Source: Candidatus Pelearchaeum maunauluense
GTDB taxonomy: Archaea; Thermoproteota; Nitrososphaeria_A; Caldarchaeales; Caldarchaeaceae
Assembly (NCBI GenBank): GCA_030059675.1
Contig: JANVYQ010000004.1
Coordinates: forward strand, 1 to 64,000
DNA length: 64,000 bases
Direction of reading: 5' to 3'
Numbering within the stretch: position 1 is the first letter of the stretch; every line of letters starts with the position of its first letter. Positions 1 to 64,000 of this stretch are shown here, piece by piece. The translations under genes were made by a program, and so were the position numbers. The notes under the pieces were generated by a model. That model was given only the letters and a program-made list of their open reading frames with translations, was not told the origin of the DNA and searched no databases.

Positions 1-115
1 CCTCAAGCAGGGATACCTTCTCCTCAAGCCTGTTTAGAAACTCGTTGCGTAAGTCTTCAATCTCCTTCCTGACATCCGCTATCGTCTCGCTCTTCTTCCC
101 GCCGAGGATACCCAT
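1..115 (-). CDS. Hypothetical coiled-coil protein, N-terminal part only
   Basis: The reverse strand opens with an ATG at 113-115 and stays open to the window edge. The 38 visible residues start MGILGGKKSETIADVRK and continue as a charged heptad-like stretch (KEIEDLRNEFLNRLEEKVSLLE) typical of a coiled coil. Nothing catalytic is visible and I do not recognise the family. It is divergent from the RING-like membrane protein gene. The rest of the gene lies outside the window. Confidence 0.5.
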   Translation of the reverse strand, partial: MGILGGKKSETIADVRKEIEDLRNEFLNRLEEKVSLLE

Positions 116-214
116 GAATTCTCGCATTTAGCATGAGGGGCGGCCTTATAAAAACTGTGTCTCGGATTTCGTCGGAAAGCCTAATCCACGATACAAGAGC
201 TCCGCGTAGCTATT

Positions 215-224
215 CTTTTAAATA
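215..224 (+). promoter_or_regulatory. TATA-like box before the RING-like gene
   Basis: The sequence cttttaaata resembles an archaeal TATA box. Initiation about 25 nt downstream would leave a leader of about 25 nt containing gggtgg just before the ATG at 269, a fair Shine-Dalgarno match. Confidence 0.4.
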
Positions 225-268
225 AGAGACGCTGATAAGGGTTGCGCGGTGCCTAGGGTGGATGCACG

Positions 269-967
269 ATGATGGTCACCGTTGAGGAGGCTCTCGCGCG
301 TTTCTTCAAGATAGGCGCTATCCTCGCCCTGTTGGGGGCTCTCCACATGCTCACGCTCCTCCTCCCCTGGTATGTAGTCTCTCCCGACACGCTGGTCCAG
401 GTCTACATTAGCGGCTACAACGTCCTTGAAACTCTAGCCCTCTCAGTTGTAGGCGGAATCCTGGCAGGCATGGGCTTGCTAATATCCAGCTTCATGGGTA
501 GGGTGAGGACTGTGAGGCTTGTCCTAACCTCGCTGGCGATTGCCGGCGGAGCCTTGGCAGCGCTCTCGCCGACATACTTGCTGATGGTTAAGATACCCCG
601 CCTACAGGTGGCTGGCAATATTGAGTGGGGTCTCTTTGCCTCGCTCTTCACAGCCCTCGCGCTCCTCGCTGTAGGAATACTGGCAGCGCTCACACGTCTC
701 TCAGAACCAAGATACACATACAGCTTCACGGGCACAGTAGCAAGCACGATGCCCCAGCTAGAAGAGACAAGCGTAGGCGAGACAACATTTGAGCCAGCAG
801 AGAGCGTAGAAGAAGGGGCTATGTGCACAATCTGCTACCAAGACGTATCAGCTGACGACGCCGTAAAATGCGCTTCATGCGGCATGGTTTATCACGGGGG
901 ATGCATAGATGAGTGGGTTAGCCTTAACGGTAACTGCCCCAACTGTAAGAGTGTGGTGAAGTCCTAA
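269..967 (+). CDS. Four-helix membrane protein with C-terminal RING/PHD-like zinc domain
   Basis: This 232-residue protein has four hydrophobic segments at about residues 12-36, 50-76, 82-107 and 118-143. An acidic, Thr/Ser-rich linker (144-183) leads to a compact cysteine domain at the very C-terminus. The metal-ligand pattern is C186-x2-C189-x11-C201-x2-C204-x4-H209-x2-C212-x10-C223-x2-C226, a C4HC3 cross-brace arrangement like RING or PHD fingers, with Trp216 between the sixth and seventh ligands. Known: RING domains recruit E2 enzymes in ubiquitin-like transfer, and some archaea (Caldiarchaeum) have an E1/E2/RING set. Inferred: a membrane-anchored RING-like protein, possibly an E3-type ligase or just a zinc-binding protein. 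ATG codons at 269 and 272 are both usable. glyS follows 42 nt downstream on the same strand. Confidence 0.8.
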   Translation: MMVTVEEALARFFKIGAILALLGALHMLTLLLPWYVVSPDTLVQVYISGYNVLETLALSVVGGILAGMGLLISSFMGRVRTVRLVLTSLAIAGGALAALSPTYLLMVKIPRLQVAGNIEWGLFASLFTALALLAVGILAALTRLSEPRYTYSFTGTVASTMPQLEETSVGETTFEPAESVEEGAMCTICYQDVSADDAVKCASCGMVYHGGCIDEWVSLNGNCPNCKSVVKS

Positions 968-1009
968 AGAGGTAGCGGCGCTCTAGCCTGGGCAGAGACT
1001 CCTGGTGAT

Positions 1010-2467
1010 GTGGAGACTATGGGGATGGATGAAATCATAAGACTCGCGCTGGAGCGCGGCTTCTTCTTCCCATCAGCCGAAATCTACCCAAAGACACCAG
1101 CGGGGCTGTGGGACTACGGCCACCTGGGGGTTCTCCTGAAGCAGAAGTATATACAAGCATGGATTCGCGAGATTGTGCGCCGCGACGAGATGATTCTCGT
1201 GGACGGCTCGCAGATACTCCCACGCGATGTCTTCGTAGCTTCTGGACATTTGGAGAGCTTCGCAGACCCAGTGAGCAGCTGCCTCAAGTGCCGCTCCATA
1301 CATCGCGTTGATAGGCTGATAGAGGAGGTGGCTGGGGTCAAGGTTCCTGAGAGAACGCCGCCTGAGCAGATAACCGCGCTCATACGCGAGCATAATGTAC
1401 GCTGCCCTTCATGCGGCGGCGAGCTGGGCGAGGTAAGTCTCTTCAACATGATGTTCAGGCTGAGCGTCGGAGCATCTGGCGATGAAGCATACCTAAGACC
1501 AGAGACATGCCAGAATCTCTTCATAGACTTCCCCCGCATATACAAAATCTCGCGGCGTAAGCTTCCAGTAGGTTTTGCGCAGGTGGGTAAGAGCTTTAGG
1601 AACGAGATATCGCCGCGCCAATCCCTGACTAGGCTCCGCGAGTTCTACCAAGCCGAGGTGGAGGTCTTCTTCAACCCCGCAAAGGCTAATGAGCTGGAGA
1701 AGTTTGAGAGATTCAGGGACTATCCACTCCGCCTTTACTTTGACGAAGAGCTGCATATAACCACATGCGGCGAAGCTGTGGAGAGCAGAATAGTATCAAG
1801 CCGCCTAGCTGCATACTATCTGGCGCTCATACAGAGCTTTTACCTCAAGCTGGGAATACCTGAAGAGAAGCTCCGTATAAGAAGGCTGTTGGAAGATGAG
1901 AAGGCTTTCTACGCCGTTGAGGCATGGGACTTGGAGGTCTTGACGAGCATAGGCTGGATGGAGCTGGTGGCCTGCAACAATCGCGGGGACTACGACCTAA
2001 GCGGCCACGCGCGAGTAAGCCGCGCAGACATGCAGGTCTTTGAAGACGGTGAAAAATTCACACCCCACGTATTTGAGCTCTCCATGGGCGTTGACAGGAG
2101 CATACTCGCTCTCTTAGACCTGGGCTACAGGGTAGAGAACGGGAGGACAGTCCTAAAGCTCCACCCAGCACTGGCACCATACACGGCTGCCGTCTTCCCA
2201 CTTGTAGATAAGCCCGAGCTGGTCAGCAAAGCACGGGAGCTCTACGAGTCCCTCAGGCTGGATATGGATGTCTTCTACGACGAGAGCGGCTCAATAGGGA
2301 GGAGATACAGGCGCCAAGACGAGATAGGCACGCCGTTCTGCATAACAATAGACTACCAAACACTAGAAGACAACACCGCAACAATAAGAGATAGAGACAG
2401 TATGCAGCAGGTTAGGTTGCCGATGCATGAAATTCCGAGCTATCTCGGCGGTAAAACTAAACTCTAG
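1010..2467 (+). CDS. glyS: Glycyl-tRNA synthetase, archaeal/eukaryotic class II type
   Basis: This 485-residue cytoplasmic enzyme charges tRNA-Gly with glycine using ATP. The N-terminus shows the GlyRS signature GFFFPSAEIY and GLWDYGHLGVLLK. Motif 2 is visible as SFRNEISPRQSLTRLREF and motif 3 as FELSMGVDRSILALL. CxxC pairs (SSCLKC and RCPSCGG) lie in the insertion between the N-terminus and motif 2. The C-terminal anticodon-binding domain begins near LAPYTAAVFPL and includes GRRYRRQDEIGTPFCIT. It is somewhat shorter than many archaeal GlyRS because the insertions are reduced. The start is GTG 1010, preceded by ggtgat; ATG codons at 1019 and 1025 are alternatives. The gene stands alone, 42 nt after the RING-like gene. 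Confidence 0.95.
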   Translation: METMGMDEIIRLALERGFFFPSAEIYPKTPAGLWDYGHLGVLLKQKYIQAWIREIVRRDEMILVDGSQILPRDVFVASGHLESFADPVSSCLKCRSIHRVDRLIEEVAGVKVPERTPPEQITALIREHNVRCPSCGGELGEVSLFNMMFRLSVGASGDEAYLRPETCQNLFIDFPRIYKISRRKLPVGFAQVGKSFRNEISPRQSLTRLREFYQAEVEVFFNPAKANELEKFERFRDYPLRLYFDEELHITTCGEAVESRIVSSRLAAYYLALIQSFYLKLGIPEEKLRIRRLLEDEKAFYAVEAWDLEVLTSIGWMELVACNNRGDYDLSGHARVSRADMQVFEDGEKFTPHVFELSMGVDRSILALLDLGYRVENGRTVLKLHPALAPYTAAVFPLVDKPELVSKARELYESLRLDMDVFYDESGSIGRRYRRQDEIGTPFCITIDYQTLEDNTATIRDRDSMQQVRLPMHEIPSYLGGKTKL

Positions 2468-2533
2468 CAGCCTGTTTTGATTTTCCATAGACAGTAAGCT
2501 GGCTCAAGGAGTTAGGCAACGCTATAGTAGGGT

Positions 2534-2588
2534 GCTGGAACATTTTATCACCCACCATAGTAGAGTAATGCTCCTCCAGCGATAAAAT
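2534..2588. other. Nested/crossing inverted repeats in the glyS-phoU spacer
   Basis: The 205-nt spacer between glyS and the PhoU-like gene holds two inverted pairs: gctgga (2534-2539) with tccagc (2575-2580), and attttatc (2542-2549) with gataaaat (2581-2588). Because the arms alternate, the two helices would cross as in a pseudoknot, or be mutually exclusive. No coding sequence is visible here. Function unknown. Confidence 0.35.
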
Positions 2589-2672
2589 CCCCTAAGGTGG
2601 CCTTTAGATGGCGAGGTAGTCTTTAATTATAGCCAGGTGGTATTATTTAGAGGATATCTGAGTGGTGCGGCG

Positions 2673-3338
2673 ATGTTTCCAGCAAGAGAACGCGAGCAGG
2701 GCCTCCGTGTTAAGCTTCTCACGCTAGCCCAAGACCATATGAGGAGTGTTGTGGACGTAATTAGGAAGACGAGCCTAATGATGGAATACTTATGTAATGA
2801 TGAGCCTATCCAGAAGCTTGAAGAGACCTACGCTGATATTCTGAAGAGTGAGGAGAAAGCCCGCGATACGCGTAGGATTATTGAGGATGAGGTTACTAAT
2901 GTTGGTGCGTTGCTCACCAATCGTGAGGATTTTCTGAGGCTTATACATGGTATAGACAGGATAGGCGACACCGCCGAGGGCGTGGCGTTCAGGATTCTAA
3001 GCCTAGCGCGGGCTAAGCTGAAGATAAACAAGGATGTGGCTAAGAATATGTGCGTGCTGAGCGATAGCGTACTGCATACAGTTATGAAGCTGCGTGAGGC
3101 TCTCCTAGCGGTAACGCTCAACCACGACACATTCAGCAATAAACTTAAGGAGATTGAAGAGTCCGAGCGTGCTGTTGATGACCATTACAGGAATCTAGAC
3201 CTCGCAATCCTACAGAGCGAGATGCGCATCCCACAGCTCCTCCTCTCGCGCGAGATAGTATCTATGCTGGAGGACATCGCCGACAGGGCTGAAGAGACCG
3301 TTGAGACGTTGAGGGTTCTTTCGTTCGTCATACTATAA
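2673..3338 (+). CDS. PhoU-like protein of the DUF47 family
   Basis: About 221 residues, nearly all alpha-helical, with the pattern of DUF47/TIGR00153 PhoU-like proteins: MFPAREREQGLRVKLLTLAQDHM, a central IEDEVTNVGALL helix and a C-terminal EIVSMLEDIADRAEETVETLRVL helix. Known: this family is homologous to PhoU and is often linked to phosphate transporters; the helices carry acidic metal-binding clusters. No phosphate transporter gene is adjacent. The reading frame extends back to GTG 2637, but a TATA-like box (tttaattat, 2622-2630) lies too close to that codon, so I prefer ATG 2673, about 45 nt downstream. endA follows 39 nt later. Confidence 0.85.
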   Translation: MFPAREREQGLRVKLLTLAQDHMRSVVDVIRKTSLMMEYLCNDEPIQKLEETYADILKSEEKARDTRRIIEDEVTNVGALLTNREDFLRLIHGIDRIGDTAEGVAFRILSLARAKLKINKDVAKNMCVLSDSVLHTVMKLREALLAVTLNHDTFSNKLKEIEESERAVDDHYRNLDLAILQSEMRIPQLLLSREIVSMLEDIADRAEETVETLRVLSFVIL

Positions 3339-3377
3339 TTGAGGAGTAGTAATAATTAATCGTGGAGGGCGCTGGCC

Positions 3378-3926
3378 TTGGATAGGATTACGGCGGAGCT
3401 TATCCAAGACAGCTTAGTGGTTTGGGATATTGATGCTGGTAGGCGTCTCTTCAGAGAGGGGTTCTACGGTAAGCCGCTGGGGATTCCGAAGCCGCGCGAC
3501 GCTAATTTTGACGCGCCGCTCATACTAGACCTGATAGAGGCCACATACCTAGTTGAGCGCGGCTTGCTGCGGGTGGTCAAGGATGGTGCAGAACTTACGC
3601 TTGAGGAGCTGCTGGAGTATGGTGAGCGGAACTATGAGCGCTTTGCGGACAAGTATCTGGTTTACCGTGACCTCCGCAAGAGAGGGTTTATTATAACACC
3701 AGGGATAAAGTTCGGGAGCGACTTCGCCGCGTATAAGCATGGGCCGGGGATAGACCACGCGCCGTTCATCATACAGGTTAGAAGCGGCAACGACCCGCTC
3801 TCCGCGCTGGATATAGTGCGCTCAGGCAGGCTGGCGACATCTGTAAGGAAACATTTCACGATAGCCGTTCCAGACCACATCAACAAGAAGGTAACCTACC
3901 TAGTCTTTGAGTGGTGGAAAGCATAG
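3378..3926 (+). CDS. endA: tRNA-splicing endonuclease
   Basis: This 182-residue protein cleaves introns from pre-tRNA at bulge-helix-bulge sites. The C-terminal catalytic domain contains IKFGSDFAAYKHGPGIDHAPF, giving the family catalytic triad Tyr119, His127 and Lys170/171 (in INKKVTYLVFEWW). The N-terminal half (residues 1-90) is the diverged structural domain. The size fits the archaeal family of about 180 residues, which acts as a homotetramer or with a second subunit encoded elsewhere. The start is TTG 3378, supported by a strong ggaggg 8-9 nt upstream; no in-frame ATG is near. The stop codon abuts the stop of the convergent downstream gene exactly (3926/3927). Confidence 0.95.
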   Translation: MDRITAELIQDSLVVWDIDAGRRLFREGFYGKPLGIPKPRDANFDAPLILDLIEATYLVERGLLRVVKDGAELTLEELLEYGERNYERFADKYLVYRDLRKRGFIITPGIKFGSDFAAYKHGPGIDHAPFIIQVRSGNDPLSALDIVRSGRLATSVRKHFTIAVPDHINKKVTYLVFEWWKA

Positions 3927-4601
3927 CTACAAGCGCCTGTATAGGACGTGGATTAGTTTCCCACGCCTCTTCATATCAACCAGCTCCTGCCCCATATCCC
4001 GCGCCCACTTGAGCATATCCACCTCTGTGGCTGGGTCTTGGGTAACTACGTGAAGCGTCTCACCAGGCCTGACGAACTTGAAGAAATAATCCCCAACCTT
4101 CGTCAGTATCATCTCGCAGGTCTCGGCTAGGGCTGTTATCCTATGGTCTGGATAGCTCTTTAGGCAGACTATCCCCTCGCGGTCTATCTTCTCCTCATAC
4201 CGCCTTATCGCGTCTTCTCCAGTTAGTAGGCCTGCTAGCTTGGGGTCGCTGTGGGCTTTGAGCTCCACCACCCAGCCATCGCCGTATGGGTCTTCAGCAA
4301 CCTTACCAGGCTCGGCCACGACGCCCTCGTTTATTCTAGCTATCTCGCCCTGGAGAGGAGCCCACAATGAGCCTGTGAAGCGCTGGGATTCAAGCAACGC
4401 CAGCGGCTGTCCCTTCTTGACAGCAGTCCCGACGGGCCTGGGCTTGATATTGCTCAGCTTCCCAACCTTGAAGAGTAGCGGAACAGCCACGCCGACGCGG
4501 TAAGTAAAGCCGCCCAGCGGCCTGAGCCACACATCATTATCAACATCATAGAAAAGCTCACTGGGCAGTGGACAGTCCTCAAGCTTAGAACTTCCCCGCA
4601 T
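3927..4601 (-). CDS. GcvH-like domain fused to TusA-like sulfur-carrier domain
   Basis: This 224-residue two-domain protein has residues 17-135 resembling glycine-cleavage H protein / lipoate-binding protein (DVWLRPLGGFTYRVGVAV, then KKGQPLALLES and APLQGEIARIN). The residue aligned with the lipoyl lysine in the ES-x-K motif is Arg74 (E71-S72-Q73-R74), so lipoylation at the usual site looks impossible. Residues 144-224 resemble TusA: PDHRITAL, Cys162 at the position of the active-site Cys (but C-E-M-I instead of CPxP), then PGETLHVVTQDPATEVDM. Known: TusA and lipoate-binding proteins work in sulfur relay and sulfur oxidation. The gene lies 68 nt downstream of a rhodanese on the same strand, supporting a persulfide-transfer role. 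An upstream in-frame start at 4715 would overlap the rhodanese; ATG 4601 is preferred. Confidence 0.8.
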   Translation of the reverse strand: MRGSSKLEDCPLPSELFYDVDNDVWLRPLGGFTYRVGVAVPLLFKVGKLSNIKPRPVGTAVKKGQPLALLESQRFTGSLWAPLQGEIARINEGVVAEPGKVAEDPYGDGWVVELKAHSDPKLAGLLTGEDAIRRYEEKIDREGIVCLKSYPDHRITALAETCEMILTKVGDYFFKFVRPGETLHVVTQDPATEVDMLKWARDMGQELVDMKRRGKLIHVLYRRL

Positions 4602-4669
4602 AGCCAGCCGCAGAAATAAATTGGAGAAAAGGAATGTTTTGTACGTATCCCCGCTAGTCAAAGAATTGT

Positions 4670-5524
4670 TTAGGCCTGTTCCTTCTCTATCGGGAAGCGT
4701 ACCAGGTTGCCCCACTCACTCCAGCTACCGTCGTAGACCTTAACGTTCTTGTATCCCAGTAGGTACTTCAGGACAAACCATGTATGGCTGGCGCGCTCAC
4801 CTATCCTACAGTAGGTTATTACTTCCTTGTCTGGCGTTACTCCACGCGGTTCGTAGAGTTGTTTTAGCTCCTCAACTGGTTTGAATGTCCCGTCATCCCT
4901 GACAGCCTGTCCCCAGGGTATGTTCACCGCCCCAGGTATATGGCCGCCGCGCTGTGCAGCCTCTTCTGGATACTCTGGCGGCGCGGTTATTTCACCCCTA
5001 TACTCCGCGGGGGAGCGTACATCAACCAGAGCCGCGTTGGGGTTGGCCACCTTAATCTTCAGCAGGTCTGTGAGGAATATCCTATTCTCCAGGTTTATGC
5101 GCGGCACTTTATAGCTCGTGGCTGGGTATGAGGGAGTCTCCTTACTCAGCTCGCCGCCTGAGTCAATCCACTTCTTCCTCCCGCCGTTTAGAAGCCTAAC
5201 ATCACGGTGGTCGTAGAGTTTAAAGACCCAGAAGGCGAAAGCGGCGAACCAGTTATTGTAGTCCCCATAGAGGATTACGGTAGTGTCGTTGGCAATCCCA
5301 AGACGCGACATCAACCTCTCAAATGCCTCAGGCCCTATGACGTCGCGCTGAACAGGGTCATTCATGTCCTTCCTCCAGTCTATCAAGACAGCGCCTGGTA
5401 TGTGGCCCTGCTCATATGCGAGGCGCGGGTCGTAATCTACTTCAACAATCCTCGTGTTTGGCGCGTTTAGGTTCTTCTGGAGCCAGTCAATATCTACTAA
5501 AGCTTCTGGATGTGCGTAGTTCAT
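4670..5524 (-). CDS. Thiosulfate/3-mercaptopyruvate sulfurtransferase, two-domain rhodanese
   Basis: This 284-residue cytoplasmic enzyme moves sulfane sulfur from thiosulfate or mercaptopyruvate to a thiol acceptor. It has two tandem rhodanese domains: an inactive N-terminal one (about 5-130, with WRKDMNDPVQRD and NNWFAAFAFWVFKLY) and an active C-terminal one (about 155-284). The active-site loop is TYCRIGERASHTWFVLKYLL with Cys239, the CRxGER form of the mycobacterial CysA2/SseA group rather than the CGSGVTA loop of mercaptopyruvate enzymes. The neighbour downstream is the GcvH/TusA-like fusion, a plausible sulfur acceptor. The ATG at 5524 has no clear Shine-Dalgarno. Confidence 0.92.
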   Translation of the reverse strand: MNYAHPEALVDIDWLQKNLNAPNTRIVEVDYDPRLAYEQGHIPGAVLIDWRKDMNDPVQRDVIGPEAFERLMSRLGIANDTTVILYGDYNNWFAAFAFWVFKLYDHRDVRLLNGGRKKWIDSGGELSKETPSYPATSYKVPRINLENRIFLTDLLKIKVANPNAALVDVRSPAEYRGEITAPPEYPEEAAQRGGHIPGAVNIPWGQAVRDDGTFKPVEELKQLYEPRGVTPDKEVITYCRIGERASHTWFVLKYLLGYKNVKVYDGSWSEWGNLVRFPIEKEQA

Positions 5525-5617
5525 GGTTGTTTTGACGGAATATAACAGCGTTATAAAGCGATTACCAAACTACATATTATAGAGTAATAATGTGAGGCTT
5601 TGTCCATAGATATATGG

Positions 5618-5941
5618 TCAGCGCAGAACACAACGCCTACCGTCAAACTCGCAGGAGCTATACCTAACCATAATCCAGCCCCTATCCTGGCTCTCGCCTC
5701 CGTCAACAGGCTGCTCCGCGATGAGGCCGTAGCTCGCTACGTTAATCACTAGCTCCTCCGCGAGGAACTCCTCCTCAAGGAAGAAGCGGTTACCCATGAA
5801 GTAGCCCAGCCCAACAAGCCACTTGGCTGGCTCATCACCGTAACGCTTCATATAGCTAATACGCGCGACAGGAGAGCGGTTCTCCAATACGTGCACCGCC
5901 TCGCGCGGAAGGCGGACGCTGCTCTAGTGGTAAATGGGCAT
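5618..5941 (-). pseudogene. Small unknown protein interrupted by an early amber codon
   Basis: A 92-residue frame from GTG 5896 (MHVLENRSPVARISYMKRY ... DRGWIMVRYSSC) reads like real protein. The same frame extends upstream through VRLPREAV to an in-frame TAG at 5924-5926 and then to an ATG at 5939-5941 (MPIYH, stop). A TATA-like element at 5962-5976 sits 25-30 nt before that ATG, the spacing of a leaderless archaeal promoter, so the ATG is probably the ancestral start and the TAG a nonsense mutation or a sequence error. Translation could restart at GTG 5896, which has gagg just upstream. No family recognised; no membrane segment or metal motif seen. Confidence 0.45.
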
Positions 5942-6088
5942 GGCGCATGGCTGGGCAGGCGAATATTAAACATAAACCCCATCGCAGGTTCTCAACAATC
6001 TCCCCCTAATTATTGCATGCTGCTTGTAGGTAACGCTTATATGTAGGTTAGGGCTGCCCCGTCATGGTTGGTATGGTGTTGGTATGGT

Positions 6089-7492
6089 ATGGTCTCAGGT
6101 GATAGAATCTCTAGGAGGAAGGCTCTGAAGGCTATCAGCAACGTTGCTGCGGCTGGTGCGATAGTTGGGGCTGGTGTTGTAGGAGCGATTGGCGGTTTTA
6201 TGGCTGGCTCAACGACGGGAGGAGCGCAGCAAACAGTAACCGAGACACGCACACGCGAGGTTACGAAAACAGTTACGGCAACCAAGACGGTTACGGCAGG
6301 CGCCCCCACTGGTGGAAACCCGATAAAGATTGGATTTGAGGTTCACCGCACAGGTATAGGAGCTGTTTATGGCAAGTGGTATGAACGCACCACGGTAGCC
6401 GCGGTTAATCTCATCAACGAGATGGGCGGGATTGATGGCAGGCCCATAGAGCTGGTAATAGAGGACGATGGCACAGACCCGCAGCGTGGTGCGCAGGTGG
6501 TTGAGAAGTTCGCCCTTGAGCATAAGGTTGATTTTATACTGGGCGCCCTCTTCTCCAACGTAGTCCTTGCAGCAGCCCCCCGTGCAGGTGAGCTGAAGAT
6601 ACCATACTTCGCCGTGAGCGAGGGCTACCACGTGCCCTCAGGAAAGCTCAACAGATACAGCTTCCAGCCAGGGATAACCGACGTCAGGTCGCAGACGCAG
6701 GCTGTAGCTGGGTGGATTGTGGAGAACCTGGGAAAGAAGATAACCATGGTATTCCCAGACTACGCTTTCGGCTACGACCACCGCGACTGGTTTGGGAAGG
6801 CTGCCAGAGACCTGGGTGGTGAGATACTTGAGCTAATCCCGATACCCCCGACTGAGACGACATTCACCAAATACTTCCCTAAAGTCCCAGCGGATACTGA
6901 GGTCCTCTACCACGTCATGGTTGGGCCCGCGGTGCTCACGTTTGTTAAGGAGATGGGCGAGTTCTTCGGCTCTAAGAGGCCTGAGATATTTGGCTTTATA
7001 GACTCGCTGGAGGGCGTGGCGATAGACAGCCCTGGCCTGGAGTTCCTTGAGGGCACCTACTTCTGGGAGGCGTTTCCACGATACTTAGATGGATACGACA
7101 CGCCCTACCACAGGTTCTTCCGCGAGAAAGTGGGCGTTGATGAGAATGGTGCAGACGTGAACGACCCCAAGAGCGTCGCTACATACTCGCATATGTTCAG
7201 CTGTTGGGAGACGCTCTTCATCATAAAGGAGACTGTTGAGCAGAGCGGCTACACGCGGCGTAGCCCAGAGGATTATCGCGCCTTCATAGAGACGTTGGAG
7301 AACTTCAGGTGGTTTAACGAGGGTAACCAGCATCCGCAGGGTGCTAAGCTCTTCAACGGCAGGCTACACCAGGGCTTCGGGCAGCAGTTCATCTCGCGTG
7401 TGGAGAACGGAAGACTCAAGACGGTCTACCGCACAAAGATAGAGGACTCGGTATACGAGTCCGATGTTGATTATACCAAGCAACCGCTCTAG
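6089..7492 (+). CDS. livK: ABC importer substrate-binding protein, Peripla_BP_6 type
   Basis: This 467-residue extracytoplasmic receptor belongs to a branched-chain amino acid (HAAT) family transporter. The N-terminus carries a Tat-like signal (DRISRRKALKAI, Arg9-Arg10, then a Gly/Ala-rich hydrophobic core). A Thr/Val-rich spacer (residues about 55-80) links it to the binding domain, which starts near PIKIGFEVHRTG and shows INEMGGIDGRPIELVIEDD and the RGAQVVEKF region. Known: this family binds amino acids, amides or aromatic acids, so the ligand cannot be read from family alone; the downstream catabolic genes hint at an aromatic or N-heterocyclic acid. The ATG at 6089 is preferred over TTG 6068. 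A T-rich tract separates it from the permease genes. Confidence 0.9.
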   Translation: MVSGDRISRRKALKAISNVAAAGAIVGAGVVGAIGGFMAGSTTGGAQQTVTETRTREVTKTVTATKTVTAGAPTGGNPIKIGFEVHRTGIGAVYGKWYERTTVAAVNLINEMGGIDGRPIELVIEDDGTDPQRGAQVVEKFALEHKVDFILGALFSNVVLAAAPRAGELKIPYFAVSEGYHVPSGKLNRYSFQPGITDVRSQTQAVAGWIVENLGKKITMVFPDYAFGYDHRDWFGKAARDLGGEILELIPIPPTETTFTKYFPKVPADTEVLYHVMVGPAVLTFVKEMGEFFGSKRPEIFGFIDSLEGVAIDSPGLEFLEGTYFWEAFPRYLDGYDTPYHRFFREKVGVDENGADVNDPKSVATYSHMFSCWETLFIIKETVEQSGYTRRSPEDYRAFIETLENFRWFNEGNQHPQGAKLFNGRLHQGFGQQFISRVENGRLKTVYRTKIEDSVYESDVDYTKQPL

Positions 7493-7501
7493 CAGCGTAT
7501 A

Positions 7502-7516
7502 TTTCTTTTATTTTTT
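7502..7516 (+). terminator. T-rich tract after the first substrate-binding protein gene
   Basis: The sequence tttcttttatttttt begins 9 nt after the stop codon and precedes the permease genes. Archaeal RNA polymerase terminates at such U-rich runs without a hairpin. A partial terminator here would raise receptor mRNA relative to permease mRNA; a similar tract follows the second receptor gene near 29370. Confidence 0.5.
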
Positions 7517-7585
7517 GGAAGGAGGCTGTGGCTGGGCTTAGCGTTATATCACCGTCTCTAATCTCTCCAGAGCAGAGTTGATGGT

Positions 7586-8449
7586 ATGAGTCTGGAGGTT
7601 ACGCTGTTTCTGGGGTTGTTGGATGGCGTCGTCTTCGGGCTTATAATGGCGCTCATAGCCCTCGGCCTCTCAATAGCTTTTGGTGTTATGCGGATAGTGA
7701 ATGTGGCGCATGGTGAGTTCTATATGCTCGGAGCGGTTATAGCGTGGTACGCCACGACATACCTGGGAAACTTCATACTAGGTCTGATAATAGCGCCAGC
7801 CGCTGTAATAGGCCTAGCAGCAATAGTTGAGAGGACTGTCCTGAGGAAGATAAACTATAACCCAGAGAGCACGATAGTAGCTACCATCGGCCTGCTATAC
7901 ATAATACAGCAGCTCGTTCTCGCGATATATGGTCCATACGCCTATAATGTTGAGCCGCCCTTCTACCTCAGGGTTGATTTCCCCTGGTTTGGCTATTCTG
8001 GGTATAAGCTCTCCATAGCTTTTGTGTCGCCGCTCATAATGGGCTTGACCGCACTGTTCATCTTCAAGACGCGGCTGGGGCTGTATATGCGCGCTACGCA
8101 GCAGGATAGGGAGATAGCACAGGCCTTCGGCGTCCCCGTTGGCCGCGTCTACATGGCGTCATTCGCCCTAGGAGCGGCGCTGGCTGCGATAGCAGGCGTG
8201 CTGGTGGTCCCGTTCCTCCAGGCATACTACTTAATGGGGCTTGAGGCGCTCCTAATCTCGTTCATGATAGTAATCATAGGCGGCCTGGGGAGCTTGAAGG
8301 GTACGCTGGTTGCGGCGCTCATCATAGGCGTTATAGACGGCGTTGTCTCGGTCTTCTTCTCGCCCACGCTGGCGAAGATCGTCGGCTCCGTCCTCGTTGC
8401 GGCCGTGCTGCTGGTAAGGCCGACAGGCCTCTTCGGGGCTGAGCGCTGA
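7586..8449 (+). CDS. livH: ABC importer permease, LivH family
   Basis: This 287-residue integral membrane protein has about eight hydrophobic helices. It begins MSLEVTLFLGLLDGVVFGLIMALIALGLS and contains the LivH hallmark FGVMRIVNVAHGEFYMLGA and the cytoplasmic coupling region ATQQDREIAQAFGVPVGRVY followed by GGLGSLKGTLVAAL. It forms the translocation pore with the LivM gene product, whose start codon overlaps its stop by one base. Same-strand operon with livM, livG and livF. Confidence 0.93.
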   Translation: MSLEVTLFLGLLDGVVFGLIMALIALGLSIAFGVMRIVNVAHGEFYMLGAVIAWYATTYLGNFILGLIIAPAAVIGLAAIVERTVLRKINYNPESTIVATIGLLYIIQQLVLAIYGPYAYNVEPPFYLRVDFPWFGYSGYKLSIAFVSPLIMGLTALFIFKTRLGLYMRATQQDREIAQAFGVPVGRVYMASFALGAALAAIAGVLVVPFLQAYYLMGLEALLISFMIVIIGGLGSLKGTLVAALIIGVIDGVVSVFFSPTLAKIVGSVLVAAVLLVRPTGLFGAER

Positions 8450-9417
8450 TGTATGTTGCAAACAAGGGATTGGGGAAGGCTCTCGCGCTCCACATAGGAG
8501 TAATAGCTGGGTTCTTCATACTACAGTTCATAGTGCCACCATTCCATGCAGCGATGCTCACTAGGATAATGGTGTTGGCGACGTATGCGATAGGCTATAA
8601 CATCCTGCTGGGCTATACGGGCTTGATGAGCCTAGGCCATGCTATGTTCTTCGCAACAGGCTTGTATGCCGCTGGCCTCTCGGTAATCTACTACGGCCTA
8701 CCCCCGCTGGAGGCTCTCCCCCTCGCAATACTCCTGAGCGCCGTCATGTCTGCTACGATGGGAGCCATAACCCTCAGAACCAGCGGCGTCTTCTTCCTAA
8801 TAGTCACCATGATATTCTCACAGGTCTTCTTCCTAACAACACTATACTTCAACATGATTACGGGAGGTGAGGAGGGGCTGGTATTGACCCGTTATCTCAA
8901 GCCAATCTCGCTGGGTCTGTTCAGCGTGGAGCTTACCGATAGTGTTGTCAAGTATAACTTCGCCCTGATAATATTTTCTATCGCTTTTCTCTTCAGTCTT
9001 TGGCTGACGCGCTCACCTGTTGGGCGTGTCTTGATAGCGATTAGGGAGAACGATGAGCGCGCGGAGATGCTGGGCTACAACATCTACAAGTATAAGCTCC
9101 TAGCATTCACCATGTCGGGGACAATCTCTGGGATGGCAGGCGCAGCTTATGCGCTGGTCTTCGCATACATCGGCTCAGCGCTGGCCTCAATACTATACTC
9201 CATCAACCCCCTACTCTGGACACTGCTGGGAGGCGCTGGAACTACGATAGGCCCAATAATCGGGACAGGTCTGATGATATACATAATAGACTTCACCAGC
9301 GGCATAACGAGCAGCTACCTCATCGTAGTCGGGATAACGCTCATGTTGCTTGTCTTGGCTTTCCCGCCTGGGATTGTTGGAGCTATTAAGAGGAGGTGGA
9401 TTCGTTGGCTTCCGTAG
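8449..9417 (+). CDS. livM: ABC importer permease, LivM family
   Basis: This 322-residue membrane protein has about nine hydrophobic segments. LivM features are YAIGYNILLGYTGLMSLGHA near residues 45-65, the coupling loop AIRENDERAEMLGYNIYKYK and GGAGTTIGPIIGTGL. It heterodimerises with the preceding LivH permease. The start ATG overlaps the livH stop (TGATG). The 3' end carries aggaggt, which serves as the ribosome site for livG, so the two genes are translationally coupled. Confidence 0.93.
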   Translation: MYVANKGLGKALALHIGVIAGFFILQFIVPPFHAAMLTRIMVLATYAIGYNILLGYTGLMSLGHAMFFATGLYAAGLSVIYYGLPPLEALPLAILLSAVMSATMGAITLRTSGVFFLIVTMIFSQVFFLTTLYFNMITGGEEGLVLTRYLKPISLGLFSVELTDSVVKYNFALIIFSIAFLFSLWLTRSPVGRVLIAIRENDERAEMLGYNIYKYKLLAFTMSGTISGMAGAAYALVFAYIGSALASILYSINPLLWTLLGGAGTTIGPIIGTGLMIYIIDFTSGITSSYLIVVGITLMLLVLAFPPGIVGAIKRRWIRWLP

Positions 9418-10154
9418 GTAATGTGATACTTGAGACGCGGGCTTTGACAAAGCGCTTCGGCGGGCTTGAGGCTATCAGGTCTGTTGATTTCAAGCTTGAA
9501 CGCGGCGAGCTTAGGGCGATAATAGGACCAAACGGAGCTGGTAAGACAACCTTCGTCAGCATGATAAGCGGCAGGATAAGACCATCGTCGGGGAGAATAT
9601 TCTTTGAGGGCCGCGACATAACTAAGATGAAGGCACATGATAGGGCTGGTATGGGGATAGTCTATACCTTCCAGATAATCAATATCTTCAGAAATCTACC
9701 GGTTTATGAGAATGTTAGCCTGGCTGTCCAGCGTAGGCTGGCAGGCGGCGGGGCTGGGATATTCAGGGTTGATGAGGAAGAACTACACCGCGAAGTTGAT
9801 GCTATCCTTGAGCGTATAGGGCTGCGGGACGTGGCCGAGCAGGAGGCAGGCTCACTACCCTATGGCCATCAGCGTCTCCTAGACATAGGACTCGCGCTAG
9901 CGTTGAACCCAAAGCTCCTCATACTAGACGAGCCCACGCAGGGACTTGCGATAAACGAGATAGACGAGGTCATGAGGATGATACGCGAGCTCCACCGCGA
10001 GAGGACTATAATGCTGATAGAGCATAACATGCAGGTCGTCCTGGAGCTGGCCAAGAAGATAACAGTAATGGATAAGGGCACCATAATAGCTGAGGGAACG
10101 CCTGAAGAGATAGAGGGGAATATTGAGGTTCAAAAGGTGTATCTTGGTCTATGA
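9405..10154 (+). CDS. livG: ABC importer ATPase, LivG family
   Basis: This 249-residue cytoplasmic ATPase has Walker A GPNGAGKTT, Q-loop near YTFQIINIF, a signature region LPYGHQRLLDIGLAL, Walker B LLILDEPTQGL and an H-loop in MLIEHNMQVV. The LivG-specific stretch after the Q-loop (RNLPVYENVSLAVQRRL) is present. I choose TTG 9405, which lies 7 nt after a strong ggaggt within the end of livM; GTG 9396 overlaps that ribosome site. It overlaps livM by 13 nt and livF by 4 nt. Confidence 0.92.
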   Translation: MASVGNVILETRALTKRFGGLEAIRSVDFKLERGELRAIIGPNGAGKTTFVSMISGRIRPSSGRIFFEGRDITKMKAHDRAGMGIVYTFQIINIFRNLPVYENVSLAVQRRLAGGGAGIFRVDEEELHREVDAILERIGLRDVAEQEAGSLPYGHQRLLDIGLALALNPKLLILDEPTQGLAINEIDEVMRMIRELHRERTIMLIEHNMQVVLELAKKITVMDKGTIIAEGTPEEIEGNIEVQKVYLGL

Positions 10155-10855
10155 CTCTTACAGTTAGCGGGATAAACTGCTACTATGGTAAGGCTCATGT
10201 GCTTAAGGATGTTTCTCTAAGCCTCTCCGCTGGTGAGGTTCTCTGCCTGTTGGGGAGGAACGGCGCTGGGAAGACGACAACACTCAAAGCGATTATGGGC
10301 TTGGTCAGGCCCAAGACGGGAAGTATAAAGATTGATGGAAAGGAGCTTACGGGCGTCCCGCCTCACATGATACCGCGCCTAGGCGTGGCGTATGTACCAC
10401 AGGGGAGGAGGCTTTTCCCAAGCTTCACAGTAGAGGAGAACCTTAGGATGGGGCTCTTGGTGAGCGGGGGCGACGAGCAGACCTATGAGCAGGTGCTCCA
10501 GCTCTTCCCAGTCCTACGCGAGAGGCTCAGACAACGCGCTGGAACACTTAGCGGAGGCGAGCAGCAGATGCTAGCGATAGCGCGAGCCCTATGCTGTAAG
10601 CCGAAGTACCTACTCCTAGACGAGCCTCTGGAGGGGCTTATGCCAGCGCTGGTCGCGAAGCTCCTAGAGACCATCAGGGGGCTGAAGAGCCTCGGCATAG
10701 GGATACTGCTGGTTGAGCAGAGGATAGACGCGGCATTCAAGGTGGCTGACAGGATAGCGTTGATGGAGAACGGCCAGATAAAACACGAGACAACACCAGA
10801 CCAGCTATCAAACAACACCGAGATACTCTACAGATACCTCGGAGTCAGGAGATAA
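10151..10855 (+). CDS. livF: ABC importer ATPase, LivF family
   Basis: This 234-residue ATPase pairs with LivG. Walker A GRNGAGKTT, signature LSGGEQQMLAIARAL, Walker B YLLLDEPLEGLMP and H-loop region ILLVEQRIDAAF are all visible; the EQ in place of EH in the switch region is typical of LivF. The ATG overlaps the livG stop as ATGA. This is the last gene of the first Liv operon; the next gene has its own promoter. Confidence 0.93.
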   Translation: MTLTVSGINCYYGKAHVLKDVSLSLSAGEVLCLLGRNGAGKTTTLKAIMGLVRPKTGSIKIDGKELTGVPPHMIPRLGVAYVPQGRRLFPSFTVEENLRMGLLVSGGDEQTYEQVLQLFPVLRERLRQRAGTLSGGEQQMLAIARALCCKPKYLLLDEPLEGLMPALVAKLLETIRGLKSLGIGILLVEQRIDAAFKVADRIALMENGQIKHETTPDQLSNNTEILYRYLGVRR

Positions 10856-10866
10856 GTGTAGAATCA

Positions 10867-10873
10867 TTTATAA
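10867..10873 (+). promoter_or_regulatory. TATA box for the molybdenum hydroxylase gene
   Basis: The box tttataa sits in the 48-nt gap after livF, 31-37 nt before ATG 10904. The spacing predicts a transcript with almost no leader, so the gene can be expressed independently of the Liv operon. Confidence 0.5.
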
Positions 10874-10903
10874 CTAGCGGAGAAGCGCATAAGGCTTGCA
10901 AAT

Positions 10904-13267
10904 ATGTGCGCTAACTTGCTGGGAAAGCCTGTAAGACGGCTTGAGGATAGACGCCTCCTGGTGGGAGAGGCTAGATTCATAGAAGACATAAACATCCCCC
11001 GCGCGCTCCACTGCATATTCCTCAGGAGCCCAGTCCCACATGCTAGGATAAGGAGGATAAACGCGGAGAAAGCGCTGAGAAATCCGCGCATACACGCGGT
11101 AATAGATGGGGAGATGGTAGCCTCGCGGGCTAGGCCGCTCTACACGCTCATAGACAAAACACGCTACTATGGGATAGCCGTTGGCAAGGCCAGATACGTC
11201 GGCGAGCCCCTAGCTATGATACTCGCAGAAACACGCGAAGACGCGCTGGACGCGGCTGAGGAGATTGAGATAGACTACGAGCCGCTACCGCCGCTCACAG
11301 ACCCAGAGGAGGCGCTCAGGAATAACGAAGTCCTGCTTCACGAGGAGCTGGGCTCAAACATCGCTGTAAGCAAGAAGCTAACATACGGCGATGTTGATGA
11401 CGCCTTCGCCGAGGCTGACGAGACTATTCACAGTAAGCTATACTTTGATAGGTATGCTGCAGCCCCTATAGAGTGTTGCGGCGTGTTGGTGGATTATTCA
11501 CCAAACGACGATAGCCTAACAATCTATGACAACCAGCAGACACCATTGCTCTTCCACGGAATTATAGCAGACGCGCTGGGGGTGGCGAGCAATAAGCTAC
11601 GCTTCATAGAGCCTGAGATAGGCGGCGGCTTTGGGGTGAAGATAATGCTCTATCCCTACGTCTTTCTCCTCGCTTTCGCGGCGCGGGAGCTTAGAAGGCC
11701 AGTGAGGTGGATTGAGACGCGGAGAGAGCACCTAGCAGCTATGGCGCACAGCTCCAACAGAGTGTTTGACGCCGAGATGGCGCTGAGACGCGACGGGGAA
11801 ATCCTAGCCCTCAGAACAAAGATGATAGAAGACTGCGGCGCATACGTTAGGCTGCCAGACCCAGGGGGTATAATACGCTCACTCATGACCTACCTAGGCT
11901 GCTACCGCGTGAGAAACGTGGAAGTTGAGGCTCATGTTGTTATGACCAACAAATGCCCAACGGGGCCTGTAAGGGGATACGGCTGCCAACAGGCGTATTT
12001 CATGCTGGAGCGCATGATGGACATCGCTGCGCGGAAGCTGGGCATCCCGCCAACGGAGATTAGGCTCAGGAACTTCATCAAGAAAGAAGAACAACCATAC
12101 ACCACGCCGTTCGGCTGCATATACGATGGGGGAGACTACGCGGCAACGCTAAAACGTGCTCTAGAGCTCGCGGAGACGGAAAAGCTCAAACAAGAAAATA
12201 AAGACAAGCTCATAGGCGTTGGGATAGCCACGATAGTAGAGCCAGCGGTAACGAACCTAGCGCGCAACAAGCTCCTCAACCCTGCTCTCAAGACCTCAGG
12301 CTCAGGCGAGGGCGCCATAGTCAAGATGGACGACAACGGGTATGTCTACGCCTTCATAGCGTCTATCCCGCAGGGCCAGGGGCATGAGACTGTAGCTGCG
12401 CAGCTGGTGGCTGAGATGCTCGGCGTAGAGCCCAGCAGCGTTAGGGTCGTTAAGGGGGACAGCTCGGCAGTATATCACAGCCCGTACAGCGGGACGTGGG
12501 GGAGCAGGTTCAGCGTTATGACACTAGGAGCGCTCAAGATTGCCTGCGAGAGGCTGCGCGAGAAGATATTAGCAATAGCAGCCGCGCTGCTAGAGGCATC
12601 GCCTACAGACCTGGAGCTACACGATGGGCGTGTGCATGTAAAGGGCTCGGAGATAAGCATAACACTACGCGAGATAGCGCAGACAGCGTACCGCGATACG
12701 CTCAAGCTTAGGGGGAGGGTGGAGGAAGGCGGACTACAGGCACAAGCGTTCTACGACTACCCAACATTCACAGAGCCAGACGAGGAGGGCAGGCTCAACA
12801 TGTCCGCAACATACGGAAACTCCGCCCACGTAGCGGTTGTTGAGGTTGACCAAGAAACCTTCAAGGTGAATGTGCTCAGATACGTGGCCGTCCACGACTG
12901 CGGCCGCGTGCTAAACCCGCTGATAGTTGACGGCCAGATAGCGGGGGGAGTTGCGCAGGGACTAGGAGCAACACTCTACGAAACAATAAGATACGACGAG
13001 GATGGCCAGCTACTCACATCAACCCTAGCAGACTACCTCATCCCAACAGCCCTAGACACGCCAACCATCATAATAGACCACCTAGAAACACCCTCACCAT
13101 ACGCACCACTACAAGCAAAAGGAATGGGAGAAGGACCACTAATACCAGTAGCAGCAGCAATAGCCAACGCAGTAGAAGACGCACTACACCAAAAATACAA
13201 CATAACAATAACCCACTCATCAATAACCCCAGACTACCTATGGAAACTAGTAAAAACCCGAAAATAA
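10904..13267 (+). CDS. Molybdenum hydroxylase large subunit, xanthine dehydrogenase/CoxL family
   Basis: This 787-residue molybdopterin-binding catalytic subunit hydroxylates heterocycles or aldehydes with water-derived oxygen. The N-terminal a/b-hammerhead domain starts LLGKPVRRLEDRRLL. The molybdenum cofactor domains contain EIGGGFGVKIMLYPY, PVRGYGCQQAYFMLERM, IPQGQGHETVAAQL and the C-terminal GMGEGPLIPVAAAI, whose Glu743 matches the catalytic glutamate. The loop PVRGYGCQQA is unlike the CO dehydrogenase AYRCSFR loop, so CO oxidation is unlikely. No FAD (medium) or 2Fe-2S (small) subunit is adjacent; those partners must be elsewhere or absent. The next gene encodes an enamidase homologue, which suggests a nicotinate-dehydrogenase-like role. 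The last 240 nt are unusually rich in A and C. Confidence 0.9.
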   Translation: MCANLLGKPVRRLEDRRLLVGEARFIEDINIPRALHCIFLRSPVPHARIRRINAEKALRNPRIHAVIDGEMVASRARPLYTLIDKTRYYGIAVGKARYVGEPLAMILAETREDALDAAEEIEIDYEPLPPLTDPEEALRNNEVLLHEELGSNIAVSKKLTYGDVDDAFAEADETIHSKLYFDRYAAAPIECCGVLVDYSPNDDSLTIYDNQQTPLLFHGIIADALGVASNKLRFIEPEIGGGFGVKIMLYPYVFLLAFAARELRRPVRWIETRREHLAAMAHSSNRVFDAEMALRRDGEILALRTKMIEDCGAYVRLPDPGGIIRSLMTYLGCYRVRNVEVEAHVVMTNKCPTGPVRGYGCQQAYFMLERMMDIAARKLGIPPTEIRLRNFIKKEEQPYTTPFGCIYDGGDYAATLKRALELAETEKLKQENKDKLIGVGIATIVEPAVTNLARNKLLNPALKTSGSGEGAIVKMDDNGYVYAFIASIPQGQGHETVAAQLVAEMLGVEPSSVRVVKGDSSAVYHSPYSGTWGSRFSVMTLGALKIACERLREKILAIAAALLEASPTDLELHDGRVHVKGSEISITLREIAQTAYRDTLKLRGRVEEGGLQAQAFYDYPTFTEPDEEGRLNMSATYGNSAHVAVVEVDQETFKVNVLRYVAVHDCGRVLNPLIVDGQIAGGVAQGLGATLYETIRYDEDGQLLTSTLADYLIPTALDTPTIIIDHLETPSPYAPLQAKGMGEGPLIPVAAAIANAVEDALHQKYNITITHSSITPDYLWKLVKTRK

Positions 13268-13312
13268 CCCCCTTGATAGTCTTGTTGGAAATTCAATCCT
13301 CATAGTTTCCTC

Positions 13313-13322
13313 CTATAAATAT
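13313..13322 (+). promoter_or_regulatory. TATA box for the enamidase-like gene
   Basis: ctataaatat is a near-consensus archaeal TATA box. Initiation about 25 nt downstream gives a short leader before the ATG at 13358 or 13370. Confidence 0.5.
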
Positions 13323-13369
13323 GCCGCCGCTAAAAGTGTTAATAATCACCTGTATTAATGATTCTCACC

Positions 13370-14554
13370 ATGCCGCGAATATTGATTAAGAATATCGGCT
13401 GTATCGTTGGTGGTGATGTGGGCAGGCCTTTGCTGGATGGTGATTCCCTAGTTATACGCGATGGTGTTGTGGAGCGTATAGGCTCTGGCCTGGGTGGTGA
13501 TGTCGATGGCGTTATTGACGTGCAGGGGATGACCGTCATACCAGGGCTCTTTGACTCGCATGTTCATCCAGTCTTCGGTGACTACACACCCCGTCAGAAC
13601 ACTCTCGGCTTTATCGAGGCAAGCGTCCATGGTGGGGTTACGTCGTTCATCTCGGCTGGTGAGGTTCATCTTCCTGGAAGGCCGCGTGGGGATAAGGACG
13701 CCGCTATGGCTCTCGCGATACTTGCCCACAAGGCGTTTAGGAGCGTCAGGCCCCTAGGAGCGAAGGTTCACGCTGGGGCGCTCATCTTGGAGAAGGGGAT
13801 GACGGAAGAGGACTTCAGATACGTCTCTGAGAGAGGGGTATGGCTCGTCGGCGAGGTTGGCCTGGGCTCGGTTCAAGACCCAGATGAGGCGGCGCAGATG
13901 GTTGAGATGGCGCATAAGTATGGGATGAAGGTAGTAATCCATACTGGGGGAGCCTCAATACCTGGAAGCACGATAGTTAATGCAGATGTTGTGCTCAAGG
14001 TTAAGCCTGACGTGGTTTCGCATATCAACGGCGGGCCAACCGCGCCCACGGTTAGGGATATTGAGAAGATAATTGAGGGAACCAACGCGGCTATTGAGGT
14101 TGTCCAGTGCGGCAACTTCAGAGCTATGTTGGAGACTGTTAAGTTTCTGAAGAAGCGGGGGGAGCTTCATAGATTGATAATAGGCAACGACGCGCCCTCT
14201 GGGAGTGGTGTAATCCCGCTGGGGATACTTAGAACGATTCACACAATATCAAGCCTGGGCGGGGTTAAGCCAGAGCTGGCAATATGCGCCGCGAGCGGGA
14301 ATACCGCGCGCGTCTTCGGCCGTAGTGAGGGAGTGCTTGAGGAGGGCAGGCCAGCGGACTTGGTGGTAATAGACGCTCCATACGGCTCTGCGGCGCGCGA
14401 TGCTCTAGAGGCACTAGCCATCGGCGACATACCAGGCGTTGCTATGGTGATGATTGACGGCCAGCCGCGGGTCGGGAGGAGTAGGATGACGCCGCCACCA
14501 AACAGGCAGGTCAAGACCGAGGGAGAAGTTCATCTACCCAATGGAGGTCATTAA
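13370..14554 (+). CDS. Enamidase-like amidohydrolase
   Basis: This 394-residue cytoplasmic metal-dependent hydrolase closely resembles enamidase (6-oxo-1,4,5,6-tetrahydronicotinate amidohydrolase of Eubacterium barkeri), which opens the ring to 2-formylglutarate. Shared features run the whole length: ILIKNIGCIV, the metal motif LFDSHVHPVFGDYTPRQ, GGVTSFISAGEVHLPGRP, GVWLVGEVGLGS, VVIHTGGASIPGS, VVSHINGGPTAPT, IGNDAPSGSGVIPLGILR and IDGQPRV near the end. I set the start at ATG 13370 because MPRILIKNIG matches the enamidase N-terminus; ATG 13358 is also in frame. It lies between the molybdenum hydroxylase and a luciferase-like oxidoreductase, 5 nt from the latter. The exact substrate is inferred. 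Confidence 0.85.
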   Translation: MPRILIKNIGCIVGGDVGRPLLDGDSLVIRDGVVERIGSGLGGDVDGVIDVQGMTVIPGLFDSHVHPVFGDYTPRQNTLGFIEASVHGGVTSFISAGEVHLPGRPRGDKDAAMALAILAHKAFRSVRPLGAKVHAGALILEKGMTEEDFRYVSERGVWLVGEVGLGSVQDPDEAAQMVEMAHKYGMKVVIHTGGASIPGSTIVNADVVLKVKPDVVSHINGGPTAPTVRDIEKIIEGTNAAIEVVQCGNFRAMLETVKFLKKRGELHRLIIGNDAPSGSGVIPLGILRTIHTISSLGGVKPELAICAASGNTARVFGRSEGVLEEGRPADLVVIDAPYGSAARDALEALAIGDIPGVAMVMIDGQPRVGRSRMTPPPNRQVKTEGEVHLPNGGH

Positions 14555-14559
14555 CTAGC

Positions 14560-15546
14560 ATGAAGCTTGGGCTACGTCTCCCCACATTCGCCTTAGATGG
14601 GGACTTCTCCTCCTATGATGTTCTCAGAAACTATGTCCAGAGAGCCGAGGAGTGTGGCGTGGAGGGATTCTTCGTCATAGACCACCTCCTCATAACGCCT
14701 CCCGCATATGCTTGTAGCTGGCACGACGCCCTGACAGCCGTCTCATTCATAGCCGCTGCGACAAAACATGCCCGCGTAGGCACTATGGTCCTCGTACTTC
14801 CTACCAGAAACCCATACTTCCTAGCCAAGCAGCTCGCGAGCATAGATGTCTATTCAGGGGGGAGGCTCGTCCTAGGCGCTGGCGTTGGCTGGAATGTACG
14901 CGAGTTTGAGCTGGCGGGAGTTCCAGTCAGTAAGCGCGGCAGGATAATGGACGAGTATCTGGTTCTCCTCAAGATGCTGTGGAGCGCGTGCAAGACGAGC
15001 TTTGACGGCGAGTTCTTCAGGGTTCGGGAGCTGGAGATGCTTCCAAAACCCGTGCAGAAACCCCATCCACCTATATGGATAGGTGGGGGTAGCCAGCCTT
15101 TTGAGAAGATATACGGAGAGCAGGCACGCGGGATAGAGCGCGTCCTAGCCAGAGTCGCCAAGCACGCAGACGGCTGGATACCCCACTCAAGCGCAACAGC
15201 GGAAATGGCCGCAAAAGACTGGGAGACCGTGAAGAGCTACGCCAGAGAATACGGTAGAGACCCATACAACATAACCCGCATATACTCCAACTTCATCTAC
15301 ATAAAACAGCCTGGAGAGCCCGACGCTGAGGCTGCCAAGCGCTTCAGCCTATACTCAGGGATGGACCTGGACTACTGGCGCGAATACTATCTCCTAGGCA
15401 CGGTTGATGAGCTGGCCCGTAAGATAAGGGCGCGCATAAACGCTCTTGAGGGCGTGGATTGGGTTGTTCTGAACCCTCTAACGTTTGGGGAGAGCCAGCT
15501 CAGGCTAATAGCTGACGAGCTCTTCCCCAAGATAGAGAAGCAATAG
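14560..15546 (+). CDS. Luciferase-like (LLM) flavin/F420-dependent oxidoreductase
   Basis: This 328-residue TIM-barrel enzyme of the bacterial-luciferase-like superfamily uses F420 or FMNH2. Visible features are MKLGLRLPTFALDGD, EGFFVIDHLL, the ATKHARVGTMVLVLPTRNPYFLAKQLASIDVYSGGRL core with GAGVGWNVREFELAG, and PPIWIGGGSQPFEKIYG. These match F420-dependent subgroup proteins as well as alkanal/NTA-type monooxygenases, so the cofactor is not settled. It follows the enamidase-like gene by 5 nt and is probably co-transcribed; a reductase or oxygenase step in the same pathway would make sense. It converges on the JAMM gene. Confidence 0.85.
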   Translation: MKLGLRLPTFALDGDFSSYDVLRNYVQRAEECGVEGFFVIDHLLITPPAYACSWHDALTAVSFIAAATKHARVGTMVLVLPTRNPYFLAKQLASIDVYSGGRLVLGAGVGWNVREFELAGVPVSKRGRIMDEYLVLLKMLWSACKTSFDGEFFRVRELEMLPKPVQKPHPPIWIGGGSQPFEKIYGEQARGIERVLARVAKHADGWIPHSSATAEMAAKDWETVKSYAREYGRDPYNITRIYSNFIYIKQPGEPDAEAAKRFSLYSGMDLDYWREYYLLGTVDELARKIRARINALEGVDWVVLNPLTFGESQLRLIADELFPKIEKQ

Positions 15547-15553
15547 CCGCATC

Positions 15554-15979
15554 CTATTCTTCCACCCTTACATCCTCCTCAACGAAGCGCGGGCCTTCGC
15601 TTGCATCTTCGCGTCTCCATGAGCGGTACTCAACCACGCCGCCGCTGGATACCGAGACGATGAGGTAAGAGTACCAGGGGAAGGAGTGTTCTAGGTCGTA
15701 CTGGGATGGTCTTGCCGCGACGTTTGGATGCGAGTGGTAGGTGCCTACGACGCGGAGGCCACGCTCCTCCGCGCTCTTCTCCACACGATAATACTCCATA
15801 GGGTCAATCCTATACCTAACGCGCCTATCCCCCTCGTGCACGTTGCTAACACGGACAACATCAACAACCATGCGCTCGTCTTCATCCCTCCCCAGCATGA
15901 GGCCGCAGCACTCGTATGGGTAAGACTCAACGCAGTGGTCTAGGATTTTCTTCATGGCTGCGCCGCTCACAACCAGCAT
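15554..15979 (-). CDS. mec: JAMM/MPN metalloprotease, Mec-like
   Basis: This 141-residue zinc isopeptidase of the M67/JAMM family has an intact active site: Glu23 (YPYECCG), His82 and His84 in YHSHP, Ser92 and Asp95 (HxH-x10-D). The single-domain size and the gene directly upstream, a cysteine synthase, match the mycobacterial mec-cysO-cysM unit, where Mec cleaves cysteine from the ubiquitin-like sulfur carrier CysO. No CysO-like gene lies between or beside them here. A deubiquitinase role cannot be excluded, but the neighbourhood favours cysteine release. Transcribed with cysM, 15 nt downstream of it. Confidence 0.88.
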   Translation of the reverse strand: MLVVSGAAMKKILDHCVESYPYECCGLMLGRDEDERMVVDVVRVSNVHEGDRRVRYRIDPMEYYRVEKSAEERGLRVVGTYHSHPNVAARPSQYDLEHSFPWYSYLIVSVSSGGVVEYRSWRREDASEGPRFVEEDVRVEE

Positions 15980-15994
15980 GTCTCCACACGCTCG

Positions 15995-16915
15995 CTATGG
16001 CTTTAGGCTGTTGCTCAGAGAGTCGGGGAATATTACGACTATATTTCCTTCACTCAGCTCCTCATAGAGCCTAAGCGCCGCCGCGAGCGCTGCGCCAGAG
16101 GATATACCCGCCAGTATCCCCTCGCGTAGCGCTACCTCGCGCGCCATGGCCTCGGCTTCTTCTGTCCTCACCTTTTCATGGATGTCCGCTGCCTCGCTGT
16201 CGTATATCGCTGGGAGCATCGCGCTCGCCATGTGCTTCAGCCCCTCTATCCCATGAAACTCCTCATCTGGCTGGACCTCCACAATCCTTATCCGCGGATT
16301 AAACTCCCTAAGCCTCCGCGAAGTCCCCATAAGCGTGCCTGAAGTCCCAACCCCAGCTACCAGGTGCGTGATAGCCCCGTTGGTCTGCGCTATTATCTCA
16401 ACAGCCGTCGTCTCATAATGGGCAAGAGGGTTGGCTGGGTTGCTGTACTGGTCTGCGTAGAAGTATGCACCCCTCTCCTGCTCGTATAGCTGGCGCGCGT
16501 ATCTTATAGCGCCATCTATTCCCTCAATAGCTGGCGTCAGCACAAGCTCAGCCCCGAATGCCCGCATCTTCTTTATCTTTGCCTGCGCAGCGTTCGCTGG
16601 AACTATAAGCTTGACGCGATAACCCAGCGCAGCGCCGAGCATGGAGTATGCGACGCCAGTGTTTCCAGAGGTTGCGTCTAGTATTATCTTACGCCGCGTA
16701 AGCCTGCCTGTCCTCTCCCCGTCCAGAATCATGTAGAGCGCTGGCCTATCCTTGACGGAGCCTCCTGGGTTCATCATCTCCAGCTTGGCGAAGAGCCTCA
16801 CGCCGCGTTTGCTCTCAAACCGCCTAAGCCTGACTAGGGGTGTCTTGCCTATGAGCGAGGCCACGCCGCGGCCGTTAGCCAGCTCAATAAGCGCTGTGCC
16901 CCTGCCTACGGTCAT
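15995..16915 (-). CDS. cysM: Cysteine synthase, PLP-dependent, CysM-like
   Basis: This 306-residue cytoplasmic PLP enzyme of fold type II makes cysteine from an activated serine and a sulfide or thiocarboxylate donor. The PLP lysine is in MNPGGSVKDRPALY, the phosphate-binding and substrate loops in DATSGNTGVAYSM and GVGTSGTLMG, and the C-terminal serine contacting the pyridine nitrogen in VVIFPDSLSN. Genomic pairing with a Mec-type JAMM protease suggests the CysO-thiocarboxylate-dependent CysM type rather than OASS-A. GTG 16918 directly precedes ATG 16915; I use the ATG. It sits 17 nt downstream of the ribbon-helix-helix regulator and 15 nt upstream of mec, forming a three-gene unit. Confidence 0.92.
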   Translation of the reverse strand: MTVGRGTALIELANGRGVASLIGKTPLVRLRRFESKRGVRLFAKLEMMNPGGSVKDRPALYMILDGERTGRLTRRKIILDATSGNTGVAYSMLGAALGYRVKLIVPANAAQAKIKKMRAFGAELVLTPAIEGIDGAIRYARQLYEQERGAYFYADQYSNPANPLAHYETTAVEIIAQTNGAITHLVAGVGTSGTLMGTSRRLREFNPRIRIVEVQPDEEFHGIEGLKHMASAMLPAIYDSEAADIHEKVRTEEAEAMAREVALREGILAGISSGAALAAALRLYEELSEGNIVVIFPDSLSNSLKP

Positions 16916-16932
16916 CACACATCAGTTTCCCC

Positions 16933-17160
16933 TTATTCTTCTTCCTCCCTAGCTTTCCTCCCCCTATTCTCAACCCAACGCCTGAGAAACTCCTCTGGAG
17001 CCTTATCAACCTCCCAACAGCCTATCATAGCCTTCTCAGCAAGCCAAGACAAGAAAATATTACGAAGAACCTCAGCATCGCTAGAGCCCATCTTATTCCT
17101 AAGAAACTGCACACACTTATACTGCTCATCAGATAGCGTTACTAGTATATGCTTGACCAT
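16933..17160 (-). CDS. Small ribbon-helix-helix-like regulator
   Basis: This 75-residue protein begins MVKHILVTLSDEQYKCVQF, a short beta strand followed by two helices (EVLRNIFLSWLAEKAMIG), the layout of a CopG/Arc ribbon-helix-helix domain. A basic C-terminal tail (RRWVENRGRKAREEEE) follows. It is the first gene of a unit with cysM and mec, so it may control cysteine synthesis and itself. A palindrome at 17177-17194 overlaps its predicted transcription start and could be its operator. Confidence 0.75.
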   Translation of the reverse strand: MVKHILVTLSDEQYKCVQFLRNKMGSSDAEVLRNIFLSWLAEKAMIGCWEVDKAPEEFLRRWVENRGRKAREEEE

Positions 17161-17176
17161 AGCTCTCCACTCTTAG

Positions 17177-17194
17177 CGTGGTATTATTTCCACG
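17177..17194. promoter_or_regulatory. Candidate operator palindrome at the RHH-cysM-mec promoter
   Basis: cgtgg (17177-17181) and ccacg (17190-17194) form a perfect 5-bp inverted repeat separated by 8 nt. A TATA-like tatttaaata (17201-17210) lies just upstream on the minus strand, which puts the predicted start site inside the palindrome. RHH proteins bind short palindromes as dimers of dimers, so autoregulation is plausible. Confidence 0.4.
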
Positions 17195-17335
17195 ATATGC
17201 TATTTAAATATAAAACCACATCCCAGCGCTTTAAACAAATCCACAAGAAATAATGAGCAACTAGCTACGTTTCAGCGCTTAGCCTAGACCATGCACGAGG
17301 CGTGCTCCAAGTTTAGATGTTGTGAAGCTAGCGCA

Positions 17336-17956
17336 TTATTCCATGTAGTGGTCTAGTATCTTCCTCAGGGACTTTCGTAGCGTCTCGGAGAGGGTTGATG
17401 ATGTTATCTGCAACTTGCGGGCTAGCTCCCGCGCGGTTATCTGGCGCGGGTAGTCGAAGTATCCTGACTTTACTGCTTCTAGGAGTATCTCCCGCTGTCG
17501 TTGTGTTAGTCTCTCGCCTATACGGGGCTTGGATACCTTAACCAGCTTCACCTGCCCGTCATGCTCGCCTATTTGACGTAGGAGGCGGCGCAGGCAAATC
17601 TTACCGGGAACCAATATACGTATCTGTGCTCTATCTCCATCCATGCTCGCCTCATCCAAGATGAAGCAGCCATTATTCCTGATTGAGTTGTAGAGAGAGC
17701 ATGCGGGTGTTTCTGTTATGACGAAAATGCTTGAACGGCTTGCCGAGTATGAGCATACCTCACTTGTAGAGTAGTTGCTCACCGCGCGTAGAACTTGTGC
17801 AGCATCCTTCCCATTTCCATAACCAACTCTGATGAGATGGTTTACATACCCGTTGTGGGGTGAGAGTCTAACAACCTGCACGGCGCGCCCAAGCTCGCGC
17901 GCAGCCCCCAAGACGCAGTAATGCGGGACGCGTATCTCTAGAACAGCCTCAAGCAT
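17336..17956 (-). CDS. Bat-type HTH-10 transcriptional regulator
   Basis: This 206-residue protein has a C-terminal HTH_10 domain (about 150-203): RLTQRQREILLEAVKSGYFD, QITARELARKLQITSSTLS and TLRKSLRKILDHY. This matches the bacterio-opsin activator (Bat) family DNA-binding domain found in archaea. The N-terminal 145 residues are a diverged sensor-like domain containing five cysteines (Cys14, Cys68 and others). Targets are unknown; the gene stands alone, with a TATA-like tattttaat about 32 nt before the ATG. Cysteines could sense redox, but that is a guess. Confidence 0.85.
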   Translation of the reverse strand: MLEAVLEIRVPHYCVLGAARELGRAVQVVRLSPHNGYVNHLIRVGYGNGKDAAQVLRAVSNYSTSEVCSYSASRSSIFVITETPACSLYNSIRNNGCFILDEASMDGDRAQIRILVPGKICLRRLLRQIGEHDGQVKLVKVSKPRIGERLTQRQREILLEAVKSGYFDYPRQITARELARKLQITSSTLSETLRKSLRKILDHYME

Positions 17957-18360
17957 ACCGAAATTATGTAATAATCTACTCGGATTAAAATACCGTTTCC
18001 CGCACCTAATCCTTTAGGCTAGCCAAACCTTCACATATGAAGGAAATTAGATTGAAGCCAGAACCCTGGCCGCATAAACCCTTTTTCCACCTAGCAAAAA
18101 CCCTGCTGTTTTCTTTATGAGAAATTAAACATCTCCAAAAGACTCTTTGAACAAGTCTTGGGTAAAACGCTAAGGTGGGGTCTGGTATTACTTTGTCATC
18201 TTTACAGTCAAGCATCTTGACGATAGAGATGACAAAATAATCTTTGGATATGGTTCCTCTTTAAATATGGGCTGGGCTGCGGCTTGGGGGGCGTTAAGCT
18301 CCTCTTGTTATGGGAGTGGTTAGCCTAGGGGAGCGCGGGGAGGTTGCTCGGTGGTGCGCT
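17957..18360. other. 404-nt intergenic region with a strong hairpin and a TATA box
   Basis: No convincing coding sequence. It holds the minus-strand promoter of the Bat-type gene (TATA-like near 17988), a long near-perfect hairpin at 18192-18236, and ctttaaatat (18258-18268), a plausible TATA box for hom. A short minus-strand open frame (18006-18215) shows no domain or ribosome site and contains the hairpin, so I do not call it a gene. Confidence 0.5.
18192..18236. other. Long imperfect hairpin upstream of hom
   Basis: tttgtcatct (18192-18201) pairs fully with agatgacaaa (18227-18236); tta/tag extends the helix with one wobble pair, then a 2x2 internal loop is capped by gtcaag (207-212) and cttgac (216-221) around a cat triloop. 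This could be a double operator or part of a small RNA. It lies upstream of the hom TATA box, so it is not in the hom leader. Confidence 0.5.
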
Positions 18361-19377
18361 ATGCGTGTAGCCCTAGCTGGTCTAGGCGTCGTGGGTAGGA
18401 GCCTGCTTGAATTAGTACGGGATAGGCGTGAGGAGCTTCTCAAGGTATACGGCCTCAACCCCAGGTTCGTGGCTGTAGCTGATAAGAGCGGGGCCGTCGC
18501 CAGAGCTACGGGGATAAGCCCACATGAAATACTGGAGCAGAAGAAACGGGGAGGAATAACGGGGATAGAAGAAGCTGAAGCAAAGTCAAGCACATTACTA
18601 GACATGCTGGGCGAGCTGGATATAGATGTCTATATTGACGCCACACCCACGAATATAGTTGATGGCGAGCCCAGTTATAGCCTCATACGCAAAGCCATCC
18701 TCGCGCGTGCTGATGTGATAACGGTCAATAAGGGGCCTCTGGCTCTCGCGTTCCCAGCTATACGCGAGCTAGCCGAGAGACGCGGGGTAATCTTTAGGTT
18801 CAGCGGCACAGTGGGGGGCGGGATGCCTGTTCTGGAGTTCGCCAAGGAGTGCGCGCGGGCAGATACCATCATATCTATAGAGGGCGTTCTTAACGGGACG
18901 ACGAACTTCATCCTAACGCGAATGGAGGAAGAGGGGCTTGACTTTCCGACGGCGCTCAAACAGGCGCAGGAGCTGGGCTACGCCGAGCGCGACCCCACGC
19001 TTGACATAAAGGGGCTTGACACAGCCTGCAAAATCACAATCCTAGCCAACGCGGTCCTAGGCATGAACGCGACGCTCCACGACGTAGAGGTTGTGGGGAT
19101 TGATGGCATAGCCCGCGAGGATGTGGTGGATGCGCTGAAGGGCGGGGAGGTAATACGCCTCATAGGCCGCGCTGGAAAGAAGCTCTCCGTAGCGCCTGAA
19201 CGGATACCCAAGGGAGATACGCTAAACGTAAAAGAAGCCATGAACGCCGTAAGACTCACCACAAAATACTCAGGAAGACACACGATAACTGGGAAGGGGG
19301 CTGGCGGCTACGAGACTGCTACGGCTATCTTGAGAGACCTAATCTCAATTAAGCAGCGTAGGCTCGTAGAGGCTTAG
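18361..19377 (+). CDS. hom: Homoserine dehydrogenase
   Basis: This 338-residue cytoplasmic enzyme reduces aspartate semialdehyde to homoserine with NAD(P)H, toward threonine and methionine. The Rossmann motif GLGVVGRSLLEL starts at residue 6; VITVNKGPLAL and the catalytic region RFSGTVGGGMPVLEF, VLNGTTNFILTRMEEE and ERDPTLDIKGLDTACKITILAN are canonical, with the catalytic Lys and Asp in the last. There is no C-terminal ACT domain, as in short archaeal forms. The frame opens at ATG 18310, but the protein proper starts at ATG 18361, preceded by ggtggtg. It is followed 18 nt later by aspartate kinase, forming a two-gene unit. Confidence 0.93.
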   Translation: MRVALAGLGVVGRSLLELVRDRREELLKVYGLNPRFVAVADKSGAVARATGISPHEILEQKKRGGITGIEEAEAKSSTLLDMLGELDIDVYIDATPTNIVDGEPSYSLIRKAILARADVITVNKGPLALAFPAIRELAERRGVIFRFSGTVGGGMPVLEFAKECARADTIISIEGVLNGTTNFILTRMEEEGLDFPTALKQAQELGYAERDPTLDIKGLDTACKITILANAVLGMNATLHDVEVVGIDGIAREDVVDALKGGEVIRLIGRAGKKLSVAPERIPKGDTLNVKEAMNAVRLTTKYSGRHTITGKGAGGYETATAILRDLISIKQRRLVEA

Positions 19378-19395
19378 CAGGAGAGGGGGCGGGAA

Positions 19396-20796
19396 TTGAG
19401 GATAGTGATGAAGTTCGGCGGCACTTCGCTCGCGTCGGCTGAGAGGATCAAGCATGTAGCAGAGCTGGTGAAGTCCTACCTCAAGGATAATGAGATAGTG
19501 GTGGTGTGTTCCGCTGCTGGGGACACGACCGACACGCTGATAACGCTTGTGGAGAAGGCTCGTAAGGGCCGTCATGAGGAGGTTGAGGAGATTCTCTCAG
19601 GCATAGAGTCGCTTCATAACGGGCTGCTGGACGCTGTTACTGATGTTAGGGTTAGGGAGGATGTGAGCGAGGCGATACGGCAGCAGCTAAGAGAGCTTAG
19701 GCGCGCGGTTCTGGGGATAACATACCTACGCGAAGCTACGCCGCGCAGCACGGATTATGTCCTCTCATTCGGCGAGAAGTTCTCCACAAGGATAGTGAGC
19801 GGCGCTCTAGCCTCACTGGGCGTGAAGACAACCTACCTAGAAGGCGGGGAAGCGGGAATAGTCACGGACTCAAACTTCGGCGAGGCGTCGCCGCTGATGG
19901 AGGTAACTAGGTTTGAGGTTAAGCGGAAGGTTGGCCGCCTGCTTGAGGAGGGCTACACGCCGACGATAACGGGCTTCATAGCATCCAACGAGGAGGGCGT
20001 TACCACAACTCTAGGACGCGGAGGCTCGGACTACACGGCTACAATACTCGCGTATAGCCTGGAGGCAGACGAGGTCTGGCTCTGGAGTGATGTTGATGGC
20101 CTAATGACGGCTCACCCGAAGATAGTGAAGGAAGCCCGTGTTCTGGAGAAGATTTCATACAACGAGGCTATAGAGATGGCGCTCTTCGGAGCTAAGGGGC
20201 TTCATCCACGCGCCTTGGAGCCAGCCATGAATGCGCGCATACCAGTGAGAATCAAGAACATCTTCAACGTGGAGGCTCCTGGGACGCTAATCTCGGAGCA
20301 GGGAGCTCCAGCGGGGCAGAGGGCTGTTAAGGCCGTTCTCCTCGTGAATGATACCGCCATGCTAACAGTACGCGGGGCGAGCATGGTGGGCAGGCCAGGG
20401 ACGTCTGCGCGAATCCTAGACACGCTGGCAAGGACTGGGATTAACGTGATGATGATTTCCCAGAGCGTCTCCGAGTCCAGCATATCCCTCATAATAAGAC
20501 GCGAAAAGCTTCACAAGGCTGTTACAGCTCTGGAGAACGCCCTCCTGGGTACTGGTGTAGTAGCTTCCATAGAGTATGAGGATGACGTTAGCGTCGTTGC
20601 CGTCGTGGGCGAGGGTATGAAGGGCACTCCAGGGGTTGCCAGCCGCGTCTTCGGCGCTGTTGCTGGGCGTGGTATAAACATAAGGATGATAGCCCAAGGA
20701 AGCTCCGAGCTTAACATAAGCTTCGTAGTCAAGGAGAATGACGGGGCTGAGGCTGTTAAGGCTATACACGAGGAGTATAAGCTGGAGAGCGTCTAG
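19396..20796 (+). CDS. lysC: Aspartate kinase with tandem ACT domains
   Basis: This 466-residue enzyme phosphorylates aspartate, the first step to lysine, threonine and methionine. The N-terminus RIVMKFGGTSLASAERI is the kinase signature; TTLGRGGSDYTATIL is the second nucleotide-binding motif. The C-terminal 150 residues form two ACT domains (MLTVRGASMVGRPGTSARIL and VAVVGEGMKGTPGVASRVF), so feedback inhibition by an amino acid is expected. The start is TTG 19396, preceded by gagaggggg at proper spacing; ATG 19408 would cut the kinase motif. Operon with hom. Confidence 0.94.
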   Translation: MRIVMKFGGTSLASAERIKHVAELVKSYLKDNEIVVVCSAAGDTTDTLITLVEKARKGRHEEVEEILSGIESLHNGLLDAVTDVRVREDVSEAIRQQLRELRRAVLGITYLREATPRSTDYVLSFGEKFSTRIVSGALASLGVKTTYLEGGEAGIVTDSNFGEASPLMEVTRFEVKRKVGRLLEEGYTPTITGFIASNEEGVTTTLGRGGSDYTATILAYSLEADEVWLWSDVDGLMTAHPKIVKEARVLEKISYNEAIEMALFGAKGLHPRALEPAMNARIPVRIKNIFNVEAPGTLISEQGAPAGQRAVKAVLLVNDTAMLTVRGASMVGRPGTSARILDTLARTGINVMMISQSVSESSISLIIRREKLHKAVTALENALLGTGVVASIEYEDDVSVVAVVGEGMKGTPGVASRVFGAVAGRGINIRMIAQGSSELNISFVVKENDGAEAVKAIHEEYKLESV

Positions 20797-21092
20797 GAAA
20801 GCTCCTTCAAAGCTGTTAGGAAGTCGGCGAGGGATACTACTCCCTCCGAGGTGAGGGAGATTATCCTAGCCCGCATGTCTTCCCACGTCTTATCAACCTT
20901 GATGTATCCCTTCTCCTCCAGAACCTTTAGGTGGTGAGCTAGGTTTCCAGCAGAAATACCCAACCCCTCCGCAATCTCCTTAAACCTAGCGCGCCCCTTT
21001 AGCGAGAGGTAGAGCATTATGGCTAGCCTATACCTGTCCCCAAGCACGCCGCCCTTCTCAAGAAGATGACGAATCCTCTCCTCTGGCTGCAT
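20793..21092 (-). CDS. Winged-helix transcriptional regulator, ArsR-like
   Basis: This 99-residue protein consists almost entirely of a winged HTH: RYRLAIMLYLSLKGRARFKE, IAEGLGISAGNLAHHLKVLEEKGYI and VDKTWEDMRARIISLTSEG. The SAGNLAHHLKVLE recognition helix is typical of ArsR-like archaeal regulators; no metal-binding cysteines are present. Its start overlaps the end of an upstream membrane-protein gene by 35 nt, so the two are co-transcribed; the regulator may control its partner. The 3' end overlaps the convergent lysC stop by 4 nt. Confidence 0.88.
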   Translation of the reverse strand: MQPEERIRHLLEKGGVLGDRYRLAIMLYLSLKGRARFKEIAEGLGISAGNLAHHLKVLEEKGYIKVDKTWEDMRARIISLTSEGVVSLADFLTALKELS

Positions 21093-21768
21093 GGAGTATG
21101 CCCGACACCCTGCCTCGTGCAGAGATTACGTACCACGAGGCTGTTATAAAGCCGGCTAGGACGGTGTGTATGGTCAGGAGAATGTAGGAAAGCATTATTG
21201 TGTCTGGCCTGCTTGAAGCCATGAAGGGGATTGTGAAGTAAGTGGGTATTGTTAGGAGGAGATAGAGTCCAGCGAAGAGCGGCCGTGGGTCAAATAGCCG
21301 TGCAATCCTCATGTTGGTTAGGAACATGCCGAGATTGCCTAGGCTTACGCCCAAGCTAACAGCCACTGGAATCTTGACTAGGTTATACTGGTCTGGTATA
21401 AGCGTTAGTGAGAGCAGGAAGGCGGCTGTCATACCACCCATCCATGAAGCGCCGATAAAGTTGCCAGCACGCTTGCGCGTCTTTAGATAATTCCGCCTCT
21501 CCTCAGGGCTTACCGTTAGGAGGGATAGAAAGTCGGAGATTCTAGCGATTATTGAGTATGCGATTCCCGCTACTGCGAATAACGCTGCGAATATCCCCAC
21601 GATTAGCGCCGCAAAGTATGGACTCGGCTCTATGAAGAATGAGAGGAGACCAGTAATCCAGCCCCCAGCTATGCCGACCAATGTGGTGAGCAGGTATATT
21701 ATAGCTGCGGAAGCCCTCGCCACTACCTCGCCAGACGCCTCCAAAACCCGTACCGAGTCACTGCTCAT
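21058..21768 (-). CDS. Integral membrane protein of unknown function
   Basis: This 236-residue protein has six hydrophobic segments at about residues 20-45, 51-75, 100-120, 129-150, 163-186 and 192-215. A charged loop between the second and third (VSPEERRNYLKTRKRAGN) is probably cytoplasmic. No catalytic or transport signature was recognised. The C-terminal tail RGEDSSSS is encoded in the overlap with the winged-helix gene. A cttaag-containing element about 32 nt before the ATG may be its promoter. Such membrane-protein/small-HTH pairs are common in archaea, but the function is open. Confidence 0.8.
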   Translation of the reverse strand: MSSDSVRVLEASGEVVARASAAIIYLLTTLVGIAGGWITGLLSFFIEPSPYFAALIVGIFAALFAVAGIAYSIIARISDFLSLLTVSPEERRNYLKTRKRAGNFIGASWMGGMTAAFLLSLTLIPDQYNLVKIPVAVSLGVSLGNLGMFLTNMRIARLFDPRPLFAGLYLLLTIPTYFTIPFMASSRPDTIMLSYILLTIHTVLAGFITASWYVISARGRVSGILHAARGEDSSSS

Positions 21769-21876
21769 ACCAGCTTTAGCATGGTGGCAGGAGGGCTACT
21801 TAAGGGGTTGTTTTCTTTGCCAGACAAAGAAGAGTCAGCATTAAGAATATCGTAAGTCTCTCATGCTGCTACGGAC

Positions 21877-22803
21877 ATGCAGCGCGGGGTTGTTGAGGTG
21901 AGAAACCTCGTCAAGGTTTATGATGGTGTTAGGGCTGTTGATGGTATATCATTCACGGTAGCGCGTGGTGAGGTCCTCGCATTCCTAGGCCCCAACGGCG
22001 CTGGGAAGACCACCACGATAGAGATACTGGAGTGCCTCAGGCCAAAAACAGATGGAGAAGCCCGCGTGTTTGGCCTTGACGTATAAGACCCAACAGATGC
22101 GCGGGAGATACGCTCGCGTATAGGTGTTCTGCCGCAGGATTTTAAGGGTCTTGACAAGCTAACCGTGTTGGAGAACGTCAGGTTCTTCGCCAAGCTATAT
22201 GGAAGGAGCGTGGATATTGGGGAGATTCTTAAGAGGCTTGGGCTCTGGGGGAGGCGTAGGCAGCGGTTTGACAAGCTCTCTGGAGGTCTTAAGCAGCGCG
22301 TAGGCCTGGCAGCAGCCTTGGTGAACGGCCCAGAGCTGGTCTTCCTTGACGAGCCGACCACTGGTCTTGACCCAAGCGCCAGGCGCGGGGTTTGGGATGT
22401 GATAAGAGAGCTCTCGCGCGAGGGTAAGACCGTCTTCCTTACTACGCACTACATGGAGGAGGCCGAGTACCTGGCTGACCATATAGCGATAATCAACAAG
22501 GGTAGGATTGTCGCTTATGGTTCTCCCAGCGAGCTTATACGCGCACACGGCGGAGCTAGGCGGCTTGTCCTCAAACGCATGGCAAGGCTCCGCGGGGAGC
22601 TGGAGAATCTGGGGATAGAGGTGGAGGAGCGCGGAAGCGATCTAGAGCTTCCATTCACCAACATAAGGGAGCTACATAGCCTGCTTGACGCGCTCAAACA
22701 GCTGGGAGATGATGTGGAGCTTCAGATAAGAAGCCCAGGTATTGAGGACGTCTTCCTCAACCTACTAGGCTCGCGCATAACCGAGGAGGGGGCTCTGGCA
22801 TGA
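21877..22803 (+). pseudogene. ABC-2 exporter ATPase interrupted by an in-frame TAA
   Basis: The frame encodes a full-length ABC ATPase of about 308 codons with Walker A FLGPNGAGKTTTIEIL, Q-loop VLPQDFKGL, signature KLSGGLKQRVGLA, Walker B LVFLDEPTTGLDPSARR and the H-loop FLTTHYMEEAEYL. It is broken by one TAA at 22084-22086 between VFGLDV and DPTDAREIRS; the frame on both sides is identical, so this is a point change, not a shift. Either the protein is lost, translation restarts downstream (ATG or GTG, lacking Walker A), or the base is a sequencing error. The permease gene overlaps its end by 4 nt (ATGA). Confidence 0.85.
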
Positions 22804-24029
22804 GGAGGGCGTTCATAGTCTTCTCAGCTACCTTCAAGGACTGGATGCGCAGCAAGGCTGGAGTGTTCTTCAGCATACTCTTCCCCATAATGCTCCTCCT
22901 AGTCTTCGGCTCAGGTGGTCAGGCAACATACACACTATACGTCCAAAACCTAGACCTGGACGAGCAGGGCAGGCAGGCTCAGATATCAAGAGCCTTCATA
23001 GATGCGCTAAACATGACCAACGTTCTGGAGATACGTGAAGTCCCCAGCGATGTTGATGGAGTAGAATACATACGCAGTATTGCTGGGGGTTTTGGCGAGA
23101 GGCCGCGCCTCCTCATAATACCAGCGGGATTCTCCGAGGCTGTTATGCAAGGCTCTATAAGAGCGCGGCTCAACATAACCATCAGCATAATGGACTATGC
23201 CCTCGCCTATGGTGGCGAGACTATCCCCGAAGATGTTAGAGAGCTGATGGAGCAGGCGCGCGTGTATCTAGCCCAGCAGTCCGAAGAACTCGGCGGCAAG
23301 CAGGCGACGCTAATCCTGTTGATAGACCCATCAGACCAGGAAGGCCAGTTCATCAAGGGAATAATAACCAACATGGCGTCGGAGTTCAGTATCAGGGCAA
23401 TAGGCGCTGAGCGGCTGATGACGCTGAAGACCGAGATAATAACATCAAAATCCCTCAAGCCAGTTGATTATCTCCTCCCAGGGATTGGGGCTACGTTCAT
23501 AATGACCAACGGAATCCTGGGAGTTGCTCCCGTTGTGAGCGAGTATAGGCGGCGCGGGCTGGTTAAGCGCCTAGCCACAACGCCGCTCAGGCGCGTGGAG
23601 TGGATTATCGGCAACATGATGACACAGACGGTACTGGGCTTCCTGCTTACAGCGGTAGCCCTGGCCGTAGGCTTCGCGGTATTCGGCGTAAGGGCGCTAC
23701 CAAGCCCAATTGGAATAGCCCTGATAGTGGCGGGAGCAGTAGCCTTCGCAGGCCTGGTGAAGGACGTGGAGGCGGTAACAGGCCTGGGAAACTCAATAGC
23801 CTTCCCCATGATGTTCCTAGCGGGGACGTTCTGGCCTATAGAAGCCATGCCAGACTTCCTACAGGCTGTTGCTAGGTATCTGCCGCTCACATACCTGGCT
23901 GAGGGGCTTAGGGCAGACCTCATACTCCACGACCAGCAGGCTGTGGCGAGCTCGCTGCTGGTAATCCTAGCCCTGGCCGCGGTGTTCATAGGCATAGGTT
24001 CATTAGCTACTCGGTGGCGGGAGAAGTAG
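22800..24029 (+). CDS. ABC-2 type exporter permease
   Basis: This 409-residue membrane protein has an N-terminal helix (MLLLVFGSGG region), a large extracytoplasmic domain (residues about 40-215) and five clustered helices at the C-terminus, the standard ABC-2/YhgE-DrrB layout. Characteristic pieces are FKDWMRSKAGVFFSILFPIM, RRRGLVKRLATTPLRRVEW and FLAGTFWPIEAMPDFLQ. It would form a drug or lipid exporter with the upstream ATPase, whose frame is interrupted. Start codon overlaps the ATPase stop. Confidence 0.9.
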   Translation: MRRAFIVFSATFKDWMRSKAGVFFSILFPIMLLLVFGSGGQATYTLYVQNLDLDEQGRQAQISRAFIDALNMTNVLEIREVPSDVDGVEYIRSIAGGFGERPRLLIIPAGFSEAVMQGSIRARLNITISIMDYALAYGGETIPEDVRELMEQARVYLAQQSEELGGKQATLILLIDPSDQEGQFIKGIITNMASEFSIRAIGAERLMTLKTEIITSKSLKPVDYLLPGIGATFIMTNGILGVAPVVSEYRRRGLVKRLATTPLRRVEWIIGNMMTQTVLGFLLTAVALAVGFAVFGVRALPSPIGIALIVAGAVAFAGLVKDVEAVTGLGNSIAFPMMFLAGTFWPIEAMPDFLQAVARYLPLTYLAEGLRADLILHDQQAVASSLLVILALAAVFIGIGSLATRWREK

Positions 24030-24049
24030 CGAGACGTGAAGGCATTTTG

Positions 24050-24583
24050 ATGCCTGAGCAGGAGAAGAGCCTACTTGAGTCGTTTATGCGTATTGCAGCG
24101 TATAGGGAGGTCTTCAGCCAGTATGAGGGCTACGAGCACCGCGTAATGCCTGGCACGATAACGGCTTTGGGCGAGGCCCTGGACGAGGCGGCATCCAGGC
24201 TACCCTCGCGAAGCCTCTTCATGGTGGGAATACCAGCAGGAATATACCGCGCCCTCTGGGAAGGATTCAGGGAGAGCAACAGCTTCCACCTCCTAGATCC
24301 AATCGCCGCGAGCGGCTTTGACCTATGGGTTATAGCGGTGCCGCAAGAGAGCGTCCGCAGGGTTACGTGGCTGGTCTTTCCAGTAACGCGCGAAGACTTG
24401 ATGGAGCTGCGCAAGTCGCCTGTCTTCCCCATAGTGGTGGTTCCCATAAGCGAGCAGAGTTTTGATGAGCTTACCGAGAGGGTTGATGCGGTTGTTGCGG
24501 CGATTAAGCAGGGCGCCGAGTCTCCATCTGCAGAGGGGCTGCTGCTCCTATTAGACCTCACTGACCTCTTCGCCGAACGCTAA
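24050..24583 (+). CDS. Hypothetical protein downstream of the ABC exporter
   Basis: About 177 residues from ATG 24050, which has gtgaagg upstream; GTG 24014 would overlap the permease. It looks soluble, with an alpha/beta pattern: an acidic N-terminal helix (MPEQEKSLLESFMRIAAYREV), central strands FMVGIPAGIYRAL and DLWVIAVPQESV, and a C-terminal leucine-rich helix (GLLLLLDLTDLFAER). No motif recognised. It follows the exporter by 20 nt and converges with the next gene, overlapping it by 4 nt. A role connected to the exporter is only suggested by position. Confidence 0.65.
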   Translation: MPEQEKSLLESFMRIAAYREVFSQYEGYEHRVMPGTITALGEALDEAASRLPSRSLFMVGIPAGIYRALWEGFRESNSFHLLDPIAASGFDLWVIAVPQESVRRVTWLVFPVTREDLMELRKSPVFPIVVVPISEQSFDELTERVDAVVAAIKQGAESPSAEGLLLLLDLTDLFAER

Positions 24584-25011
24584 ACCCTGCCCTTCGCAAA
24601 CTCTATCTTATGACGATGCTCGTAGCTGTGTTTAACTGCCTGGAGAATCTCTTCCATCGTAGCGACCATCAAGGGCTTGTCAAGCTTTCTCACCAGAACC
24701 GCGGCCTCCCCCGTCCTTAATCCTAGCTCGCGCGCCAGCGCGTTGGTGTCAAGCCCCCCTACTGGAGTGTAGAAACGCGAGAGGTCTGCCGAGAGTCTAG
24801 CTGGCTTATAGTCCTTAGCCTTGAAGAAGATTTGCGTCCACGCCCTAACCTCCTCCACCGACGCTATGCGCTTCTTGAAGAGGTTTGAAACCTGCTTGGC
24901 AAGCTCTGGAGCAAGCTCCACGGCAAGCTCATGGGCGGCTCGCCAAGTATATTCCGATCGCGACTCCGTGAGCCAGGTATCCTCGTCAACACACCTAAAG
25001 TAGCGCGGCAT
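24580..25011 (-). CDS. Hypothetical helical protein
   Basis: This 143-residue protein is basic and mainly helical: MPRYFRCVDEDTWLTESRSE, two long helices (RAAHELAVELAPELAKQVSNL and ASVEEVRAWTQIFFKAK), then a possible HTH-like segment (DTNALARELGLRTGEAAVLVRKL). The last element could be a small winged helix, but I cannot name a family. No membrane segments. It stands alone on the minus strand, converging with the gene after the ABC exporter. Confidence 0.65.
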   Translation of the reverse strand: MPRYFRCVDEDTWLTESRSEYTWRAAHELAVELAPELAKQVSNLFKKRIASVEEVRAWTQIFFKAKDYKPARLSADLSRFYTPVGGLDTNALARELGLRTGEAAVLVRKLDKPLMVATMEEILQAVKHSYEHRHKIEFAKGRV

Positions 25012-25131
25012 AAATCACCTGCTCCAGCGGAAGCGGCGAGAAAACCTGCTTAATACCCTAACCCAAAAACATGACTTCTGAGATTAAGATAATATAGGAC
25101 TTCCCGTGGAGGCGGTGAGAGAAGCAGTAGC

Positions 25132-26289
25132 ATGTCCGTTTACCTGGTCCTGCTTGGAATAGCTGTTGCGTGGGTTTTAGTGTATGTTGTTTTGAAGTAT
25201 GTTTTCTCGCGGGATGTGGAGAAGGGGGAGAACGTAAGCCTCTACCCCCTCTTCATCATGCTCAAGGCCAAGAGAGTAACAGGCCCGCTTGATAGGATTG
25301 CCAACAAGTTCCCAGCCTTCTGGGACGCTGTCTCCAGGATTGCGATAGTTACAGGCGTGGGTATGGCCGCGTTGGCCGTCTTCGTCCTAGCGAATAACCT
25401 CCTCACATACCTCTTTAGACCAGAGACCGTAGGGCCTCAGAACATAGTTATCCCGCTCATCATAGGCGTTACAATCAAGCTGGAGCACATTCCCTACCTG
25501 TTGATAGCCCTCGGTATCGTCTTGATAACGCATGAAGGAATGCACGGGATAATAGCCAGGCGTGAGGGGCTTCCAGTAAAGTCCGCTGGGGTCTTCCTCC
25601 TCTTCATACTTCCTGGAGGGTTTGTTGAGCCTGATGAACAGGCGTTTAGAAATGCTCACCTCAACGCTAGGATTAGGGTCGCCGCAGTAGGCTCATTCGC
25701 CAACCTCATAGTTGGGATTATAGCGGTCTTCCTAGTCCTGGGCCTCTTCACATCAACCGAGCAGGGGTTGCTGGTCTCAGAGGTCAGCGAGGACTCAAAG
25801 ATACCTGTGGGGGAGGTAATCGTGAGCGTTGAGGGAATTCCAGTCAATAGCTATACTGTGAGATTCAAGAACATAACGCTTGGCGAGACGATAACCGTAA
25901 CTGGCCTGAAGGGAGAATACACATACCAGGTGCGTGGAGAATTCGTAGGCAGCGAATTTCCCCTGGGAACTTTGATAAGGTCTCTGGGTATTGAGCGGGT
26001 TGACTACTACTTCCCCCTCAGGTTTATGGATGCAGACCCAGGAGCGGTCTACACGCTCTACAGAACCCTGAGCTGGCTTCAGCTAGTCTCCATAGGTGTG
26101 GCGGTATTCAACATGCTCCCGATACACATGCTTGACGGGAGCATAATTCTACGTTCATTCCTAGAGAGATACACGCGGGATGGTAGGAAGATAAACGGTG
26201 CTACACTGGCTGCTACCGCTGTCTGCTTGGGGCTTCTCGCATCCAACGTAATATTCACATACAACACATTCGGCTTCTTCCAGCTCTAG
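25132..26289 (+). CDS. Site-2 protease family intramembrane metalloprotease (M50)
   Basis: This 385-residue membrane protein has HEGMH at residues 134-138 (the HExxH zinc motif) inside a transmembrane helix, and the second conserved motif MLPIHMLDGS with Asp335 as third ligand. Between them, residues about 205-290 form a PDZ-like domain (LLVSEVSEDSKIPVGEVIVSVEGIPV). Four to six helices surround the motifs. Known: these proteases cut membrane-anchored regulators or signal-peptide remnants. The substrate is unknown. The ATG at 25132 is preceded by ggaggcggtgag. It converges on the YtkA-like gene with a 4-nt overlap. Confidence 0.92.
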   Translation: MSVYLVLLGIAVAWVLVYVVLKYVFSRDVEKGENVSLYPLFIMLKAKRVTGPLDRIANKFPAFWDAVSRIAIVTGVGMAALAVFVLANNLLTYLFRPETVGPQNIVIPLIIGVTIKLEHIPYLLIALGIVLITHEGMHGIIARREGLPVKSAGVFLLFILPGGFVEPDEQAFRNAHLNARIRVAAVGSFANLIVGIIAVFLVLGLFTSTEQGLLVSEVSEDSKIPVGEVIVSVEGIPVNSYTVRFKNITLGETITVTGLKGEYTYQVRGEFVGSEFPLGTLIRSLGIERVDYYFPLRFMDADPGAVYTLYRTLSWLQLVSIGVAVFNMLPIHMLDGSIILRSFLERYTRDGRKINGATLAATAVCLGLLASNVIFTYNTFGFFQL

Positions 26290-26776
26290 CTTCGCCGCGC
26301 CCGCCTTAGGAAGACTAGGAACGCCGCTATGGCTACGATTAGGAGCGCCGCCACCAGCGCTGTGGGAAAGCCTTCCTCACCACCCACCACAATCTCAAAC
26401 TCAACATCATTACTAGAGCCGTCCGATGTGGTGAATGAGAGGAGCACAGTATAGCGCCCAGCTTCGGGGAAGGTTACCCTATACTGGAAGTCGCCGAATC
26501 GCTGCAATTCCTCACCTATGACTTTTAGGGTGAGCCGTCGTGTAGGAGCGAGACCTTTACGCTAACGTTCTCCAAATCGCGGAGCTCTAGGTCTTGTATG
26601 CTGAAGAACAGGGTAGTCGCCTCGCCTATCTCAGGCGGGTTTGGCGCGACCTTGAACTGCACGCGGTAGTCGCCGACTATTTTCAGCTCCCCGCCAACTA
26701 CGTGGGCTGTTGCTGGAGCATTATGAGCCAGCGCGGCGAGTGGAATGAGCGCTATGGTAGCGTGTACCCGCCTCAT
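26286..26776 (-). pseudogene. Exported YtkA-like protein split by a one-base frameshift
   Basis: Two frames join into one protein. The upstream part (26525-26776) has a signal peptide (MRRVHATIALIPLAALAHN) and a beta-sandwich-like region ending VSLLHDGSP then TAA. The downstream part reads LKVIGEELQRFGDFQYRVTF, SFTTSDGSSNDVEFEIVV, then a C-terminal membrane helix and RRARRS. Adding one C to the ccc run at about 26528-26530 restores a continuous protein of about 163 residues. It resembles YtkA/CopC-like extracytoplasmic domains with a C-terminal anchor. Overlaps the tRNA thiolase gene by 4 nt, so the two were an operon. Sequencing error is a real possibility. Confidence 0.75.
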
Positions 26777-27717
26777 ACAGCGTCCACCACCGCTGTGTTA
26801 AGCTTTAGCGAGTTCAGCAGCTCGCATGCCCTGCATATATCCTTCTTGGTCGGCTCGCCGCAGTATCTACAGCTCTTAAGCTGGCGCTCTTGCTTCACCT
26901 GTATCTTCTCAAAGCTCCTGAGAGCAGCGAATAGGGAGCCTGGATATCTCTCATCATACTCGGCGAGGAATTTCCTTATCATGTCGCGCATGGAGAGGCT
27001 CGCGTTGGGGCAGGCGTGGCTCTGGAACGGGATTCCAATAAGATAGGCGTAGAAGACAACCTCCCTCTCAGGGGTTAGCCTAAACGGCGCCACGCGTGGT
27101 ATAGCCGCACTACCATCGCCGCGTAAGCCTATCTCAAGCCTAGTTAAGTCGCCGCGCATGATGTTCATCATGTATGTCTGGACTATGTCGTCAAGCGTGT
27201 GCGCAGTGGCTATCACCGTAGCGCCCAGCTTCCGCGCAGCGTAGTTTATCGCCTTCCTGCGCAGAACGCCGCACACACTACACGGCTGGAGGCCAAGCCC
27301 CCTATATTCGGGGGTCCTCATTAGCTCCTCAAGACCAAACCCGAAAAGCTCCTCAAAGCTATACACATAAATCTCAACACCCAGCCTCCCAGCGTAATCA
27401 ACAGCGTTCCTAACCGCTTCTGTCCTATAGCCCTCAATCCCCTCATCAATGGTTATCGCGAAGAGCCTAGCGTCGGGAAACTTCTTCTCTATCTTATACA
27501 AAACATTCAGGAGAGATAAGCTGTCCTTGCCTCCTGAGACCGCGACAGCTATCCTGTCATCACGCCTAAGCATCTGATACTTGGCTATAGTCTTCACAAC
27601 ACGTTTCTCAAACGTCTTTATGAAGCATGTCTTGCATAACCTCTCATTAGAGTATACTCTATGATATACTATTGACGCGGCGCCGCATACGTTGCATAGC
27701 TCCTGCTCGCGTGTCAT
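26773..27717 (-). CDS. tRNA 2-thiolation protein, Ncs6/TtuA family
   Basis: This 314-residue adenylyltransferase activates tRNA U34 or U54 for 2-thiolation. The PP-loop SGGKDS is at 61-66; CxxC pairs at 8/11 and 28/31 form the N-terminal zinc finger, Cys146/Cys149 (PCSVCG) and the later HACPNAS cysteine are the catalytic/Fe-S set, and SCRYCGEPTKKDICRAC is the C-terminal zinc finger. Sequence order matches archaeal Ncs6/TtuA proteins of the TIGR00269 type. The family takes sulfur from a ubiquitin-like carrier (TtuB/SAMP2/Urm1), linking it to the sulfur-carrier theme elsewhere in this window. The ATG at 27717 is the only sensible start. Confidence 0.93.
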   Translation of the reverse strand: MTREQELCNVCGAASIVYHRVYSNERLCKTCFIKTFEKRVVKTIAKYQMLRRDDRIAVAVSGGKDSLSLLNVLYKIEKKFPDARLFAITIDEGIEGYRTEAVRNAVDYAGRLGVEIYVYSFEELFGFGLEELMRTPEYRGLGLQPCSVCGVLRRKAINYAARKLGATVIATAHTLDDIVQTYMMNIMRGDLTRLEIGLRGDGSAAIPRVAPFRLTPEREVVFYAYLIGIPFQSHACPNASLSMRDMIRKFLAEYDERYPGSLFAALRSFEKIQVKQERQLKSCRYCGEPTKKDICRACELLNSLKLNTAVVDAV

Positions 27718-27877
27718 TCACCCGTCCAGCAGCCAGCGCCACCTGATAAATCATTATGAGAAACAACCCATCCACCCATCATGTTAGGCGGGGTGTTCAT
27801 GTGTAAAAATTAACGAAGCGTATAAGAAGGCTGCGGAAATTATTATTTGCATACAATCTTTATAGTTAAGATAAGAA

Positions 27878-27889
27878 AAATATTAATAT
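27878..27889 (+). promoter_or_regulatory. TATA box for the second Liv receptor gene
   Basis: aaatattaatat lies in a very A+T-rich 197-nt spacer, with its centre about 32 nt before ATG 27915. The spacing implies a leaderless or nearly leaderless transcript. Confidence 0.5.
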
Positions 27890-27914
27890 CCTATTAGCAT
27901 TTCACACAACCGCC

Positions 27915-29342
27915 ATGATAGGTAATAAGAAAACCGCACTGACAAGGTTGGAAGCCGTTCTCGCAGTTCTCTTCATAGTCGCCCTGATAGCCGCTGGCGC
28001 GGGGTGGGTCAGGCCCGTCGAGATGGGCGTCACAACCGTAACAAAGACGGTGGGAGAGGGGCAGGCTGCTACGGTCACCGTCACAGAGACCCAGCAGATA
28101 ACCGTAACTGAGACGGTTGTGAAACAGCCTGAGGCGCCGCGGAAGATCAAGATAGGCTTACTGACACACCAAACGGGGCCTGAAGCGCCTATAGGGCAGG
28201 ATATGGAGCGGGCATTCCTGCTTGCTGTTGAGGAGATAAACACGCGCGGCGGAGTCTATGTAGAGGAGTTCGGGACAAAGCTCTTGCTGGAGCCTGTTAT
28301 TGAGGACCAGCAGAGTAGCAGGGAAGGGACTGTGGCCGCTGCGGAGAGGCTGGTCAACGTCGACAAGGTTGATATAATCGTAGGCGGCTTCGGCAGCGCC
28401 TTCATACCAGGCGCCCAGCCAATAATCGCAGAGGCAGGAACACCATACATAATCACAGGAGTATCCACGCCGATAGTAGTAACCCGAACAGACATAGACA
28501 CCAGTTGGTTTGTCCTCTACCAGGCCATAGCGCCTGAGCATGGCCAGTCAATCTCGCTCATCCTGGCTGAGGCCGTAAAGCCCGTTGTGGCTCCAGATAG
28601 AAACCTAAAGGTTGCTGTTCTCTACCAGGACTCGCCCTTCGGTGAGGGATTCTTCGCTGGCATGAAGCTAATAATAGAGGAGAAGAACCTGCCTATTGAC
28701 TTGGTCTTCGTGGATAAGTTCAAGGTTAGGGAGACAGACTTCAGAGCTCTACTAACAGCGGCTGCGGCGGCTAACCCAGATGTGATAGTCCCAATAGGGT
28801 TCATAGGCGAGACCATCGCGGTCATCCAGCAGGGAGTAAGAGACCTGGGCATAAAGAAGCTCTACGGCCCAGTCTGCGTCTGTGTTGAGAGCCCAACATA
28901 CTATAAAGACCTCGGCCGTGAGGGAGAGTTCTCACTAATCCAGACATACTTCGGGCCGTATCACGTCCATCCGCGTGTTGCTGAGAAGGTCGCGGAGTTT
29001 AGTAAGAAGTTTGAGGAGAAGTGGGGTGTTAGGCCGGGCTCTCAGGGGCTCAGCGTGTATGACGCCGTGTATATAGCGGTGAAGGCGATTGAGGAGGCTG
29101 GCACGCTGGATAAGGCTAAGGTAGCCGAAGCGCTGAGGAACCTCGTCATGGGTGAGCTTCTGCTACCCGTGCCTGGTGGTGTCATAAAATTCAAGCCAAC
29201 AGGACACCAGACGTTTGAGCTCTATGGAGTACAGCTAATCTGGGACGAGAACGTCCAAGAGCTGCGGCCAGTAATCGTCTGGCCTAAGGAGATTGCCGAA
29301 GCCGAGGTAAGGCTTCCTTCAGGCTTCCAGCCTGGAGGCTAG
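27915..29342 (+). CDS. livK: ABC importer substrate-binding protein, second Liv system
   Basis: This 475-residue receptor of the Peripla_BP_6 family has an uncleaved or signal-type hydrophobic N-terminus (LEAVLAVLFIVALIAAGAGWV) without the twin arginine seen in the first system. A Thr/Val-rich spacer (about 38-75) precedes the binding domain, which begins RKIKIGLLTHQTGPEAPIGQ and contains EEINTRGGVYVEEFG, the AAAERLVNVDKVDIIVGGFGS segment and SVYDAVYIAVKAIEEAG. The ligand is unknown; the genes beyond the transporter encode phenylacetate-type catabolism, so an aromatic acid is a reasonable guess. Followed by a T-rich tract, then livH. Confidence 0.9.
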   Translation: MIGNKKTALTRLEAVLAVLFIVALIAAGAGWVRPVEMGVTTVTKTVGEGQAATVTVTETQQITVTETVVKQPEAPRKIKIGLLTHQTGPEAPIGQDMERAFLLAVEEINTRGGVYVEEFGTKLLLEPVIEDQQSSREGTVAAAERLVNVDKVDIIVGGFGSAFIPGAQPIIAEAGTPYIITGVSTPIVVTRTDIDTSWFVLYQAIAPEHGQSISLILAEAVKPVVAPDRNLKVAVLYQDSPFGEGFFAGMKLIIEEKNLPIDLVFVDKFKVRETDFRALLTAAAAANPDVIVPIGFIGETIAVIQQGVRDLGIKKLYGPVCVCVESPTYYKDLGREGEFSLIQTYFGPYHVHPRVAEKVAEFSKKFEEKWGVRPGSQGLSVYDAVYIAVKAIEEAGTLDKAKVAEALRNLVMGELLLPVPGGVIKFKPTGHQTFELYGVQLIWDENVQELRPVIVWPKEIAEAEVRLPSGFQPGG

Positions 29343-29366
29343 AAACACACCATATAATAACACACT

Positions 29367-29379
29367 ATTATTTTTATTT
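29367..29379 (+). terminator. T-rich tract after the second receptor gene
   Basis: ttatttttatttc lies 25 nt after the receptor stop and before livH, mirroring the tract at 7502-7516 in the first Liv operon. Probably a partial U-tract terminator. Confidence 0.4.
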
Positions 29380-29414
29380 CCGCCAAGAATATAAAGCGGG
29401 TCTGGGTGCCATGA

Positions 29415-30305
29415 ATGGTTCTTGACGCTACAACCATAACCAGAATAATATTCTGGGGGCTGGTGGCGGGTAGCATATACACGCTCCTCGCCACAGGGCT
29501 CAACATAATATTCGGAGTTATGAAGGTCGTAAACTTCGCACATGGCGAGGTTATGATACTAGGCTCGTATGTTACGTTCTATCTCTGGAGCATGGCTCAG
29601 CTCAATCCGTATATGGTGATACCTGTAGCCATGCTCGTCGTCGCTGGGCTTGGCATGCTAATAGAGAGGCTCAGCTTTAGGCCGATAAAGGGGACGAGCA
29701 AGATAAACGAGATATTCCTAAGCTTGGCGCTCATACTCATCCTACAAAACGCGATGGCGGTGGTCGCGGTAGCAAATCTACGCGAGCTCAAGCCAGTGCT
29801 AATCAGCAGCCCATTCCGCCTAGAGAGCATACCACTAGGCCCCGTTAGCCTTCCCAACGACTTCGCGGTCATACTCTCAGTAACAGCACTAGTGCTTGTT
29901 GGTCTCCTCCTAGTTTTACGTAGAACGGGGTTTGGGAGACGTCTCAGGGCTGTGAGCCAGAATAGGACAGCGGCCGCCCTGATGGGCGTTGATGTGGAGA
30001 GGATGGATATGATTAGCTTTGGGATAGGCTCAGCCTTAGCTGCACTCGCGGGCGCTTTCCTCGCGATACTCGCGCCCTTTGACCCGTATTCTGGCACGTT
30101 CCCAGCAATCAAGGCGTTTGCGGTGATAATCCTCGGTGGTCTGGGGAGCATATCTGGCGCTGTGGTGGCCGGGTTCATACTCGGCCTCTCAGAGTCGGCC
30201 GCAGCATTCCTGCTGGGCGGCGTGTGGAAGGATGCCATAGCATTCGCGTTCCTTACAGCGATACTCGTGGTGAGGCCTGAGGGCATATTCGGGGAACGTG
30301 GATGA
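29415..30305 (+). CDS. livH: ABC importer permease, LivH family, second system
   Basis: This 296-residue membrane protein has about eight helices. LivH features are IFGVMKVVNFAHGEVMILGSY, IERLSFRPIKGTSKINEI and the coupling region AVSQNRTAAALMGVDVERMD followed by ILGGLGSISGAVVAG. It lies 72 nt after the receptor gene and overlaps livM by 4 nt (ATGA). Distinct in sequence from the first LivH, so the two systems are not a recent duplication. Confidence 0.93.
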   Translation: MVLDATTITRIIFWGLVAGSIYTLLATGLNIIFGVMKVVNFAHGEVMILGSYVTFYLWSMAQLNPYMVIPVAMLVVAGLGMLIERLSFRPIKGTSKINEIFLSLALILILQNAMAVVAVANLRELKPVLISSPFRLESIPLGPVSLPNDFAVILSVTALVLVGLLLVLRRTGFGRRLRAVSQNRTAAALMGVDVERMDMISFGIGSALAALAGAFLAILAPFDPYSGTFPAIKAFAVIILGGLGSISGAVVAGFILGLSESAAAFLLGGVWKDAIAFAFLTAILVVRPEGIFGERG

Positions 30306-31276
30306 AGAAGGGCTTCATCGCTGGAATCATACTACTGGCCACCGCCTCAGCGGTGCCGATGATAACACAAGAGCCATACATCCTCCAAACACTCTCCATA
30401 GCATACGTCTTCGCCATCTACTCAATAGGCTGGAACATCCTTGCCCTCTCTGGCCAGGTCTCCCTAGGACACGCGGCATTCTTCGGCATAGGAGCGTATA
30501 GCTCGGTCATCTTGGCGAGGGCTTACGGCCTGCCCCCAGCGATAACAGTGGTTGTAGGCCCGCTCTTCACAGCGTTGGTGGGGCTTGGCATAGGCCTGCT
30601 ATGCGTAAGGCTGAAAGAATGGTTCCTCGCGATGGTTACGTTTGGGTTTGCTGTGATAATGCAGGCTATCGTGGTTGATGACCAGCTCCGCTGGCTCACT
30701 AACGGGTGGGATGGTCTTCTGGCCCCTCATCTTATTCCCCCAGAGTTTGAGCCCCGGCGTGTATGGAATTACTACGCCCTCCTAGCGGCTACCGTCATAA
30801 CGTATATCGCCAGCTACCTCATCTTCAACTCGCGGCTGGGGCTGGCTTTCAAGACGATAAGGGATAACGAACTAGTAGCGCGGGTATGTGGTGTCAAGAC
30901 CATGCGCTACAAGCTACTATCCTTCGTCATAAGCACATACATAGCAGGCGTAGCGGGAGCGTTGCAGTATCATGTCCTCTTCAGATTCCTCTCACCAGAG
31001 GTCTTCCACCTCCAGACATCATTCTGGCCCCTCATCTTCACAGTAGGCGGCGGGCTTGGGACGCTTGAAGGACCGTTGATAGGCTCTATAATCCTCTGGT
31101 TAGCCTGGGAGGCGTTCAGAGCTATAGCAGGGTTCTACGGCCTGATAGGGCTAGGCATCTTCCTCGCGCTTGTCATAATACTCATGCCAGGCGGTATAAG
31201 GTCGCTGATAGCTAAAGCGCCGTCGCTAATCTATGGGTTTGGGGAAAGGAGGAAAGTCATATCCCAAGGTATGTAG
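30302..31276 (+). CDS. livM: ABC importer permease, LivM family, second system
   Basis: This 324-residue membrane protein has about nine helices, with IYSIGWNILALSGQVSLGHA near residue 45, the coupling region KTIRDNELVARVCGVKTMRY and GGGLGTLEGPLIGS. It pairs with the preceding LivH. Its 3' end overlaps the convergent livF gene by 20 nt, an unusual arrangement: in this system the ATPase genes lie on the opposite strand from the permease genes. Confidence 0.93.
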   Translation: MKKGFIAGIILLATASAVPMITQEPYILQTLSIAYVFAIYSIGWNILALSGQVSLGHAAFFGIGAYSSVILARAYGLPPAITVVVGPLFTALVGLGIGLLCVRLKEWFLAMVTFGFAVIMQAIVVDDQLRWLTNGWDGLLAPHLIPPEFEPRRVWNYYALLAATVITYIASYLIFNSRLGLAFKTIRDNELVARVCGVKTMRYKLLSFVISTYIAGVAGALQYHVLFRFLSPEVFHLQTSFWPLIFTVGGGLGTLEGPLIGSIILWLAWEAFRAIAGFYGLIGLGIFLALVIILMPGGIRSLIAKAPSLIYGFGERRKVISQGM

Positions 31277-31961
31277 CCCTTATCCGCTCATCAGCCATAA
31301 GCTCCTCCCGCCTTCCCTCTGCTGCTATCCTACCAGTCTCCAGCAGGTAAGCCCTATCCGAGACCTCAAGCGCCATCAGCGCGTTCTGCTCCACCAGTAG
31401 CATGGTGAGCTCCTCCTCGCGAAGCTGCTCCAAAACCCTGAATATCCGCGCAACTATGTTGGGAGCCAACCCCGTTGACGGCTCGTCAAGCACCAGGAGG
31501 CGGGGCTTTGACATCAACGCCCTACCTATGGCGAGCATCTGCCGCTGCCCGCCGCTCAGAGTACCCGCCTGCTGGTTCTTCCTCTCCTTCAGTATGGGAA
31601 ACAGGCTGTAAACCTCCTCCAATACCTGCTGCACGTCATAGTTCTTTGGAAGCAGATCAGCACCCATCATGAGGTTCTCGTAGACCGTCATGTGGGGGAA
31701 TAGCTCTCTCCCTTCTGGGACGCTTGATATTCCGAGACGCGCAACCTTATGCGGTGGCAGGCCGTTTATCCTCTTTCCATCAAATACAATATCACCTGAG
31801 GCTGGCTTGACCAGGCCCGTTATAGCCTTGAGTGTGGTTGTTTTTCCCGCTCCGTTGGGGCCTAGGAGCGAGACTATCTCGCCGCGCCTAACTTCTAGCG
31901 AGATTCCCCACAGCACGCGAACCTTCCCATACCCAGCGTGAAGCTCCCTGACTTGGAGCAT
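31257..31961 (-). CDS. livF: ABC importer ATPase, LivF family, second system
   Basis: This 234-residue ATPase has Walker A GPNGAGKTT, signature LSGGQRQMLAIGRAL, Walker B LLVLDEPSTGLAP and switch MLLVEQNALMALE, all canonical for LivF. The open frame begins at GTG 31973, but gaggtg lies 9 nt before ATG 31961, which I take as start. It sits 15 nt downstream of livG on the minus strand and converges with livM. Confidence 0.93.
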   Translation of the reverse strand: MLQVRELHAGYGKVRVLWGISLEVRRGEIVSLLGPNGAGKTTTLKAITGLVKPASGDIVFDGKRINGLPPHKVARLGISSVPEGRELFPHMTVYENLMMGADLLPKNYDVQQVLEEVYSLFPILKERKNQQAGTLSGGQRQMLAIGRALMSKPRLLVLDEPSTGLAPNIVARIFRVLEQLREEELTMLLVEQNALMALEVSDRAYLLETGRIAAEGRREELMADERIRATYLGI

Positions 31962-31976
31962 AACTCGCCACACCTC

Positions 31977-32711
31977 TCAACTATATTTCTCGCCAAGATA
32001 AGCCCTAACCACAGCCTCCATGCGCGTTATCTCCTCAGGCCTCCCCTCTGCTATCTTCTCCCCAAAATGAAGCACAACAACCCGCTCACACAGGTTCATG
32101 ACTATCCGCATGTTATGCTCTATGAGCATTATCGTCATCCCGCTCTCCCTTATACGCCTAACCAGGCTTATCGCCTCGTTTATCTGCGCCACGTTTAGGC
32201 CGGTGAATATCTCGTCCAGCAGTAGTAGCGCTGGCCTTGTGGCGAGGGCGCGGGCCAGCTCTAGGCGCTTCAGCTCGACAATCGTCAAGTCCTTGGCTGG
32301 CGTGTTCCTCTTCCCAGATAGGCCGACATACTCTATAATCTCATCTACCCTCCTATCAACCTCCCCAGAGCTGTTCTTCCTCCCAACCTTCCCAAAGATA
32401 TAACCAGCCTTCACATGCTCCCTCACGGTGAGTGTTGGAAACGACTGGGCTATCTGGAAAGTCCTCCCAACACCAAGCCTGCAAATATCCTCAGGCGACT
32501 TACGCGTTATGTCATGACCCTTGAATAATATCCTACCATCCTCCGGCTTATACACGCCGGAGATTACGTTGATGAGCGTCGTCTTTCCAGAGCCGTTGGG
32601 GCCTATTAGGCCGACTATCTCCCCTTGGGATATCTCCAAATCCACGTTCTTGAGAGCAACTATACCGCCAAACCTTTTGGTGATATTCTCAACTTTTAGC
32701 AACGTGTTCAA
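31977..32711 (-). CDS. livG: ABC importer ATPase, LivG family, second system
   Basis: This 244-residue ATPase has Walker A GPNGSGKTT, the LivG insert after the Q-loop (GRTFQIAQSFPTLTVREHV), a relaxed signature (LTIVELKRLELARALA) typical of this family, Walker B LLLLDEIFTGLN and H-loop MLIEHNMRIVM. The initiation codon is TTG 32711, supported by gaggagg 8 nt upstream. It is followed directly by livF. It shares its strand with the phenylacetate-CoA ligase gene, but a gap of 55 nt separates it from the small gene that precedes it. Confidence 0.92.
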   Translation of the reverse strand: MNTLLKVENITKRFGGIVALKNVDLEISQGEIVGLIGPNGSGKTTLINVISGVYKPEDGRILFKGHDITRKSPEDICRLGVGRTFQIAQSFPTLTVREHVKAGYIFGKVGRKNSSGEVDRRVDEIIEYVGLSGKRNTPAKDLTIVELKRLELARALATRPALLLLDEIFTGLNVAQINEAISLVRRIRESGMTIMLIEHNMRIVMNLCERVVVLHFGEKIAEGRPEEITRMEAVVRAYLGEKYS

Positions 32712-32766
32712 GCGTTACGCCTCCTCTAGTTGTTGCCTGTTCGGCGTTGTCTTTTGTTCTAGTATG

Positions 32767-32946
32767 CTATAAGCTATACCCAGCCTCGCTCCGCTTGAGG
32801 CTCTCCAAGAGCGTCTGGGCGTGGCTCATCATGTGCCGCGCTGTTCTCTCCACACCATAGTTCCCAGACTTCCCAGCCTCATCGGCCAGCTCTTTTAGGG
32901 CGGTATAGACCTGCTCAACCTTCCTAAGCATCTCGTCATTACCCAT
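32767..32946 (-). CDS. Small 59-residue helical protein, translationally coupled to paaK
   Basis: The reading frame MGNDEMLRKVEQVYTALKEL ... SHAQTLLESLKRSEAGYSL is amphipathic and helical throughout. Its ATG lies one base after the stop codon of the phenylacetate-CoA ligase gene, and ggaggggag sits 5 nt before the ATG, the best ribosome site in this part of the window. Those two facts make it a convincing small gene although it matches no family I know. It may be an accessory protein of the ligase or simply the next operon member. It begins after paaK and ends 55 nt before livG. Confidence 0.7.
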   Translation of the reverse strand: MGNDEMLRKVEQVYTALKELADEAGKSGNYGVERTARHMMSHAQTLLESLKRSEAGYSL

Positions 32947-32947
32947 C

Positions 32948-34231
32948 TTAACTCCCCTCCTTGATTATGATTCTCCTGCTCTTCCCCTCGTAGCGCGGCA
33001 AGCTCCCTTCGGGGACGAACTCCACATGCGGTGTGACGAACATGAGGCCGCGCTTAAGCTCTGCTGATATCTTCTCGCGTAGCTCTGGCGTGTCGCGCTG
33101 CTGCTCCAGCTCCACCTTAATCCAGATACCGCCGCCAATAAGGGACTTATCAACAACCACTTGATACTCCATCACCTCGGGGAACTTGAAGAGAGCCTCC
33201 TGTATCGTGCTGGGCCATATCTTAGCCCCGCGGTAGTGTATGACGTCATCAACCCTTCCGCGAATCCACTTACAGCGCGGGAATGCGTCGCGCCCACACT
33301 CGCAGCCGCTATCGTCAATAAGCGTTATGTCGCGCATCCTATACCTGACCAAAGGCATGGCCTCCTTCGTCAAGGTCGTTACAACCATCTCGCCCTCCTC
33401 ACCTGGTGGTACTGGCTCCAGCGTCTCTGGGTCTATTATCTCCAGGTAGATGTGGTCTATCCAGAAGTGGAAGCCTTGCTCATACTCGCACTCTATCCCA
33501 GAGCCTGGGCCCAGCAGCTCTGTAGCCCCGAAGACGTTCCTAGCTCCCCCGCTCTTCTCCTTCAACGCGAAGCCCTCCTCAAGACGCCTGCGTGCCTCCT
33601 CTGTCCACATCTCGGCGCCTGGTATGGTTATTCTGAGCGAGGTCTTCTCAGGGTCTATGCCGCGTTTTCGGAGGGTCTCAAGTATGTAGAGCTGGTATGA
33701 TGGTGTTCCAGTCATGACGGTGGGCTTGAAGTCCCTTATGATGTCTATCATCGCTTCTGTCCTGCCTACGCCCCATGGTATTACGGTGGCGCCAACCATG
33801 TGCGAGGGCTGGTGGAAGCCCAAACCACCCGTGAAGAGCCCATAGCCGTAGATGTTTAGCATGATATCGCCCTTCCTCACGCCGCATGTAACGAGTGAGC
33901 GCGCCATCAAGTTAACCCATGTCTCGTGGTCCTTGTAGGTGTATGGCCCAACCGTAGGCTTTCCAGTCGTTCCAGACGTCATATGCCAGCAGATTAGCTC
34001 CTCGCGGGGCACGCAGAGGAAATCACCGCCATACGGGTAGCTATAAACCCGCAGGTCATCCTTTGTCGTGAAGGGGAATTTGCGTATATCCTCCAGCTTC
34101 TTCAAGTCATCTGGATTAACCCCAGCCTCGTCAAACCGCTTATGATAGAACCTACTGCGCTCATACACGTAACGAAGTATGAACTTGAGACGCTTCAACT
34201 GAAGCTCCTGCAGCTCGGAGCGCTTCATCAA
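32948..34231 (-). CDS. paaK: Phenylacetate-CoA ligase, N-terminus possibly frameshifted
   Basis: This 427-residue adenylate-forming enzyme activates phenylacetate or a related aromatic acid with ATP and CoA. Features: QLKRLKFILRYVYERSRFY, FPFTTKDDLR, the AMP motif TSGTTGKPTVGPYTY, FGATELLGPGSG and the C-terminal GRVDDVIHYRGAKIWPS with RYEGKSRRIIIKE carrying the catalytic lysine region. Upstream of the first usable codons (TTG 34231/ATG 34228) the same frame still encodes the conserved TLYWEPHIEL, but has no start codon. Adding one A to the A5 run (complement of 34270-34274) would join it to GTG 34281 after gggtgagt, giving the full N-terminus. So the true gene probably starts at 34281. Confidence 0.9.
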   Translation of the reverse strand: MMKRSELQELQLKRLKFILRYVYERSRFYHKRFDEAGVNPDDLKKLEDIRKFPFTTKDDLRVYSYPYGGDFLCVPREELICWHMTSGTTGKPTVGPYTYKDHETWVNLMARSLVTCGVRKGDIMLNIYGYGLFTGGLGFHQPSHMVGATVIPWGVGRTEAMIDIIRDFKPTVMTGTPSYQLYILETLRKRGIDPEKTSLRITIPGAEMWTEEARRRLEEGFALKEKSGGARNVFGATELLGPGSGIECEYEQGFHFWIDHIYLEIIDPETLEPVPPGEEGEMVVTTLTKEAMPLVRYRMRDITLIDDSGCECGRDAFPRCKWIRGRVDDVIHYRGAKIWPSTIQEALFKFPEVMEYQVVVDKSLIGGGIWIKVELEQQRDTPELREKISAELKRGLMFVTPHVEFVPEGSLPRYEGKSRRIIIKEGS

Positions 34232-34359
34232 CTCTATATGGGGCTCCCAGTAAAGCGTCTTGGAGGTCGTTTTTCACTCACCCCAACCCACCCGCAGAAT
34301 GAGCATTAATAAGCGTTTAGCGTAGATACCATAACATCGATGGAGTTGGTTGGTATACG

Positions 34360-34367
34360 TCTAAATA
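34360..34367 (+). promoter_or_regulatory. TATA-like box for the AbrB-PhoU gene
   Basis: tctaaata lies about 32 nt before ATG 34396, the spacing expected for a leaderless archaeal transcript. Confidence 0.4.
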
Positions 34368-34395
34368 GGTTAGGTTGTTGGGGCTGGGTTAGGCT

Positions 34396-35439
34396 ATGGG
34401 GAGAATAGTCCCATCCACGCCTGGGATAAGGATACTTCAGTCAATCAAGGGAGGAAGCTACACGGTAACAATACCGCGCTGGTGGGTGGATAAGCACGGC
34501 CTAAAGAAAGGCTCCAAGCTCTTCGTGGCCGAGGACGGCGTCTCACTACGAATAGCTGCGCGAGAATCTATACAGATGAAGAAGACAGTTGAGATAGACC
34601 TAGACTCGCTGAAGGATATGAAGTCAGCCCGCTGCTGCATACTCACCTACTACATGCAGGGGGCTGATGAGATGATAGTCAAGTCGCGCGATGTGCTTTC
34701 TGCTGATAGGAAGAAGCAACTACGCGAGATGAGGCTCGCCTTGCCTGGCGTTGAGATAATCCATGACGACACTCACCGAATCGTGTACCGCGTATTCACC
34801 GAGGAGATGAACGAGAAGCTGGACGATACGATAATGATGATTCATAACATGGCGTTGACGACGCACCGCGACGCTGTGCGCAGCGTTGTTAGCGATAATG
34901 CTGGGCTTGCTAATGATGTTGTGAGCCGTGAAGCTGAGCTTCTGAGAATTTACCGAAAACTCATACGCCACCTCGCGCTGTGTAGCACGAATCCTGAGAT
35001 AGCGTTCAAGAGCGGCGTTGGAGATAGTAGGGAGCTGGTTACGTACGCGCTCGTTGCGAGAGACCTAAACAGAACGGTGTATCACGCAATCTACATAGCC
35101 AAACACTACCTAAGGCTTGCGAAGCCCATATCCGCTGGAAAGATGCTAAAGATGATTGAGGTTCTCTCCGAGACCGCCAGTAAGATGCAGCAATTGGCTG
35201 TAGAGGCATTCATAGACAAGAACTTCCAGAAGATCTTGGATGTTACCTCCATGATGCAGGACGTGAAGCAGCAAGAGGAGAAGATAAACTTCAGCGTGGT
35301 GGATAATGTGAAGAACTTGGAGCAGGCTATCACGCTTCTCATGATTGCGCGCGAGATTAGGCGTATAGCTGGCTATAGCGTGGCGATGGCTGATGCGGCT
35401 GCTAACCGCATACTCGCTCCTGGCCGCGCCGCTGTATAA
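34396..35439 (+). CDS. AbrB-PhoU family regulator
   Basis: This 347-residue protein has an N-terminal SpoVT/AbrB swapped-hairpin DNA-binding domain (residues about 8-55: GIRILQSIKGGSYTVTIPR, WVDKHGLKKGSKLFV) fused to PhoU-like helical repeats (about 120-345, including LARDLNRTVYHAIYIAKHYLR). Known: archaeal AbrB-PhoU fusions are phosphate-uptake regulators. No pst genes are next to it. It is flanked by paaK (divergent) and a molybdopterin oxidoreductase fragment. Short leader from a TATA-like box at 34360. Confidence 0.85.
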   Translation: MGRIVPSTPGIRILQSIKGGSYTVTIPRWWVDKHGLKKGSKLFVAEDGVSLRIAARESIQMKKTVEIDLDSLKDMKSARCCILTYYMQGADEMIVKSRDVLSADRKKQLREMRLALPGVEIIHDDTHRIVYRVFTEEMNEKLDDTIMMIHNMALTTHRDAVRSVVSDNAGLANDVVSREAELLRIYRKLIRHLALCSTNPEIAFKSGVGDSRELVTYALVARDLNRTVYHAIYIAKHYLRLAKPISAGKMLKMIEVLSETASKMQQLAVEAFIDKNFQKILDVTSMMQDVKQQEEKINFSVVDNVKNLEQAITLLMIAREIRRIAGYSVAMADAAANRILAPGRAAV

Positions 35440-35470
35440 TTTTTGTTATAATTATATAATTAATATTCAA

Positions 35471-35480
35471 AAAATATAAA
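35471..35480 (+). promoter_or_regulatory. TATA box for the molybdopterin oxidoreductase gene
   Basis: aaaatataaa in an A+T-rich stretch, about 27 nt before ATG 35505, fits a leaderless promoter. Confidence 0.5.
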
Positions 35481-35504
35481 CTTCCAACCAGCAACAACTA
35501 CCAG

Positions 35505-37076
35505 ATGACCCTCCAGAAAATCCCCACCTACTGCTACCAGTGCGTCTGCGGACCAGACCTGCTCAAAATAGTCGTAAAAGACGGCACGCCAGTAGCTGTT
35601 GAGCCCAATTTTGACGTCAGCGATAAGCATCCAGCAGGCGGGAGAGTATGCATCAAGGCGTATGGGCTTATACAGAAGATGTACAATCCTTGGCGCGTTA
35701 AGGCTCCTATGGTTAGGACGAACCCGCGTAAGGGTGTTGATGAGGACCCTGGCTGGAGGGAGGTTTCGTGGGATGAGGCTCTTGAGCTTGTTGCATCCAA
35801 GCTCCGCAAGGTGCGTGGTAGGGGGCTTCTGGACGAGCGCGGCTATCCCAGGCTCGCGGTAACGCTGGGCGGCGCTGGGACGCCGCAGGCATACTTCGGA
35901 ACGCTCAACGCGTTCTTCGCAGCGTGTGGGCCTATTGACTTCAGCCTAGGAAGCGGCCAGGGGGTTAAGTGCTACCACACCGAGCACCTATTCGGCGAAT
36001 ACTGGCACCGCGCATTCATAGTCGCGGCAGATGTTCCATACACGCGCCTCGTAATCTCTTTCGGTCATAATGATAATGCCTCTGGAGGAGTTACAGGAGT
36101 ATGGCGTAACGCCCATGCCCGCGTTAATGGTATGCGCTGGGTGCAGGTAGAGCCGCACCTCTCCGTTACTGGCGCTACCGCCGACGAGTGGATTCCCATA
36201 AAGCCGAAGACAGACGCGGCGTTCCTCTACGGAATGCTCCACACCATACTCCACGAGATGCGTTGGCAGGATGTATGCGACTTGGAGTTTCTCAAGCGGA
36301 TGACGAACAGCCCATACCTCATAGGCCCCCGCGGCTACTACATACGCGACCCAGAGAGCAGGAAGCCGTTGGTATGGGATAAGCTTCGCGGCGAGCCGCG
36401 CGCCTATGACGACGCGACAGTAAGCGAGCCAGCCCTCGTGGGCAGGTTTAGGGTTGGGCGCTGCGTGGAGATAGGCCCAGACGGCGAGACGTGGGAGTAT
36501 GAAGATGTGGAATGCAGGCCAGCGTTTGACCTGCTCATAGAGCACATGAAGCCATACACCCCAGAATGGGCTGCGAAAATCTGCGACTTAAGCTCTGACG
36601 TAATCAGAAGACTGGCGCGCGAGTTCATCAGCAGCGCGATGGTCGGCGCAACGGTTGAGGTTGACGGCGTCAAGATGCCGCTGAGGCCTGTGGCCATACT
36701 GCTAGGGAAAACAGTCTCCAACGGCTGGGGAGCATACCAGGCAGTATGGGCCAGGACTATACTCCAGTCCCTAGTCGGCGCTCTAGAGGTTCCTGGCTCA
36801 ATACTCGGGGTAACAATCAGGCTGAATAGGCCGATGTTTGACAGGCTGGAGAGCGTGAAGATAGGTGCTGACGGCTTCATGGCGCAGCAGCTCAACCCAA
36901 CAGACCGCGAGCGTTGGGAGGCGGCGCGCGTGGGGATACCTATAACAGTCTCGCTGCGAGGCCCCCTATTCTCAGGGGTTTATGCAGCCATGAAGACAGG
37001 TGTAACCATGGTGAGCATAGTGCATGGCCGCGTGCTCACGGCATACGCCAATCCCGATAGAATAATAATCCCGTGA
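35505..37076 (+). CDS. Molybdopterin oxidoreductase of the DMSO reductase superfamily, C-terminally truncated
   Basis: The 523 residues begin with a 4Fe-4S motif (YCYQCVCGPD, Cys10/13/15, then GRVCIKAYG) and the molybdopterin-binding start YNPWRVKAPMVR and WREVSWDEALELVASKL. The central domain with SGGVTGVWRNAHARVNG and WIPIKPKTDAAFLYGMLH follows. Family members are usually 750-1000 residues with a C-terminal dinucleotide-binding domain; here the frame ends at VHGRVLTAYANPDRIIIP, about two thirds through, and no continuation is visible in any frame before the thioesterase. A working enzyme therefore seems unlikely unless the missing part is encoded elsewhere. No Fe-S or membrane subunit genes adjoin. 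Confidence 0.85.
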   Translation: MTLQKIPTYCYQCVCGPDLLKIVVKDGTPVAVEPNFDVSDKHPAGGRVCIKAYGLIQKMYNPWRVKAPMVRTNPRKGVDEDPGWREVSWDEALELVASKLRKVRGRGLLDERGYPRLAVTLGGAGTPQAYFGTLNAFFAACGPIDFSLGSGQGVKCYHTEHLFGEYWHRAFIVAADVPYTRLVISFGHNDNASGGVTGVWRNAHARVNGMRWVQVEPHLSVTGATADEWIPIKPKTDAAFLYGMLHTILHEMRWQDVCDLEFLKRMTNSPYLIGPRGYYIRDPESRKPLVWDKLRGEPRAYDDATVSEPALVGRFRVGRCVEIGPDGETWEYEDVECRPAFDLLIEHMKPYTPEWAAKICDLSSDVIRRLAREFISSAMVGATVEVDGVKMPLRPVAILLGKTVSNGWGAYQAVWARTILQSLVGALEVPGSILGVTIRLNRPMFDRLESVKIGADGFMAQQLNPTDRERWEAARVGIPITVSLRGPLFSGVYAAMKTGVTMVSIVHGRVLTAYANPDRIIIP

Positions 37077-37119
37077 TATGTTTAGAGTATTAAATAAAAC
37101 TCCAACAGCCAGCCTATGC

Positions 37120-37560
37120 GTGGAGCAGAGGCACGTAACACGTCTGAGGGTAAGGCTATCCGAGACAGATACCCTGGGAATCGTGTATTATGGCCAGTAC
37201 TTCGTCTATTTTGACGTGGCGCGGCTGGAGCTACTACGCGAGCTTGGAATAACGTCAGACTACCTCCAGAGACTTGGCCTCCATTTCGTCGCGGCAGAGG
37301 CTTCATGTAGGTATTTCGGCTCTGCGCGCTTTGATGAGCTACTACAGGTGAAGACATGGATTTCAAAGCTGGGAAACAGCAGCATAAGGTATGAGCATAT
37401 TATTGAGCGAGAGAATGACGGCCAAAAGCTTGTCCACGGCTTTGTTGTAGACGTCCTGGTGGATGCTGATGGTAGGCCTGTGAGCTTACCTGCCGAGATG
37501 CGGGAGAAGCTCTCCAAATATCTAATACCCCAGCGGGAAGAAGCTGGAGCAACGGCATAG
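37120..37560 (+). CDS. Hotdog acyl-CoA thioesterase, YbgC/4HBT family
   Basis: About 146 residues. The catalytic segment SETDTLGIVYYGQYFVYFDVARLELLREL places the Asp and Tyr as in 4-hydroxybenzoyl-CoA thioesterases and YbgC; the rest follows the single hotdog fold (VEVKTWISKL-like strand, then SIRYEHIIERENDG). I choose GTG 37120 (EQRHVTRLRVRLSETD) because it fits family N-termini and a TATA-like attaaataaa lies about 27 nt upstream; ATG 37078 is in frame and would follow the truncated oxidoreductase by 1 nt. The next gene is a second thioesterase, 11 nt downstream. Confidence 0.85.
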   Translation: MEQRHVTRLRVRLSETDTLGIVYYGQYFVYFDVARLELLRELGITSDYLQRLGLHFVAAEASCRYFGSARFDELLQVKTWISKLGNSSIRYEHIIERENDGQKLVHGFVVDVLVDADGRPVSLPAEMREKLSKYLIPQREEAGATA

Positions 37561-37571
37561 GTGAGTAAAAT

Positions 37572-38000
37572 ATGGAGCAGGACGTTCCCGAGAGTCTAGT
37601 AGCCAAGTTCAGGTCAGACCCTTTCCTGCGTTATCTGGGTGTAAGGATAACCGAGGTTCGGCGTGGGTACTGTCGGGCTGAGATGAAGGTTGGTGGCGAT
37701 ATGCTGAATTTTCACGGCGTTGCTCATGGTGGGGCTATATTCACCTTAGCTGACGCTGCATTCGCGGTTGCGAGCAACTCTCATGGAACACGGGCAGTGG
37801 CGCTGATGATGGATATAGCATTCCGCCACCCAGCCATGGAGGGAGACGAGCTCGTAGCAGAAGCAACAGAGACGAGCCTAGGAAGGAGAACGGCACTATA
37901 CTACATAACGGTCAGAAAGACGGACGGCACGCTCGTAGCGTCGTGCCAAGGCATGGTCTTTAGGAGCGGCGAGAGTATTGAAAATACCACAAAAGAATAA
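37572..38000 (+). CDS. paaI: PaaI-type hydroxyphenylacetyl-CoA thioesterase
   Basis: This 142-residue hotdog thioesterase has the PaaI signature FHGVAHGGAIFTLADAAFAV with the HGG tripeptide and the following acidic residue that acts in catalysis, plus RTALYYITVRKTDGTLVA. PaaI releases CoA from dead-end ring-hydroxylated phenylacetyl-CoA in phenylacetate degradation. Its presence here, near paaK and the hpa-like genes, supports aryl-CoA metabolism. It follows the YbgC-type thioesterase by 11 nt. Confidence 0.9.
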   Translation: MEQDVPESLVAKFRSDPFLRYLGVRITEVRRGYCRAEMKVGGDMLNFHGVAHGGAIFTLADAAFAVASNSHGTRAVALMMDIAFRHPAMEGDELVAEATETSLGRRTALYYITVRKTDGTLVASCQGMVFRSGESIENTTKE

Positions 38001-38017
38001 TGGAAGGTTCTGCATTG

Positions 38018-38800
38018 TTATAGTCTCTCCAGAACTCTGGCGCCTTCTATAACGAAGCCAGCCTTGTAATGTATTCCATACATGACCTCTAGGGGCTTTA
38101 CCAGCTCCAGCTCCTCGCTTGGCGACTTCCCCAGCTCCACCTCGCCCTCGCCAATCCATACGTCATCTACGCGTGAGCCTGTCTTGATTACCTCCACAAG
38201 CTCCGAAACACTTGTCTGACCTTCATGCGTTGTTGGGAAGTGCCTATATCCAAAAGTTGCGCCGAACTTCATAACGTCATCAACGGTTCCGCGTCGGTTA
38301 ATCTTGAGCCGCACAGTCAATAGTCTATAGCCATGCCTGACGCAGTAGCCTGTAAGCCTTACACCCTCTCTAACGTTTTCGGCAAACCTGTTGAACCTAT
38401 GAAATCGCGTCATAACTATCTCGTCTGCTATCTTTTTGGGATAGCCATTAAGCCAGCCGCGAATCAAAGCCCAATCCCTGTCAACCCACATGAAGGGGTA
38501 GAAGACACCTCTCCTGTCTTTATATTCGCAGAGAACCCCTATACCAGCCTCGTGGTAAATCGTCTGCGCGGGGTCTAGAAATAAAGCCTCTGGATTCTTC
38601 TCGCTCACCGAGACGAACTCGCTCACGTAAGCAGCCGCAGTGCCGTCAACAACCCTAAGCGGCGCTGGGAGAAGCTTCTGCAATCCATCAACATCACCGC
38701 GGAAATAGACGCTCACATAGTCTATCCCATAATGCCAAGGCCCCTCCTCAACAACCGAGCCCCTGCCCTCTGGAGTTAGAAAGTGAGTAAACGGCTTCAT
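38018..38800 (-). CDS. Acetoacetate decarboxylase superfamily protein
   Basis: This 260-residue protein has the ADC fold pattern: PLRVVDGTAAAYVSEF, YHEAGIGVLCEYKDRRGVF, and the active-site region IRGWLNGYPKKIADEIV with the Lys-Lys pair that forms the Schiff base in acetoacetate decarboxylases. The superfamily also contains aldolases and dehydratases on pyruvate-type substrates, so decarboxylation of acetoacetate is not assured. In an aromatic catabolism region a keto-acid step is plausible. Convergent with paaI. Confidence 0.85.
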   Translation of the reverse strand: MKPFTHFLTPEGRGSVVEEGPWHYGIDYVSVYFRGDVDGLQKLLPAPLRVVDGTAAAYVSEFVSVSEKNPEALFLDPAQTIYHEAGIGVLCEYKDRRGVFYPFMWVDRDWALIRGWLNGYPKKIADEIVMTRFHRFNRFAENVREGVRLTGYCVRHGYRLLTVRLKINRRGTVDDVMKFGATFGYRHFPTTHEGQTSVSELVEVIKTGSRVDDVWIGEGEVELGKSPSEELELVKPLEVMYGIHYKAGFVIEGARVLERL

Positions 38801-38839
38801 GACTAGATTAGACTCTGAAAGTTTGAGCGCTTATTAAAG

Positions 38840-39030
38840 TTAGGGCCGCGAGACTATACTGGCGAGCTCATCCTCCCTCCCAGTCTCGTATCTACTCAAC
38901 TCTAGTAGCTTCTCTATCCTTAGGGAGACGTTAGCGCGGATAAGCTCGTCTATCAACTCTGAAAATGATTTTCCATTCTTCAGCTGCTCAAGCTTGGCGT
39001 AAACCCCTCGGATATTGTGAGAGTTTTATG
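38840..39030 (-). pseudogene. Remnant of a VapB-type antitoxin
   Basis: The minus strand encodes VYAKLEQLKNGKSFSELIDE followed by LIRANVSLRIEKLLEL and ends VSRP, stop at 38840. This closely matches the archaeal VapB antitoxin family (UPF0330-like), which usually begins MKTITISEEVY. Just upstream, in a second frame, HKTLTISEG supplies the missing N-terminus: one extra G in the gggg run near 39006-39009 would join them, and the ATG has become CAT. No PIN-domain toxin follows; the next gene is the ADC-like gene. It is thus a lone, decayed antitoxin. Confidence 0.6.
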
Positions 39031-39079
39031 CTAAATGTAAAAATATTGTGTTATTTTTTGGCCATTTTGGTGTGCTGGG

Positions 39080-40039
39080 CTGAAGCTATGCACGTTTCTG
39101 AAGAATGGAGAGCATAAGGCTGGCTTGGTCTTGGGTGAGGTGGTGGTTGATATAGCGTATGCCGCAGCTAGGCATTTTGGACAGAGGGTTCCTAGTGATA
39201 TGCTGGGGTTGCTGGATAGCTGGGACGATGTGCTACCTGTTCTGAGGCATATAGCTAAGCGGGTGGATGAGACGCAGCCTAGCGAAGGCGTGTATAGCCT
39301 AGACGAAACTAGGCTGCTCGCCCCAATACCTAGGCCACGCAAAATCATCGCTACCCTAGTCAACACCTATGGAATGTTGGGTGGCGGGGATGTGGAGCCC
39401 CTCAAGCATCCGCGCTTATTCATGAAAGCCCCAAGCACGGTCATAGGGCCTGGAGAAACAATACTCGCGCCGCCGCATGGTGTTAGGCCTGAGGTTGAGC
39501 TAGCCGCCGTGATAGGCCATAAAGTAAGGCGCGCCAACGTGGATGAAGCTGGCAGAGCAATAATAGGCTACACTATAATGAACGATGTAACAGCGCCGCG
39601 CGAGTCGCGTGAGGATGCTTACGAGGCTTATAGACGCGACCCAGCAACAGGTGAAGTCAGGAAGGTGAGGCTACGCGGCCCGTTGTTCCGCTCCAAGAAC
39701 CATGACACTTTCACACCGCTTGGGCCGTGGATAACCACGGTGGATGAGGTTGGTGATGTCTCAAGCCTACGCCTCATCACGCGCTTCAACGGTGAGATAA
39801 TCCAGGAAGGAACTACTAGGGAGTATATTTTCAGCCCAGCCGCGATAGTTGCGTTCATTTCTGGATTCATGACGCTTGAGCCTGGTGATGTGGTCTCCGC
39901 TGGCACCGTGGGCTGGGTAGCCGCTGAGCTGGGCGGCTCAGACCCATCCGAGTGGGTTCTTCCAAAAAATGAAGGGATTCTGGAGCTTGAGATTGAGAGG
40001 ATAGGAGTATTGAGAAATCCCGTAAGGCCTGAGGTGTAG
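39080..40039 (+). CDS. Fumarylacetoacetate hydrolase family protein, HpaG-like, CTG start
   Basis: This roughly 319-residue enzyme family hydrolyses or decarboxylates 2-hydroxymuconate-type acids with a divalent metal. Visible motifs: RPRKIIATLVNTYG, KAPSTVIGPGETI, VRPEVELAAVIGHK, GYTIMNDVTAPRESRED and FNGEIIQEGTTREYIFS. The region KLCTFLKNGEHKAGLVLGE is the standard FAH N-terminus but is preceded in frame only by CTG at 39080; the next legal start (TTG 39125) would delete 15 conserved residues. In the homoprotocatechuate pathway HpaG is an FAH-family decarboxylase/isomerase, which fits the next genes. Convergent with hpaB, 1 nt apart. Confidence 0.8.
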   Translation: MKLCTFLKNGEHKAGLVLGEVVVDIAYAAARHFGQRVPSDMLGLLDSWDDVLPVLRHIAKRVDETQPSEGVYSLDETRLLAPIPRPRKIIATLVNTYGMLGGGDVEPLKHPRLFMKAPSTVIGPGETILAPPHGVRPEVELAAVIGHKVRRANVDEAGRAIIGYTIMNDVTAPRESREDAYEAYRRDPATGEVRKVRLRGPLFRSKNHDTFTPLGPWITTVDEVGDVSSLRLITRFNGEIIQEGTTREYIFSPAAIVAFISGFMTLEPGDVVSAGTVGWVAAELGGSDPSEWVLPKNEGILELEIERIGVLRNPVRPEV

Positions 40040-40040
40040 G

Positions 40041-41510
40041 TTATTCTGGGTCTGGTATGGAGTCCAGCAGAGTCTTAGCCAGCTTCACACACTCCTCACG
40101 CTGCTTTGCGAACTGCATCTGCATCCTAGACCACATGACCGTTGGGTCTCCCCTACTAAACCTGTCATAAAGCTCGTAGCGCTGGCCCAGCTCGCTGCAC
40201 ACAACATCCCACGCTAGGTTGAAGAGCTTTATCCTCTCCACAGCGGAGACACCAGCACCAACTAGGTACTTATCTATGTACTGCCTTATCTCTGGATTCT
40301 CCAAATCCTTCCGCGAGGAGGGTAGGGATACTAGAGAACCCCCTGATAGGAGTTTTATTATCTCAAACGCTCTTGGAAGGGCTTTCATGTTGAAGTGGCT
40401 TACTGAGACGGCTATCTCTGGGTTTGGTCTGTAGAGCCCGTTGTCAAGCTTCTCGCCCGCGTCCTCGGCCGCGATTATAGCTGCCCTAGTTATGTTAAGG
40501 TATATGAGAAGCTCTCCCAGCTTCTCCTGAACATTAACAAACTTATCAATACCAACCGCTTGTGCTATGAGTGTGGCAAGCCCTGTAAGGAATTTGAGCC
40601 TAGAATAATACTGCACGTTGAAGTGGTAGTTGAACCACGCCTTCATGTAGACACCGCCCCACATCATCGGGATAACCTTATCCACCTCCTCCAAGAAGAG
40701 AAAATTCTCCTTTGGTATCTTCACGTTGTCAAAAACAACAAAAGCGTCGCTCTCCTCAAACCTTGAGCTTATCGGATACTCAAACTCACCGTACCCGTCG
40801 CGTGGCTTGAAACTCCTACGTGCTATGAACTTTATCCCATCAAGGTTCGTTGGGCATACGAAGGCTATCGCATAACGAGGGTCTGGGTCTCTCAAGAGGT
40901 TTGGGAAGTATATGAGCTCCTCAGCATAGGGGGCTGCTGTAGACACCATAGCAGCGCCCCGCACTACGACTGTGCTGTTATTCTTCTCCACCACACCAGC
41001 CTGGATGTATGGGTCAACTAGCTGAGAAGCCATCTTGGAGCGGTCAACCATAGGGGCTACAATAGCATGGGTCAGGAAAAGGTCGTTCTCGCTACAATGC
41101 TCATACAAGCTTATCGCATTATCCGCGAAGAGCGGGTCTTTATCGCCAAAGAAATCCCATGCATGGGCTGCAAATATAGCCATCCACATGTTGAGATAAT
41201 CATAACACCTGCCGAAGAAGCCTAGGAGGTTATCGTATATTATGTTGAGCGCTTCGCGTATCCGTCTGAGGTCTTCCTTAGAACGTGGTATCATGTAAGT
41301 TATGTTTGTGCGCTGGCCATTCTTCAGGTATGTGAGCTTATCCTGATACTCTGGGCTCCATTGTAGGTCGTATATGCGGGCTAGGGTTTGTATGGGTATC
41401 TTGAAGGCTGGATGCTCCACAACATTCTCTACCCGCTTACCCTCATAATAAACAGTAGGCTGCCTTTCCCTCAGGCTCGCGATATAATCCACGCCTCGTC
41501 TTATTGGCAT
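40041..41510 (-). CDS. hpaB: 4-hydroxyphenylacetate 3-monooxygenase large component (HpaB family)
   Basis: This 489-residue FADH2-dependent hydroxylase of the HpaB/PvcC family has features LRERQPTVYYEGKRVENV, the LTHAIVAPMVDRSK segment near residue 150, FPNLLRDPDPRYAIAF, FEESDAFVVFDNVKIPKENF and the helix bundle with KALPRAFEIIKLLSGG. It would hydroxylate 4-hydroxyphenylacetate to homoprotocatechuate using reduced flavin from the reductase encoded nearby. A 4-hydroxybutyryl-CoA dehydratase role is unlikely because the paired active-site cysteines of that branch are not seen. It lies 15 nt downstream of the extradiol dioxygenase gene, on the same strand. Confidence 0.92.
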   Translation of the reverse strand: MPIRRGVDYIASLRERQPTVYYEGKRVENVVEHPAFKIPIQTLARIYDLQWSPEYQDKLTYLKNGQRTNITYMIPRSKEDLRRIREALNIIYDNLLGFFGRCYDYLNMWMAIFAAHAWDFFGDKDPLFADNAISLYEHCSENDLFLTHAIVAPMVDRSKMASQLVDPYIQAGVVEKNNSTVVVRGAAMVSTAAPYAEELIYFPNLLRDPDPRYAIAFVCPTNLDGIKFIARRSFKPRDGYGEFEYPISSRFEESDAFVVFDNVKIPKENFLFLEEVDKVIPMMWGGVYMKAWFNYHFNVQYYSRLKFLTGLATLIAQAVGIDKFVNVQEKLGELLIYLNITRAAIIAAEDAGEKLDNGLYRPNPEIAVSVSHFNMKALPRAFEIIKLLSGGSLVSLPSSRKDLENPEIRQYIDKYLVGAGVSAVERIKLFNLAWDVVCSELGQRYELYDRFSRGDPTVMWSRMQMQFAKQREECVKLAKTLLDSIPDPE

Positions 41511-41525
41511 GGTCTAGCCACTCTC

Positions 41526-42506
41526 CTACGTAACGAAGTCTGGCCTATCCTTAAGCTCCGCGGGGATGGGTGTTAAGAGTCTCCCATCAGTTACCGACTC
41601 CACCAACGAAGCCTCATCAAACCAGCTACGCGGCGCTACATGCCCCCAGAAGGTCTGACGCCTCTTATCGTTGATAGACCAGCGTATAGGCTTCCAGTCG
41701 GGGTCTGGTATCATGTAGTCGCTTGTGTATATCTCCATCCTGTTTCCATCGGGGTCGCGGACATATACGAAGAAGGCGTTTGACAACCCATGTCTTCCAG
41801 GGCCGCGTTCTATGTTGTCTGTCATCCCAGCTCCCGCTAGTATGTCGCAGGCTCTTATCACCCCAACCATGTCTTGAACCCAGACGGCGAAGTGATGAAG
41901 CCGTGGGCCTGTCCCAGTCATGAGGGCTATGTCGTGGACATTCTGCTTACGGTGCATCCAGACCGCCCAGAGCTTGCCGTCATCAGTCTCTGTGTATTCG
42001 GAAACCCAGAAACCAAGCTCACCTACGTAGTAGTCATAGCCCCTCTGCACGTCTGGAGTCTGGCAGTTGACGTGGTCTAGCCGCATGGGGCTAACACCCC
42101 TATGTAGATGAAACTGCTGGAGTAGCCGTTCTGCCTCGTCCATCTCGTGATAGAACTCTACTGGGAAGCCTAGGGGATCTTGAACCCTTATCGCCTCTCC
42201 CTGTCCCTTCTCGCTCCCCCCGGGTAGCTTCACTACTGGTAGCTTCTTTGCCTTGAAGAATTCTGTAAGCCTGTCCAAGTCTTCTGGGTCGCTCACCCTA
42301 TAAGCGAAATGAGCAACCCCAGGGCTTTCAGCCTGCTTCAGTATTATGCTGTGGTGTTGTCTCTCCTCAAGGCCGCGAAGATATATCCTACCACCATCGC
42401 GTTCAGTCTCCACAAGTCCAAGAAGACCGACGTAAAACTCCCACGCCCTATCCAGGTCGGTTACCCTAATCTCAACATGACTTACCCGCGTTATACTGAA
42501 GGCCAT
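41526..42506 (-). CDS. Type I extradiol ring-cleavage dioxygenase, HpaD-like
   Basis: This 326-residue non-heme iron enzyme is built of vicinal-oxygen-chelate repeats. The active half shows iron ligands in MRLDHVNCQTPDVQRGYDYY (His), GPRLHHFAVWVQDM (His) and GNRMEIYTSDY (Glu), plus the partner His/Tyr region. The N-terminal repeat (ITRVSHVEIRVTDLDRAW) is the structural half. Together with the HpaB-type hydroxylase immediately downstream this points to 3,4-dihydroxyphenylacetate (homoprotocatechuate) 2,3-dioxygenase, though catechol 2,3-dioxygenase activity cannot be excluded. A TATA-like ttaattat lies about 34 nt before the ATG. Confidence 0.92.
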   Translation of the reverse strand: MAFSITRVSHVEIRVTDLDRAWEFYVGLLGLVETERDGGRIYLRGLEERQHHSIILKQAESPGVAHFAYRVSDPEDLDRLTEFFKAKKLPVVKLPGGSEKGQGEAIRVQDPLGFPVEFYHEMDEAERLLQQFHLHRGVSPMRLDHVNCQTPDVQRGYDYYVGELGFWVSEYTETDDGKLWAVWMHRKQNVHDIALMTGTGPRLHHFAVWVQDMVGVIRACDILAGAGMTDNIERGPGRHGLSNAFFVYVRDPDGNRMEIYTSDYMIPDPDWKPIRWSINDKRRQTFWGHVAPRSWFDEASLVESVTDGRLLTPIPAELKDRPDFVT

Positions 42507-42593
42507 GACCCTTACATGCTCGGCATTTCTTATGATAATTAAGGATTTTGCTATGTTTATAGAGATGGTAGATCAATTATATAGATAAAACTT

Positions 42594-43124
42594 TCACCAC
42601 TCATGCAAAAGCGAGTAATAATCCGTAGCTAAGGCGAAGGGGTCGGTTACTGTCGTGTAGCTCCTGTTGTAATATACGAGGGGTTGAGTTCTTCTTGTTA
42701 AGCGTGCCTCTATCACCTCGCCTAGTATTATGCTGTGGTCACCTCCTTCATAGACGCGCCAACGCTTGCATTCAAGCCATGCGACGGCTCCCAGTATGAG
42801 GGGCGAGCCTGTGCTGCCTAGGCGGTATGGTATGTTCTCAAACTTGTCCTTCACGCCAGCCACGCGGCCAGCGAAGCGCTCCGAAACCCATGCTTGGTCT
42901 GATGACAACACACTAACAGCGAAATACTCTGCGTTAACAAGCGGCTCATGTGAGGAGCTTGCCTTGGCTATAGCAATCATAGCTAGAGGAGGGTTGATGG
43001 AGATGGAAGTGAAAGAGCTGACCGTAATTCCTACAAGCCTATCGCCATGACGGGCTGTAACAACGGTAACCCCCTGCGCATAGTGGCGCATAACCTCCTT
43101 AAATCCTTCCTGCACAGCCGACAT
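42594..43124 (-). CDS. hpaC: Flavin reductase, HpaC family
   Basis: This 176-residue protein of the flavin reductase-like split-barrel family reads MRHYAQGVTVVTARHGDRLVGITVSSFTSISINPPLAMI, the standard start of HpaC-type reductases, then GGDHSIILGEVIEARL with the conserved GDH. It supplies FADH2 or FMNH2 to the HpaB monooxygenase. Same strand as the dioxygenase and hpaB genes, separated by 87 nt containing their promoter. Transcribed divergently from the aldehyde dehydrogenase gene. Confidence 0.92.
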   Translation of the reverse strand: MSAVQEGFKEVMRHYAQGVTVVTARHGDRLVGITVSSFTSISINPPLAMIAIAKASSSHEPLVNAEYFAVSVLSSDQAWVSERFAGRVAGVKDKFENIPYRLGSTGSPLILGAVAWLECKRWRVYEGGDHSIILGEVIEARLTRRTQPLVYYNRSYTTVTDPFALATDYYSLLHEW

Positions 43125-43150
43125 ACGGGATGACCGTCGTTTCTTAGATG

Positions 43151-43190
43151 ATTAATTTATGTTATGCCGACGCGCGTTAAGCTTTTATAG
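43151..43190. promoter_or_regulatory. Divergent promoters between hpaC and the aldehyde dehydrogenase
   Basis: attaatttatg (43151-43161), read on the minus strand, lies about 33 nt before the hpaC ATG. cttttatag (43182-43190) on the plus strand would start a transcript near 43212, leaving a 35-nt leader with ggggg upstream of ATG 43247. The shared 122-nt spacer is a natural site for joint control of the pathway. Confidence 0.45.
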
Positions 43191-43246
43191 AAAAGTAAAA
43201 ATCAGGCGGTAAGCCCTAACTAGGTTCGGGGGTGCATTTATAAGAG

Positions 43247-44737
43247 ATGGTAGAAGCCAGGGCTGTCCAGACATATCTTAACTATGTGAATGGTGAGTGG
43301 GTTAGGTCTTCTTCTGAAGAGAAGCTGGAGAGTATAAACCCAGCTACTGGCGAGCTTGTGGCTGTTGCTCAACAGTCAACCGCTGAGGATGTTGACGCCG
43401 CCGTAGATGCGGCGCGGGATGCTTTCTTCTCAGGAGTGTGGAGCGAGAAGAAGCCCCAAGAGAGGGCACGTGTCCTCTTCAAGATAGCTGAACTCCTCCG
43501 CTCAAACGCCGATACACTGGCAACATTACTTACACGCGAGAACGGTAAGCCGATAAAAAACGCGCGAGGAGAGATACTATACGCCGCTAACGTCTTTGAA
43601 TATTATGGCGCTTTAGCCCGCGTGGTTCTGGGTAACATACCACGCTATGGCTCAAGTGATGTTAGTCTAGTCGTGAAAGAGCCTGTAGGTGTGTGTGGCC
43701 TCATAGTACCATGGAACTCGCCGATACAGCTCGCCTCATGGAAGCTTGCCCCCGCACTGGCCGCGGGATGCACAATAGTCCTAAAACCATCAGAATACAC
43801 CCCAGCAATATCACTGGAGGTCGTGAAGCTCATAAGCACTATAGAGGAACTACCCCGCGGCGTTCTAAACGTAGTAACAGGCCCAGGAGACCCAACTGGA
43901 ACCGCGCTGGTCAAAAACACGAAAGTTGACAAAATCTCGTTCACGGGCTCCACCGAGACTGGGCGTAGGATAATGGAGATGGCGGCGGTCAATCTTAAGA
44001 AGATAAACTTGGAGTGTGGTGGGAAGTCGGCCAACATAGTGTTTGACGATGCAAACTTGGAGCAGGCACTACGCGGTACTCTGTGGGGAATCTTCAGGAG
44101 CGCTGGCCAGTCATGTAACGCTGGTTCTAGGCTACTTGTTCAAGAGACGATATACGAAGAGTTCGTTAGGAAGTTTGTGGAGCTTGCCAAGGGGATTAAG
44201 GTCGGCAACGGCTTAGACCCAAGCACGGAGATGGGGCCTATAATATCGGAGCGCCAGCTCAATAGGGTACTGTCATACATCAAGTCAGGCGTTGATGAGG
44301 GTGCGCGTCTCCTCTATGGGGGTAAGCGGCTAACCGAAGGCGAGCTGGCTAGAGGCTTCTTCATCCAACCAACAATCTTTGACAACGTCTCGCGAGATAT
44401 GCGCATCTTCCAAGAAGAGATCTTCGGGCCTGTGGTCTGTGTTATCCCATTTAAGAATGAGCGCGACGCGATTGAGATAGCTAACGACACGAAATACGGG
44501 CTTGCTGGAAATATCTGGTCACGCAACCTATTCCGTATTATGCGCGTGGCGCGTGGTGTGCGAACTGGAACGATCTGGGTTAACCGTCATCTCAACCCTG
44601 GGCCTGAGCCGCCCTTTGGAGGGTATAAGCAGAGCGGGATAGGACGCGAGCAGGGTATTGAGGGACTTATGGAGTATCTAGAGACCAAGCACATATGTCT
44701 AGAGATTAGCGAGGCATTCGGGGGTCCTGAACGATAA
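43247..44737 (+). CDS. hpaE: Aldehyde dehydrogenase, carboxymethyl-hydroxymuconate semialdehyde type
   Basis: This 496-residue NAD(P)-dependent enzyme has YVNGEWVRSSSEEKLESINP, the cofactor motif SFTGSTETGRRIMEMAA, catalytic Glu in LECGGKSANIVFDDANL and the catalytic Cys in SAGQSCNAGSRL. The C-terminus includes IFQEEIFGPVVCVIPF and PFGGYKQSGIGREQG. The sequence class covers betaine/2-hydroxymuconic semialdehyde dehydrogenases; location next to hpaB, hpaC and the dioxygenase favours 5-carboxymethyl-2-hydroxymuconate semialdehyde oxidation (HpaE role). Convergent with the glycerate kinase gene. Confidence 0.9.
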   Translation: MVEARAVQTYLNYVNGEWVRSSSEEKLESINPATGELVAVAQQSTAEDVDAAVDAARDAFFSGVWSEKKPQERARVLFKIAELLRSNADTLATLLTRENGKPIKNARGEILYAANVFEYYGALARVVLGNIPRYGSSDVSLVVKEPVGVCGLIVPWNSPIQLASWKLAPALAAGCTIVLKPSEYTPAISLEVVKLISTIEELPRGVLNVVTGPGDPTGTALVKNTKVDKISFTGSTETGRRIMEMAAVNLKKINLECGGKSANIVFDDANLEQALRGTLWGIFRSAGQSCNAGSRLLVQETIYEEFVRKFVELAKGIKVGNGLDPSTEMGPIISERQLNRVLSYIKSGVDEGARLLYGGKRLTEGELARGFFIQPTIFDNVSRDMRIFQEEIFGPVVCVIPFKNERDAIEIANDTKYGLAGNIWSRNLFRIMRVARGVRTGTIWVNRHLNPGPEPPFGGYKQSGIGREQGIEGLMEYLETKHICLEISEAFGGPER

Positions 44738-44740
44738 GAC

Positions 44741-46129
44741 CTAAACGCCTACGCAGAGAATAGCCACATCCCCAACATTAGTTCCTGTTCTCCCAGTAAG
44801 TATAAGTCCTCCAACTTTTTTGAAGAAGTTATACGAGTCGTTGCGTTCTAGATAATCGTCGGCACTTAGCCCTACTCTGAGAGCCTGCTTTAGGGTTTCT
44901 GGGCTGCATATGGCTCCAGCCGCGTCTGTTGGGCCGTCTATTCCATCAGTTCCTAGTGATGCCAGGACAGCCTTACGCGTCTTGGCTAGCTTCTCCACAG
45001 CAGAGAGAACCAGCTCTTGATTTCTTCCGCCAACCCCATCGCCGCGCACTGATACGGTAGTCTCACCGCCGACGACAAACGCGCAAGGCCTCCTGAGAGG
45101 GACATCATAACACTCAACGCTCCGCGCAATAGAAGACAACACACGGCCAACCTCGCGCGCCTCCCCCTCGAGATGCGAAGACATTATCATAGACCTATAG
45201 CCGGAGCACCGCATAAAGCTAGCCGCAGCCTTGCAAGCATCAAAATTACCACCCACCACAATGTTCGTTATGCGTTTAAAGACGTTGTCCGATGGTTTGG
45301 GGGTTTCAGGAATCTCCCCCGACGTGCCTCGCCTGAGCCTGGCGAGTACGCTTGATGGTGTCTTATCTATAATTCCGCGCCTCTCCAATATCTGTAATGC
45401 ATCAGAATAGGTTGTTGCGTCTGGTGCTGTTGGACCTGAGCCTATAGTAGCTATATCGTCGCCTACCACGTCTGATAGTATAAGCGAGACCACGCGCGAC
45501 CTATTGAGCGCCTTTGCCAACTGTCCTCCCTTTATTGCGGAAATATGCTTACGTACCGTGTTCAGCTCATGTATTGTCGCGCCAGACTTCAGGAGGAGAT
45601 TCGTAACCTCTATCTTATCTTCAAGGGAGATTCCCTCGGCTGGGAGAGGAATGAGAGCCGAAGCTCCGCCTGATAGTAGGAATATCGTTAATGTATTCTC
45701 TCTACAGCTTTCTGCGAGTTCAATAATTTGTTGCGCTGCTCTTACTCCATTTGTATCTGGTATTGGATGACCTGCTTCTAGAATCTTGACACAATCTAGC
45801 GCTTTCGTGTTAGAGCCGTAGGGAACTACTATGGCGCCGCGCTTAATCCTACGGCCAAGAAGCTTCAGCATTGCTTTGGCCATGCCAAGCGCGGCTTTAC
45901 CAGCCCCAATCAAAACAACCTCATCAAACTTGTCAAGATTTAGACGCTTATCCCCAACCCTAAACATGCTCCCCCTCACGGTAATTTTATCACGAAGCAG
46001 CCTATCAGGCTGTACAGCGGCTATGGCTTTATCAAGAGCGTGTAGAACCGTTTTAACTTCACGTCTAACCCGCGTGGGTGCATTATCAACAAGGCTATCC
46101 GCATTACTAATATGCTCAAAGCCTCTCAT
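44741..46129 (-). CDS. Glycerate 2-kinase, MOFRL/GckA family
   Basis: This 462-residue cytoplasmic kinase makes 2-phosphoglycerate from glycerate and ATP. The N-terminal DUF4147 domain has VVLIGAGKAALGMAKAMLKLLG and the phosphate-loop-like FLLSGGASALIPLPAEG; the C-terminal MOFRL domain has FVVGGETTVSVRGDGVGGRNQELVLSA and SLGTDGIDGPTDAAGA. All family landmarks are intact. Common in archaea lacking a classical Embden-Meyerhof pathway (branched or nonphosphorylative Entner-Doudoroff). The TATA-like element about 34 nt before the ATG suggests its own promoter. Confidence 0.93.
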   Translation of the reverse strand: MRGFEHISNADSLVDNAPTRVRREVKTVLHALDKAIAAVQPDRLLRDKITVRGSMFRVGDKRLNLDKFDEVVLIGAGKAALGMAKAMLKLLGRRIKRGAIVVPYGSNTKALDCVKILEAGHPIPDTNGVRAAQQIIELAESCRENTLTIFLLSGGASALIPLPAEGISLEDKIEVTNLLLKSGATIHELNTVRKHISAIKGGQLAKALNRSRVVSLILSDVVGDDIATIGSGPTAPDATTYSDALQILERRGIIDKTPSSVLARLRRGTSGEIPETPKPSDNVFKRITNIVVGGNFDACKAAASFMRCSGYRSMIMSSHLEGEAREVGRVLSSIARSVECYDVPLRRPCAFVVGGETTVSVRGDGVGGRNQELVLSAVEKLAKTRKAVLASLGTDGIDGPTDAAGAICSPETLKQALRVGLSADDYLERNDSYNFFKKVGGLILTGRTGTNVGDVAILCVGV

Positions 46130-46324
46130 AGGCTCGGAGTAAATGCTGATTTCTCATGATAAAAATAATCAAAACAAAAAATCAAGACTTAAATGGTGGA
46201 TTTTTAACTGGTAAGATGGGCAGCAGCAATTAACGCTCTCAACTAATCTACTCATTCAGAAAAATTGGGGATTATCTATCCACTCAACAAACCTAAGCCA
46301 AATAAAGTCGGGAGGGCTGAATAG

Positions 46325-47561
46325 ATGGTTGCATTAAAATCACCAGAATACACAAAACGGCTCACAGTTCTGGATGCTTTAGGAGCCCTAGTGGGATTAG
46401 CTGGAGGGTTAGGGGCGATAATCTTCCGACAAATGGTATCACTAAACAATAAAATATTCTTTGACACACTACTGCCCTTAATTTCGTTTGAGATTGCGGG
46501 CTATAATGCTGGTATGATATTCCTCCCCGCTTTAGGCGGTCTTATCGTCGGCTCAATTGTGATGAAATACGCTCCCGAAACAAAGGGGCATGGAGCACCA
46601 GAAGTTATGGAAGCCGTTGCACTAAGAGGAGGAAGGATAAGAAAGCGTGTAGCATTTATGAAGATAATTGTCTCTTCAATAACCATAGGCTCTGGCAGCA
46701 GCGCAGGTAGGCGCTTCGGTAGGCTCGCTGCTCGCGCAGGTATTTAAGCTAAGCCCCAACGACACGCGCTTACTAGTAGTATGTGGGCTCTCAGCGGGAA
46801 TAGCTGGGAAATTCAACGCTCCGCTGGGTGGCGCCATCTTCGGGATGGAGGTACTCCTGCGCGGTATAAGCATCTTCAACACCACCGCAGTAATCCTCGC
46901 TTCAGTCATAGGAGCTGCAACAGCGGCCTCAGTCCTAGGTCAGAGACCAGCATTCAATGCTCCAATAATAACAACCTGGAACCCACAGGAGTTGCTACTC
47001 TGCATACTATTGGGAATAATATTCGGGCTCCTTGTTGTAGCGTGGGTTAAAGTGTTCTATACTTTTGAGGAAGTTTTCGCCAGATTACGCGTTCCTGATA
47101 CGTATAAGCCTGCATTAGGCGGCCTAGCTACTGGCGTGCTGCTAATGCTCTTCCCGCAGTTCGGCATAGGTGGTGTAGGCTATGAAGGGATTAACATGGT
47201 GCTGGCAGGAGAACTAACACTAATGCTAGTCCTAATCCTTGGTATGCTGAAGATTCTAGCCACATCGTTCACTATAGGCTCTGGAGGAAGCGGAGGAATA
47301 TTCGCCCCAAACCTATACATAGGCTCCATGTTTGGAACAGCTATGGGAATACTATTCCAATCAGCATTCCCCAATCTGGTGAGCCACCCATTCACATACA
47401 CGCTTGCTGGAATGGGGGCGCTACTCGCTGGAACGGCACAAGCACCTCTTAACGTTATAGTAATGATACCAGAGATGTCAGGCGACTATGCATTAATACC
47501 TCCGCTAATGGCTTCCTCCGTCTCAAGCTTCTTCGTAGCCTGGATATTCCTCAAAGGCTAA
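46325..47561 (+). pseudogene. ClC chloride channel/antiporter with a deletion across the filter loop
   Basis: Two frames belong to one ClC protein. The first (46325-46747) runs from MVALKSPEYTKRLTVLDALG through KGHGAPEVMEAVALRGGRI to SSITIGSGSSAGR, then shifts. The second resumes as ASVGSLLAQVFKLSPNDTRL ... GGSGGIFAPNLYIGSMFGT and ends at TAA 47559-47561. The family sequence GREGPxxQIG, holding the gating glutamate, is missing at the join: about 23 nt appear deleted between two copies of tagg (near 46709 and 46721). The ATG has ggaggg 8 nt upstream. Without the frameshift the product would be a 10-12-helix Cl-/H+ transporter with C-terminal CBS domains, which follow after the stop. Confidence 0.85.
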
Positions 47562-47606
47562 TCAATCTACACGATAAAACTGGAAAGAAGAGGCGTAAAG
47601 CTCAGA

Positions 47607-48026
47607 ATGGGAAGACCATACGCACTAGACGTAATAACAGTAGAAGAAGTAATGACACGCAACGTAATAACCGTGCCATCAGACATGCCTATAGCAGCCC
47701 TTGAAATCATGTTTGAAGAATACGGCCATATGGGGTACCCAATAGTGGAGAAAGACAGACTCGTGGGTATAGTAACTTTAAGCGACGTACAGAAAGTACC
47801 AAGCGAGAAACGCGGTGAGACAAGGGTAATAGAGATAGCTAGCAAAAACCTCATAGTGGCGTATCCAGACGAAACCATGCGCGAAGCCCTAGATAAAATG
47901 TACAAACACAACGTGGGAAGACTCCCAGTAGTGGAGAGAAACAACCCCCAACGCATAGTTGGCATAATCTCGAAGAAGGATATTCTAAGAGCTTTCGAGA
48001 TTGCTACGGGTAGAATTATAGAGTAA
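47607..48026 (+). CDS. Tandem CBS-domain module, detached C-terminus of the ClC protein
   Basis: 139 residues form two CBS domains: VEEVMTRNVITVPSDMPIAA ... YPIVEKDRLVGIVTLSDVQ and EIASKNLIVAYPDETMREAL ... LPVVERNNPQRIVGIISKKD. CBS pairs bind adenosine nucleotides. The preceding codons (SIYTIKLERRGVKLR) match the linker found in fused ClC-CBS proteins and lie in the same frame as the ClC part across the TAA at 47559. So this was the cytoplasmic tail of one long gene; the ATG at 47607 could still allow separate translation, though no good ribosome site is seen. Confidence 0.75.
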   Translation: MGRPYALDVITVEEVMTRNVITVPSDMPIAALEIMFEEYGHMGYPIVEKDRLVGIVTLSDVQKVPSEKRGETRVIEIASKNLIVAYPDETMREALDKMYKHNVGRLPVVERNNPQRIVGIISKKDILRAFEIATGRIIE

Positions 48027-48042
48027 TTAGGGGGATGTTGTA

Positions 48043-48116
48043 AGCCCTGGGAGGGCTTTGAACCCTCGACCTGCCGCTTACAAGGCGGCCGCTCTACCCA
48101 ACTGAGCTACCAGGGC
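48043..48116 (-). tRNA. tRNA-Thr (anticodon TGT)
   Basis: A full cloverleaf on the minus strand: acceptor GCCCTGG/CCAGGGC, D-arm GCTC/GAGC, anticodon stem GCCGC/GCGGC around loop CTTGTAA (anticodon TGT), T-arm GAGGG/CCCTC with loop TTCAAAG, and U as discriminator. No intron; CCA is not encoded. It lies between the ClC-CBS remnant and guaA. Confidence 0.95.
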
Positions 48117-48157
48117 TCTGTTATTGCGGTCTGTCGTGGTTGTTTTTAGACGTTTCT

Positions 48158-49702
48158 TTACTGTGGCTCTATCGTGGATGGCGGCTTGCTGGATATAGCA
48201 TATGCAACCCATGTTACGCCATCCACTTCGTTGGTTATTCTTCTCGCTATTCTATCGAGAAGGCTATGTGGGAGTCTTGCCCAGTCTGCTGTCATCGCAT
48301 CGTCAGAGACTACTGCCCTTACTATTACTATATGGCCGTAGCTCCTCTCGTCTCCCTTAACCCCTGTAGCCATATCATCACCTACTATGGCGAATGCCTG
48401 CCATATCTTGTCAAGAAGCCCCTCGCGCTCCAGCTCTTCCTCAACTATACTGCTCGCCTCCCTGCATATGCGGAGCTTCTCCTCCGTTACCTCGCCTATT
48501 ATCCTCACAGCCAGGCCAGGGCCTGGAAATGGGTGCCGTTTGGCTATCTTATCTGGCACGCCTAGTATAGATGCCAACCGTCTCACCTCGTCTTTGTAAA
48601 GCTCGCGCAGAGGCTCTATAAGCCTGAACCTTAGGTTGGGAGGCAAGCCCCCAACATTGTGATGCGACTTTATCCTTGATGCAGAAGCCCGCGAGACGCC
48701 GCTCTCAATAACATCAGGATATAACGTGCCTTGGGCTAGGTAATCAAATGGTCCGTACTGTTTATTTATCTCCTCAAAGACAGCTGCAAACTCCCTGCCT
48801 ATTATCTTTCTCTTTTCCTCAGGGTCTTTAACTCCTTTAAGCTTTGATAAGAATCTCTCCGAGGCATCTACGTATTTCAGGTTTGGGAGCTTTAGTTGGT
48901 CGCGGTATATCTTAAGAACCTGCTCTGCCTCGCCTTTTCTGAGAAGTCCATGATTGACAAATACGCATGTGAGTCTATCACCGATTGCTTTCTTCACCAG
49001 CACCGCCGTTACTGTTGAATCAACCCCACCACTCAACGCGCATAGAACACGGCCTTCTCCAACCTCTCTGGAAATATTAGAAACCACCTTCTCGGCATAG
49101 TCCTCTATCCTCCAGCTTTTTCCGCATCCACATATATGGAATATGAAGTTCTCTAAGATTTCTTTGCCGTACTGCGTGTGCGATACCTCTGGATGGAATT
49201 GAACACCAAATATTCTGGACTTCTCGTCCTGTACAGCAGCAAACTGCGAGTATTCTGTCTTGGCTATCTGCTTAAACGAGGGGGGTAATGCTGATATTTT
49301 GTCAGAATGGCTCATCCAGACCTCGAAGCTGGTTGGAAGATTTTGAAATAGTGGTGAGTCATCAACTATTTGGATTAGAGTTCTGCCATACTCGCGGTGT
49401 GTGGCCTTCTCAACTCTGCCGCCGAGCTGGTGAGCTATCAGCTGGAGGCCATAGCAGATGCCCAGTATAGGCTTTTCTCCAAGCTTTCGCAAGTCTATGT
49501 GCGGGCTACCATCTCCATAAACACTTGCAGGTCCTCCTGAGAGTATGAATCCCCTAACCTCGTGTATCTCGGTGCTCACATCAACGTCGCTGTATGGGAC
49601 TACTACAGCCTTCACCCCAAGCTCGCGTATCCGTCTGCTAATTAGATGCGCGTACTGCCCGCCAAAATCAATAACTGCTATCTTATCCTCTCTAGCATTC
49701 AT
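48158..49702 (-). CDS. guaA: GMP synthase, glutamine-hydrolysing, single-chain
   Basis: This 514-residue enzyme converts XMP to GMP. The class I glutamine amidotransferase domain (1-190) has Cys83 in GICYGLQLIA and His170/Glu172 in FHPEVSHT. The ATP-pyrophosphatase domain follows with the P-loop ALSGGVDSTV (224-229) and the C-terminal dimerisation domain including KRHPFPGPGLAVRIIGEVT. Many archaea encode the two halves as separate genes; here they are fused as in bacteria and eukaryotes. The purine-type phosphoribosyltransferase gene lies 17 nt upstream and is co-directional, suggesting a purine unit. Confidence 0.96.
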   Translation of the reverse strand: MNAREDKIAVIDFGGQYAHLISRRIRELGVKAVVVPYSDVDVSTEIHEVRGFILSGGPASVYGDGSPHIDLRKLGEKPILGICYGLQLIAHQLGGRVEKATHREYGRTLIQIVDDSPLFQNLPTSFEVWMSHSDKISALPPSFKQIAKTEYSQFAAVQDEKSRIFGVQFHPEVSHTQYGKEILENFIFHICGCGKSWRIEDYAEKVVSNISREVGEGRVLCALSGGVDSTVTAVLVKKAIGDRLTCVFVNHGLLRKGEAEQVLKIYRDQLKLPNLKYVDASERFLSKLKGVKDPEEKRKIIGREFAAVFEEINKQYGPFDYLAQGTLYPDVIESGVSRASASRIKSHHNVGGLPPNLRFRLIEPLRELYKDEVRRLASILGVPDKIAKRHPFPGPGLAVRIIGEVTEEKLRICREASSIVEEELEREGLLDKIWQAFAIVGDDMATGVKGDERSYGHIVIVRAVVSDDAMTADWARLPHSLLDRIARRITNEVDGVTWVAYAISSKPPSTIEPQ

Positions 49703-49719
49703 GGCTTTCCTACATGCTC

Positions 49720-50358
49720 CTAAAGATACTTCAAAGCCTCGCCTAGCTCCACAACGCAGCGACCATCGTCGTATACTTCCGATATTATTATTAGCGGATG
49801 GTAGCGCGATGGAGGAAGTGTTTCTGGAAGAGGATGGCCAGCGAATCTAAAATCAAGTATCGTGAAGCAAGCCTCCACCTCACAGCCACTCTTACGCAAT
49901 AGATTCACAGCATTATCGATGGTGTTGGAGGTTCTCCTAATGTCGTCCACCAGAAGTATTCTGCTAAATTTCGAGACTATTGGCCTGTCTATAAAAAGCT
50001 GAACCGCGCGGTCTTCGGTTATCGATTTACTTTCGGTGCATATGGTCTCTAAAAATATTATTTTCTCAACTTTATGTATGGAGAAGTAGGGTATTCCCAT
50101 TTTAAGCGAGACCGCTACCCCATACTTGGCGCCTGACGTTTCTATAGAAGCCACAGCATCTGGCTTATAACCATGTATGCGGCATTCGTTTGCTATTATC
50201 TCGGAGAGCGCGTTAAGAAGTTGCGGTGCGTTGAAGAGGTTGAGCCATTCTATCCTGAGAATCTTATGATTACCGCGTTGTATTATCTTAACACCATTAC
50301 CCTGTCTGAGGTTCTCGATTGCCTCAGCAAGCGGCGCTGTTGCTGTAATCCTCTCCAT
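49720..50358 (-). CDS. Phosphoribosyltransferase, purine-type
   Basis: This 212-residue type I PRTase has its PRPP-binding motif in SRILLVDDIRRTSNTID; the substrate strand region is AVASIETSGAKYGVAVSLKMGIP. The N-terminal NHKILRIEWLNLFNAPQLL resembles archaeal adenine/orotate PRTase-like proteins. The base is not readable; co-direction with guaA suggests purine salvage. An AT-rich TATA-like tttatttaaatg (50379-50390) lies about 27 nt before the ATG, so it probably starts the two-gene unit. Confidence 0.85.
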   Translation of the reverse strand: MERITATAPLAEAIENLRQGNGVKIIQRGNHKILRIEWLNLFNAPQLLNALSEIIANECRIHGYKPDAVASIETSGAKYGVAVSLKMGIPYFSIHKVEKIIFLETICTESKSITEDRAVQLFIDRPIVSKFSRILLVDDIRRTSNTIDNAVNLLRKSGCEVEACFTILDFRFAGHPLPETLPPSRYHPLIIISEVYDDGRCVVELGEALKYL

Positions 50359-50456
50359 ATTGGCAGTCTTTCAACATGTTTATTTAAATGTTATAGCGAC
50401 CCAGCTATGGCGCTCAACATTTTTAGCTTCTATACCCGTACATAAAAGCGCTGGGC

Positions 50457-51191
50457 ATGGCTTGGCCTTCGGTAGCCGTCGTCATACCAACATACAACGA
50501 GGCTGGAAATATAGAGAATATAATCCGCTCCATTCTTGAGGTTTTTGACTCCAACAAGATAAATGGATACGTAGTCATAGTTGATGATGGAAGCCCTGAT
50601 GGGACAGCAGAGATAGCTAAGAGGCTTGCAGAACACGATGTTAGGATTCACGTTATAAATCGTGGGCGGAAGATGGGTCTCGGTTCTGCCTACCGTGAAG
50701 GCTTTACCTTTGTCATCAAAAACCTTAATGTTGATGCAATAGGGGTTATGGATGCGGACGGCTCTCACGAACCCAGTCTAATACCATCGTTGCTAAGCGA
50801 GATAAAGACGGGGAAAGATGTTGCTATAGCATCTAGATACATCAAAGGCGGGAGATGGTCAGTTGGTCTTTATAGAAAAATAGTAAGTAGGGGTGCTAAT
50901 ATCATAGCACGTATAGCTACAGGAATTAACGCGCGGGATCTCACTTCAGGTTATCGTGTCTATCGTGTATCCACTCTATCTATGACGCGTATGGATGATG
51001 TGGAGCAGGGTTATGTTTTCCAAGTTCAGATGCTCTATAAACTTAAGCAAGTGGGTGCGTCGTTTGCCGAAGTTCCGCTGATTTTCAGGGAGAGGAGGGC
51101 AGGTCGGTCCAAGCTGAGTTTAGGCGAGTATTGGAGGTTTCTCAAATGGTGTTTGAAAATTTTAGCCAGACGGCTGGTGGGGAAGGACTAA
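50457..51191 (+). CDS. Dolichol-phosphate mannosyltransferase-like GT2 glycosyltransferase
   Basis: This 244-residue GT2 enzyme makes polyprenyl-phosphate sugars for surface glycans. VAVVIPTYNEAGNIENIIRS opens the GT-A fold; the nucleotide-sugar DxD is VMDADGSHEP; the acceptor loop is FRERRAGRSKLSLGEY. No C-terminal membrane helices, so it is the soluble DPM1 type. The ATG at 50457 is 98 nt from the divergent PRTase gene. Followed by thiL after 26 nt. Confidence 0.9.
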   Translation: MAWPSVAVVIPTYNEAGNIENIIRSILEVFDSNKINGYVVIVDDGSPDGTAEIAKRLAEHDVRIHVINRGRKMGLGSAYREGFTFVIKNLNVDAIGVMDADGSHEPSLIPSLLSEIKTGKDVAIASRYIKGGRWSVGLYRKIVSRGANIIARIATGINARDLTSGYRVYRVSTLSMTRMDDVEQGYVFQVQMLYKLKQVGASFAEVPLIFRERRAGRSKLSLGEYWRFLKWCLKILARRLVGKD

Positions 51192-51217
51192 ATCATAAGA
51201 CACTGCACTAAATATGG

Positions 51218-52207
51218 ATGTCCATAGGTGGAGGTTCATCCACGCTCAGCGATGTGGGCGAGGATTGGGTGTTAGCATACATCCAGCGTAGGCTAGGCGC
51301 TCCACATTCTCCTTTGCTGGGCAGGGGTGATGATGCCACAGCATTTAGGTATAGCGGCGTACTGGTGCTCTCAACGGACATGCTTGTGGAGGATACTGAC
51401 GTTCCCCCAGGGATGTCATGGGAGCAGGTGGGGCGTAAAGCTGTTGTGGCTGTTGTGAGCGACCTGGCCGCCAAGGGCGCAGAACCACTCTACATCCTCA
51501 CAAGCCTAGGCCTCAAGCCCAGTATGTTGATTCAGGAGTTTGAAGAACTTTGGCGCGGTCTGGAGACTGGTTGCAGGGAGTATGGGATAAGCATAGTGGG
51601 TGGAGACACGAATCAATGCGACAGCGTAGTAATATCCGTGGCTGGTGTGGGGAGAGCCGATAATGGTCTCATACCGCGCTCAGGGGCTAGGCCAGGAGAT
51701 ATACTCGCCACTACTGGCATGTTTGGAGAGACGGCGGCAGGACTTCATGCTCTCCTCAACAACATACGTGAGAATTATGGGCTTATTGAAAGCGTGCTGA
51801 ACCCGCGGGCGCGTCTCAAAGAGGGCCGCGAGCTGGCAAGGTCTGGTGTTGTCTCGTCGTGCATAGACTCCAGCGACGGTCTGGCAAGGTCTCTCATACA
51901 ACTCGCCAACGCCAGCAGGGTTGGTTTTGAGATAGATAACATCCCAGTAAGTGAGGCTGTTGAGAGGTACGCCGCCGATAACAGGCTAGACCCCCTAAGC
52001 CTAGCGCTATACGGGGGAGAGGAGTATGAGCTGGTCTTCACAGTTAAGCAAGACGGTATTGATATGCTCAGCAGACGTTTAGCCGCTATGGGGTCTCGCC
52101 TAATAATACTGGGCCGTGTAATAGAGGATGCTGGTGTAATCAGGGCATACTATAGGGGAAAGTGGCATGATGTAATAGAAGGAGGTTGGGAACACTTCAA
52201 ACGTTAA
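51218..52207 (+). CDS. thiL: Thiamine-monophosphate kinase
   Basis: This 329-residue PurM-like enzyme phosphorylates thiamine phosphate to thiamine pyrophosphate. LSDVGEDWVLAYIQRRL, GRGDDATAF and STDMLVEDTDVP are the N-terminal ThiL landmarks; VSDLAAKGAEPLYILTSLGL, GGDTNQCDSVVISVAGVG and CIDSSDGLARSLIQLA follow, with LYGGEEYELVFTV near the end. The 3' end overlaps the convergent Nudix gene by 11 nt. Confidence 0.94.
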   Translation: MSIGGGSSTLSDVGEDWVLAYIQRRLGAPHSPLLGRGDDATAFRYSGVLVLSTDMLVEDTDVPPGMSWEQVGRKAVVAVVSDLAAKGAEPLYILTSLGLKPSMLIQEFEELWRGLETGCREYGISIVGGDTNQCDSVVISVAGVGRADNGLIPRSGARPGDILATTGMFGETAAGLHALLNNIRENYGLIESVLNPRARLKEGRELARSGVVSSCIDSSDGLARSLIQLANASRVGFEIDNIPVSEAVERYAADNRLDPLSLALYGGEEYELVFTVKQDGIDMLSRRLAAMGSRLIILGRVIEDAGVIRAYYRGKWHDVIEGGWEHFKR

Positions 52208-52775
52208 ACACTTCTCGATGCTTATGCTTTAGGTAGAGGAGAGCCGCTATGGTCTTTGCATCAATTATCTCTCCCTTCTCAATCATAGCCAACGCCTCCT
52301 CTACTCTAGCCTTTAGCAGGGTTATATGCTCATCAACGTCGGGGCTGGCTGTTGAGCGCTCAAGCTCATAAGCGATGAAAAGATGGATTCTCTCGGTGCT
52401 ATATCCAGGAGCTAGAAAGAATTCTGTAATCTTCTCAATCTTGCCAGCCTTATAGCCTGTTTCCTCCTCAAGCTCCCTCATCGCGCAGTTTTCTGGTGAT
52501 TCTCCTTCCTCTAGGGTGCCTGCGGGAATCTCAACTAGGTATCTCCCCGCTGGGTATCTGAACTGCCTGACTAGGAGAAGCTCGCCAGCGCCGGTCATAG
52601 CTATTATAGCGACAGCCCCAGGATGAACCACAACCTCCCTAACATACTCACGAGAGCCGTGGCGAACTCTATCGCGGACAACGCTAAACACCCTACCGCG
52701 GAATACAACCTCAGAAGATATCGTCTCCTCAGGCTTATCCATACAGCCCAATCCATATAACCAGCTCTTATCCAT
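52197..52775 (-). CDS. Nudix hydrolase, ADP-ribose pyrophosphatase type
   Basis: This 192-residue hydrolase has the Nudix box at GTLEEGESPENCAMRELEEE with TGY completing it, and the upstream ADPRase features FRGRVFSVVRDRVRHGS, VVHPGAVAIIAMT, VRQFRYPAGRYLVEIPAG and FLAPGYSTERIHLFIA. It probably hydrolyses ADP-ribose or a similar nucleoside diphosphate derivative. ATG 52775 and ATG 52742 are both possible starts. Divergent, 10 nt from the next gene. Confidence 0.93.
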   Translation of the reverse strand: MDKSWLYGLGCMDKPEETISSEVVFRGRVFSVVRDRVRHGSREYVREVVVHPGAVAIIAMTGAGELLLVRQFRYPAGRYLVEIPAGTLEEGESPENCAMRELEEETGYKAGKIEKITEFFLAPGYSTERIHLFIAYELERSTASPDVDEHITLLKARVEEALAMIEKGEIIDAKTIAALLYLKHKHREVFNV

Positions 52776-52785
52776 ATCTAGACAG

Positions 52786-53208
52786 GTGGAATACGGGTTG
52801 TCGTCACACGTGGATGAATGGCTGTCTCATACCCTCAGGCATATTAACGATAGCCTGCCTAGGCGGGTTGAGCGGCTCTCGCGCCTCCTAGAGATGGACG
52901 AGCCATACGTAGAAACTGTCGGAGGATGGAAACACTTCTTCAACAAGAAAGAACTCCAACAAATCAAGAAAATACTACCGGAAACAGTGGCCGAACGGCT
53001 CTACCTACCATTCGTTTTCGTAAAAAACCACGAATCAGAAGAACCCTTCTACATAATAAGAGAACACGGCTCAGAGGCCGAAGCCTTCAGAATGATCATG
53101 GGACTAGCCGAACTACCCAAAACAAGTGGAAAACCATATACATACAAAATACTGGTCGCAGAATTCTTGAATAGATTCCCCTCACTAGGCGTAATGGGCT
53201 ACATATGA
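52786..53208 (+). CDS. UPF0216 (DUF61) family protein
   Basis: This 140-residue protein has the UPF0216 pattern: an N-terminal helix (HTLRHINDSLPRRVERLSRLL), EPYVETVGGWKHFFNKKELQQ and the central LPETVAERLYLPFVFVKN. The family is archaea-specific with no known function. GTG 52786 is the earliest start; it leaves only 10 nt to the divergent Nudix gene. The last 240 nt are strongly A-rich in the coding strand. tRNA-Ile lies 3 nt past the stop, convergent. Confidence 0.85.
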   Translation: MEYGLSSHVDEWLSHTLRHINDSLPRRVERLSRLLEMDEPYVETVGGWKHFFNKKELQQIKKILPETVAERLYLPFVFVKNHESEEPFYIIREHGSEAEAFRMIMGLAELPKTSGKPYTYKILVAEFLNRFPSLGVMGYI

Positions 53209-53210
53209 GG

Positions 53211-53285
53211 TGGGCCGGGCCGGATTTGAACCGGCGACCTCCCGGTTATCAGCCGAGCGCTCTAACCAAGCTGAGCCACCGGCCC
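53211..53285 (-). tRNA. tRNA-Ile (anticodon GAT)
   Basis: Minus-strand cloverleaf: acceptor GGGCCGG/CCGGCCC, D-arm GCTC/GAGC, anticodon stem CTCGG/CCGGG around loop CTGATAA (one terminal C-G mismatch tolerated by pairing C-G, T-G), T-arm GCCGG/CCGGC with loop TTCAAAT, A as discriminator. No intron, CCA not encoded. Confidence 0.93.
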
Positions 53286-53467
53286 CGTTGCTCTATATCG
53301 CGTCCGAAAAGGGAGCGTATAAATCGTTTCCCGTCCCATTATCACCATCTTGTCCAAGGCTATCTATAGGGTTTGCTATTGCCGCTACAGAGTGGCATGA
53401 TTATATTGCTGTGAATACTTAATAGATAGTAGCCCGATTATGACGTGCGTCATGTGGAGTTTAATTT

Positions 53468-55641
53468 ATGGTTAGCAGAAATTATAGCAGGGAAGGACGA
53501 AGGCCCGCTAGGTGGGCCAAGCTCTTATTGGCAGTGGTTTTCGGTGTTACAATCTTAATAACGATAGGCCAGATAGTATCGTTCTGGTTTAACATTATAG
53601 AGTTTAGAGACCTTTTCGTAAGGCCTATATACTACTCGCTGGTAGTTGGCTTTATCCTATCGTTCATAGCCTTGTTTAGGCTGGATTTTAGAAATCGCCG
53701 TTCAGTAACTTGGTAGAGCGCGCGAGTGCTTCTGGGTTTTCTTAGAAGGGATGTGGAATCAGGTAGGGTTGAGCATGTAGATTTCGGCAAATACAAGCTT
53801 AGCCCAACGAGATTCATCATGTGGCAGCTTACCAAGCTCATCCTAGGTATCTTTCTATTCAGCAATCTCTTCTTCGGTCTCTCCATGGTGGGGATGTCCG
53901 CAGGATGGAATCCAGAGCTTGAAAAACTATGGGGAATATTCTTTCTACCCTTTACAACACCTTTGGAGATGAGCTATGCCCAGAACACGGTTAATCCCCT
54001 ACGTGGATTTCCAAGACTCGGATATTATACGCTTCAACGGCAGCCTCTACTGGAGCGCCTCAATGAAGCCAGTCTTACCCACGACAGTCCGCGCAGAAGA
54101 TAGATGGTATGCAGGGCATTTAGTCTATACCCACGTCCCCAACGGCTTCCTACTACTTGACGGCTATGCGGGTACGGTAATAGATACCTAGCTCTTCTTC
54201 AAGCAGCGGCGCATATACTATGGTGAAGGTGGCTTATTCCAAGAGACGTGGGCTGCATACCCAGTTGGCCGCGAAACCAGCGATGAGCTTGAAGGCTTCT
54301 TCTACACGGGCTCTGGGGGATAAGCATACAGCCACCCCTCAGCTGGGTTTTTGAGCCAAGTTTCCTACTATCCTATCCGGACAGGACTATCCACGCCCTA
54401 CGTTATCGCGATGTTTATGACAGAATGCAGCTCCTCTTCCCCTACTTCCTATACGAATTCGGAGGCCAGCGCATAGACATGCTCCCCGTAACAGACGGCT
54501 AGAATACTTACTGGATCATGCCACTCATGTTCGGGGTAGAAGCCAGCAACGTCCCCTGGAGCGGAGGAAACCCGATAATACGGCTAGTGGGATACGCGCT
54601 CATAGCACGTTCAACGGCGACATACAACTAATCATAACAGGAGACGACTTCTTCAGCAAGCTCTTCAAAACAGTCTATTCAGACTATGTTGCAACAGAGA
54701 TACCTGAATGGCTTGGAAGCCAGCTGCGCTATCCAGAGGAGCTGTTCAACTGGCGGGTCTATATGTTTGGGTTCCTTCCATGTAACCGACCCCAGCACAT
54801 TCATAGCGGCCAAGGAGTTTTATGAGGTTCCGCGTGGTTTATCGCCATACTACATAATAGCCCAGCCTCCCCTGCTTGATAAGCCTGAATTCGTCGGGCT
54901 ACTATCGCTAGAGCTACGCGGTGCCGCTGGTAAAAATCTTGCTGGATACATGATTGTGCGGAACGATGAGCCGAACTTTGGAGAACTAATCTTCTACGAG
55001 GTGGCTCTTGACTCGCCTACCAAATTCCTAGGCCCAAGCGCGGTCTTAGAGGCTCTAGAGAGAAATCCAGACTTTACTACGCTGAGAACATTATTGAGAA
55101 ACCCACGAATAGGAGATAACATACTTTACAGGATAGGAGACTACGTGTTTATTTCATCCCCGTGTACACAGCTGGTGCTGGCGGGGTTGTGGCAGAGCTG
55201 GGCGCGATAGCTGCCGTAGGCGCCACATTCACAGGAGAATACTACGTTGGTCTTGGGAAAGGAAACTCTCCAGAGGAAGGTTTTAGAGCCTTTCTGATAA
55301 AACTCGGAGGAGTAGAGGAGATTCAGCCAAAACCCGGGCTGGGACGCGAGGAGAGGATAAAGAGGATGGAATCACTGATAGAGGATTCTGGATTGCAGAT
55401 AGCAAGGCCAACTAAGGTGGCTGCCCTATTCACATACATGGAGGGCTCAGCTAACTTCATAACGGAAGACGACTGGGAAGACGTCAAAGCGCTTCTCAAC
55501 TCATTCCTAGAGGAATGGGGAACGGCCAACAACATAAATAGAGTAATCGTATGGGCCGAAGGTGATTCAATAAACTTTGGAATAGCCATAGTTGTTGATG
55601 GAATAGCAGAACTCCACTACATAAGCATCAACTTCGGATAG
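53468..55641 (+). pseudogene. Decayed UPF0182 integral membrane protein gene
   Basis: Pieces of one UPF0182 (COG1615) protein appear in order across three frames: GQIVSFWFNIIEFRDLFVRP; LTKLILGIFLFSNLFFGLSM and SYAQNTVNPL; IPYVDFQDSDIIRFNGSLYW and GHLVYTHVPNGFLLLDG; IYYGEGGLFQETWAAYPVGR; LRYRDVYDRMQLLFPYFLYE, IDMLPVTDG then an in-frame TAG (54498-54500) and NTYWIMPLMF; FHVTDPSTFIAAKEFYEVPR; RNPDFTTLRTLLRNPRIGDN; VYFIPVYTAGAGGVVAELGA. At least four frameshifts and several stops (TAG 53714, TAG 54189, TAG 54498) break it. The intact family protein is about 900 residues; here 2.2 kb remains, so segments of the membrane domain are also missing. The first ATG keeps a ggag ribosome site. Confidence 0.88.
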
Positions 55642-55647
55642 GCATAA

Positions 55648-55722
55648 CGGGCCCGGTGGGACTTGAACCCACGACCTTCGGCTCCGGAGGCCGACGCCCT
55701 ATCCATTCTAGGCTACGGGCCC
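55648..55722 (-). tRNA. tRNA-Arg (anticodon CCG)
   Basis: Minus-strand cloverleaf: acceptor GGGCCCG/CGGGCCC, anticodon stem TCGGC/GCCGA around loop CTCCGGA (anticodon CCG), T-arm GTGGG/CCCAC with loop TTCAAGT, G discriminator. No intron, no encoded CCA. It lies 6 nt past the end of the UPF0182 remnant. Confidence 0.94.
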
Positions 55723-55790
55723 TCCTCGAGAAGGGAGTTTCCAGCGTTTTCTAGTCTTATGGTGTGATAAAAACTTGTAATATGAGCGTT

Positions 55791-56154
55791 TCATGACCTT
55801 ATGCTATTCTTTAACTCACTTACCTTCTCAAACAGTCTGGTTATAGTTTCCTGTGGTGTGTGGGGCTTTAAGCCTACTGCTATCACTATATCTCTGGCGG
55901 GGAAGAGTATGGCCTGTCCTTTTGAGAAGCTAAACCAAAAGAAGCGTGCCTCACCGTATCTCTCCTCAAGTTTTTCCACCGTGCCGCGCATTATTATAGT
56001 AAGAAATCATGAAGTGCTCCGTAGGTGTTTCTGAAGTTATAGGTATTCGAGACTCAGCCGCCACAGTCTCGCCCTTAGGATAAGTGATTATTGCGGCAAC
56101 ATCAATATCACTGCCTACATGCAGCAGTTCGTTACATACTGTTTTCCAAGCTCC
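55791..56154 (-). pseudogene. Possible Roadblock/LC7-like protein, frameshifted and headless
   Basis: One frame reads ELLHVGSDIDVAAIITYPKG then ETVAAESRIPITSETPTEHF; a second continues LTIIMRGTVEKLEERYGEAR, FFWFSFSKGQAILFPARDIV and ends FEKVSELKNSIRS (stop at 55791). Joined near 56010 they give a 120-residue alpha/beta protein whose strand-helix order resembles Roadblock/LC7 domains, common in archaea beside small GTPases. No start codon precedes the first part (TAA at 56155-56157). The family call is tentative; no GTPase gene adjoins. Confidence 0.35.
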
Positions 56155-56445
56155 TTACCAACCACGGCCAGACCAAGTTGTTTAATCACTTTATTGGTTT
56201 TAGACTTTAACGGTGAACATAGTTTTGTTGACGTGAGGTTTACCTCGGTTAAAATCCATAGCTTCTTGAATAGTCTGTCAAAAAATTCTTCACGCGCCTC
56301 CTCTCTAACGGCTACAACAACATCCCACGTCATAGGGCCCCCATATCAGGTATGCCTCCTTTACTATGTTTGAGCCGCGTACTGCTTAGAGCGCTTCTAG
56401 TAAGCCGCTGCGCGTACCAACCGTAGCTAGTACAAACGCCTTCAT
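56115..56445 (-). pseudogene. Lrp/AsnC-type RAM domain protein with in-frame stop and frameshift
   Basis: From ATG 56445 the frame reads MKAFVLATVGTRSGLLEAL, TAA (56386-56388), AVRGSNIVKEAYLIWGPYD, then a frameshift near 56333 leads to DVVVAVREEAREEFFDRLFK and KLWILTEVNLTSTKLC. This is the stand-alone AsnC_trans_reg/RAM layout (ligand-binding domain of Lrp regulators, about 75-80 residues). A TATA-like gatttaag element (56472-56482) about 33 nt upstream remains. Both lesions would kill the product. Together with the Roadblock-like remnant it marks a small decay zone after tRNA-Arg. Confidence 0.6.
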
Positions 56446-56688
56446 GAATGTCCTAACATATGTGGGCTGGTATGATTTAAGACTTCAGCGCCGATTATCT
56501 TTTTAGTCTAGGCGAATATGTTGGACGAGAAATATGTACTAATGGATACACTTTGGTTAATTTTTCTATAAATCGCATACCCCTCAATACTGAACGGTGT
56601 AGTATATCTGGGATTTACGCGTATGATTTTAAACCTCTCGGAATCGCGAGATTTTTTAACATGCTCTACATCTCTATCAGTCTTGAAT

Positions 56689-57417
56689 ATGCCATTGACA
56701 AAATCACGCCAGCAAAATGTTGATACTTCCACAAGCCTTTTCGTGGTTGAGCTTTTAAAGCTTATGAAGTCAAGGTATGATTATCGCGAGCTTTCCAAGA
56801 TAACTGGATTACCCATATCCACCCTAACTAGGTATGTAACTAACAAGACCCTGCCACGCGGAGCTAAGACGCGCGAGCTACTAAACCGTTTGATAGAAGA
56901 CTTGGATATACCCTCCATGGTCAGGGAGAGAATACGGATGAATAACGGATTTGTTGATATAACACCGGTCATTACTGATGGCTCTTTGCTTAAACTCATA
57001 ACCTTACACGCTGTTCATGGTTTTGCTGGCTCTAAGATTACTGGAGTAATATCGTTGGATGAGGCTGGAATACCGATAGCAACATGCATAGGCCTTATGA
57101 TGGATAGAAAGATATTCTACGTGAGTGATAAGCTTGTGTGGGATGCTGATGAGGCTTTGCAGCTCACTTACTACGTAAAGGAGGCGGCCGAATATAAGTC
57201 GGTTTGGCTCCCACGCAGCGCAATAAACAAAAAAGAGAATCTTCTCGCTGTTGTTGGTGTTCTCAAGCAGCCTGCCCTGATAAGAGAACTTAACTCCAGG
57301 ATTATAGAGGCTGGAGGAACTATCTCAGGTCTCTTCAGCGTAGTAGCCCTTGAGAATGCCTTAGCAGAGCTCAGTCTGGTCTCGGCTGGTAGGAGAATAA
57401 GCTTACTTACAGTCTAG
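56689..57417 (+). CDS. HTH-phosphoribosyltransferase-like regulator, GfcR-related
   Basis: About 242 residues. The N-terminal HTH (about 20-60: YDYRELSKITGLPISTLTRY then VTNKTLPRGAKTRELL) is joined to a PRTase-like domain (about 85-240) with VITDGSLLKLITLHAVHGFA and KITGVISLDEAGIPIATCI. The PRPP loop is degenerate, so it probably binds rather than converts its ligand. Known: GfcR-type archaeal HTH-PRTase proteins regulate sugar metabolism. Here its targets are unknown; tfs converges on it with a 4-nt overlap. ATG 56623 is in frame upstream, but ATG 56689 sits 35 nt after a TATA-like tttttta, so I prefer it. Confidence 0.8.
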   Translation: MPLTKSRQQNVDTSTSLFVVELLKLMKSRYDYRELSKITGLPISTLTRYVTNKTLPRGAKTRELLNRLIEDLDIPSMVRERIRMNNGFVDITPVITDGSLLKLITLHAVHGFAGSKITGVISLDEAGIPIATCIGLMMDRKIFYVSDKLVWDADEALQLTYYVKEAAEYKSVWLPRSAINKKENLLAVVGVLKQPALIRELNSRIIEAGGTISGLFSVVALENALAELSLVSAGRRISLLTV

Positions 57418-57749
57418 GCATATTCACGCCACGTATGATTGCAGCGGACACATCTAAAGAACTGCGTCATAGGCTCGTCTGCTGAGCGAGTCTGAACTGA
57501 CCACCAGTAAGCCTCGTTATGGCCGCATTCTGGGCAAATTACGTCAGATGTGGTTGGTAAAACCTTCTCGTTAGAATTCTCACTAACCACAACTACATCG
57601 TTTCTTTCCTTCTTGCTGCTGGATTTGGAGACAATCTGTAGCTGTGCCTCAAGGGGTTTGACATATCCGCATTTCCTGCATGTTAAAACTACTTGTCCCT
57701 CCTTCTTTGATGGTGAGAGAACCTTACCACAGTTGGGACAGAACTCCAT
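57414..57749 (-). CDS. tfs: Transcription factor S, TFIIS/RPB9-like
   Basis: 111 residues with two zinc ribbons: Cys4/Cys7/Cys24/Cys27 at the N-terminus and Cys72/Cys75/Cys100/Cys103 at the C-terminus. Between the latter pairs lies the acidic hairpin RSADEPMTQF with Asp91 and Glu92, which reaches the RNA polymerase active site to stimulate cleavage of backtracked RNA. The intact D-E pair marks a cleavage-competent TFS. It belongs to the minus-strand cluster with rpoL, csl4 and dph2, 79 nt downstream of rpoL. Confidence 0.95.
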   Translation of the reverse strand: MEFCPNCGKVLSPSKKEGQVVLTCRKCGYVKPLEAQLQIVSKSSSKKERNDVVVVSENSNEKVLPTTSDVICPECGHNEAYWWSVQTRSADEPMTQFFRCVRCNHTWREYA

Positions 57750-57828
57750 TACTCAGCCACCCGACCTTGCTATTCCTATAGCTCACGGCTCAGCGTTCAA
57801 AGCCTCATTTAAACATTTGCAACAGCAA

Positions 57829-58101
57829 CTATAGTTTTTGTACTTCCTCTTGAATACTCGCCACAAAGTCGCGAAGGTTCTTAAGCGCGTCAAGCACGGC
57901 CCTACGCGCTGTTGGCTTTCCACGCGTCTTAACGGTGAGCGTTATGTCTCCCGTAAGTGGATGTTCAATTCTATAACCAGCATACTCTACGCCGTCTATT
58001 CTGTTAATATACTCTGATAATGAGTCTATTATTGAAGCATCCTCCTCTTGTATCAGCAGCTCTATAAAATCATCCCTCTCCTGCACTATCCGCATCTTCA
58101 T
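57829..58101 (-). CDS. rpoL: DNA-directed RNA polymerase subunit L
   Basis: 90-residue Rpb11-like subunit. MKMRIVQERDDFIELLIQEE leads to the assembly motif (DASIIDSLSEYINRIDGVEY) and AGYRIEHPLTGDITLTVKTR, which pair with RpoD (Rpb3-like). The ATG at 58101 overlaps the csl4 stop as ATGA, fixing the start. Confidence 0.95.
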   Translation of the reverse strand: MKMRIVQERDDFIELLIQEEDASIIDSLSEYINRIDGVEYAGYRIEHPLTGDITLTVKTRGKPTARRAVLDALKNLRDFVASIQEEVQKL

Positions 58102-58673
58102 ACTCCCCACCCCATAATCTGGAACAATTTATTGATATTTCCATAGTCATGTGTTATTCTCCTGCTTTCCTTCCTACCGCATCTAGAGCATACTAGAGAG
58201 TTGCCCTTAAGGAGCAGCGTTGCCCTACAGTAGCTGCACATAGCGAGAATTACCCCGCAGCTAGGGGCATAAATATCAAGCGTATACATTCCGTTTAATA
58301 TGTTTGACACTAAGGCTATTATTATGTCGCCTATTCCTATAGCGTTGTCTAGCGGCTCGCCCTTCTTACTTACCACTACCGCTGTGCGGCGATACTTTAA
58401 TGGGCCTGAGTTGGGCTTGGCTATTATTTGAACCACCGCTATCTTGTCTTGCAGGTCCTTAACCTCCGCGACCACGTGCTCGCCTTTTCTTACGTTCTCT
58501 ACTTTCTTGAACGGGCTTACCAGTACTTCCCGCTTCTTGAAGTCAAAGCTCGGCTTACCTACGTAGATCGAGTATATGCTTCCGTCGTTGGATGCTTTAG
58601 TCCCCTTACCTGGGAAGAATTCCTCTATTATGCAGAGCGGCTCTCCAGGAACCACCACCTCCTCACGCTTCAT
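58098..58673 (-). CDS. csl4: Exosome RNA-binding protein Csl4
   Basis: This 191-residue cap subunit of the archaeal exosome guides RNA to the Rrp41-Rrp42 core. The N-terminal domain EPLCIIEEFFPGKGTKAS, the S1 domain (about 63-145: VRKGEHVVAEVKDLQDKIAV ... GIGDIIIALVSNI) and the C-terminal zinc ribbon (CSYCRATLLLKGNSLVCSRC) are all present. It overlaps dph2 (upstream) and rpoL (downstream) by 4 nt each, an arrangement conserved in archaea. Confidence 0.95.
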   Translation of the reverse strand: MKREEVVVPGEPLCIIEEFFPGKGTKASNDGSIYSIYVGKPSFDFKKREVLVSPFKKVENVRKGEHVVAEVKDLQDKIAVVQIIAKPNSGPLKYRRTAVVVSKKGEPLDNAIGIGDIIIALVSNILNGMYTLDIYAPSCGVILAMCSYCRATLLLKGNSLVCSRCGRKESRRITHDYGNINKLFQIMGWGV

Positions 58674-59782
58674 ACTATGCCTACCTCCTCTCTCTCGCTA
58701 CGGCTAGCATTCAGAATTTTCCAGAATATATTAGAAGCCTCGCCTGACCAGCCCCAGGGAAGCATCAGCAATCCCTTATTTATTATATCTTCCCAGCTAA
58801 GCAGCCTAAGGGCGGCCAAACACTCGGCAGGAAGCAGCACGGGCTTAGCGTACCTGGCTTGGTCTTCAACGCTTATTCTGGGACAGGCGGTATTAACATA
58901 AGCCTCAAAGGGGTATTCCGTGATTAGCTTATCGTCAATCTCGTCAGTTGCTATGATTGTTGCGTGCTTTCCATTATCGCGTAGAACATGCGCTAGTAAG
59001 ACCGCAAGCCCGCTCCTCATCTGGCCTGGCTTAGTGCTGACTACAACCCCGACCTTAGAAGCTTCGGCGAACTTCTGTATATTGGCATATCGCTGCATCA
59101 ATATACGCCTTCTATAGTCGCCCAGCTCTTTGACTGTCTGGGTTATCGGGTCTACAGCATAGGTGGTCTTTGATGATATTAGGGCTATGCCTAAGGCGTG
59201 GAATATACTCCCCAAAACTATGAACGCATCAACATCGGCCTCAAGCTGCTTTAATCCAGAATAGTCGCATCCAAGAACCTGCGCATTATGCATGGCGAAC
59301 ATGCTGGGTTTTGCTATGCGGGTTGATATTCCATTATCCTCAAGATAGCTGGCCAGTAGCGTTATGTGGTCTAGCCACTGGACGCTTGCTCCTAAGCCTA
59401 TTACGCTCACTCCCTTGAGTGCTTCGCGTATCTTTGGAAGCATGTTCATGAGAGGTGATGGGTCTGCGTATCTGCACTCTACGTATACTGTGGGTATTTT
59501 GTCTCTGCGCATGAATGGTGAGTGTCCTAGGTGTAGTATGGCGTCTGCCTTAACCTGCTCCGCCTCGGAGTACGCTATATCGCATCCTCCCCAGCACGCG
59601 GAGTTGGAGAGGACTGGGGTAAAGCCTCTATCGGCCAAAAGGACTGCAAGCTTGGCCGCTATTCCCCTGAAGCCCAGCGGCGCCTGGATAAGCACCCTAC
59701 GAGCAGAAAATACCCTAAGCTTATCCAATACCTGGCTTATGTCAATCTTATAAGGCCCGTGATAAAGCTCCTCCATGCCCAA
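58670..59782 (-). CDS. dph2: Diphthamide biosynthesis enzyme Dph2
   Basis: This 370-residue radical-SAM-like (non-canonical 4Fe-4S) enzyme makes the first step of diphthamide on elongation factor 2. The three Fe-S cysteines are visible in SNSACWGGCDIAYSEA, VLGCDYSGLKQLE and VNTACPRISVEDQ, one per structural domain. The first gene of the dph2-csl4-rpoL-tfs run; ATG 59782 (MGMEELYHGPYKIDISQV) is preferred, ATG 59776 is close. Confidence 0.94.
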   Translation of the reverse strand: MGMEELYHGPYKIDISQVLDKLRVFSARRVLIQAPLGFRGIAAKLAVLLADRGFTPVLSNSACWGGCDIAYSEAEQVKADAILHLGHSPFMRRDKIPTVYVECRYADPSPLMNMLPKIREALKGVSVIGLGASVQWLDHITLLASYLEDNGISTRIAKPSMFAMHNAQVLGCDYSGLKQLEADVDAFIVLGSIFHALGIALISSKTTYAVDPITQTVKELGDYRRRILMQRYANIQKFAEASKVGVVVSTKPGQMRSGLAVLLAHVLRDNGKHATIIATDEIDDKLITEYPFEAYVNTACPRISVEDQARYAKPVLLPAECLAALRLLSWEDIINKGLLMLPWGWSGEASNIFWKILNASRSEREEVGIV

Positions 59783-59877
59783 TCAACTACAATTCCGCTT
59801 CCTGCTACCTATTTCCACTAACAGGCTCTATTTAGTGTTGTGAAGTTTTTTAGGCAACGGAATTACCTCGTCTAGGG

Positions 59878-61155
59878 ATGCCTGACTACGATATCCTGGT
59901 TATTGGGTCTGGGATTTTGGGTCTTACAACTGCTTTCTACGCGAAGAAGCAGAATCCAAAGCTTAGTGTTGCTGTTATTGACCGTGAGCGCGGGGCTGGT
60001 CAGGGAAATACGGCCAGGAGCGTGGGTGGTTATAGGAGGGGGATATTCACCTCGCATGTCAATAGAATACTGGCCGAGACATCAATAGACTTCTACAGAA
60101 AGATGGAGAGGGATGGGGAGTATAGCTTTGGAATGCGCGAGCTGGGCTACCTAATACTACTCACGAAGTCCAGGTATAACTCAATAGGCGGTTATCTAGC
60201 CCCCATACTAAAGGCTGGTAAAGCTAGGCTCCTTGATAGTAGAGAGCTTAGCAGTGTTCTAGGGATGGTTACCTCGTTTGAAGGTGATGAGGAGGCGGAG
60301 CTGCTGGAGCTTGAGGATATAGAGTATGGTTTGTTTGCTCATGAATGCGGCCAGCTAGATGTTGAGAAGCTTGTCTCATTCTATTTTGAGAAGTGCAAAG
60401 AGCAAGGTGTTGAGTTTATCTTTGGCAAGAATGTTGAACGCCTTACATTAGTGCCTAAGAAGCCGTTGGGGATACCCAACGAGCCGCGCGTGTGGCAGGG
60501 AAAGGCTATAGGGGGAGTTGAGACCGATTCTGGGAAGATAACGGCGCAGCAGGTTGTGGTCGCTGCTGGGGTATGGTCTCCTCACCTTCTAGACCCGCTG
60601 GGCGTTGATTGCTTCGTAAAAGCTAAGAAACGTCAGCTCGCTGTGGTGAGGGCGTCCAGCAACGAGCTAGCCGCGTTGCTCCATAGAGGAGGGCTAAATA
60701 AGCTGGGAACGCCTCCCATGATGTTCTTCCCAAAAGGGCTTTACCTAGTTCCACGCGAATCTGAGGGATGTTTCTGGGTTGGCCTGACAGATGATATAGG
60801 GAGGGCGTTTGAGATAGATATGACACCTGAAGAGAGGTTTTACTACGACAACGCGCAGCCTATGCTGGCTAAATACTTCCCAGAGTTCAGTGCAGCTAGG
60901 CCAGAGAGCATGTGGGCAGGTTGCTACTCTATGAATATGCTTGACGGGAATCCGATAATCTTCAGATTCCTAAACTGCGTCGTAGTTACAGGCGCTAGCG
61001 GGAGCGGCGCCATGAAGGCAGACGCGATAGGGAGGATTGCCTCAGCGCTGCTGATGAACAAGAGTGTTGCAGTTCTACATGGGGGCATACCATTTGACGT
61101 TAGTATTCTCGGTGTAGAGAATAGGCAGGTGGATAAAGAGTATCTAATTCTCTAG
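59878..61155 (+). CDS. FAD-dependent oxidoreductase, DAO family
   Basis: This 425-residue glycine-oxidase/sarcosine-oxidase-like flavoprotein has FAD motif YDILVIGSGILGLTTAFYA at residues 4-22, GQGNTARSVGGYRRGIF typical of DAO enzymes that bind FAD near an arginine, the second strand TAQQVVVAAGVWSPHLLD, and the C-terminal ITGASGSG-like segment VVTGASGSGAMKADAIG. The amine substrate is not readable. A TATA-like ttttttagg lies about 30 nt before the ATG. Convergent, overlapping the next gene by 4 nt. Confidence 0.88.
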   Translation: MPDYDILVIGSGILGLTTAFYAKKQNPKLSVAVIDRERGAGQGNTARSVGGYRRGIFTSHVNRILAETSIDFYRKMERDGEYSFGMRELGYLILLTKSRYNSIGGYLAPILKAGKARLLDSRELSSVLGMVTSFEGDEEAELLELEDIEYGLFAHECGQLDVEKLVSFYFEKCKEQGVEFIFGKNVERLTLVPKKPLGIPNEPRVWQGKAIGGVETDSGKITAQQVVVAAGVWSPHLLDPLGVDCFVKAKKRQLAVVRASSNELAALLHRGGLNKLGTPPMMFFPKGLYLVPRESEGCFWVGLTDDIGRAFEIDMTPEERFYYDNAQPMLAKYFPEFSAARPESMWAGCYSMNMLDGNPIIFRFLNCVVVTGASGSGAMKADAIGRIASALLMNKSVAVLHGGIPFDVSILGVENRQVDKEYLIL

Positions 61156-61701
61156 ATGATTTTACGTCGTCTGAGAATCCATAGCGTTACCACAGCTCCT
61201 GCGTTGCTTATCAGTATGTTTCCAGCCATTGTGGCGAGCCATATGAGTATGATGACTGAGAGAGGTGCTTCTATTATTCCTAGTGCTGTGAGTATGGAGA
61301 GCGCAACTATAGACTCGGATATGCTACTAAAGGATGTTGCGAGGAGTATTCTTCCTCTTTTTCTGCTGTTCTTAACATAAGCGCCGCCTACTCTACATGC
61401 CATATCATATGCTACTCCAGCAGCTAGCGATGCTAGGGGTAGGTAAGGTGCTGGGGCTGGTATAGTTACCAGCATTATGACCCCAGCTATCGCGCCCATC
61501 ATGGTGGCGCTCTAGGTTCTACCCGCATAAGCCGCGGCTGAGCTCATGAGGAAACCACGTAGAAAATGCGCTGGGTAGCCCCTGAGTAGAGGTTCTAAAG
61601 CATTATCAACCAACACGCCGCCCACCACATATAGGGCTGAGAGAAGCCCTATGACCGCTACGGATTTTGATGCGGGGACGGTAACAGTGCGGGGGTTGCA
61701 T
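61152..61701 (-). pseudogene. Small integral membrane protein broken by an amber codon and a frameshift
   Basis: The minus strand encodes a multi-helix protein: PRTVTVPASKSVAVIGLLSA, VVGGVLVDNALEPLLRGYPA, FLRGFLMSSAAAYAGRT, in-frame TAG (61513-61515), then SATMMGAIAGVIMLV and four further helices ending RRRKII. ATG 61701 (MQP) is one base out of frame with the rest; removing one C from the c5 run (complement of 61691-61695) would restore it. A TATA-like element lies 25 nt before that ATG. The helix pattern and small size resemble ECF-type substrate-binding S components, but this is uncertain. Translation from ATG 61502 would give only the last 116 residues. Confidence 0.65.
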
Positions 61702-61719
61702 GTTTAGGATTCCCCATTA

Positions 61720-61735
61720 CAATATATTAAGTTTT
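61720..61735. promoter_or_regulatory. Bidirectional TATA element
   Basis: acaatatattaagttt contains a near-palindromic TATA core. On the minus strand it lies 25 nt before ATG 61701 of the membrane-protein gene; on the plus strand it would give a leader of about 40 nt before ATG 61792. Confidence 0.4.
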
Positions 61736-61791
61736 TAATGTATCGTGAAGAAGAACAACATCATATAAGTCCTCACAGTTCTACTGCTGGT

Positions 61792-62238
61792 ATGTGCGTG
61801 TGGTATTTTGCATATGGCGCTAACCTTGATAGGGAGATGCTCCGCCGCATAATAGGCGGCTGGAGTAGCGAGAAGAAAGCATGGCTACGGGGCTTCAGCA
61901 TAAAGTTTGACGCATATTCAACGAGCTGGCGGGGAGGCGTCGCTGATATTGTGGAAGACCCCGATGGAATAGTTTACGGCGCAGTATATCAGTTAGAGGA
62001 GGAGCAGCTTAAGACTCTTGATAGGTATGAGGGAGTTCCCACGATGCACGCGAGGCGGATTGTGGTTGTTGAGACAGAAGAAGGCCAGCTTGAGGCCGTT
62101 ACCTACGTTGTCAGCAATCCCCGCGGGAGGGTTGCCCCCTCCCAGCAGTACCTCTCAAGCATGATACGCGGATTAAGGCAGCACGGATACGATGAGAGAG
62201 TGATAGCGCTGGTGAGGAAAGCCGCCATGAAGGGCTAA
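61792..62238 (+). CDS. Gamma-glutamylcyclotransferase-like (AIG2) protein
   Basis: About 148 residues with the GGCT/AIG2 fold signature WYFAYGANLDREMLRRIIGG, the conserved internal Gly/Arg (AWLRGFSIKFDAYSTSWRGG) and catalytic Glu in LKTLDRYEGVPTMHARR. It forms 5-oxoproline from gamma-glutamyl compounds or opens related peptides. The frame extends to ATG 61738, only 10 nt from the TATA core, so ATG 61792 is likelier. The helicase frame starts within 25 nt of its stop. Confidence 0.85.
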   Translation: MCVWYFAYGANLDREMLRRIIGGWSSEKKAWLRGFSIKFDAYSTSWRGGVADIVEDPDGIVYGAVYQLEEEQLKTLDRYEGVPTMHARRIVVVETEEGQLEAVTYVVSNPRGRVAPSQQYLSSMIRGLRQHGYDERVIALVRKAAMKG

Positions 62239-62262
62239 AGCCTTAAGAGCAAACATGTAGGC

Positions 62263-64000
62263 TTGAGTTGGGTTAGAAGCCCCTTGACGGTCTCGCGGCT
62301 GGCTATATCAACAGCCGACGTGCTGGATGAGCTGGGATACGACTTCTACCAATTCACAACACAGCCCATAACACCCAGATTCTCTGACAAAACATTCAGC
62401 GAACTACTTCCACAACTGGCAACCTCCAACGAGCCACGCTGCGTAGCAATAGCTGGGATGCGCCTCTACGAGCATCAGGAAAAAACCATGAACGCCTTGA
62501 TGTTGGGCGAGAATGTAGTCCTAAAGTCGGGAACAGGCTCTGGCAAGACCGAGGCGTGGTTTCTATACTCGGCTATCAACGACGTGAAGACCATAGCAAT
62601 CTACCCAACTCTCGCTCTGGCTAATGACCAGCTAACTAGGCTAAAGGAATACACTGCCGCCCTGGGGAGGAAGACGCTCGCGCTTGACGCCTTGAAGAAG
62701 AGCAACATGCTAAAGAGGATGAGCTTCAGAGAACTGCGCAAAGAGCTGGGAGAATCGCATATACTCATAACAAACCCCGCGTTCCTCCTAAACGAGCTTA
62801 AGAAAATAGGTGCTGGAAAGCCGTCGCTTCTAAAACAGTTCATAGAGAAGGCAGGCCTCCTCGTGGTGGATGACTTTGACTTCTATGGACCGCGCTCCAT
62901 AGCGCTTCTCTTCAGCATGGTTAAGCTCCTAGTCCAGACAGTAAATCCTAATCTCCAGCTAGCGTTCATAACTGCAGCCCTAGAAAACCCGAATGAGGTA
63001 GCCCAATATCTAACCATGATAAACAACAGGAGAACATCAATAATAGAGGGACACGCGTTCCAACCAGCTAACAACTACTACATAGTGCTTGGAAAGAGCC
63101 TGCGTAGGACGTGGGAGGAGCTTAGAAACCAGATGCAGAAATTCCGCGACGCAGGAGCTGGGCATGATGTGATAAAGGCGCTGGAGGACTATCAGCTCTT
63201 CAAAAAGCTATACTTCAAGGTCATTGAGGTGGCTAGGGCTGCTGGGGTTAAGGTTCCAGAAGAAACGGTTGATGTGGCTGATATACTCGCTAGGTATGTC
63301 CAGGATGATGGTGTTACTCTGGTCTTTACGCGGGGTATTGCGCGTGCGGAAGAGCTTGCTCGGCGCGTGGCTTCCAAGCTTTCCAGCGACAGGGCTGTTG
63401 CTGCACACCACCATCTCCTACTAAAGACGCAGCGCGAAGAGGTTGAGGAGAGGGCTAGGAGAGGTGAGGTTAAGATACTCATTTCGCCAAGAACGCTAAG
63501 CCAGGGGATAGACATAGGCCTAGTGGTGCGCGCCGTCCATGTAGGCCTGCCAGACTCGGTTAGGGAGTTCAGGCAGCGCGAGGGTAGGAAGGGCAGGAGA
63601 CCAGAGATAGAGAGAACGGAGACCGTGATAATACCCAGCAGCCCCTGGGATAGAGACCTACTGACACGCGGGGTCGATGCATTAAGGAAATGGATAGAGC
63701 TGCCTGGGGAGAAAGTAATAGTCAATAAGGAAAATCTATACAGTAAGCTCTTTGAGACACTTTACCGCTTCATCTCCCCAAGCCTTAGGAAGACGCTCTC
63801 TCCAGAGGACTATAACTTCCTCAGGAGGCTGAGGCTTGAGGAGGATGGTGAGCTTACATTCAATGGGAAGAATACCTGGCTGAAGATGAACTTCTACGAG
63901 TTCGCCCCATCATACGGGATTAAACGCATGAGAACCACCGAGACGGGTGGAATTGAACGGCTTGAAGATATATCTCACGTGGATTTGGTTGAGAAATTCC
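62263..64000 (+). CDS. DEAD/DEAH-type helicase, C-terminus outside the window
   Basis: The open frame runs from the in-frame TAA at 62236 to the end of the window, about 580 codons. ATP-binding motif I is LKSGTGSGKTEAWF, Ia TIAIYPTLALANDQL, Ib HILITNPAFLL, motif II LLVVDDFDF (DDFD instead of DEAD/DEAH), motif III AFITAAL; the second RecA domain has TLVFTRGIARAEELA and motif V/VI SPRTLSQGIDIG and REFRQREGRKGRR. It resembles archaeal superfamily 2 helicases of the Lhr/Hrq1-like group but I cannot fix the family. Start is TTG 62263 or TTG 62284; no ATG is available. No promoter is evident, so it may be co-transcribed with the GGCT-like gene. Confidence 0.85.
   Translation, partial: MSWVRSPLTVSRLAISTADVLDELGYDFYQFTTQPITPRFSDKTFSELLPQLATSNEPRCVAIAGMRLYEHQEKTMNALMLGENVVLKSGTGSGKTEAWFLYSAINDVKTIAIYPTLALANDQLTRLKEYTAALGRKTLALDALKKSNMLKRMSFRELRKELGESHILITNPAFLLNELKKIGAGKPSLLKQFIEKAGLLVVDDFDFYGPRSIALLFSMVKLLVQTVNPNLQLAFITAALENPNEVAQYLTMINNRRTSIIEGHAFQPANNYYIVLGKSLRRTWEELRNQMQKFRDAGAGHDVIKALEDYQLFKKLYFKVIEVARAAGVKVPEETVDVADILARYVQDDGVTLVFTRGIARAEELARRVASKLSSDRAVAAHHHLLLKTQREEVEERARRGEVKILISPRTLSQGIDIGLVVRAVHVGLPDSVREFRQREGRKGRRPEIERTETVIIPSSPWDRDLLTRGVDALRKWIELPGEKVIVNKENLYSKLFETLYRFISPSLRKTLSPEDYNFLRRLRLEEDGELTFNGKNTWLKMNFYEFAPSYGIKRMRTTETGGIERLEDISHVDLVEKF

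Follow-up and report, generated by a model that had tools for sequence, protein, structure and literature searches.

The closest described relative of the system considered here is the ubiquitin cascade of Candidatus Caldiarchaeum subterraneum, reconstituted by Hennell James et al. (2017; PMC5654768) with a soluble RING protein, srfp. In the available portions of that paper, the one RING E3 described for the system is soluble; its residues I30, W58 and R69 matter for ubiquitylation in vitro, and its ligands C3 and H4 have shifted position, an extra cysteine being present. In eukaryotes, membrane helices are combined with a cytosolic RING in E3s such as HRD1/synoviolin, gp78/AMFR, RNF13 and ZNRF3. 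The MARCH/Doa10 RING-CH proteins also unite a C4HC3 ligand set with a membrane location, their RING being usually N-terminal.

The DNA analysed here (the window, 64,000 nucleotides) comes from a heat-loving archaeon of the order Caldarchaeales (Aigarchaeota); Candidatus Pelearchaeum is placed in this order, formerly Aigarchaeota, in the part of PMC10547907 that was available. At positions 269-967 of the + strand it contains a gene, here called mRING, encoding a 232-residue protein with a four-helix membrane domain and a C-terminal RING, as delimited by the open reading frame, Pfam, the family alignment and an AF2 model. The protein is probably an E3 ubiquitin ligase of the RING type, embedded in the membrane and belonging to the Caldarchaeales ubiquitin cascade, or else a subunit of such an E3. 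The gene, its predicted RING fold, the conserved E2-contact residues, the position at the end of the ubiquitin cluster and the conservation throughout the order are computational observations, while E2 binding and catalysis are inferred.

The RING domain (residues 186-227, positions 824-949, + strand) was defined by Pfam, the model, Foldseek and a residue table. The zf-RING_2 family is matched with E=1e-10 and 42.1 bits (gathering score 27.3), as it is by all 26 members of the mRING family. The zinc ligands that the original prediction had named (C186, C189, C201, C204, H209, C212, C223 and C226) lie exactly where it placed them, and all eight are invariant both in the 26-member family alignment and in the mRING rows of the residue table; in the same alignment P224 is invariant, and I188 and W216 nearly so. 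Comparison with a sister genome gave a dN of 0.028 and a dS of 0.385 for the whole gene, and 0.009 and 0.547, respectively, for the RING part, where purifying selection is strongest. The zf-RING_2 score, its recurrence in 26/26 family members and the purifying selection argue that mRING is not a chance reading frame.

Modelled alone, the RING reached a pLDDT of 94.6, and its best 50 PDB matches in Foldseek were RING/U-box E3 structures, those listed including RNF12, RNF165, RNF38, EL5, RNF13, RING1B/Bmi1 and gp78, as well as 3lrq, titled as a U-box. Neither a PHD finger nor a zinc ribbon appeared among these 50, so the modelled domain sides with known RING E3s, and the criterion of a cross-brace RING fold is met, by prediction. 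A search of a viral fold library was uninformative, returning many giant-virus RINGs. Altogether, mRING shows the sequence-based features taken as criteria for a RING-type E3: a score above the cut-off, eight ligands in four pairs, the predicted fold, E2-contact residues with a basic linchpin (I188, W216 and P224, with K227 as linchpin) and a cognate E1, E2 and ubiquitin in the genome; the further criterion, stimulation of ubiquitin transfer from E2, is a matter of inference.

The original prediction had called the domain RING/PHD-like, and only the first half of that description holds, given the zf-RING_2 and fold matches. It is very improbable that mRING is instead a zinc-finger membrane protein of PHD or C1-like type, such as a lipid or peptide reader acting beside the neighbouring glycyl-tRNA synthetase, without any role in ubiquitin transfer. 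The C-x2-C-x4-H-x2-C spacing is found in PHD fingers too, and both PHD and C1 give weak Pfam matches, but these stay under their cut-offs (19.0 against 24 bits and 19.4 against 26.5 bits), as does Prok-RING_1 under its own, whereas zf-RING_2 lies well above. The aromatic residue typical of PHD fingers two positions before C223 is missing, residue 221 being a glycine, and the fold search recovered no such domain. The synthetase gene (GlyRS; 1010-2467, + strand, assigned from its sequence) lies next to mRING and in the same direction in many relatives; its conservation there counts for the non-ubiquitin reading and against the E3 reading, although it is probably merely a housekeeping neighbour, and the conservation of E2-contact residues in mRING, together with an E2 in all 44 genomes of the order, tells the other way. 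A PHD finger was accordingly rejected, as was a zinc ribbon on Pfam scores and the fold search. RING-CH of the MARCH/Doa10 type (RINGv) was discarded as well, since it requires C-x-C-x7-H and mRING has C-x2-C-x4-H.

The ligand spacing of mRING is instead that of the small RING of Caldiarchaeum. The ligand layout of C. subterraneum srfp is near-identical, the second gap differing by at most about one residue, and the two proteins also have in common their E2-contact positions, genomic neighbourhood and order; srfp is soluble and has about 75-90 residues, whereas mRING adds the membrane domain and a linker. The mRING profile also matches RINGs of eukaryotic membrane E3s in the PDB. In the latter, however, the second ligand pair is C-x-H, while mRING, like srfp, has C-x2-C, and the membrane domains of HRD1/synoviolin, gp78/AMFR, RNF13 and ZNRF3 are unrelated to that of mRING. 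The original interpretation, the layout of a eukaryotic membrane E3, is supported, with srfp-like rather than MARCH-type spacing. In a tree of RING domains, mRING and srfp fall on opposite sides of one branch (support 98/89; 50 columns, root unknown), which would fit a split before Caldarchaeales diversified; these separate groups, together with the 232-residue length and the helices, exclude mRING as an srfp orthologue.

The membrane domain comprises residues 5-141 (positions 281-691, + strand; AF2 model, Foldseek and hydropathy). The whole-protein AF2 model (pLDDT 82, pTM 0.57) places helices at residues 5-29, 53-73, 79-112 and 120-141, and short outer strands at 33-38, 45-48 and 115-118, so that the four transmembrane helices first supposed are backed by both the model and hydropathy. 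The linker that follows (residues 142-185, positions 692-823, + strand) is flexible and poorly conserved, judging from pLDDT and the alignment, and residues 148-168, with a pLDDT under 50, form a disordered stretch ahead of the RING. Basic residues lie close to the N-terminal end and in the segment that joins helix 2 to helix 3; by the positive-inside rule, both ends of the protein, and hence the RING, would be cytosolic, an inference resting on hydropathy, charge and a model.

Unexpectedly, all of the best 50 PDB matches listed for the complete model belong to the claudin, TARP and Cav-gamma superfamily, whose four-helix bundle with outer strands the mRING prediction resembles. The best match of this type has an E-value of 2.5e-3 (probability 1.00), and TM-scores over the query are only 0.30-0.45. 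No sequence similarity accompanies this likeness: no claudin family turned up when the membrane domain was compared with Pfam, and a PDB sequence search with that domain gave no hit at E 10. A claudin-like membrane fold is consequently a resemblance of models, not family membership, and remains unproven. Neither Pfam families nor sequences of solved structures offered a convincing relative of this domain, and none of the papers listed in a literature search for claudin-like archaeal proteins was relevant.

The eukaryote-like components of a ubiquitin tagging system, on which the original prediction depended, are present in the same genome, together with a second RING E3 and JAMM proteins. Neither of the two outcomes that this prediction had named as refuting it, a simple zinc ribbon fold and a genome lacking E1/E2 genes, was thus observed. 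Ubiquitin (PF00240), E2 (PF00179), E1 (PF00899), srfp, a coiled-coil gene (CC1) and most of a second one (CC2) are found at the end of a separate contig, C12. The 5' end of CC2, divergent and cut by the contig end, occupies positions 1-127 of the window (- strand; contig comparison). Window bases 1-29 coincide with the last bases of C12, exactly 29 bp being shared, inside CC2, and a contig of the sister genome spans the junction; the overlap and the bridging contig together place mRING about 1.3 kb from srfp. In relatives the gene order is JAMM (on the opposite strand), ubiquitin, E2, E1, srfp, CC1, CC2, mRING and GlyRS, and mRING closes the cluster of ubiquitin, E2, E1 and small RING E3 in three of the four families. 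From assemblies alone, srfp lies within 2.5 kb of mRING on the same strand in 29 of the 36 genomes with both, and E2 within 6 kb in 18/40; some of the remaining cases are contig breaks. An E2 match was obtained in 44/44 Caldarchaeales genomes against 0/17 genomes of other orders; that of one genome (G032, 57% complete) is only of a short, divergent kind.

A TATA-like box, CTTTTAAATA (positions 215-224, + strand; a sequence match, its function inferred), lies 54 bases 5' of the mRING start codon. Similar boxes precede many of the homologues, which suggests that mRING probably has its own promoter. Between srfp and mRING, most relatives carry the conserved genes CC1 (+) and CC2 (-), seen at L035 8368-9427 and, for the part of CC2 retained, at the window's 5' end; both gave only weak coiled-coil family matches.

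The E2-contact and linchpin residues can be compared in both RINGs, I30, W58 and R69 of srfp corresponding to I188, W216 and K227 of mRING. The srfp of one genome, G003, has I30, W58 and R69 at exactly those numbers, from which it is inferred that G003 very probably belongs to C. subterraneum or to an almost identical organism. This genome encodes mRING about 1.2 kb from srfp, with I, Y and G at the E2-contact and linchpin positions; C. subterraneum itself very probably carries mRING. In the Caldiarchaeum genus srfp is complete and mRING has Y and G. Family f2 shows a complementary decay of the two RINGs: its srfp (nine recovered) has lost W in 9/9 and I in 8/9 with R/K kept, and its mRINGs (n=12) keep I and W with G as linchpin. 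In other families both RINGs are mostly complete. Across the mRING family, some members have G, Q or N as linchpin, and the Caldiarchaeum genus has Y in place of W. This counts against the E3 reading, in that activity on its own need not hold for every member; the existence of two groups without the linchpin means that some may be partners of the soluble RING.

This complementary decay, and the complete srfp of Caldiarchaeum, support a different role, namely that mRING is a non-catalytic or half-catalytic partner of srfp, as Bmi1 is with RING1B, bringing E2 and srfp to the membrane. In f2, moreover, Ub-E2-E1 are located elsewhere, a point against the E3 reading, and srfp and mRING have still stayed near each other in most genomes; in one of these (G014), however, they are about 550 kb apart. 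The mRING of the window and most of those from other families retain all the E2-contact residues and the linchpin K. Besides, the linchpin of known RING dimers functions in the E2-binding protomer, so a division of linchpin and E2 contacts between protomers would be unusual. Such a partner role is for these reasons considered unlikely. The residue patterns leave two readings: mRING is an E3 that can do without its linchpin in some lineages, or both RINGs cooperate.

Under the preferred reading of mRING as an E3 or E3 subunit, the helices would anchor the protein so that its N-terminus and its C-terminal RING both lie in the cytosol. There the RING would bind the canonical E2 through I188, W216 and P224, K227 would favour the closed E2~Ub state, and ubiquitin would be handed to lysine residues of membrane proteins or of proteins close by. 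The tag would be stripped by JAMM/Rpn11, and the proteasome and Cdc48-type ATPases could process the tagged proteins. The genome encodes two JAB-family proteins, three subunits of the proteasome and three proteins of the Cdc48 type. In this way mRING would complement the soluble srfp E3. The gene for a 141-residue JAB/JAMM protein in the window (15554-15979, - strand) lies beside a cysteine synthase-like gene (15995-16918) and probably belongs to a sulfur pathway rather than to the ubiquitin system.

The helix-plus-finger layout recurs throughout the order: full-length mRING homologues were found in 41 of the 44 Caldarchaeales genomes examined, the membrane domain in those 41 being always accompanied by the RING. 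A contig scan, with a profile from a 9-sequence subset (the 26-sequence profile was too diverse), recovered relatives including Candidatus Pelearchaeum (94% identical), Wolframiiraptor, Geocrenenecus, Terraquivivens and Benthortus. Outside Caldarchaeales, a 300-genome sample of the phylum gave only weak partial matches, a larger sample gave the membrane domain in 0/354 genomes of other orders, and no full-length mRING was found in the other Thermoproteota sampled. No mRING match was obtained in one Caldarchaeales genome, G029, whose listed completeness is 95%, which counts against the E3 reading; contig C46 of this genome (L056 1-715) diverges from its relatives immediately ahead of the point where mRING would be expected to begin, and the absence may reflect rearrangement, loss or an assembly error. 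In a genome of another order of the phylum (G051), L053 3808-4536 encodes a protein of 242 residues in which about two membrane helices at the N-terminus are combined with a RING-like motif at the C-terminus; no PF00179 E2 was detected there, so this membrane RING apparently occurs without an E2.

No published description of mRING was found in the available portions of PMC5654768, PMC6053391, PMC4327156, PMC11354881 and PMC10547907, a set without the Nunoura 2011 genome paper. The accessible part of the 2014 survey (PMC4327156) counts zf-RING_2 proteins of Aigarchaeota without naming them, with nine in one genome, and mRING may be among them. The analysis suggests membrane-based ubiquitin tagging outside eukaryotes, the activity of mRING and its membrane substrates being inferred. 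If true, a conserved second, membrane-embedded RING near the ubiquitin genes would mean that neither spatial E3 specialisation nor the tagging of proteins with ubiquitin at membranes is restricted to eukaryotes. A fuller proposal is offered only tentatively: Caldarchaeales would run two E3s, one of them a claudin-like membrane RING that ubiquitinates membrane proteins by itself or as obligate partner of srfp, and in one family the E2-contact residues and the linchpin would have become divided between the RINGs. Such a system would be the prokaryotic equivalent of membrane E3s in eukaryotes and of their quality control of membrane proteins. The claim for mRING is directly testable with the components purified and assayed in 2017.

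Finally, a second ubiquitin-like module is possible in one genus of family f2. In G014, L050 5232-6050 (contig C2) encodes a fused ubiquitin-like and E2-like protein of 272 residues, with a JAMM gene immediately after it. Short E2 matches of a similar kind occur in G026 (C29), G028 (C28) and G032 (C59), and in these three genomes a small RING lies about 3 kb from the E2 match.
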